Positions 1 through 22,995 of a stretch of DNA of 22,995 nt are shown here, in pieces; within the stretch, counting starts at the first letter, position 1; the number at the start of each line of letters is the position of its first letter. The stretch lies in IMG/VR virus record IMGVR_UViG_3300009011_000331, positions 1-22,995 of that record, one strand, 5' to 3'. This DNA comes from a virus. The notes below the pieces were generated by a model. It had not been told where the DNA came from and made no database searches. It was given only the letters and a program-made list of their open reading frames with translations. The translations under genes and the position numbers were made by a program.

Positions 1-9
1 CCATTCTTC

Positions 10-33
10 GAGTGGGCAAAGTGAGTGGGCAAA
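10..33. repeat. Paired GAGTGGGCAAA boxes (candidate integrase arm sites)
   Basis: The 11-base sequence GAGTGGGCAAA occurs twice exactly, at 10-20 and 23-33, with a 13-bp period. Its core, GGGCAAA (TTTGCCC on the other strand), recurs in pairs at 217-234, 2157-2174 and 2363-2381. Short direct repeats near a tRNA attachment site are typical arm-type binding sites of tyrosine recombinases, but no integrase is in the window, so the function is inferred. Confidence 0.45.
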
Positions 34-52
34 CGAGAAAATCATCAGACAC

Positions 53-88
53 AAAAAAGCCCCGTAAATCAAAGACTTGCGGGGCTTT
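53..88 (-). terminator. Rho-independent terminator behind the tRNA fragment
   Basis: A 9-bp perfect stem (AAAGCCCCG at 56-64 with CGGGGCTTT at 80-88) encloses a 15-nt loop. Read on the minus strand it is followed by a run of six T (complement of 53-58). It sits 9 bases beyond the CCA end of the tRNA remnant in the tRNA's reading direction, where a tRNA terminator belongs. Confidence 0.85.
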
Positions 89-96
89 AGATGTAA

Positions 97-122
97 TGGC
101 GGAGAGATAGGGATTCGAACCC
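97..122 (-). other. tRNA 3'-end remnant, likely phage attachment site (attL/attR)
   Basis: Read on the minus strand this gives the 3' end of a tRNA: T-loop TTCGAAT, 3' T-stem CCCTA, acceptor strand TCTCTCC, discriminator G and CCA. The G discriminator and GGAGAGA-type acceptor suggest tRNA-Ser. Bases to the right (123 onward) do not form the remainder of a tRNA: the 5' T-stem strand TCGGG mispairs once, and no anticodon or D arm is visible. A lone 3' fragment followed by a terminator is what remains at the distal junction when an element integrates into the 3' end of a tRNA gene. The intact tRNA would then lie at the other end of the element, outside the window. Confidence 0.7.
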
Positions 123-214
123 GACCTGCCCACCCCCCAACCCGCTCTGGGCCGCAATTATATTGGGTTATGGGTAAGCTGCAAGGACAGAAACGGCCTA
201 CAGCGGCCCAGGTT

Positions 215-237
215 ATGCCCTAAATTTGCCCTAAGCT
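215..237 (+). repeat. 23-bp direct repeat, copy 1 (flanks the PIN module)
   Basis: This copy matches 2156-2178 at 21 of 23 positions; the differences are at the 7th base (T versus C) and the 20th base (A versus G). Each copy contains two TGCCC boxes spaced 11 bp (here starting at 216 and 227), one helical turn apart. The two copies bracket the 92-codon ORF and the PIN-domain gene. They could be integrase arm sites or the scar of a cassette insertion. Confidence 0.6.
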
Positions 238-332
238 CACAGCGCTTATTGAGCCGCTTTGTAAGCCTCAGTGCAATCGCGTCAACCGCTACGATGCAAT
301 CAGATCTCCAATCGACCTGCGGCATTCGAGAA

Positions 333-611
333 TCAGCGCGGAGACCAGTAGGTTTGGCCCCTGTATATCATCCCCGGCGTTCGCCCAAAACGCGCTTCCA
401 GTGTGGCAGCCATTACCGAATCCATGGTTTCTAGGTGGGGAATCATCATGGCCACATAGGCCTCAAAAGTCGGGTGTTTGGTCCAATAGCCGTCCGTGAC
501 TGCGCTGTGAAGCGAACGGTCGAGCCAGCTCCGAGTGATCATAAGCAAAGCGTCAACCCGATCTGCCTCATTCTCCTCGCGGCGCGTCTGCTCGTATCCA
601 TCCTGCTTCAT
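333..611 (-). CDS. Hypothetical protein, 92 aa
   Basis: This is an ORF of 92 residues that I cannot assign to a family. It starts with a charged segment (MKQDGYEQTRREENEADRVD) and continues with mixed hydrophobic and aromatic residues; no signal peptide or membrane segment is seen. A GGAGG lies about 16 bases before the ATG at 611, farther than ideal, so the start is uncertain. It lies downstream of the PIN gene on the same strand, with 57 bases between them, inside the same direct-repeat-bounded segment. Its composition reads like a genuine soluble protein, whereas the overlapping plus-strand frames read like shadows. It could be a small partner of the PIN protein or unrelated cargo. Confidence 0.45.
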   Translation of the reverse strand: MKQDGYEQTRREENEADRVDALLMITRSWLDRSLHSAVTDGYWTKHPTFEAYVAMMIPHLETMDSVMAATLEARFGRTPGMIYRGQTYWSPR

Positions 612-668
612 CCGCTAACACTCGGCCTCCGCAGACCTTGAGAAAATATGGTCAGCAATAGAGAAGTC

Positions 669-1985
669 TTAAACCTGCTTTTTTTCATTCAATATCGCAT
701 GCTGAAGATCAACGACTTCTCGCATTTGACCTCGCAGCAAGGAAAGATCTTGTTCATACGATCCGATCAATTCACTCAGAGTAGAAATTCTCTGATCAAG
801 AGTAACCGCCTTAGCATCATCTGGAGAAACACCATTTAGTGAAAACTGATGCCTGATAGCCTTTAGATCTTTGTAATCGCGAATAAAGGAATCCAAGTTT
901 GCCTGTACTTCCTGCGCCCTCTCCCGAAGCAAAAAACGCTCCTCCTGCAGCATATGAAATTGGGGACTTCGCAGGCTATCAAAATCCTTACCCTTTAGCG
1001 CTTTCTTCGGATTCCAGTTTGACCATTTTTCAGTTCCTGAAGCGTGAGGCCAGACGTCATTCAATGCATGATCAAGCAATGCGTCATCCGCCACATCTTT
1101 TCGCTCTGCCTCAGCCTTGCTCACAGCTCTGACTTCCTCAACAACATTCTCAGAGGTATCCTGTTTGAGATACTCATTTGCCTTAACTAAAAATCTATCA
1201 GTTGCATAAAGATAAAAGTCACGCTTTACCGCTTTCATAAACTCTTGGCTTAGCGCTGGCAGGGCGCTCACTAAACGCTTATCCGACTTGAGCCACCAAT
1301 CATCTTTCTTTTCGCCTGTAACCAAAACCACAGGCTTATCTACAGCTAGAGCCTTATCTAATAATTGCTTCCAAAGTATAAGGTCGCCAAATTTTTTCAA
1401 TCTGAGTTTGGTTGTCGTAGCCTCTGGCATTTTCCCGCCATCTTCAAACCCTGGCGGTATATTTTCCGCATACCTTAACTCTCCTTCTGCTGCAATTTCC
1501 AAAAGCCGCTCATCAGAATATGGCGTACCAACGCACCCCTCCAAAAGGTCCCCTATCCGCCGCTTAATCAAGTCGTCATTGACGAAAGACATATATGATT
1601 TCTGCTTACCCTCAAGCTCTGCGATCATTAAGTCATATGACGATATAAATTTATTAAATACCGCATCAGAAACAAAAGGATGTCGGGTACCAGCGTTAAA
1701 CTTATCTTTTGCAACTTTCAATCCGGATATCGACTTAGAATATGCCTCAGATTGGGCCTCAATCACGCCCAAGCGGTTATCAAAATACTCTATCGCTACT
1801 TGATACGGAATCCAAAGACGTTCACCTAACGATTCCATTACTTTAAATAGTGCATCCCTTGCAGAGTCCGAAAACCTATAAAGATCTAAAAGCACATTTG
1901 TGTCAAACACAAAAATACAGTCCGCCCAAAGCTTCTCTTGACGCTCCGATTCCCCTACAAAAAACTCTGGAAAAGTCGATCTCAT
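669..1985 (-). CDS. PIN-like (PIN_8/DUF4935) domain protein, putative RNase
   Basis: A 438-residue protein. The N-terminal half is a PIN-like nuclease of the PIN_8/DUF4935 type, whose usual opening (FPEFF then LWADCIFVFDTNVLLDLYRFS) is present. Likely metal-binding acids are D28 and D34 in the DTNVLLDLY segment, E66 in YQVAIEY, D201 in GDLILWKQ and D228/D229 in TGEKKDDWW. The C-terminal 200 residues are charged and probably coiled-coil (RLLRERAQEVQANLD and later heptad-like stretches). I chose the ATG at 1985 over the one at 2054 because AGGG lies 7 bases upstream and family members begin at this point. PIN domains usually cut RNA, and related proteins occur in phage-defence or toxin loci. 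The gene is AT-rich compared with the tail genes, which suggests separate acquisition. Confidence 0.8.
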   Translation of the reverse strand: MRSTFPEFFVGESERQEKLWADCIFVFDTNVLLDLYRFSDSARDALFKVMESLGERLWIPYQVAIEYFDNRLGVIEAQSEAYSKSISGLKVAKDKFNAGTRHPFVSDAVFNKFISSYDLMIAELEGKQKSYMSFVNDDLIKRRIGDLLEGCVGTPYSDERLLEIAAEGELRYAENIPPGFEDGGKMPEATTTKLRLKKFGDLILWKQLLDKALAVDKPVVLVTGEKKDDWWLKSDKRLVSALPALSQEFMKAVKRDFYLYATDRFLVKANEYLKQDTSENVVEEVRAVSKAEAERKDVADDALLDHALNDVWPHASGTEKWSNWNPKKALKGKDFDSLRSPQFHMLQEERFLLRERAQEVQANLDSFIRDYKDLKAIRHQFSLNGVSPDDAKAVTLDQRISTLSELIGSYEQDLSLLRGQMREVVDLQHAILNEKKQV

Positions 1986-2155
1986 TCTTGTGCCCTGCCG
2001 GATGATCCCGTTCCATTGATAGCACACTGCTGGCCGTTCCGCCATGGTATGCATGGCTACCGACTGGTTAGCCTTGCATCACTATGTGCTAACCCCTCCT
2101 TCACACTTTCAACCGGCCAGCAACAGTGGTATCTATCAGAATTAACCTTAAAGTA

Positions 2156-2178
2156 ATGCCCCAAATTTGCCCTAGGCT
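2156..2178 (+). repeat. 23-bp direct repeat, copy 2
   Basis: This is the partner of 215-237 (21/23 identical) and lies upstream of the PIN start. It again contains two TGCCC boxes with an 11-bp period (starting at 2157 and 2168). The direct orientation and the position on both sides of the PIN module suggest a mobile or inserted segment of about 1.9 kb. Confidence 0.6.
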
Positions 2179-2362
2179 TTTTAGAAGAAATCTCTAAACC
2201 ACAGATGAATAAGCCAATTTCGATTTTTTTCTCCCACCCCGATTGTGTAGCAGTATCTTGGGGATTTTGGCGGATAGGCCCGTGGATGAGGACTTTAGTA
2301 CACGTCCAGGGCAGGTTGCATAAATGCATAGTGGGCATTGAATGGCATAGATTGGCTTATGG

Positions 2363-2381
2363 TTTGCCCCTTTTTTGCCCC
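2363..2381. repeat. Tandem TTTGCCCC boxes, 11-bp period
   Basis: TTTGCCCC occurs at 2363-2370 and again at 2374-2381, separated by TTT. This is the same paired-box architecture as at 217-234 and 2157-2174, so it probably belongs to the same family of recombinase arm sites. Confidence 0.45.
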
Positions 2382-2581
2382 AGTGTTCGCCACTCATCCA
2401 ATTCCGTTTTATGATCCCGTGAACGATGGATCACTCTGGCGCAACCAGTCCTAACAACCCACTGTCAGGATGCTTTAGTATCTCTGCTCGTATCGTGATG
2501 CGCTTCTGCGGCATCGACACTATGAATCTAGCAGTGAGGTTCATATGAAGCCCAAGAAAAAACAATAATCAGGAGTTTTAA

Positions 2582-3838
2582 ATGCAAGCGAAATGGAGTG
2601 ACAAAAGCACAAAATTCAAGCCGCAGATCTTTATTAATACGATACTGGAATGCTCTTCAATAAATGCGAACGGAAAAGTGCAGTACGAGGGCTTCAAATA
2701 CCTTGAAAATAGAGGACTACTTAAAAGCATGATTCTATTTGAGGGGAAAGAATATCTCTCCCCAAAAACGGAAGACGACATCTTTAACGCAGGGTTAGAT
2801 TCCTTCGCACTAACTTCAAAAATAACCGACCTCAACCTACCCGCTACGCTACTAGCATCTATAAACATCAAGCTTAAAGCCTACATTTCCAAAAGTAAGA
2901 CAACATTCCTAATCGTCTCATCCATTTCTACATATGGAAAATTACCTTTAAGCAAATTCACCAACAACGGTATTGAGATAAAATTTCATCAGTCGGGCAT
3001 TCCTAGAAAATTTAGCACTCGAAAACAATACGACAAATTGTGGAAAAACCTAGCCCCTCACACTCCACCTGAATTTGCAGGGGTTGTGGTGAAAATCGAA
3101 GCACGTACGCCGGATGACGCTATGTTTGCGGCTATTGAAGAAGTAGATTTCTTGAGGGGGATTCTGTCTTTTTTTGCCAATCCAACCATGTCGATTTTGC
3201 TATCCGGAGGCGAACAGAAAGGTATAAATCGCATCCGTCTAGGTGGGCTACATAGCGTGCATAGCGAAGATGGCGCAGTGGTCAACGAACAATTTTGGTA
3301 TGAAACAGATTACGCATCTAGAACCCCTTTCACTTTCAAAAAACAAGACCTGAAACACATCGCCCTCAATATTAGAAAAATCATTAGACGCATTGAGCAG
3401 ATTAAAGGTGGCGCTAAAATCAGGGACGGCATTATTAGATATGTCAGAGCACTCGACGAGACAGATAACGACCATCTTATTATAAAGCTATGGGGGGCAT
3501 TAGAAGCAACAGTTGGCGAAAGCGACAAAAGTGACTTAATCATAAAGCGTTGCGCTTACCTGTATAAAGACCACGAATTTGTCCGGCAGATCCTTGAGAT
3601 CTCAAAAGTTTACAGAAACAGAAATGTACATGGAAACCATAGCTCAGATTTAGCGCATCAAATTGGGCATCATCTCCACAGTATCTTTACCCACCTGATA
3701 TTTTTTTACGTTGGGAGCAAAGATCTTGTCAGCGTATCGGAGGCAAACTCTTTCTTAGATTCCCCTCTTTCTTCAGGTGATTTGGAAAGAAAAATTTTCT
3801 TGTTAAAGAAAGCCAGCCGTTTTAGGTCAGGGTCTTAA
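2582..3838 (+). CDS. ApeA-like HEPN-domain protein, putative defence RNase
   Basis: A 418-residue protein. The C-terminal third looks like an Apea-type HEPN domain: LIIKLWGALEATVG, then KRCAYLYKDH, then the Rx4H catalytic motif of HEPN RNases in KVYRNRNVHG (R345 and H350). The N-terminal 250 residues form a mixed alpha/beta region that I do not recognise, perhaps the sensing part. AGGAG 7 bases before the ATG supports the start. HEPN proteins of this type (for example ApeA) act in abortive infection by cutting tRNA or other RNA after phage sensing. Its position near the prophage end, its AT-rich composition and the divergent PIN-domain neighbour support a defence-cargo role. The exact trigger and target cannot be read from the sequence. 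Confidence 0.7.
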   Translation: MQAKWSDKSTKFKPQIFINTILECSSINANGKVQYEGFKYLENRGLLKSMILFEGKEYLSPKTEDDIFNAGLDSFALTSKITDLNLPATLLASINIKLKAYISKSKTTFLIVSSISTYGKLPLSKFTNNGIEIKFHQSGIPRKFSTRKQYDKLWKNLAPHTPPEFAGVVVKIEARTPDDAMFAAIEEVDFLRGILSFFANPTMSILLSGGEQKGINRIRLGGLHSVHSEDGAVVNEQFWYETDYASRTPFTFKKQDLKHIALNIRKIIRRIEQIKGGAKIRDGIIRYVRALDETDNDHLIIKLWGALEATVGESDKSDLIIKRCAYLYKDHEFVRQILEISKVYRNRNVHGNHSSDLAHQIGHHLHSIFTHLIFFYVGSKDLVSVSEANSFLDSPLSSGDLERKIFLLKKASRFRSGS

Positions 3839-3859
3839 TCTTTAATGTCTGCAAGAAAA

Positions 3860-5137
3860 CTAAATACAGACAACCTTCCATAATTGATCCAGTTTGGTGG
3901 TGTAGCTCTGACTCATCATCTCACGGCGCATCCCCCATTCAGGGTTAGTTGGCACACTTGCAGAACGCAGGGTTCCCCGGCCCCATCGTTCATTTATCTT
4001 ATCTAGCACGGTCATCACCCGCGTTGCCTCCGCCGGCTGAGACGAGGCGAACAAATCATCGGTGTACTCACCTGGCTGGCAAAGATTGAGCAGCATTACC
4101 TCAGCCTTGCTGTACTTAAAGCCTGGCCGAAATATGCGATCAACCGCACCAACCGCTGCTTGAGTAAGCAGGCGCACGTCGTCAGTGGGATACGGCATAT
4201 CCACCACCACGCCGTTCGCATACTTCGCCTCTTCTGGGTTGAACATGCCAGTACGTATGCACACGCGCACCTTTTTGCACAGCGAGTTCTGAGCGCGAAG
4301 CTTCTCGGATGCTCGCATCATGTAGGTGGCCACCGCCTCCTTGATCGGAGGCAGTTCCGTCAGCCGCTTGCCAAACATTCGGCTACAGCAGATCTCCTGC
4401 TTTGGTGGATCGGGTTCGTCTAACTCCAGACAAGAGGTACCGCCCAGCTCTCTGGCCGTCTTCTCGATCACAACGCTGAACTTCTTACGGAGCGTCCACG
4501 GATCCGCCTTAGCGAGGTCCATGGCCGACTTGATACCCAACGCTCCAAGATGGAGTTTCATCTTGCGGCCAACACCCCACACTTCCGCCACGTCCGTGTT
4601 GCGCAACACCCAGTCGCGCTTAACCGGGTCCGTAATGTTGACCACCCCACCGGTCTGAGACTGCAGGCGCTTCGCGGTGTGGTTTGCCAACTTTGCCAGG
4701 GTCTTTGTATGAGCGATGCCTACACCGACAGGAATGCCGGTACAGCGAAGTACCTGAGCGCGAATCTGTCGGCCTAAGGCATCCAGCCCACCCATACCGG
4801 TCAGGTCGGCGAATGCCTCGTCAATGCTGTACACCTCAACTGCCGGCACCATCGCCTCGATCAGGCTCATTACGCGCTCGCTCATGTCGCCGTACAGCGC
4901 GTAATTTGAGGAGAACGGGACAATGCCGTGCTGCTTGAGCTTGTGCTTGATCTGGAAATATGGCTCGCCCATCTTGATGAAGGGCTTGGCATCGTAACTA
5001 CGGGCGATAACACAGCCATCGTTGTTACTCAGTACCACGATGGGCACTTTCGCTAGGTCAGGCCGGAACACTCGCTCGCAACTGGCATAGAAGCTGTTGC
5101 AGTCAATCAGCGCAAACGTCGGCTCTTGCTTAGACAT
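3860..5137 (-). CDS. umuC: UmuC-type Y-family DNA polymerase V catalytic subunit
   Basis: A 425-residue translesion polymerase. Catalytic acids are visible: D12 in [16 protein letters not shown], and D106 and E107 in [10 protein letters not shown]. The fingers motif [15 protein letters not shown] (residues 37-51), the HhH region around [12 protein letters not shown] and the little-finger domain follow, so the gene is full length. With processed UmuD' it forms Pol V, which copies past DNA lesions. The ATG at 5137 lies inside the end of umuD (8-bp overlap), so the pair is translationally coupled. It is convergent with the HEPN gene, with a 21-bp gap. Expression should follow umuD from the LexA-box promoter at 5575-5590. 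Confidence 0.97.
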
Positions 5138-5555
5138 GGCTACGCACTGTGCTGGTGATCACGCCCCAGATTGACAGTTCGTCGCCTTCGAGAACGTAGC
5201 GCGCCGGGTATTTGGGATTCTCTGATAGAAGAACCACCTCCCGACCGCGCTTGCAAAGACGCTTGCAGACGGGCTCATTGTTCAGCAGCGCCACCACCAC
5301 ATGTCCATGGGCCGGCTCAATGGCGCGATCCACCACCGCGAGGTCCCCGTCGAAAATGCCAATCCCTTGCATGCTTTCCCCGGTGATTGCTACCAGGTAC
5401 ACATGCGGCGCACGGATATTTAGAACCTCATCCAATGAGATGTGCTGCTCAATGTGATCCGCTGCCGGCGAAGGAAAGCCGGCCGGCACCTGGAAAGAGC
5501 ACAAAGGCAGCTTCGCGCCTACCTCAGCAATGGGACCTAAAATGGTGAAGCTCAT
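5130..5555 (-). CDS. umuD: UmuD-type LexA-like self-cleaving protein
   Basis: A 141-residue S24-family peptidase. The cleavage site is A25-G26 in [15 protein letters not shown] (Cys-Gly in E. coli UmuD), the nucleophile is S61 in ITGESMQG, and the general base is K98 in EPVCKRL. RecA filaments stimulate self-cleavage to UmuD', the active partner of UmuC. The start at 5555 lies 19 bases from a LexA box. The next gene, umuC, overlaps by 8 bp. The alternative reading, a phage LexA/CI-like repressor, is unlikely because no N-terminal DNA-binding domain is present and umuC follows directly. Confidence 0.95.
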
Positions 5556-5574
5556 GATACGGCCTTTACAAATA

Positions 5575-5590
5575 CTGTACGAATGTACAG
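5575..5590. promoter_or_regulatory. LexA (SOS) box between umuDC and SRAP gene
   Basis: CTGTACGAATGTACAG has the full CTGT-N8-ACAG form of the gammaproteobacterial LexA operator, and its inner part is also nearly palindromic. It lies 19 bases upstream of umuD (minus strand) and 65 bases upstream of the SRAP gene (plus strand), so one operator could control both divergent transcripts. LexA binding here is inferred from the match. Confidence 0.9.
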
Positions 5591-5655
5591 TTAACTTTGT
5601 AGGACGCTTGCGGTCAATTTATCTGTAGGGGATTTCGACAGACGGAGAGGGGCGT

Positions 5656-6351
5656 ATGTGCGGACGATTCGTGCAGTACGAAGGGATGGCGATCTTCATC
5701 GAAGAACTGAGCCCGCAGATAGAGCTGTTCAGCGGTTACGACGCTCAGCCCATTGATCGCTACAACGTCGCTCCGTCGACGCGGGTGCAGTTGCTGCACG
5801 CCGCAGTGGATGGACTGCATATTGATGCAGTCAGATGGGGATGGGCGCCGTTTTGGGCCAAGGGCAAACGCCCTGACCCAATTAACGCACGAGTAGAGAC
5901 GGTCACCACGGGAAAGTTCTTCAAACAACTATGGCCAAATGGCAGAGCTCTGGTGCCGAGTGAAGGATGGTATGAATGGGTCAAAGATCCTGACGATCCG
6001 AAGAAAAAACAACCTTACTTCATTCGCCTGAAGAGTCAGAAACCCATGTTCTTTGGCGCACTCGCACAGGTTTCCCCCGGCCTAGATCCCCATGATGGCG
6101 ACGGATTCGTGATCATTACCGCCGCCAGTGATCAGGGAATGGTGGATATACATGACCGAAAACCTTTAGTACTGCCCCCTGAATTCGCCAGGGAATGGCT
6201 TAATCCAGACCTTACCGCTGACGGGGCCGCAGAGATCGCAAGAGAGTGCTGCCAACCAACTAAAGACTTTGAGTGGTACCCAGTAGGCAAAGACGTGGGG
6301 AACGTTAGAAATCAAGGGCCCGCTCTGATCATCCCTGCGGATGAAAATTAA
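5656..6351 (+). CDS. SRAP-domain (HMCES/YedK-like) abasic-site protein
   Basis: A 231-residue SOS-response-associated protein. The family's active-site residues are all present: C2 (exposed after Met removal in MCGRF), N77 in PINARVET, E107 in SEGWYEW and H166 in DIHDRKPLVLP. SRAP proteins form a thiazolidine crosslink with abasic sites in single-stranded DNA and shield them. A purine-rich GGAGAGGGGC stretch precedes the ATG. It is divergent from umuDC with a shared LexA box, so lesion bypass and abasic-site protection probably switch on together when the prophage or host is damaged. Length is normal for the family. The gene symbol yedK is used in E. coli, but orthology is not proven here. 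Confidence 0.93.
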   Translation: MCGRFVQYEGMAIFIEELSPQIELFSGYDAQPIDRYNVAPSTRVQLLHAAVDGLHIDAVRWGWAPFWAKGKRPDPINARVETVTTGKFFKQLWPNGRALVPSEGWYEWVKDPDDPKKKQPYFIRLKSQKPMFFGALAQVSPGLDPHDGDGFVIITAASDQGMVDIHDRKPLVLPPEFAREWLNPDLTADGAAEIARECCQPTKDFEWYPVGKDVGNVRNQGPALIIPADEN

Positions 6352-6387
6352 GTGGCTTTCTGTATTTAACTACGCAAACAGCATGGG

Positions 6388-6408
6388 AAATTTTAGCCGC
6401 TAAAATTT
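6388..6408. promoter_or_regulatory. Perfect 10-bp dyad downstream of SRAP gene
   Basis: AAATTTTAGC and GCTAAAATTT form a perfect inverted repeat around one central base. The AT-rich arms and near-zero spacer make it a poor hairpin and a better candidate operator for a dimeric regulator. It lies 37 bases after the SRAP stop codon. No T-run follows, so it is not a standard terminator. Confidence 0.5.
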
Positions 6409-6490
6409 GCTAAATCATTGCGCTCTGGAAAATTGAAGCCAAACTGAGCGCCCTGGTCAACCTCACCTGACACCCTCGTCACTTGTTCTT

Positions 6491-6522
6491 TCGTTATTTC
6501 GTTATTTCGTTATTTCGCCATT
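6491..6522. repeat. 8-bp tandem repeat TCGTTATT, about four copies
   Basis: Three exact TCGTTATT units (6491-6514) are followed by TCGCCATT. The 8-bp phase and the CGTTAT core are shared with the longer array at 6548-6603, with degenerate copies between, which suggests one array that drifted. Confidence 0.85.
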
Positions 6523-6547
6523 CGCCAAATTGCGTCATTGATTCATT

Positions 6548-6603
6548 GCGTTATAGCGTTATAGCGTTATAGCGTTATAGCGTTATAGCGTTATAGCGTT
6601 ATT
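6548..6603. repeat. 8-bp tandem repeat GCGTTATA, seven copies
   Basis: Six exact copies of GCGTTATA are followed by a seventh ending in T (GCGTTATT). The array is non-coding, lies between the SOS block and the late operon, and is a candidate for length variation by slippage or for iterated protein binding. Confidence 0.95.
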
Positions 6604-6656
6604 GTGACCGTTCACCTTTGTACTTTTGCACCTTGCCCCACGACACTCAACAAAAC

Positions 6657-6704
6657 GTACGTAAATGCGTAGGTACGTAGGTACGCTAATACGTATTTAC
6701 GTAC
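6657..6704. repeat. Large inverted repeat with internal 8-bp periodicity
   Basis: GTACGTAAATGCGTA (6657-6671) pairs with TACGTATTTACGTAC (6690-6704) over 15 bp with one G-T pair. The 18-base loop holds AGGTACGT followed by AGGTACGC, again an 8-bp step. The CGTA-rich units continue the periodicity of the arrays to the left. Confidence 0.8.
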
Positions 6705-6856
6705 ACTCGCCCACCGCATTCCCAAAACACTGACAGCTAGCAAAAACAGGCGGCGGAGCTGTCTAGCACGACCAGACTGCTCAGGGCTCATGACTAAATA
6801 ACAGACCAGCATTCACTACAACTTACGAAAGCTACAAATAAAAAAGCGACATGGTA

Positions 6857-6886
6857 TTGACTTAAAAGCCGACTCCGACTTAGTCT
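6857..6886 (+). promoter_or_regulatory. Candidate sigma-70 promoter
   Basis: TTGACT (6857-6862) is a good -35. TAGTCT (6881-6886), 18 bases on, is a weak -10. It points toward the 26-codon ORF 195 bases downstream. This is a sequence match only. Confidence 0.3.
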
Positions 6887-7040
6887 AAAAAGGACTTACC
6901 AAACAGCATGCAACTCTCGACCAAAACCTAAGCACAGCAATATTTTGTGGCGTGTACCTGCGCCTTACAACAATAAAATCACGCCTAACTTGATCGAGAG
7001 CTTAACGCTCCTCCCCCCCTAAAACATAAACATTGAACAT

Positions 7041-7058
7041 CAGCCCTAACTGGGGCTG
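7041..7058 (+). other. Hairpin upstream of the small ORF
   Basis: CAGCCC and GGGCTG form a 6-bp stem with loop TAACTG. It ends 22 bases before the ATG at 7081, close to the ribosome-binding region, so it could influence translation of the small ORF. Confidence 0.4.
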
Positions 7059-7080
7059 GCTTCACTACAGAGATAATTTT

Positions 7081-7161
7081 ATGAAGTGGATCGCATTAGT
7101 TATCGCCGTTACAAACGCCCTAGCAGCCCTACGTAAAGTCTGGGAGCTACTGAAGCCCTGA
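7081..7161 (+). CDS. Possible 26-aa hydrophobic small protein
   Basis: This is an ATG-to-TGA frame of 26 codons. It starts MKWIALVIAVTNALAALRK and ends VWELLKP. One hydrophobic helix (residues 3-17) is followed by a basic, amphipathic tail, a layout shared by small membrane peptides such as type I toxins. AGAGAT lies about 8 bases before the ATG. A hairpin plus T-run ends 32 bases after the stop, and a promoter-like pair lies 195 bases upstream, so a self-contained small transcript of about 300 bases is possible. It is convergent with the methyltransferase gene. I do not recognise the peptide, and no antisense RNA can be identified. Its short length keeps confidence low. Confidence 0.35.
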   Translation: MKWIALVIAVTNALAALRKVWELLKP

Positions 7162-7175
7162 CCACCTTGTAACTC

Positions 7176-7193
7176 AGGTAAGGACTACCTTTT
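7176..7193 (+). terminator. Terminator-like hairpin after the small ORF
   Basis: AGGTA (7176-7180) and TACCT (7186-7190) form a 5-bp stem around AGGAC, followed by TTT. The stem is short, so it is weak as a terminator. It sits between the small ORF and the convergent end of the methyltransferase gene. Confidence 0.4.
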
Positions 7194-7199
7194 GTGAGC

Positions 7200-7994
7200 C
7201 TAAAACAGGGAACCCAGGGGATCTGGTTGCCAGTTCATGATCACCAGCTCGCCACTCATCTCAGTCCTCCCCTGCCTTTGGTTGGCCGTGGTGTAACGAA
7301 TGTCCAAGGTCTCGAAATGAAAGCCATCAAATACCTGTCGAATGTCCGGGTGATCGTTGATGCTGACCATCACCTTCCCCTTGCAGCGCCGCATGAAGTC
7401 AGCCATGCGCTCGTAATTCTCAAAGGGAAAATCCACGCCATAACCGGCGGTCTGCCAGTAAGGCGGATCCATGTAGTGGAAAGTGTGGGCACGGTCGTAG
7501 CGTTCAGCGCAGTCCAACCAGGGCAGGTTTTCAACGTAGGTGCCAGAGAGCCGCTGCCATGCGGCCGAGAGGTTTTCCTCGATCCGCAGCAGGTTGATGG
7601 CCGGACCGGTAGTCGCGGTACCAAACGTCTGCCCTGTTACCTTGCCGGCAAAGGCATGATGCTGCAGGTAGAAAAACCGGGCGGCGCGCTGGATGTCAGT
7701 GAGGGTTTCAGGGCGGGTCATCTTCTGCCACTCGAACACCTGCCGAGAACTGAGCGCCCATTTGAACTGGCGTACGAATTCTTCCAGGTGGTTCTGCACA
7801 ACGCGGTACAGAGTCACCAGGTCGCCGTTGATGTCATTGAGGACTTCAACCGGCGCTGCCTGGGGACGCATGAAGTAGAGCGCGGCACCGCCGGCAAAGA
7901 CTTCGACGTAGCATTCGTGAGGTGGGAAGAGCGGGATAAGGCGGTCGGCCAGGCGGCGTTTGCCGCCCATCCATGGGATGATGGGTGTGAACAT
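7200..7994 (-). CDS. D12-class DNA N6-adenine methyltransferase (Dam-like)
   Basis: A 264-residue enzyme that transfers a methyl group from S-adenosylmethionine to N6 of adenine in DNA. Motif order matches the Dam/D12 (alpha) group: PWMGGKRRLADRL (residues 7-19), the AdoMet-binding VEVFAGGAAL (30-39), LNDINGDLVTLYR (52-64) and catalytic DPPYW (176-180). No restriction endonuclease neighbours it, so it is an orphan. It is the last gene of the minus-strand late block, separated from Rz by 149 bases containing two hairpins and a LexA-like box. It may protect phage DNA from host restriction or alter gene expression. The recognition site (GATC or another) cannot be read from sequence alone. Confidence 0.92.
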   Translation of the reverse strand: MFTPIIPWMGGKRRLADRLIPLFPPHECYVEVFAGGAALYFMRPQAAPVEVLNDINGDLVTLYRVVQNHLEEFVRQFKWALSSRQVFEWQKMTRPETLTDIQRAARFFYLQHHAFAGKVTGQTFGTATTGPAINLLRIEENLSAAWQRLSGTYVENLPWLDCAERYDRAHTFHYMDPPYWQTAGYGVDFPFENYERMADFMRRCKGKVMVSINDHPDIRQVFDGFHFETLDIRYTTANQRQGRTEMSGELVIMNWQPDPLGSLF

Positions 7995-8012
7995 ATGAAA
8001 GCAAGACCTTTG

Positions 8013-8028
8013 CTGTATGGATAAACAG
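8013..8028. promoter_or_regulatory. LexA-like (SOS) box upstream of the methyltransferase
   Basis: On the minus strand this is CTGTTTATCCATACAG, a full CTGT-N8-ACAG match. It lies 18 bases before the ATG of the methyltransferase gene, a usual operator distance. The inner bases are less symmetrical than in the umuD box, so binding may be weaker. The GC-rich background makes a chance match at just this position unlikely but not impossible. Confidence 0.65.
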
Positions 8029-8032
8029 TGCT

Positions 8033-8067
8033 AGGCTCGCTCCGCTTTGTGCACGAAGCGGGAGCCT
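8033..8067. other. Imperfect hairpin upstream of methyltransferase gene
   Basis: AGGCTC (8033-8038) pairs with GAGCCT (8062-8067), and CCGCTT (8042-8047) with AAGCGG (8056-8061), with a 3-base bulge and an 8-base loop. It lies between Rz and the methyltransferase gene and may act with the hairpin at 8103-8136 to end or slow late transcription. No T-run follows. Confidence 0.5.
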
Positions 8068-8102
8068 TGGCTGGACTTGCAGGGGCAATCTGCGGGAAAG
8101 GT

Positions 8103-8136
8103 GGCCGGGCTGGATGTTGACGCATCCTGCCCGGCC
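8103..8136 (-). terminator. Strong GC-rich hairpin after Rz
   Basis: GGCCGGGC (8103-8110) pairs with GCCCGGCC (8129-8136), and inside it GGATG pairs with CATCC. The structure starts 8 bases after the Rz stop codon. It lacks a T-run, so it is a barrier or a 3'-end stabiliser rather than a textbook intrinsic terminator. Confidence 0.55.
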
Positions 8137-8143
8137 GCTCCTT

Positions 8144-8686
8144 TTACTTCGGTGTGGAAACTTCTTTTGCGTAAGCCTGACAGGCCCGCAGGGCGATCAA
8201 TCCTTGGTCGCCGGCATCGGTGATTCCGATAATTCGTTGAGCATGCGCTGGGTCAAGTTCGGCTCTTGTGGTGCCATGAACCACGCGGCCGGTGGCGGTG
8301 GTGGTTGGCACTGAACAACTGCTGGTGGCATCGGTGGCGGCGAGTACGACTGACAGCCGCAGATCAGCAGTAGCCAGGCGATCACGCAGACGAGCCTGCT
8401 TGGTTTGCTCATTGGTCAATTCCTTGTGGTGGGTTTCGTCTTTGCTCTGCAGGCGCTGTTCCAAGGCCAGGCGCTTTTCCTGCTCGGTACGCTGCAGGGC
8501 AGCAGACGCCTGGGATAACTGATTGAGGGTGTCCGCCTGCAGCCGGGCCTGGCGCTCCAACACACGGCCATAACGCCAGTCCTGCGCAGTCCAGGCCAAC
8601 GCCGCGGATCCAGCGCCGACCATCAACAACAGCACGCCGGCAGCAGCAATATGGAACTGCGCAGGGATCAGGTCGAAGAGACGCAT
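8144..8686 (-). CDS. Rz-like i-spanin
   Basis: A 180-residue inner-membrane spanin subunit. The N-terminus MRLFDLIPAQFHIAAAG leads into one membrane helix (about residues 11-33), followed by a long periplasmic coiled-coil (RQARLQADTLNQL and following), as in lambda Rz. With the o-spanin encoded inside it, it fuses inner and outer membranes in the last step of lysis. I chose the ATG at 8686: the longer frame to 8842 only copies antisense-like sequence over the endolysin gene. The start overlaps the end of the endolysin gene by 19 bp, consistent with coupled expression of the lysis genes. Confidence 0.85.
   Translation of the reverse strand: MRLFDLIPAQFHIAAAGVLLLMVGAGSAALAWTAQDWRYGRVLERQARLQADTLNQLSQASAALQRTEQEKRLALEQRLQSKDETHHKELTNEQTKQARLRDRLATADLRLSVVLAATDATSSCSVPTTTATGRVVHGTTRAELDPAHAQRIIGITDAGDQGLIALRACQAYAKEVSTPK
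8197..8412 (-). CDS. Rz1-like o-spanin lipoprotein, embedded in Rz
   Basis: A 71-codon frame lies wholly inside Rz in another reading frame. It begins MSKPSRLVCVIAWLLLICGC, a short basic start, a hydrophobic stretch and a lipobox ICGC with C20 as the lipidated residue. The mature part is proline-rich (SPPPMPP, then PPPPP), as in lambda Rz1. Nested Rz/Rz1 pairs are a hallmark of tailed-phage lysis cassettes. The product would sit in the outer membrane and bind the C-terminus of Rz across the periplasm. Confidence 0.85.
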   Translation of the reverse strand: MSKPSRLVCVIAWLLLICGCQSYSPPPMPPAVVQCQPPPPPAAWFMAPQEPNLTQRMLNELSESPMPATKD

Positions 8687-9231
8687 AACACCGCCCTCGC
8701 CCTGCCCCACAGCTGCAGCCGATCCTCCAGGCCGTTGAGGCCGCCATTGATCCGGCGGGTGATGGTGTTGAACTGCTCCTGATCCGCTAGGGCATTCAAC
8801 CCATTCACCGACCAGAACCACGCCGCCGACTCTGCCGCCCATTGCGGCTGCTCGAGCAGCTCCGGTGTGCGCAACAATCGTTCATCACCGAACAGCGCCA
8901 GGCTGCAGCGCAGGTAGTTATCGTGCCCAGTGATCTGGATCAACCCACGGCCACGGTAACGCTGACCGTCCCCATCGGCTTCCGGGGTATTGCCGAGCTT
9001 GGCCGCCAGAGAGCCGGTGTCGTATTTGCTGAGGTACTGATCGCTGCCCAGTTCGCGTACGTACTGCAGCTGACCCGACTCGTGTCCGACCTGGGCGAGG
9101 AATGCGGCCTGGCGCTTGGGTGTATCGATCTTCCTGTTGGTCATCGCTGCGTTTAAGGCAGATACAAAAACGCCCGCTTGGCGGCGGGCGTTGGGCATGA
9201 TGCGTTGAAGTTGTTGCTCGGTGATGGGCAT
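8668..9231 (-). CDS. GH19-type (chitinase-like) phage endolysin
   Basis: A 187-residue peptidoglycan-degrading enzyme of the GH19/chitinase-like endolysin group found in R-pyocin clusters. Likely catalytic glutamates are E51 in QVGHESGQL and E60 in YVRELGS. The substrate-groove motif YRGRGLIQITGHDNY spans about residues 91-105, and WFW and RRINGG follow. The protein has no signal peptide, so a holin is expected to release it; none is in the window. It follows gpD after 48 bases and overlaps Rz by 19 bp. Oddly, codons 14-21 form a perfect terminator-like hairpin (9166-9192). Confidence 0.92.
   Translation of the reverse strand: MPITEQQLQRIMPNARRQAGVFVSALNAAMTNRKIDTPKRQAAFLAQVGHESGQLQYVRELGSDQYLSKYDTGSLAAKLGNTPEADGDGQRYRGRGLIQITGHDNYLRCSLALFGDERLLRTPELLEQPQWAAESAAWFWSVNGLNALADQEQFNTITRRINGGLNGLEDRLQLWGRARAVLCVSST
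9166..9192 (-). terminator. Terminator-like hairpin inside the endolysin coding region
   Basis: AACGCCCGC (9169-9177) and GCGGGCGTT (9184-9192) form a 9-bp stem with a 6-base loop. Read on the minus strand it is followed by TTTTT (complement of 9166-9170). It has every part of an intrinsic terminator yet lies 40-65 bases inside the endolysin ORF, so it may dampen lysis-gene expression. Confidence 0.6.
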
Positions 9232-9279
9232 GACGCCTCCTGAGTTTATCGTTGCGGATCGGGCAAGTGCGTTAAGCGA

Positions 9280-10320
9280 TCACGGCACCGTCAGCACGGT
9301 GAGCGGCTTTTTTTCTTTCTTCCCTTTGGCCTTGGCTTTGCCTTTCTTACCGGCATTACACTCGACCGTGGTGGACCAGCCGGCCTGGGTGAACACCTGT
9401 TCCACCGAGTCCACGAGAAAGTCCCCATCCAATCCGTCCTTGAAGCCCTGCGCATTGATGTGGCGCTCGGCGAACAGGTCGGTGCGCCCCACCATCTCCA
9501 GTCGAACCGCTGCCGTAGAACGGTTGAACGCATTCAGCCGCGCCTTGGCAGCCTGTTCCGCTGCAGACTTGTTGGGATGGATATGTCGGTCGGTATGGAC
9601 CGGCGGCATGCCTTCCGGCGCGTCATCGTTTCCCAGCTCCAGAGTCACCAGTTCGCCGCTCTTCTTGTTCTGGTAGCGCGTCTTGACGGCCTTTTGCGTG
9701 GTTCGGTCAGCGAAACGAAACTGCCAGCGGCTGACGTCGCTTTTCGTGATGGTGACCACTCCGAGGGTTTTGCCACTCGCGCTCTGGCCCGCCTGGCGCT
9801 GCATCACCAGCAACTTGCCGTCAGCGACCTTGGCGGTGCAGTCGTATTGCTTGGAGAGACGGGTGATAAAGTTGAAGTCGGACTCGCCGATCTGGTCGAC
9901 CCGGGGCACTACCGTGGTGATGGAACATACCGGTTGCCAGCCATTGCGAGCCGCCACGTCAGCGACGATCTGCGCGAGGGTGACGTTTTCCCAACTACCG
10001 GTGCGGGTAGTTTTGCCGGATCCACGCATGTCGCTGGCTTTACCGCGAATCACGATGGTGTCCGGCGGGCCGGATGCTTCGACCTCATCCACGACGTAGC
10101 GGCCGAGGCGCGTCAGACTGTTGCCGGCGTAGCCCAGGTAGATCTCAATGCTGGCACCGCGCTTGGGCAATGACACCGCACCGTCGCGGTCGTCGATACG
10201 CAACTCGAAGTCATCCGACTCTATGCCAGGTTTATCGACGGTGCGCAGGGACAGCAGACGGTCGTTGATCAGGGCCGTGATATCGGTCCCGTCAGCAACA
10301 ATTCTAAAAGTTGGTTTCAT
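9280..10320 (-). CDS. P2 gpD-like late control / baseplate hub protein
   Basis: A 346-residue protein of the phage late-control gene D family (baseplate hub that joins tail tube and spike). Recognisable stretches are IVADGTDITALINDRLLSL at the start, LSLRTVDKPG, the central domain GESDFNFITRLSKQYDC, and the C-terminal AERHINAQGFKDGLDGDFLVDSVEQ. The last 25 residues are very lysine-rich (GKKGKAKAKGKKEKK), which is unusual and may contact DNA or other acidic partners. It lies between X and the endolysin gene on the same strand. The ATG at 10320 has GAG close upstream. Confidence 0.92.
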   Translation of the reverse strand: MKPTFRIVADGTDITALINDRLLSLRTVDKPGIESDDFELRIDDRDGAVSLPKRGASIEIYLGYAGNSLTRLGRYVVDEVEASGPPDTIVIRGKASDMRGSGKTTRTGSWENVTLAQIVADVAARNGWQPVCSITTVVPRVDQIGESDFNFITRLSKQYDCTAKVADGKLLVMQRQAGQSASGKTLGVVTITKSDVSRWQFRFADRTTQKAVKTRYQNKKSGELVTLELGNDDAPEGMPPVHTDRHIHPNKSAAEQAAKARLNAFNRSTAAVRLEMVGRTDLFAERHINAQGFKDGLDGDFLVDSVEQVFTQAGWSTTVECNAGKKGKAKAKGKKEKKPLTVLTVP

Positions 10321-10337
10321 CTCAATACCCTAGAAAC

Positions 10338-10366
10338 GACAAAGCCCCGCAGTGCGAGGCTTTGTC
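10338..10366. terminator. Hairpin between gpX and gpD
   Basis: GACAAAGCC (10338-10346) and GGCTTTGTC (10358-10366) form a perfect 9-bp stem with an 11-base loop that can pair further (CGC/GCG). No long T-run follows on either strand. It separates X from D and could modulate expression of D and the lysis genes. Confidence 0.55.
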
Positions 10367-10400
10367 ATGAACAGCTACTCAAATGTTTGACTCACCACCA

Positions 10401-10607
10401 TCAATCCCACAGCTGCCCCGTTTCGTCCGTGACTGGTGGAAGGTCCGGAAGGACAATCAGCAATCCGGCCTTAAGCGGTTGCGGCTGGTCGGCCAACCCT
10501 TGGTTCTGAGCCAGCACGGCCTCCACCGTGCCGTTCAGGTGCCCGTAGAACTGATTGCACAAGGTATCCAGCACGTCGCCGTCAGACGTTCTGCAGGTCA
10601 TCGCCAT
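10401..10607 (-). CDS. P2 gpX-like tail protein (LysM-like)
   Basis: A 68-residue protein of the gpX family, a small baseplate/tail protein with a LysM-like fold. The typical opening TSDGDVLDTLCNQFYG and the closing LKAGLLIVLPDLPPV are present. I preferred the ATG at 10607 (MAMTCRTSDGD) to the TTG three codons upstream, because ATG is stronger and GGAG lies about 10 bases before it. It overlaps the end of gpU by 26 bp in another frame, so translation is probably coupled. Confidence 0.88.
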   Translation of the reverse strand: MAMTCRTSDGDVLDTLCNQFYGHLNGTVEAVLAQNQGLADQPQPLKAGLLIVLPDLPPVTDETGQLWD

Positions 10608-11427
10608 AACGTACAAACTCCAGGGTGAATACTTGTTTGCGAGGAATCCCGCCCTGCAGCAGGGCGCTCTGCTCTTCCTCCAACGTCTTTAAACACCAGG
10701 TGCCCAGCACTTCTCCGTAGCCCGTAGTGAGCGTCAGCGGAAGCAACTGGGCACCGATACTGCGCAGGGTGTCCAGTTGCTTGAGTCCACCCTTGAAGCC
10801 GGGAAAGATGGAACCCTTGAGGGTCATTTTTTCTTCACCCATGCCGATGGCTTGCTGAGCCGGCCGGCGGCTAAGGCGCTCTTGCGAGGCCCAACGAAAC
10901 TCCGTTTGCCGGCGCAGCTCATCAAAGGCTGCTGTATCCAAATTGAAGTAGTACGGCTGGGTGTTGGGTTTGAGCGGCTGAATGATCAGTAGGTGCGGGA
11001 ACGGCTTCACGGCCTCAGCGAGCGGAGTCTGTGACAGGCCCAGCGCTTCAGTCGGAAAGATGTTTGCCAGCGATGGGCTGACCTTGCCCGCCACCTGATT
11101 GATCGCGGCGCCCGCCTTGGCGGCTTGCTCCTTAAGCACGCCGAGCCGTTCGTCAATCTGCGACGCGGCCCTGGAAGCGCGGCTGTATGTTTCCACCACT
11201 GCGCCGACCTTGGCTTGAGCCGCACCGACCCCGCGCATAACCCGCTGCAACTTGTCCCCAACACCGTCTGGAATGAATGGCAGATTTTCAAGTTCAGCGG
11301 CGGCGCCGGTGATTTCACTGATCGCACCATTCACCGGCCCGAGCATCCCGTCCAGACTGCGTCGGCCCGCCTCGCCCGCACTGACCAGGTATTTGAAGCC
11401 GGACTGCATCTGCTCCAGGTATTCCAT
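10582..11427 (-). CDS. P2 gpU-like tail terminator with long N-terminal extension
   Basis: A 281-residue protein. Residues from about 143 on (PFPHLLIIQPLKPNTQPYYF onward, with WASQERLSRRPAQQ and LEFVRYGDD) match the P2 gpU family, which is about 150 residues. The first 140 residues are an extra helical segment rich in Ala, Gly and Gln (AAKAGAAINQVAGK), probably coiled-coil. An extended gpU of this kind fits the Pseudomonas phage/tailocin group. The Shine-Dalgarno GGAGG overlaps the tape-measure stop codon, and the start lies 9 bases after it. It is expected to cap the tail tube or to work with the tape measure in tail length control. Confidence 0.85.
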   Translation of the reverse strand: MEYLEQMQSGFKYLVSAGEAGRRSLDGMLGPVNGAISEITGAAAELENLPFIPDGVGDKLQRVMRGVGAAQAKVGAVVETYSRASRAASQIDERLGVLKEQAAKAGAAINQVAGKVSPSLANIFPTEALGLSQTPLAEAVKPFPHLLIIQPLKPNTQPYYFNLDTAAFDELRRQTEFRWASQERLSRRPAQQAIGMGEEKMTLKGSIFPGFKGGLKQLDTLRSIGAQLLPLTLTTGYGEVLGTWCLKTLEEEQSALLQGGIPRKQVFTLEFVRYGDDLQNV

Positions 11428-11436
11428 GGTCCCTCC

Positions 11437-14400
11437 TTATGTATGGGCATCGTCGTAAAGATTGCGCCGGGCTTCTTGCTGAGCGGCATCACTGAGTGCC
11501 CGTTGCATCAAGGGCATAAGTTGCTGAACGAACTGTTGCGGATCCTTGGCATCGCCCTCGACCGTGACCGGCATGCTCAGCGAGTAGCTGAACTTCTGGT
11601 CCACACGTGCAGGGTCTGGTTTGGGCGCAGGAGGCGCTTGAATAACCAGGTTCGCAGGTTTGGAGGCGACAGGCGCCGCCAACGAACGAGTGACGTCACC
11701 TAATGCTGGCCTCATCGGCATCATCAGCGGGGCTGCTGGCTTCCGTGCTACTGCCTCGATTAGAGGCTGCGGACGAGCTTGTATATCGACAGCGCGGTTG
11801 TCCGACGAGGGAACCGTCTGAGCCAACGGTTGCGTGACAGGTACGACAGGAACAACAGCCTTTCCAATGCCCTGCTCAGCCGGTGCAGACTCAACCAAGA
11901 CAGGTTGCCGAGCAGCAAAGCTATTCGCCATCGTCGCGAGACTGGGTACTGCCGGACCAGGCCTCGGCGCCATCAACAGAGGCGTAATGGGTGCGGTAGG
12001 CTCTTCAGGTTTATCGCTACCAAATAGCGAAAGCCCAGCCCAGCCGCCTACCTCCTGGCCTCCCATGCTGCCAAGATAAGCGCCAACCAACCCGCCTACG
12101 GCGGTACCGATAATTGGCACCACCGATCCAATCGCAGCACCCGCTGCAGCGCCCGCCATAGTGCCTGCCAGCGATCCGGCGGCCTCTCCATAGCCCTGCG
12201 CTTTCTCATCCTGAGTTTGCGCCGTCTGGAAGGTGTTGAGGACCATTGCCCCGGATTCCATCAACGCGCCGCCAGGTATCAACTTGCCCACCTTTCCAAC
12301 CTTGCCAGCCACCGCTGTCAGCCTGGAAGCAACGTTAGGTCTGGGCGGTACCGGTGGAACTGGGGGCGGAACGGGTGGCCTTGGACGCGGAGGCCTCGCC
12401 GGGCGACGCCGTGGAGGCCTGCCACCCCGGCGACCGCTTCGACGCTGCGGCCCCGCACCGCCGCCTCCACCCATCGCTGCCGCGTTGACGACGAAAACCT
12501 TTTTGATTCCATCATCATTATTCCCGCCGCTATCACCACCCCCTTCTCCGTCTCCGCCGGCGGCCTCTTGAATCAGTGACACCACCTTCAACCCAGTCGA
12601 CACCACGTCAAAGCCGCCGGCAGGTTTATCCGAATCCGGATTACCGCCACCCTCCGGCGCATTCTCGTCATCAGCCCCATTTCCCCTCACGGTGGCTACT
12701 GCCTTCAGCCCTGTTTCTACCAACGCCAACGCGAGGCCGGCCTTGCCCTTCGGTGCGGGGTTGCCGTTGCCGTCGCCGGCGCCAGCGCCATCCTCGGCAT
12801 TGGTAACAAAGACTTTTTGCACCTCATCCCGCTTACCACCCAGCGTCCCCCGAGCAAGGTTGATAAGGCCTTTGCCGACCTTGAAAGCCTGGAAGGCCGC
12901 CACGACGGTCCCAACAGCACCCACTGCCACAGTGGTGCCACTGACAATCTTCGGAAACTCATCCGCCAGTTTGGCAATGCTATTGCCGACCTTCGTCAGC
13001 CCATCCGCTGCCAGGTCTGTGAGCGGCCGCAACGCATTACCGATGCTGGTCATCGACGCTTCCATGCTCGATGTCGCCGCGCTCCATTTGGAGTTGGACG
13101 TCTCGCGAGCCTTGGCTGCATCAGCCTCGATCTTGGCCTTGCCATCGGTTTCCTTGATGGTGGTCATGTTGTCTTTGATCGTGCTGCCGTACTTGATCTG
13201 CGCGAGCAAGCCGTCACTGGCACTCTGGTCACTGACGATGTTCGCCAAACCAGCCGCCTGAATCAGCGCGACCATCGCCTGCTCTTCCTCGGCGCTGCCA
13301 TCCTTGGACGCCTTAATTTTGGCCTTTAGCGCCGCAACCTTCTTGGCCGTGGCTGGATCCTGTTTTTGGATCAACTGCTCGCTGAGCATGATGAAGGCTT
13401 CGACGGGGTTGGACGCCTTGCCGCTTTTGGTAGCCGCCAAGATCGAGCCCGCCAGGTCATAACCCTGCTTCGCGAACCGCTCCTGGCTGGTGCTGCTGAT
13501 CACCGCGTTGAGCAGGTTATTCATGTTGGTCGCGGCCGCTGCCGCGTCCTGGGTTTGCGAGAACTGCGACTGCAAACTCGCACCGAGGAAACGCACGGCC
13601 TCCGGGCCTTCCATGCCCAAACGTTTGATCGTGCCGAGCAGAGCCGGCATGTACTTGGCCATGTCCTTGGGACCGAACGCGCCAATGTCACCAGCAGCCG
13701 CCACCTGGCCGAGCATGGCGCCCATGTCTTCCTTCTTGACCCCGGCCTCCTTGAAGGCGCTGAACAAGGTGGCGATGGTTTCCGCTTCCATGCCTTGTCC
13801 GTCGACCAGGTCCGCAATCAGCGGTGCATAGTCCACCGACTCCTCCCAGTCGATACCCTTCTCGATCAAGCCACCGACCGCCCGGGCCAAAGCCTGCTGG
13901 CCCATGCCCTTTTTCGCGGCCACTTCACTGATCTTGTCGGCCATCTGCTGTTCGGCGTCCGTGCCGGCGGTGTGTGCCCACAACGCCATTTGCCGAATTT
14001 GTGTCTGATAGTTGGCCGAAACCTTGGTGGGAATAGCGATTAGCGCAGTGGCGGCCGCCGCCTTGCCCAGCGTGCCAGTAAGGCCCTCTTTGCCCTCCTT
14101 GATTTGAGAGTACCCGGTGGCTTTCAGATCAGCCTTACGGGCGACTTGCTCCATGGTCTGGTAAGCCTTGGCAAGATTACGTACCTCGACACCCTGCTTC
14201 TTCAGGGTGCTGAGGTTAGATTCCAATTTGCGCAGCAACGTGCTGGCACCAGCGGCGCCGCTGTCGTTGGCCTTCTTCCATTCTTCCCGCAGACGGATAG
14301 TGTCGCCAATCGTACGCTGCAGCACCCGAGCCTTGGTGCCTTGGGCTTCGAGCTGCTTGATTCGCCCCTGGACATCCTTGAAAGCGGTGCCAACCGTAGA

Positions 14401-14448
14401 GCTGACGGCGCCGCCAATCACCAGGCCGAGCGCGAGTTTGTTTGCCAT
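11437..14448 (-). CDS. Tape measure protein (P2 gpT-like)
   Basis: A 1003-residue protein that sets tail length and sits inside the tail tube. The N-terminal 450 residues are helical with TMP-type repeats (KISEVAAKKGMGQQALARAV, FLGASLQSQFSQTQDA). A hydrophobic segment lies around 497-516 (TTVAVGAVGTVVAAF). A long Gly/Asn/Asp-rich linker follows, then an Arg/Pro-rich stretch at about 667-706 and a glycine-zipper membrane-like segment at about 756-803 (GTMAGAAAGAAIGSVVPIIG). The C-terminus is rich in Pro, Ala and Gln. Hydrophobic segments in tape measures are thought to enter the host membrane. GGGAG precedes the ATG. It follows the E/E' chaperone frames directly. Confidence 0.92.
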   Translation of the reverse strand: MANKLALGLVIGGAVSSTVGTAFKDVQGRIKQLEAQGTKARVLQRTIGDTIRLREEWKKANDSGAAGASTLLRKLESNLSTLKKQGVEVRNLAKAYQTMEQVARKADLKATGYSQIKEGKEGLTGTLGKAAAATALIAIPTKVSANYQTQIRQMALWAHTAGTDAEQQMADKISEVAAKKGMGQQALARAVGGLIEKGIDWEESVDYAPLIADLVDGQGMEAETIATLFSAFKEAGVKKEDMGAMLGQVAAAGDIGAFGPKDMAKYMPALLGTIKRLGMEGPEAVRFLGASLQSQFSQTQDAAAAATNMNNLLNAVISSTSQERFAKQGYDLAGSILAATKSGKASNPVEAFIMLSEQLIQKQDPATAKKVAALKAKIKASKDGSAEEEQAMVALIQAAGLANIVSDQSASDGLLAQIKYGSTIKDNMTTIKETDGKAKIEADAAKARETSNSKWSAATSSMEASMTSIGNALRPLTDLAADGLTKVGNSIAKLADEFPKIVSGTTVAVGAVGTVVAAFQAFKVGKGLINLARGTLGGKRDEVQKVFVTNAEDGAGAGDGNGNPAPKGKAGLALALVETGLKAVATVRGNGADDENAPEGGGNPDSDKPAGGFDVVSTGLKVVSLIQEAAGGDGEGGGDSGGNNDDGIKKVFVVNAAAMGGGGGAGPQRRSGRRGGRPPRRRPARPPRPRPPVPPPVPPVPPRPNVASRLTAVAGKVGKVGKLIPGGALMESGAMVLNTFQTAQTQDEKAQGYGEAAGSLAGTMAGAAAGAAIGSVVPIIGTAVGGLVGAYLGSMGGQEVGGWAGLSLFGSDKPEEPTAPITPLLMAPRPGPAVPSLATMANSFAARQPVLVESAPAEQGIGKAVVPVVPVTQPLAQTVPSSDNRAVDIQARPQPLIEAVARKPAAPLMMPMRPALGDVTRSLAAPVASKPANLVIQAPPAPKPDPARVDQKFSYSLSMPVTVEGDAKDPQQFVQQLMPLMQRALSDAAQQEARRNLYDDAHT

Positions 14449-14486
14449 GTCGTGGCTCCCTGTAGCGAGTGATTACGGCGGGTGGC

Positions 14487-14663
14487 TCAATCCGAGAGCC
14501 ACCAGACCATCTCGGCAAACGGCATGGCCTGGATCTCGGCGGCGGAAAATCCGGTTTCCGCTGCCAAGCGCTTGGCCGCCAGTTTCAGCAGCGTGGGGTT
14601 AAACCCCGTCGTCCTGCACCAGGCGAAAATAACCGGCCTGCAGGCGGTGGTAGTCCACCAGCT
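14487..14663 (-). CDS. E' frame: frameshift extension of tail assembly chaperone
   Basis: The frame +1 to gpE is open from just after its own TGA (14664-14666) to a TGA at 14487-14489. Its C-terminal end reads LAAKRLAAETGFSAAEIQAM followed by PFAEMVWWLSD, which has the P2 GpE pattern (aromatic-SxAExxxM...E). It has no good start codon, so it is probably made as an E-E' fusion by ribosome slippage, as known for P2, lambda and Mu. The shift must happen between 14663 and the E stop at 14599. Candidate sites are TTT before C (14626-14628) or GGG before G (14605-14607). The listed span is the open frame, not a separate translation product. Confidence 0.6.
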   Translation of the reverse strand, partial: SWWTTTACRPVIFAWCRTTGFNPTLLKLAAKRLAAETGFSAAEIQAMPFAEMVWWLSD

Positions 14664-14907
14664 TCAGGCCCTCCAGATCCTGCTGACCGGCTTCGCAAAG
14701 ACCGGCGAACAGCATCAGTTCGCGCTGCTCTTCGTCGTCGCCCGAGGCACGATCTGCGGCACGCACTTCGCGCACCGTGGGTGAGCGAATGGTCAAGGTA
14801 TCGACCTTGACGCCATTGACCTCGGAAGGCCGGGACAGGGTGATTGTTGCGTGTTCGGCGGTCAGCTTCAGCCAGGTGGGAAGCTTTTTCAGTTCAGGAG
14901 TAGCCAT
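14599..14907 (-). CDS. Tail assembly chaperone (P2 gpE / Mu gp41-like)
   Basis: A 102-residue protein of the phage tail assembly chaperone family (E/41/14). The signature order is PTWLKLTAEHATITLSRPSE, VDTLTIRSPTVREVRAAD and DYHRLQAGYF. It binds the tape measure and guides tube polymerisation but is absent from the finished tail. It lies between the tube gene and the tape measure, the universal position for this role. AAGGA precedes the ATG at 14907. The stop codon lies inside a palindrome (GGGGTTAAACCCC at 14595-14607), and a second frame continues beyond it. Confidence 0.9.
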   Translation of the reverse strand: MATPELKKLPTWLKLTAEHATITLSRPSEVNGVKVDTLTIRSPTVREVRAADRASGDDEEQRELMLFAGLCEAGQQDLEGLKLVDYHRLQAGYFRLVQDDGV

Positions 14908-14919
14908 TCGATTAATTCC

Positions 14920-15423
14920 TTAGAGGCCCAGGTCGCCGCGCATGGAGGCCAGTTGATCCACACCGTCGATCACGCGGATCGCAGCAACCATGTCGATTTC
15001 GTAGATGAGGCGGCCAGCGATTTCCAGCTTGTAGTAGCTGACCGCAATCGAGTATTTGAACTCGGCTTTGTCACCCGGCTTCCAGTCGCCTGGGTCCAGC
15101 TCTTTGAGCATCCCGCGCAAGGTCGCCACCACCGCAGTGGTCTGCCCCTTTTGCCCTTTGAAGGAACCGCGATAAACGCCGTTGAAGGCTGTTTGATCCG
15201 CCAGCCCGAAAAACTTCATCGCTTCGCGGCGTACGCCGTTAGTGGTGAATGTGGCTTCCATTTTTTCCAGGCCGACGTCCATCTCGATGGGGCCTGCCAT
15301 CCCGCCGCCCCGATACTCGTCGGTCTTAACTACCAGCTTGGGCAAGCCCAGGCTGGGTACGTCGCCGGTGAAGTTGATGCCGTCGACGAACAGGTTGGTG
15401 TTGTAAAGCACTTGAGGAATCAT
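14920..15423 (-). CDS. Tail tube protein (P2 gpFII-like)
   Basis: A 167-residue major tail tube subunit. It has the family's opening MIPQVLYNTNLFVDGINFTG, the central YRGGGMAGPIEMDVGLEKME and a C-terminal beta-rich part with YYKLEIAGRLIYEIDM. Hexameric rings of this protein form the inner tube that the sheath contracts around. It starts 12 bases after the sheath stop, with AAGGAGG in the gap, so the two main tail proteins share a transcript. Confidence 0.95.
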   Translation of the reverse strand: MIPQVLYNTNLFVDGINFTGDVPSLGLPKLVVKTDEYRGGGMAGPIEMDVGLEKMEATFTTNGVRREAMKFFGLADQTAFNGVYRGSFKGQKGQTTAVVATLRGMLKELDPGDWKPGDKAEFKYSIAVSYYKLEIAGRLIYEIDMVAAIRVIDGVDQLASMRGDLGL

Positions 15424-15435
15424 TGAGCGGCCTCC

Positions 15436-16608
15436 TTAGGCGGCGGTTTCCAGGACTTCGGTGAGCCACTGATTGGTGACCTCGACCCGGAAAATCGGGT
15501 TCTCGGCAGGCGGCACGTCGGTGAAGCGAATGTTCCAGTACACCTTGCCCTGCTCCAACTGGCTGACCGTGTTTAGCTCGGTGTCGGCGAACACCTCGAA
15601 GTTGATCACCGCGCCTTGGTTTTTCAGGTCCTGCATGAACGCCTGCAGGCCGTCGGTCACATCCTTGATGTAGGTCTTGGTGATTCCACGGTCGACCGCC
15701 CACTTGTGCCCGGCCAGGATCGCGTCCATGACGATATCGACGGTGCGAACACGGGTGACAAACGCCCACTTCGGATCCGCCGACAGCGTGCGGTTACCCC
15801 ACAAGCGGTAGCCGCCGTCACGGATGATCGTGGTGATATTGGCGTTGTTGAGCAGGTTGGCCCGGCAGGTTTCGTCACCATCCAGAAACTCGACTGGACG
15901 CGAGGTGCCGGTAATGCCAACGAACTCTTTGTTCGACGGCGATGACCAGAAGCCGTACTCAGCATCCGTCCAAGCGAACAAACCAGCGGCGAAGGCCGAG
16001 GCCGGCGCGTTGACGGTTTTGCTCTGCAGCGTGTCCCACAACTGCACACCCGGATCGACCAGGAAACAGCGCTTGCTGCCGAACTCCTGGGCGTAGGCCA
16101 TGGCAGCCTCATCAGTGGTGTTCGGCCCATCGAGAATTGCAATGGCCCGCAGCTTGCCGGCTAACGCGTCCAGCGCAGTAGCAACCGCCTGGGTCGCGGT
16201 GTGACCCGGGGCAATCAGCAGCCGCGGCTGTGCGTTGAAGCGGCTTTTGCCGTCCAACAACGCCTGCATGCCGGTACGCTGCCCCGACGCCAGGACACCG
16301 CCGATAATTGAGGAGGTCTGCTGGGCAGGGTCTTCAACTTTGGCGACACCGCAGCCGATAACCACGGCTTTCGCACGGACGAAAATAGCCTTGCATGCAC
16401 GCGTGATCGCTGAGTCTTCGCCCCAAGCGGCAACCGCTTCGCGCTCACTGGTGATCAGCGTCAGTTCGTTGGGTTTGGCGGATGCTGTGGGAAGTACAGT
16501 GAAGGTGTCGCACAGCCCAATAATGGACGACGACGGCAACGCAATAGTCCGTGCCCCGGTATCCACCAGGGTGACGGTAACGCCGTGAAAACGACCGGAA
16601 GAGGCCAT
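15436..16608 (-). CDS. Contractile tail sheath protein (P2 gpFI-like)
   Basis: A 390-residue sheath subunit. Typical stretches are FHGVTVTLVDTGARTIALPS near the N-terminus, RLLIAPGHTATQAVATAL, and the conserved C-terminal domain with GYRLWGNRTLSADPKW, FVTRVRTVDIVMDAI and NPIFRVEVTNQW. The length equals P2 FI. It shows that the particle is a contractile (myovirus or R-type) tail. GGAGA lies 9 bases upstream of the ATG. An intrinsic terminator (16628-16648) directly precedes this ribosome-binding site, so sheath expression may need its own promoter or antitermination. Confidence 0.96.
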   Translation of the reverse strand: MASSGRFHGVTVTLVDTGARTIALPSSSIIGLCDTFTVLPTASAKPNELTLITSEREAVAAWGEDSAITRACKAIFVRAKAVVIGCGVAKVEDPAQQTSSIIGGVLASGQRTGMQALLDGKSRFNAQPRLLIAPGHTATQAVATALDALAGKLRAIAILDGPNTTDEAAMAYAQEFGSKRCFLVDPGVQLWDTLQSKTVNAPASAFAAGLFAWTDAEYGFWSSPSNKEFVGITGTSRPVEFLDGDETCRANLLNNANITTIIRDGGYRLWGNRTLSADPKWAFVTRVRTVDIVMDAILAGHKWAVDRGITKTYIKDVTDGLQAFMQDLKNQGAVINFEVFADTELNTVSQLEQGKVYWNIRFTDVPPAENPIFRVEVTNQWLTEVLETAA

Positions 16609-16627
16609 GGGATTAATCTCCAGACAT

Positions 16628-16648
16628 AAAAAAACCCCAAGAAGGGGT
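16628..16648 (-). terminator. Intrinsic terminator immediately upstream of the sheath gene
   Basis: ACCCC (16634-16638) pairs with GGGGT (16644-16648) around AAGAA, and on the minus strand seven T follow (complement of 16628-16634). It lies in the late-operon direction between the fibre genes and the sheath gene, 19 bases before the sheath ATG. Confidence 0.75.
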
Positions 16649-16796
16649 CGGGTTGTTGATCAGTTGTAGGAAGCGCTCGGGCATCAGTACAAACCGATGA
16701 GGTTTAAATGGCAGCCGTCGGGGGCTTGTAGCGCAAGGGGCTACAGGATGATGTGGCTATGGGCTAGGATGGCGGCCTACTGATAAAGGCCGCGTC

Positions 16797-17765
16797 ATGT
16801 CTAACCCCGTCTTGAACACAAATATTCGTTACCCAAGCTTTGACCTGATGCGGCTACTGCTGGCGGTCGAGGTGGTTGTCGTCCACACCTGGGCTTCGCT
16901 GGATCCTCATTTTAGTTGGCCCGGTTTCATCCGAGCGGTGCCCGCATTTCTCGCGGTCAGTGGTTTTTTGGTGCTTAAGAGTTTCGCTAATACAGGCTCT
17001 TGGACCGCGTTTGCCAGGAAGCGGGCATTGCGAATTTTCCCGGCGCTGATCACTTCGTTGTTGTTGGGTTACGTCCTGCTCGATTACACATTTCTGATCA
17101 ACTCGCTCACGGTCTGGGTCACTGGCGGCTTGATGATGCCGCCCCATACCAATGCGGCTTTATGGTCCTTGGCTTGGGAGGAGCTTGCCTATGCAGTGCT
17201 GGCAATTCTCTGGGCGTTGGGAGCGTATAAGAGGCCTGTGTATATCTGGATACTGCTGGCAGCGGCGAGTGTGATTTCCTGGAAAGTCACCACAATGCCG
17301 ATTAGCCCCTACTATCACGTCCTCTCGTACCTGGCGCCTGCGTTCTTCACCGGGAACCTGATGTTCCTGCATCAAGAGCGCTTAATGCGATTGGGCTCAG
17401 TGCTTCCGTGGGTGTGCTTCGTGGTCGTGTGCCTGTGGACATACATCCCGATTCCAGGCATCGGCGGCGACATGGCCCCTTCGGTGGTACAAGCATTCGC
17501 GGTCGTATGGGCTGGCATGGCCGGTGCAAAACTGATCCCGTCCAAAATCCCTGATTTGAGCTACGGGATGTACGTCTACCACATCCCGATGATTCTCTTT
17601 ATCAACGCGGTGTATAAGCCAGACAATGCCTTTCTCACAGGCACGGTGCTGACCATCGCGCTGGTACTGTTCTCCACGGCGAGCTGGTACCTCATCGAGA
17701 AACCCGCGCTAAAGCTGAAGAACCGGCGCCCCCCTGCCCCTGAGGGGCAACCAAGCGCCTCATAA
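16797..17765 (+). CDS. Acyltransferase 3 (OafA-like) family membrane protein
   Basis: A 322-residue integral membrane acyltransferase with about ten hydrophobic helices. The N-terminus carries the family motif FDLMRLLLAVEVVVVHTW (likely catalytic His in VVHTW) and a later AVSGFLVLKSF. Near the C-terminus SYGMYVYHIPMILF also fits the family. Such enzymes O-acetylate LPS O-antigen or other surface sugars. AAAGG about 8 bases upstream of the ATG supports the start. It is the only plus-strand gene in the tail block, lying between the fibre chaperone and sheath genes, with hairpins on both sides. A lysogenic-conversion role, changing the receptor to block superinfection, is likely but inferred. 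Confidence 0.88.
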   Translation: MSNPVLNTNIRYPSFDLMRLLLAVEVVVVHTWASLDPHFSWPGFIRAVPAFLAVSGFLVLKSFANTGSWTAFARKRALRIFPALITSLLLGYVLLDYTFLINSLTVWVTGGLMMPPHTNAALWSLAWEELAYAVLAILWALGAYKRPVYIWILLAAASVISWKVTTMPISPYYHVLSYLAPAFFTGNLMFLHQERLMRLGSVLPWVCFVVVCLWTYIPIPGIGGDMAPSVVQAFAVVWAGMAGAKLIPSKIPDLSYGMYVYHIPMILFINAVYKPDNAFLTGTVLTIALVLFSTASWYLIEKPALKLKNRRPPAPEGQPSAS

Positions 17766-17767
17766 CG

Positions 17768-17786
17768 AGTGGGGCAGCGCCCCACT
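17768..17786. terminator. Hairpin between the acyltransferase and fibre-assembly genes
   Basis: AGTGGGGC (17768-17775) and GCCCCACT (17779-17786) form a perfect 8-bp stem with a 3-base loop. It starts three bases after the acyltransferase stop and touches the stop codon of the convergent fibre-assembly gene. No long T-run is present, but the position suggests a bidirectional transcription end. Confidence 0.65.
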
Positions 17787-18175
17787 TAATGAGGCGCTGC
17801 TGCCTCCGGCCAGGGATACTGGGCTTGGATCTCATTGAAACGCTCGATAGCTGCGTCTCTGACCTGCTCCCAACCGGGCTCGTCCATGACTTGCATACGG
17901 TTCGCTTCAGCGAAGTAGCGGTCAGAACCGGAAACGGGCTCTGCATAGGCGGCGAGACGCAAACGCTCTATGGTCTCTCGCGTCAGGGGCACGTTGGGCA
18001 ACGGCTGCTTGGTAATCCCCCCAGACGGATCGAGCGCCCAGATCCCGTCCGACTCTTTGATCATCCTCTGCCACAGGTCGTCATCGACCTCTACGGCATC
18101 CTTTGGAATTGGGTGGATGCCTTTGATCAGACGCTGATGCAGCGTCCCATCCGTGTTAAACGTTGCGTATTTCAT
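17786..18175 (-). CDS. Tail fibre assembly-type protein
   Basis: A 129-residue protein just downstream of the fibre gene (9-base gap). It starts MKYATFNTDGTLHQRLIKG and is followed by IPKDAVEVDDDLWQRMI, the usual layout of small phage proteins annotated as tail fibre assembly or tail chaperones in Pseudomonas prophages. The C-terminal part is helical and ends in PWPEAAAPH. The role in folding or trimerising the fibre is inferred from position and general layout, because I see no diagnostic motif. Confidence 0.7.
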   Translation of the reverse strand: MKYATFNTDGTLHQRLIKGIHPIPKDAVEVDDDLWQRMIKESDGIWALDPSGGITKQPLPNVPLTRETIERLRLAAYAEPVSGSDRYFAEANRMQVMDEPGWEQVRDAAIERFNEIQAQYPWPEAAAPH

Positions 18176-18184
18176 AGCGTTTCC

Positions 18185-19519
18185 TCAAGTACCGACAGCG
18201 ATGTAGCTCAGTCCCGCCTGCCCGGTAACCCCCGTGTTGTAGGTCTTGAACCAAGTCTTGCTAACCGCGCCGTTGGCGCCTCCCGCTCCATCACTGAGGC
18301 GCACTGAATATTCGCCGCCTCCGGTGTTGTTGAAAGCCCCCACCACTACAGTCCCTACGTCGTTGGGAAAAGGGATGTGGAAGTAAGTTTGATTGACCGT
18401 CGAGCCCGTCAACGAAACCGCGAGACTCCACTGCACGATCCAACCGCCGAGGTAGCTTGGAAAAACGATGTACCCCGATTGACCAATCAGGATCTGGAAG
18501 CCCCAGCGCAGCTTTTTCGGGGTCACGATACTGCTGTCATCGGTCCCCGCATTGACCAACATCTGGGTGGCGATCCGGGCGGTGCCCAGTGCGCTTTCGG
18601 TAGCCTGAACAACTTTCGCAGCGATGGCCTGAAACACCCGCAACGCGCTCATGGGCTTGTTGGTATCGGCGCCAGTTTCCGCTTCGGTTTGGCTGGCAAA
18701 CGACACACCGTAAGCTGCCAAGTTGTTGGGCAACCCTGTTAGCCCCGAGAACTTGAGGCCCGTCAGGCCCGAGCCAACACCGCTGATCGGTCCCGCCAGT
18801 TCGACTCCAGCAGCCGTCACACGTACGCCATTTCCGCTATACCAGGGCGTGGGACCAAGCCCCAGAAACGCAACGTTCAAATCGTTGTAGCTGCCGAGAA
18901 ACCCAACGCCGGCTTTCTCCCCGCCAAACTTCCCGGCAATCAGGCCCGCAGCCCAGGTGGGTGCGTTGTCTGGTTGGATGTAGACGCTCTTGGATTCAAT
19001 GAGATTCAGCGATCCGGTCAGAGTACCGCCCTTCAAGGGCAAGTATCCCGCCTCCACAAACTCGCGTGTGGCCAGCACCACTGACGGGTCTATCTTCAGT
19101 TCAATGTTCGATGTGTTGCTGACGATCAGGTTGATCCGAATAACTTGCGTACGGCCCGAGCCCTGGCTGAGCAGCGGCTTAAATGTTGGAGCGCAGTTGG
19201 CGATAGCTACCAGGTCACCGGCCGCGTCATACAGACCAATTTCCCGAATCCACCAACCGCCGATATTTTCCGGGATGATTTGTTCGGCAATGATGACGCT
19301 GGAATTTTTCGGATCTACCTTGACCTGGTTCAGTGGCGCACGTCGGCGTTCATTGATCAGTTTAGTTTGCGTCCGGTTAGGCATTGGATCGGTGCCGTTG
19401 GCATCCCCCACGCCCATCTGAGAGAACGTCCAAGGAATACCAAGGGCATCAGCATTGGCCTGTTTGGCCTCCCCCACAGCGGTGAGAATTGCAAAAAACT
19501 GGCTGTTTTGGTCAGTCAT
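18185..19519 (-). CDS. Tail fibre / collar fibre protein (receptor binding)
   Basis: A 444-residue fibre. The N-terminal 155 residues are the phage tail-collar fibre domain (DUF3751-like: QFFAILTAVGEAKQANAD, NERRRAPLNQV, ENIGGWWIREIGLYDAAGDL), which attaches to gpI on the baseplate. A Gly/Ser-rich shaft follows. The last 100 residues (VFPSYLGGWIVQWSLAVS onward, ending SYIAVGT) look like the gp53-like C-terminal receptor-binding domain. The ATG overlaps the gpI stop as ATGA. It decides host range together with the downstream assembly protein. It is shorter than many pyocin fibres. Confidence 0.9.
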   Translation of the reverse strand: MTDQNSQFFAILTAVGEAKQANADALGIPWTFSQMGVGDANGTDPMPNRTQTKLINERRRAPLNQVKVDPKNSSVIIAEQIIPENIGGWWIREIGLYDAAGDLVAIANCAPTFKPLLSQGSGRTQVIRINLIVSNTSNIELKIDPSVVLATREFVEAGYLPLKGGTLTGSLNLIESKSVYIQPDNAPTWAAGLIAGKFGGEKAGVGFLGSYNDLNVAFLGLGPTPWYSGNGVRVTAAGVELAGPISGVGSGLTGLKFSGLTGLPNNLAAYGVSFASQTEAETGADTNKPMSALRVFQAIAAKVVQATESALGTARIATQMLVNAGTDDSSIVTPKKLRWGFQILIGQSGYIVFPSYLGGWIVQWSLAVSLTGSTVNQTYFHIPFPNDVGTVVVGAFNNTGGGEYSVRLSDGAGGANGAVSKTWFKTYNTGVTGQAGLSYIAVGT

Positions 19520-20121
19520 GAGTAGATGTCCATCGTGTCGATATGATGTTCGCGACCACCGACGGCAAGGTAGCCGCTGACGTTGATGTCACGCTGAGTC
19601 GGTGGGTAAACGCTGAGTTCGTCGCCTTCGTAAACGCCGACGCCGATGAATACCGTGCCGGTGCTTTCCAGGCTGATCGCCAAGCCGGTCAGGTGCCGAC
19701 TCACCGGCTTGGCATCATCAATGAGCCAGGTCAGCTCTTCGTACATCTCCTCGGTAATGCCGGTTTCCAGCACACCCACCTTCAACGCGAAGGTACCCGG
19801 CACCCCCTTGGGCGTTGTCTGCCACCATTCCAGCACTTCGATCAGATAGCCGAGCGGCTCAACCACCCGGCGTAACGCGCCGATGGTGCCCTTGTGGGCA
19901 TGCACGTAGAACGCCGAGCGGATGGCCGAGCGCTTGACCGCTTCCGACCACCTGTTGTCCCAGCGGTCCACCGACCAGGCCCAGGCCAATTGGTGCAGCA
20001 AATGCGCCGGGCAGGTATCGGGGTTGTACAGTTTGCGCAACGGAACATCGGTGACTTCGTCGGTGGCCGCTTCAATGGCCCGCTCTAGCTGGGTGCTGTT
20101 AATCGGTAGCAGGCTCTTCAT
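19516..20121 (-). CDS. Baseplate/tail protein I (P2 gpI-like)
   Basis: A 201-residue protein of the phage tail protein I family, which links the baseplate wedges to the tail fibres. It opens MKSLLPINSTQLERAIEAAT and contains DTCPAHLLHQLAWAWSVDRWD and AFYVHAHKGTIGALRRVVEP, all typical. The start at 20121 was chosen over the longer frame (20196), because it gives an ATGA overlap with gpJ and matches the usual N-terminus. The C-terminus overlaps the fibre start in the same way. Confidence 0.92.
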   Translation of the reverse strand: MKSLLPINSTQLERAIEAATDEVTDVPLRKLYNPDTCPAHLLHQLAWAWSVDRWDNRWSEAVKRSAIRSAFYVHAHKGTIGALRRVVEPLGYLIEVLEWWQTTPKGVPGTFALKVGVLETGITEEMYEELTWLIDDAKPVSRHLTGLAISLESTGTVFIGVGVYEGDELSVYPPTQRDINVSGYLAVGGREHHIDTMDIYS

Positions 20122-21005
20122 GGCGTGCCTCCCTGCTTGACGGTAAAGCCAACGCAGTAAGCCGCCTGGTACTTGGTAGGCTTGATGTCCTGCCAATCGA
20201 GTAGGTCCACCCGGCCAACACCGCTGATGTGCAACTGCGCATCAATGGCCGAACGTGGCACTTCAACGCCAAGCCGACGCCGAGGATTGACCCAGCCCGC
20301 CAGGCGCTGCTCAGCCGCAGCCAGAATTGCTTCGTTTTCCGAGCCGGTGCCGGCCATGTGCAGCACTGCGTCAATGCGGTATTCAATGACCTCAGCGCTT
20401 TGCACGGTGAGGCGATCCCCAACAGGCCGAATGTCGTCATCACTGAGGTATCTCATAACCACATCCAGCAGCGGCTGCTCGGCCACGCCATTGCCCTGCA
20501 GGTGCAGCACCGTGACCACCACCTCCGCAGGAGACGGGCTTTCAGCCGTGGCATCGGCCACCAGCGCCGACGCGTTGCGGGCATGCAGGATGTAGCTGTT
20601 ACGCGGGCCGGCCGTTGTCAGCCCTTCGTACACCAGCTGCACCCGCTCGCGCAGGGCATCGTTGGATTCCATCACCCGGGGTGTCGGGGGGACGGTGTTG
20701 AGGTTTTCTTCCTGAATCACCAGGCGTTTCAGACGGACGTTGCCAGCGAGTTGATCGAGATCCCCATCAATGGCGTAAGCCAACAGCAGCGCCTTGGCCC
20801 CATCGTTCACCCGTGCCCGGTTCTGAATGCGGCGGTAAACACCCAGCTCCAACAGTTTGACCACCGGATCGCTTTCCAACTCGGCGGTCCAGTTATCGCC
20901 CATGTACAAACGAAACGCGGCCAGCTCCTCAGCGTAGGCTTGCTCAAAGTCGAGTTCCTCCAGCACAGGCGGCGCCGGCAGCGCTGATAAATCCACGGTG
21001 CTCAT
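20118..21005 (-). CDS. Baseplate wedge protein J (P2 gpJ-like)
   Basis: A 295-residue Baseplate_J family protein, a wedge component. Characteristic parts are LDFEQAYAEELAAFRLYMGD, the segment around LELGVYRRIQNRARVNDGAK, LLLAYAIDGDLDQLAGNVRL and ESNDALRERVQLVYEGLTTA. It overlaps W upstream and I downstream by four bases (ATGA), so the W-J-I trio is translationally coupled. Confidence 0.95.
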   Translation of the reverse strand: MSTVDLSALPAPPVLEELDFEQAYAEELAAFRLYMGDNWTAELESDPVVKLLELGVYRRIQNRARVNDGAKALLLAYAIDGDLDQLAGNVRLKRLVIQEENLNTVPPTPRVMESNDALRERVQLVYEGLTTAGPRNSYILHARNASALVADATAESPSPAEVVVTVLHLQGNGVAEQPLLDVVMRYLSDDDIRPVGDRLTVQSAEVIEYRIDAVLHMAGTGSENEAILAAAEQRLAGWVNPRRRLGVEVPRSAIDAQLHISGVGRVDLLDWQDIKPTKYQAAYCVGFTVKQGGTP

Positions 21006-21328
21006 GCGGTGACCCTCACTAGCGCGTTATCGCCTTTGAACAGGCCCTTGAGTTCAAACTCGATGCGGCCATCCAATACGGCCACCACTCGAACCTGGCT
21101 AATATTCAGCCGAGGCTCCCAACGCCCCAGCGCCCGGGCCACTTCAGCCTGCACCGCGCTTTTCCAGCCCTCGGTGACGGGCAGGTCGACAAAACGCCGC
21201 AACTGGCTGCCGTAGTCCGGCCGGTGCCGGCGGCTGCCCAGTGGCGTTGTCAAAATGTCTTCAATCGACTGCTGCAGATGCTCGATGCCGGAGATGGGCT
21301 GCCCAGTGTGGCGATCCATTCCGATCAT
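21002..21328 (-). CDS. Baseplate protein W (gp25-like)
   Basis: A 108-residue protein of the gpW/T4 gp25 family, the wedge component that contacts the sheath. The motif GIEHLQQSIEDILTTPLGSR followed by RRHRPDYGSQL is diagnostic. It begins 5 bases after the stop of the preceding 80-residue gene and overlaps gpJ by ATGA. Confidence 0.95.
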   Translation of the reverse strand: MIGMDRHTGQPISGIEHLQQSIEDILTTPLGSRRHRPDYGSQLRRFVDLPVTEGWKSAVQAEVARALGRWEPRLNISQVRVVAVLDGRIEFELKGLFKGDNALVRVTA

Positions 21329-21333
21329 CTGGG

Positions 21334-21576
21334 CTACTCCGGTACGGGTTCGAGGTCAGGGTGACGTTGCAGGAAGAGGTATTGATCTGGGGTGGTGGCT
21401 ACCACTAACCCCTTGGCAACGGCGAAGCTCTGGCCTTCAGGCGATATCAGGGTTCGCGAGGTAAACACCTTGTCGCGAAAGGTCCGAGGCAGATCAGGGG
21501 TTTTCGATGGCGGCTCTACCTTCGCCGCTAATGGCTGGACCACTGGCGGCTGCTCGTCCGGCTTTGGCTTGTTCAT
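21334..21576 (-). CDS. Small hypothetical phage protein, 80 aa
   Basis: An 80-residue protein between spike gene V and W. The first 30 residues are Pro/Lys/Glu-rich and probably disordered (MNKPKPDEQPPVVQPLAAKV). The rest is compact and includes VFTSRTLISPEGQSFAVAKG and PDQYLFLQRHPDLEPVPE. The ATG at 21576 has GGAG about 9 bases upstream. I cannot assign a family. Its place in the baseplate operon suggests a minor baseplate part or assembly factor. A hairpin with a short T-run lies just upstream. Confidence 0.75.
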   Translation of the reverse strand: MNKPKPDEQPPVVQPLAAKVEPPSKTPDLPRTFRDKVFTSRTLISPEGQSFAVAKGLVVATTPDQYLFLQRHPDLEPVPE

Positions 21577-21599
21577 AAGGGCACTCCAGAAATGAAAAC

Positions 21600-21616
21600 G
21601 CCCGCACGAAGCGGGC
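21600..21616 (-). terminator. Terminator-like hairpin between V and the 80-aa gene
   Basis: GCCCGC (21600-21605) and GCGGGC (21611-21616) form a 6-bp stem around ACGAA. On the minus strand GTTTTC follows. It may act as an attenuator that reduces transcription of W and downstream genes, or may be leaky. Confidence 0.5.
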
Positions 21617-21632
21617 CGAAATAAGCGGTGAA

Positions 21633-22196
21633 TCAGTGTTTGTGGTTTGCAGTGTTGCCGCCCGCGTCAATGATCTTGCCGGCGCCGTTGATATCACCCG
21701 ACACTGTCAGTGGCCCGGTGATCGTCACATTGCCGGTGAGCCCGATATTCCCGGCCACCACCGTGACGGCGCTTTCAGTGACGGTGGCTACGGTGTCGCC
21801 GACCTTGATGGTGACGGTCCCGGAAGGCAGCGTGATGCTGTAGCTACTGGCCTGCCAGTCGTAGACCAGCGAGCCGCCATCGTCAAAGCGCCACACCTCG
21901 ACGTGATCGCGATTGTCCGGTGGCGGGCCTGCATCCCCGTACAAGCCTGGGATAAACGTGCCCATCGCCGGGTTGCCGCTGGGATTAAACAACTTGCCCT
22001 GCTCGCCCAGGCTGGGCACTCGCCAGTGGCGCGCCTTACCGGCGGCTACGCTGTGCCAACGTACCCACGCACTGGTCCACTCCCCCGCCCTGACACGTAC
22101 AACAGGCGGTGATGCGGTGGTATCGACGGCGGCCACCACGCAGTCCATCAACATGGCGGCGATCATGCGGTCGCTCTCGCCGCTGGTGTACCTCAT
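21633..22196 (-). CDS. Baseplate assembly protein V, membrane-piercing spike
   Basis: A 187-residue P2 gpV-like spike. The N-terminal OB-fold region (about 15-100) is followed by a repetitive beta-helix ([20 protein letters not shown], then [20 protein letters not shown]). The last residues NHKH give an HxH motif, which in P2 gpV-type spikes binds iron at the tip. The protein pierces the outer membrane on tail contraction. The start overlaps the upstream gene by ATGA. Confidence 0.92.
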
Positions 22197-22723
22197 TCCA
22201 AGCGCTCCGGCGCGACGTACTGATCTCGGCTGCCCGGGCCGATGTCCGGGCTGACACCGATCAGCAGCGTGCCCGGGGGCTCATCCGGCCAAGGCCATTC
22301 TTCGGTACCGAGATAAATCGTCTGATTCCACTCCACAAGCCAGACGGTGTAGCCATCCAGTTCAGGGCGGGTCCAGTCCTGTACCGCTTGGATAAACTCA
22401 GCACATTCGACTTCCAGGCCCCAGTTCTGCGCCCGCAATAACACGATCAGTTGGGTCGCTAGCTGCACGACCTGGCGGTGATGATCGGGACTAATCGGGT
22501 CAACAATGATCCGCGCTTCGAACTTGCAGACCAGGGTGGTTTCACCCGTTCCGAGATCAGTACCTGGCTCGATCTCAGACATCTCCAGGAACACCGCCGG
22601 CAAGGCAATGTGATCCTCAATGTTCGGCCAGGCTGCAACGCTTTGAACGCCCGGCAGGTGTTGCTGCAGGTGCTGCTCAATAGCTTGATAAAGTTGGTCG
22701 AGGCTCAACGTTTCGTCAGACAC
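22193..22723 (-). CDS. Putative tail completion protein, 176 aa
   Basis: A 176-residue protein starting from GTG (22723), opening [19 protein letters not shown]. The fold looks alpha/beta with [14 protein letters not shown]-like and [12 protein letters not shown] segments ([14 protein letters not shown] here), reminiscent of tail terminator or tail-to-head joining proteins. Its position upstream of gpV corresponds to gpR/gpS-type tail completion genes of P2. It overlaps both neighbours: GTGTCTGA with the preceding gene and ATGA with gpV. The exact function is inferred from position. Confidence 0.6.
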
Positions 22724-22995
22724 GCGGCGTCCCCTTCAAATACTTCTGCAGTTCAAAGTTGAGTTCCTGCGTGAGGATCTCCAGCAGGCGTTCATCGGCA
22801 CGTTTTACCCAGGCATCGAAGTGCGGTCGCACTTGCTCCAACGACACCTTGGCTTTAGCCAGGGGGAAACGGTTGTCGTTTTCCTCGACAAAGCCCGAGC
22901 GTCTGCCACCCTGAGCGGCATCCGGGTAGTCGGTGGTATTGAAGTGTTTGCTGGACGTGCGGATCCAGATATCCGCGTTACTGCCGTAGACCTTC
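22716..22995 (-). CDS. Partial phage protein (tail completion or minor tail type)
   Basis: This is the C-terminal 92 residues of a gene that runs off the right edge (frame begins at 22994). It includes VYGSNADIWIRTSSKHFNTT, RRSGFVEENDNRFPLAKAKV, VRPHFDAWVKRADERLLEI and the end [11 protein letters not shown]. The basic, helical C-terminus and the location suggest a minor tail protein Z-like or virion morphogenesis family member. The overlap with the next gene (stop at 22716-22718 inside GTGTCTGA) shows the same operon. The start and full length are not visible. Confidence 0.55.
   Translation of the reverse strand, partial: KVYGSNADIWIRTSSKHFNTTDYPDAAQGGRRSGFVEENDNRFPLAKAKVSLEQVRPHFDAWVKRADERLLEILTQELNFELQKYLKGTPRV

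What the first reader, a model, noticed from the sequence alone, without database searches (positions are those of the whole stretch)
14487..14663. Programmed frameshift predicted in the tail assembly chaperone, +1 (or -2) rather than the usual -1
The E' frame, which has a P2 GpE-like end and no good start, is offset +1 from gpE. P2 and lambda use -1 slippage and Mu uses -2. Candidate slip points are TTT-C (14626-14628) and GGG-G (14605-14607) two codons before the E stop. The stop itself sits in the palindrome GGGGTTAAACCCC.
Basis: partly seen in the sequence, partly recalled or inferred. Interest (0 to 1): 0.55.

Follow-up and report, generated by a model that had tools for sequence, protein, structure and literature searches.

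The report
Forward ribosome slip makes tail chaperone
A phage-tail gene of Pseudomonas appears to make its second, longer protein by letting the ribosome skip one letter forward at UUU-C, the same kind of site that influenza virus uses for its PA-X protein, instead of slipping back one letter as in the classical phages P2 and lambda.

Summary
Confirmed and sharpened. gpE (14599-14907, minus) is a PF10109 tail assembly chaperone between tube and tape measure; a start-less E' ORF lies in its +1 frame. All 265 non-identical loci with a +1-frame E' carry exactly one in-frame TTT-C in the overlap (262 with CGN next). In 123 representatives under 90% identical it is the only re-pairable +1 tetramer shared by all; its TTT needs 0 synonymous changes on a tree, another conserved Phe codon 22. 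In 50 loci with tandem E domains, the first copy keeps TTT in 0, the second in all 50. P. aeruginosa R2 pyocin has the same site. A second clade of Mu-like and other phages (51 loci) also has TTT-C; -1 taxa lie between the two in the tree. So: +1 slippage of P-site tRNA-Phe from UUU to UUC, giving a 139-residue fusion (102 aa without it). The site resembles UUU_CGN of influenza PA-X and amalgaviruses; my searches found no report of it in phage tail chaperones. No protein evidence; stimulator unknown.

The parts
14599..14907 (-). gene E: tail assembly chaperone gpE, 102 aa, zero frame; stop TAA 14601-14599
   Evidence: PF10109 Phage_TAC_7 E 3.9e-19, phrog_166 tail protein E 5.8e-25
14625..14628 (-). 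slip site TTT_C (E codon 94, in context TAT TTT CGC): tRNA-Phe proposed to move from UUU to UUC, +1
   Evidence: TTT-C exactly once in the overlap in 265 of 265 loci; 0 synonymous changes on the tree; only re-pairable +1 tetramer in all 123 representatives
14490..14624 (-). E' coding segment read after the shift (45 codons, AWCRTTGF...VWWLSD); stop TGA 14489-14487
   Evidence: same frame in 265 non-identical loci; homologous to the -1-frame E' of other phages, hhalign probability 97%, E 1e-10
14490..14907 (-). predicted fusion gpE-E', 139 aa, when TTTC is read as one Phe
   Evidence: P0002
14664..14666 (-). TGA in the +1 frame that closes the E' frame upstream: the shift must happen 3' of it
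14604..14607 (-).
   Evidence: present in 22 of 123 representatives
14595..14607 (.). inverted repeat GGGGTTAAACCCC around the E stop: not conserved, judged incidental
   Evidence: 3 of 123 representatives, 15 of 265 loci
14920..15423 (-). tail tube protein (FII), directly upstream of E
   Evidence: PF04985 E 6.1e-58; R2 pyocin tube PA0623, E 1.2e-80
11437..14448 (-). tape measure protein, directly downstream of E'
   Evidence: phrog_794 E 1.2e-112, PF10145

Best explanation
The locus makes two tail assembly chaperones from one start. Most ribosomes read gene E to its TAA and make gpE (102 aa). A minority, with peptidyl-tRNA-Phe on UUU at codon 94 and CGC in the A site, slip one base forward so that the GAA anticodon pairs with UUC, its better codon; the next codon becomes GCC and translation runs on in the +1 frame to give gpE-E' (139 aa). 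By analogy with lambda gpG/gpGT, gpE would coat the tape measure and the E' tail would bring tube subunits. Shown here by comparison: the reading frames, their conservation, the position of the slip site, dual coding downstream of it, and its absence where a shift would be useless. Inferred: the direction +1 rather than -2 (from re-pairing), the chaperone roles, the efficiency, and that the E' product is made at all.
For: 265 of 265 non-identical loci with a +1-frame E' have exactly one in-frame TTT-C in the overlap: TAT/TAC TTT CGC/CGT/CGA in 262, ACC TTT CTG in 2, CGA TTT CAA in 1. In 124 representatives under 90% identical the slip Phe is TTT in 124; other Phe codons of E are TTT in 72 of 204. 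Parsimony on 123 representatives: slip codon 0 synonymous changes, the conserved Phe 27 codons upstream 22, the other conserved upstream codons 8 to 48. Synonymous diversity (observed/expected, block means) is 0.78-0.99 over codons -60 to -2, 0.00 at the slip, 0.39 over +2 to +8. Re-pairable +1 tetramers: 123 of 123 at the slip, 0 of 123 at each other codon from -10 to +6. Tandem E genes: first copy TTT in 0 of 50 (Ser codon in 48); the second copy has TTT-C in all 50, with CGN next in 50 of 50 against 10 of 50 in first copies. L364 and L377: the TTT-C lies one codon further 3' (GGT TAY ACC TTT CTG). Bracketing: the nearest +1-frame stop leaves 7 codons upstream in this clade (L395) and 3 in the Komp_PAO1_1 group; the E stop is 6-9 codons downstream in 243 of 265 loci. 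A second clade has the same site (51 of 51), with -1 taxa between the two in the tree. Same site in the R2 pyocin locus (tube identical to PA0623).
Against: No protein, ribosome-profiling or reporter data. No stimulator was found: downstream folds are not unusual (mean z -0.32, sd 1.28; 40 of 50 representatives under 80% identical folded), Shine-Dalgarno-like tetramers or longer lie within 20 nt upstream in only 2 of 123, and CGC is the commonest Arg codon in these genes (473 of 798), so no slow A-site codon explains the efficiency. The freeze is not wholly unique: codon +6 (Asp) needs only 1 change and +2, +3, +5 need 6, 6 and 7, as dual coding predicts; and single-codon diversity ratios are noisy (upstream codons -7, -18, -29, -30 are 0.26-0.45; downstream +4 is 1.66 and +7 is 0.76). 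A UUU-UGG site proposed for +1 frameshifting in Yersinia yopN was not needed when mutated (PMC3789692, passages). The first-clade loci with names are nearly all Pseudomonas (79 of the 80 kept), so the 265 are far from independent.
Confidence: 0.9

Rival explanations
1. -2 slippage into the same frame, as in phage Mu.
For: The same frame would be reached; Mu does this (review PMC5009743, passages). In the commonest context (TAT TTT) the mismatch would be at one position only.
Against: tRNA-Phe would have to re-pair with AUU (95), ACU (27) or CCU (1 of 123), and with GAU, UGU or CGU in the second clade (from the CGA, GTG and ACG contexts); each has at least one mismatch in the first two codon positions. 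UUC in +1 is a perfect match in every locus.
Confidence: 0.04
2. E' is translated on its own or by re-initiation near the E stop, without a fusion.
For: A start-like codon (ATG/GTG/TTG) exists in the E' frame between the upstream stop and 20 codons before its end in 86 of 123 representatives; within 16 codons of the slip in 61 of 124, upstream of it in 33 of 124.
Against: 37 of 123 representatives have none there. Synonymous constraint begins at the slip codon, upstream of the E stop. In the R-pyocin type the E stop lies 23 codons past the slip, so much of E' is upstream of it. Independent initiation would not freeze TTT or explain its absence in 50 of 50 first E copies.
Confidence: 0.04
3. 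+1 slippage at GGG_G just before the stop.
For: Present in the window; GGG to GGG is a perfect re-pairing.
Against: GGG_G is present in 22 of 123 representatives.
Confidence: 0.01
4. RNA polymerase slippage or a sequencing or pseudogene frameshift.
For: None beyond the frame offset.
Against: Only a TTTT run in the window and three T in other loci (for example TAC TTT CGC); the same offset and open E' in 265 non-identical loci.
Confidence: 0.01

Closest known systems
Phage P2 gpE / gpE+E' (-1 frameshift)
   Same: Gene order tube, E, E', tape measure; E' ends in a GpE-like tail; fusion by programmed frameshift (P2 record).
   Different: P2 shifts -1 (annotated at 19685); here E' is in the +1 frame and no X_XXY_YYZ heptamer is found in 123 representatives.
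Influenza A PA-X UCC_UUU_CGU (+1) and plant amalgavirus UUU_CGN (+1)
   Same: UUU_C in the P site with a CGN Arg codon in the A site (PMC3498833 and PMC5052127, passages); no stimulator evident for PA-X (PMC5009743, passages).
   Different: Eukaryotic RNA viruses and 80S ribosomes; PA-X is shown by mass spectrometry; here bacterial ribosomes, a tail chaperone, TAY instead of UCC before UUU, and no protein evidence.
Halorubrum virus HSTV-2 tail chaperone (+1)
   Same: Tail assembly chaperone frameshift described as very likely +1 (review PMC5009743, passages).
   Different: Archaeal host; its site could not be read here (the two primary papers are not held).
Listeria phages PSA, A118, A500 (+1)
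   Same: Phage +1 shifts at a Pro codon CCC (PMC5009743, passages).
   Different: Major tail and capsid proteins, not the chaperone; CCC_UGA or CCC_UCC.
prfB (release factor 2) +1 site
   Same: +1 re-pairing on a pyrimidine-rich codon.
   Different: Stop codon in the A site and upstream Shine-Dalgarno (recalled); neither is seen here.

Membership tests
Tail assembly chaperone with programmed frameshift (lambda G/GT, P2 E/E' type) | Two overlapping ORFs between major tail protein and tape measure | tested here: met
   Tube 14920-15423, E 14599-14907, E' to 14487, tape measure 11437-14448
Tail assembly chaperone with programmed frameshift (lambda G/GT, P2 E/E' type) | First ORF belongs to a chaperone family | tested here: met
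   PF10109 E 3.9e-19
Tail assembly chaperone with programmed frameshift (lambda G/GT, P2 E/E' type) | Second ORF conserved, without own start, homologous to known E' tails | tested here: met
   265 loci; hhalign to the -1 group 97%, E 1e-10. PF06528 itself was not hit by the window's E'
Tail assembly chaperone with programmed frameshift (lambda G/GT, P2 E/E' type) | Fusion protein is made in a fixed minor ratio | not testable with these tools
   Needs protein data
-1 slippage class (X_XXY_YYZ) | In-phase heptamer near the end of E | tested here: not met
   0 of 123; for comparison 23 of 38 non-identical -1 loci
-1 slippage class (X_XXY_YYZ) | E' in the -1 frame | tested here: not met
   E' HMM scores the +1 frame in 265 non-identical loci, the window among them; 38 others are -1
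Mu-type -2 class | P-site tRNA can re-pair two bases upstream | tested here: not met
   AUU, ACU or CCU for tRNA-Phe
UUU_CGN +1 class (PA-X, amalgaviruses) | UUU followed by C at the shift point | tested here: met
   265 of 265 and 51 of 51 (one locus, L399, is in both sets)
UUU_CGN +1 class (PA-X, amalgaviruses) | CGN codon in the A site | tested here: met
   262 of 265 in the set that holds the window; but only 8 of 51 in the second clade, whose others have CAG or CAA
UUU_CGN +1 class (PA-X, amalgaviruses) | +1 product shown by mass spectrometry or reporter | not testable with these tools
   No protein data
prfB-type +1 class | Stop codon in the A site and upstream Shine-Dalgarno (features recalled) | tested here: not met
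   A-site codon is CGN, CTG or CAA; SD-like tetramer or longer in 2 of 123

The most novel reading that the evidence does not exclude
UUU_C, preferably followed by a CGN arginine codon, is a general +1 shift signal of ribosomes in bacteria and eukaryotes alike: tail chaperone genes of Pseudomonas phages and R-pyocins, and a separate clade of Mu-like and other phages, arrived at the same signal that influenza A and amalgaviruses use. The A-site Arg codon would then contribute through something other than tRNA scarcity, because CGC is the commonest Arg codon here.
Probability: 0.45. Interest if true: 0.75.

Novelty: new variant of a known kind. Interest (0 to 1): 0.6.

Why it matters
Tail chaperone frameshifting is a textbook case of programmed -1 slippage. 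Here a large group, including the R2 pyocin type of P. aeruginosa, appears to use +1 with a motif known from eukaryotic RNA viruses, while a homologous E' tail is reached by -1 in other phages. That gives a natural series (position moved, first copy without the site after duplication, frame switched between clades) on which to ask what makes UUU_C shift, whether CGN helps, and how the ratio of the two chaperones sets tail assembly. It also says that a coding region is missed in annotation: in the pyocin-type record only E is annotated between tube and the next tail gene.

Tried and rejected
GGG_G and the GGGGTTAAACCCC palindrome as signals: rejected by conservation. Downstream hairpin as stimulator: no consistent signal. 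Upstream Shine-Dalgarno: not seen (2 of 123; the 41 of 123 in the comparison window is not a proper control, since that window codes for a different protein stretch). TAT preference at the codon before the slip (95 of 122 Tyr, against 16 of 113 at codon -8) looked like an E-site signal, but the first copies of tandem E also mostly have TAT (46 of 50), so I do not claim it. A direct DNA search in phages gave 1 record; the pyocin region had no match in plasmids. NCBIfam gave nothing useful. Structure prediction was not run.

Rows dropped: 19 of 322 non-identical loci could not be assigned a frame and were left out; 16 of them are weak matches (38 bits or less), many from the Pseudomonas sample, whose tails by eye look like -1, so +1 is not the rule for every distant E homologue in that genus. 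One of the 265 loci was left out of the representatives because less than 300 bases of the region are held. L399 was taken out of the 124 for the tree and tetramer tests. L183 and L208 have truncated E'; L473 has a broken E' tail. The Komp-like E' tails and the frames were judged by eye.

Full report
WHAT IS THERE. On the minus strand the tail operon runs sheath (15436-16608), tube (14920-15423), E (14599-14907), E', tape measure (11437-14448). gpE is a PF10109 tail assembly chaperone (E 3.9e-19). The E' frame is open from 14663 to the TGA at 14489-14487, is +1 to E, and has no ATG/GTG/TTG until past the E stop. The record is a virus contig of 22,995 bases. Its tube is close to the R2 pyocin tube PA0623 (E 1.2e-80). 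In the genome collection, a query alignment headed by a relative (L077) gave 160 relatives, of which 80 were kept: 79 titled Pseudomonas and one Pantoea.

FINDING THE SLIP SITE. All 80 relatives first fetched (of 409 found) keep an ORF in the +1 frame that overlaps the E stop and ends in WWL plus a few residues. After widening to 413 loci (including the window) I assigned frames with an HMM of E' tails and removed identical regions: 322 remain, 265 with E' in +1, 38 in -1, 19 unassigned. In the stretch between the upstream +1-frame stop and the E stop, each of the 265 has exactly one in-frame TTT followed by C: TAT TTT CGC 180, TAC TTT CGC 46, TAT TTT CGT 29, TAC TTT CGT 5, TAT TTT CGA 2, ACC TTT CTG 2, CGA TTT CAA 1.

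IS IT MORE THAN RELATEDNESS? Among 124 representatives under 90% identical, the slip Phe is TTT in 124; the other Phe codons of E are TTT in 72 of 204; the conserved Phe 27 codons upstream is TTT in 38 of 116. On a DNA tree of 123 representatives, built without the slip codon and two codons on either side, that upstream Phe codon needs 22 synonymous changes, the other conserved upstream codons 8 to 48, and the slip codon none; downstream codons +1, +2, +3, +5 and +6 need 15, 6, 6, 7 and 1. Synonymous diversity relative to expectation is 0.95 (codons -60 to -31), 0.86, 0.99 and 0.78 in the next blocks, 1.17 at -1, 0.00 at the slip, 0.52 at +1 and 0.39 over +2 to +8; single codons scatter (upstream -7, -18, -29 and -30 are 0.26 to 0.45, downstream +4 is 1.66 and +7 is 0.76). 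This is what dual coding that begins at the slip codon predicts. Testing every codon for a tetramer on which the same tRNA could re-pair in +1 (my definition: same codon, or same first two bases with pyrimidine third) gives 123 of 123 at the slip, 0 of 123 at each other codon from -10 to +6, 22 at +7 (the GGG_G site) and 3 at +8; no representative has an in-phase X_XXY_YYZ in the last part of E, against 23 of the 38 non-identical -1 loci.

NATURAL EXPERIMENTS. (a) Fifty of the 265 loci carry two E domains in one frame. The codon homologous to the slip site in the first copy is TTT in 0 of 50 (Ser in 48, Ala 1, Thr 1), and the next codon is CGN in 10 of 50; in the second copy TTT-C and CGN are present in 50 of 50. 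A shift in the first copy would be wasteful. In the tree the L396 pair lies apart from the other tandem genes sampled, so there were probably at least two duplications. (b) In L364 and L377 the motif lies one codon further downstream (TAY ACC TTT CTG). (c) The E stop varies from 6 to 23 codons past the slip; in the R-pyocin type it is 23. (d) The +1 frame is closed 7 codons upstream of the slip in L395 and 3 codons upstream in the Komp_PAO1_1 group.

A SECOND CLADE. Distant PF10109 relatives in BcepMu-like phages (the PhiKM record is classed as Bcepmuvirus), in Komp_PAO1_1-like Pseudomonas phages and in L399 also have a GpE-like tail in +1. All 51 non-identical loci have one TTT-C: CGA TTT CAG 40, CGA TTT CAA 2, GTG TTT CGG 8, ACG TTT CAA 1 (L399 is in both counts, so 315 distinct loci in all). 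Where Arg precedes the slip it is CGA in 13 of 13 representatives, although CGA is 11 of 161 Arg codons upstream in that group. In the E tree the two +1 clades (support 100/100 and 99/82) are separated by -1 taxa, and the -1 label needs two changes that starred branches force. Nine of the ten phage records L083-L092 carry A_AAT_TTT or G_GGT_TTT/C at the end of E with E' in -1; L091 does not have such a heptamer. The tree has few columns and P2 sits on a long branch, so it shows separate clades more surely than the number of switches. The E' tails of the first clade (49 rows) and of the -1 group (32 rows) are homologous (hhalign 97%, E 1e-10), so a homologous tail is reached by opposite shifts; similarity of the second clade's tails to these is weak (50% and 16%). 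In a sample of 390 genomes of the order, 20 had hits; of the 30 loci fetched, 6 are first-clade +1, L505 has TTT TTT CGT with E' in +1, and the other 23 look like -1 by eye.

THE R-PYOCIN. L082, a P. aeruginosa record, has a tube identical to PA0623 of R2 pyocin and TAC TTT CGC in E with E' in +1. Only E is annotated there, with an unannotated stretch before the next tail gene.

MECHANISM. P-site tRNA-Phe slips from UUU to UUC; the A-site codon becomes GCC. In PA-X this is the favoured model, and UUU_CGU to UUC_AGA knocks out shifting (PMC3498833, passages). UUU_CGN is also proposed for amalgaviruses, where all four CGN codons occur (PMC5052127, passages). UUU is also named among the most slippery codons before the prfB stop (PMC10885494, passages). 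-2 fails on re-pairing. No stimulator was found. The chaperone roles of gpE and gpE-E' are by analogy with lambda gpG/gpGT (PMC5009743, passages).

NOVELTY. +1 shifting in tail chaperones is not new in itself: HSTV-2 is described as very likely +1 (PMC5009743, passages), and the training set of PRFect, largely tail chaperones, holds 350 forward positive sites (PMC10885494, passages). The ten literature searches were made, some with listings capped far below the number of matches (for example 25 of 766, 20 of 374). None of the listings or passages I saw describes a +1 site, or UUU_C, in P2-like, R-pyocin or Pseudomonas tail chaperones. The 2004 survey by Xu and colleagues was not read here, so an earlier mention there cannot be excluded. 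I file it as a new variant of a known kind.

Noticed in passing
L045, L020, L394, L396 and others (50 of 265 loci): Tail chaperone E is tandemly duplicated in one reading frame in many Pseudomonas-type loci; the first copy lacks the slip site. Why two chaperone domains are kept is unknown.
   Followed up: partly
L413-L475 (BcepMu-like loci): The codon before the slip is CGA in 13 of 13 Arg-bearing representatives, although CGA is rare in the same genes (11 of 161 Arg codons); a possible E-site or pausing element.
   Followed up: partly
   Followed up: no
window 16797-17765 (+): An acyltransferase gene (PF01757, E 3.1e-21) on the opposite strand next to the sheath gene inside the tail cluster; possibly surface-sugar modification.
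   Followed up: no
window 3860-5555 (-) and 5656-6351 (+): A UmuC-like polymerase gene (PF00817), an S24 peptidase gene (PF00717) and an SRAP gene (PF02586) lie to the left of the tail cluster: SOS-linked neighbours.
   Followed up: no
window 11437-14448 (-): The tape measure protein holds a low-complexity Arg/Pro-rich stretch (RRSGRRGGRPPRRRPARPPRPRPPVPPPVPP).
   Followed up: no
L228: A contig titled Pantoea sp. Cy-639 carries a Pseudomonas-type E gene 84% identical to the query; possibly a mislabelled genome.
   Followed up: no
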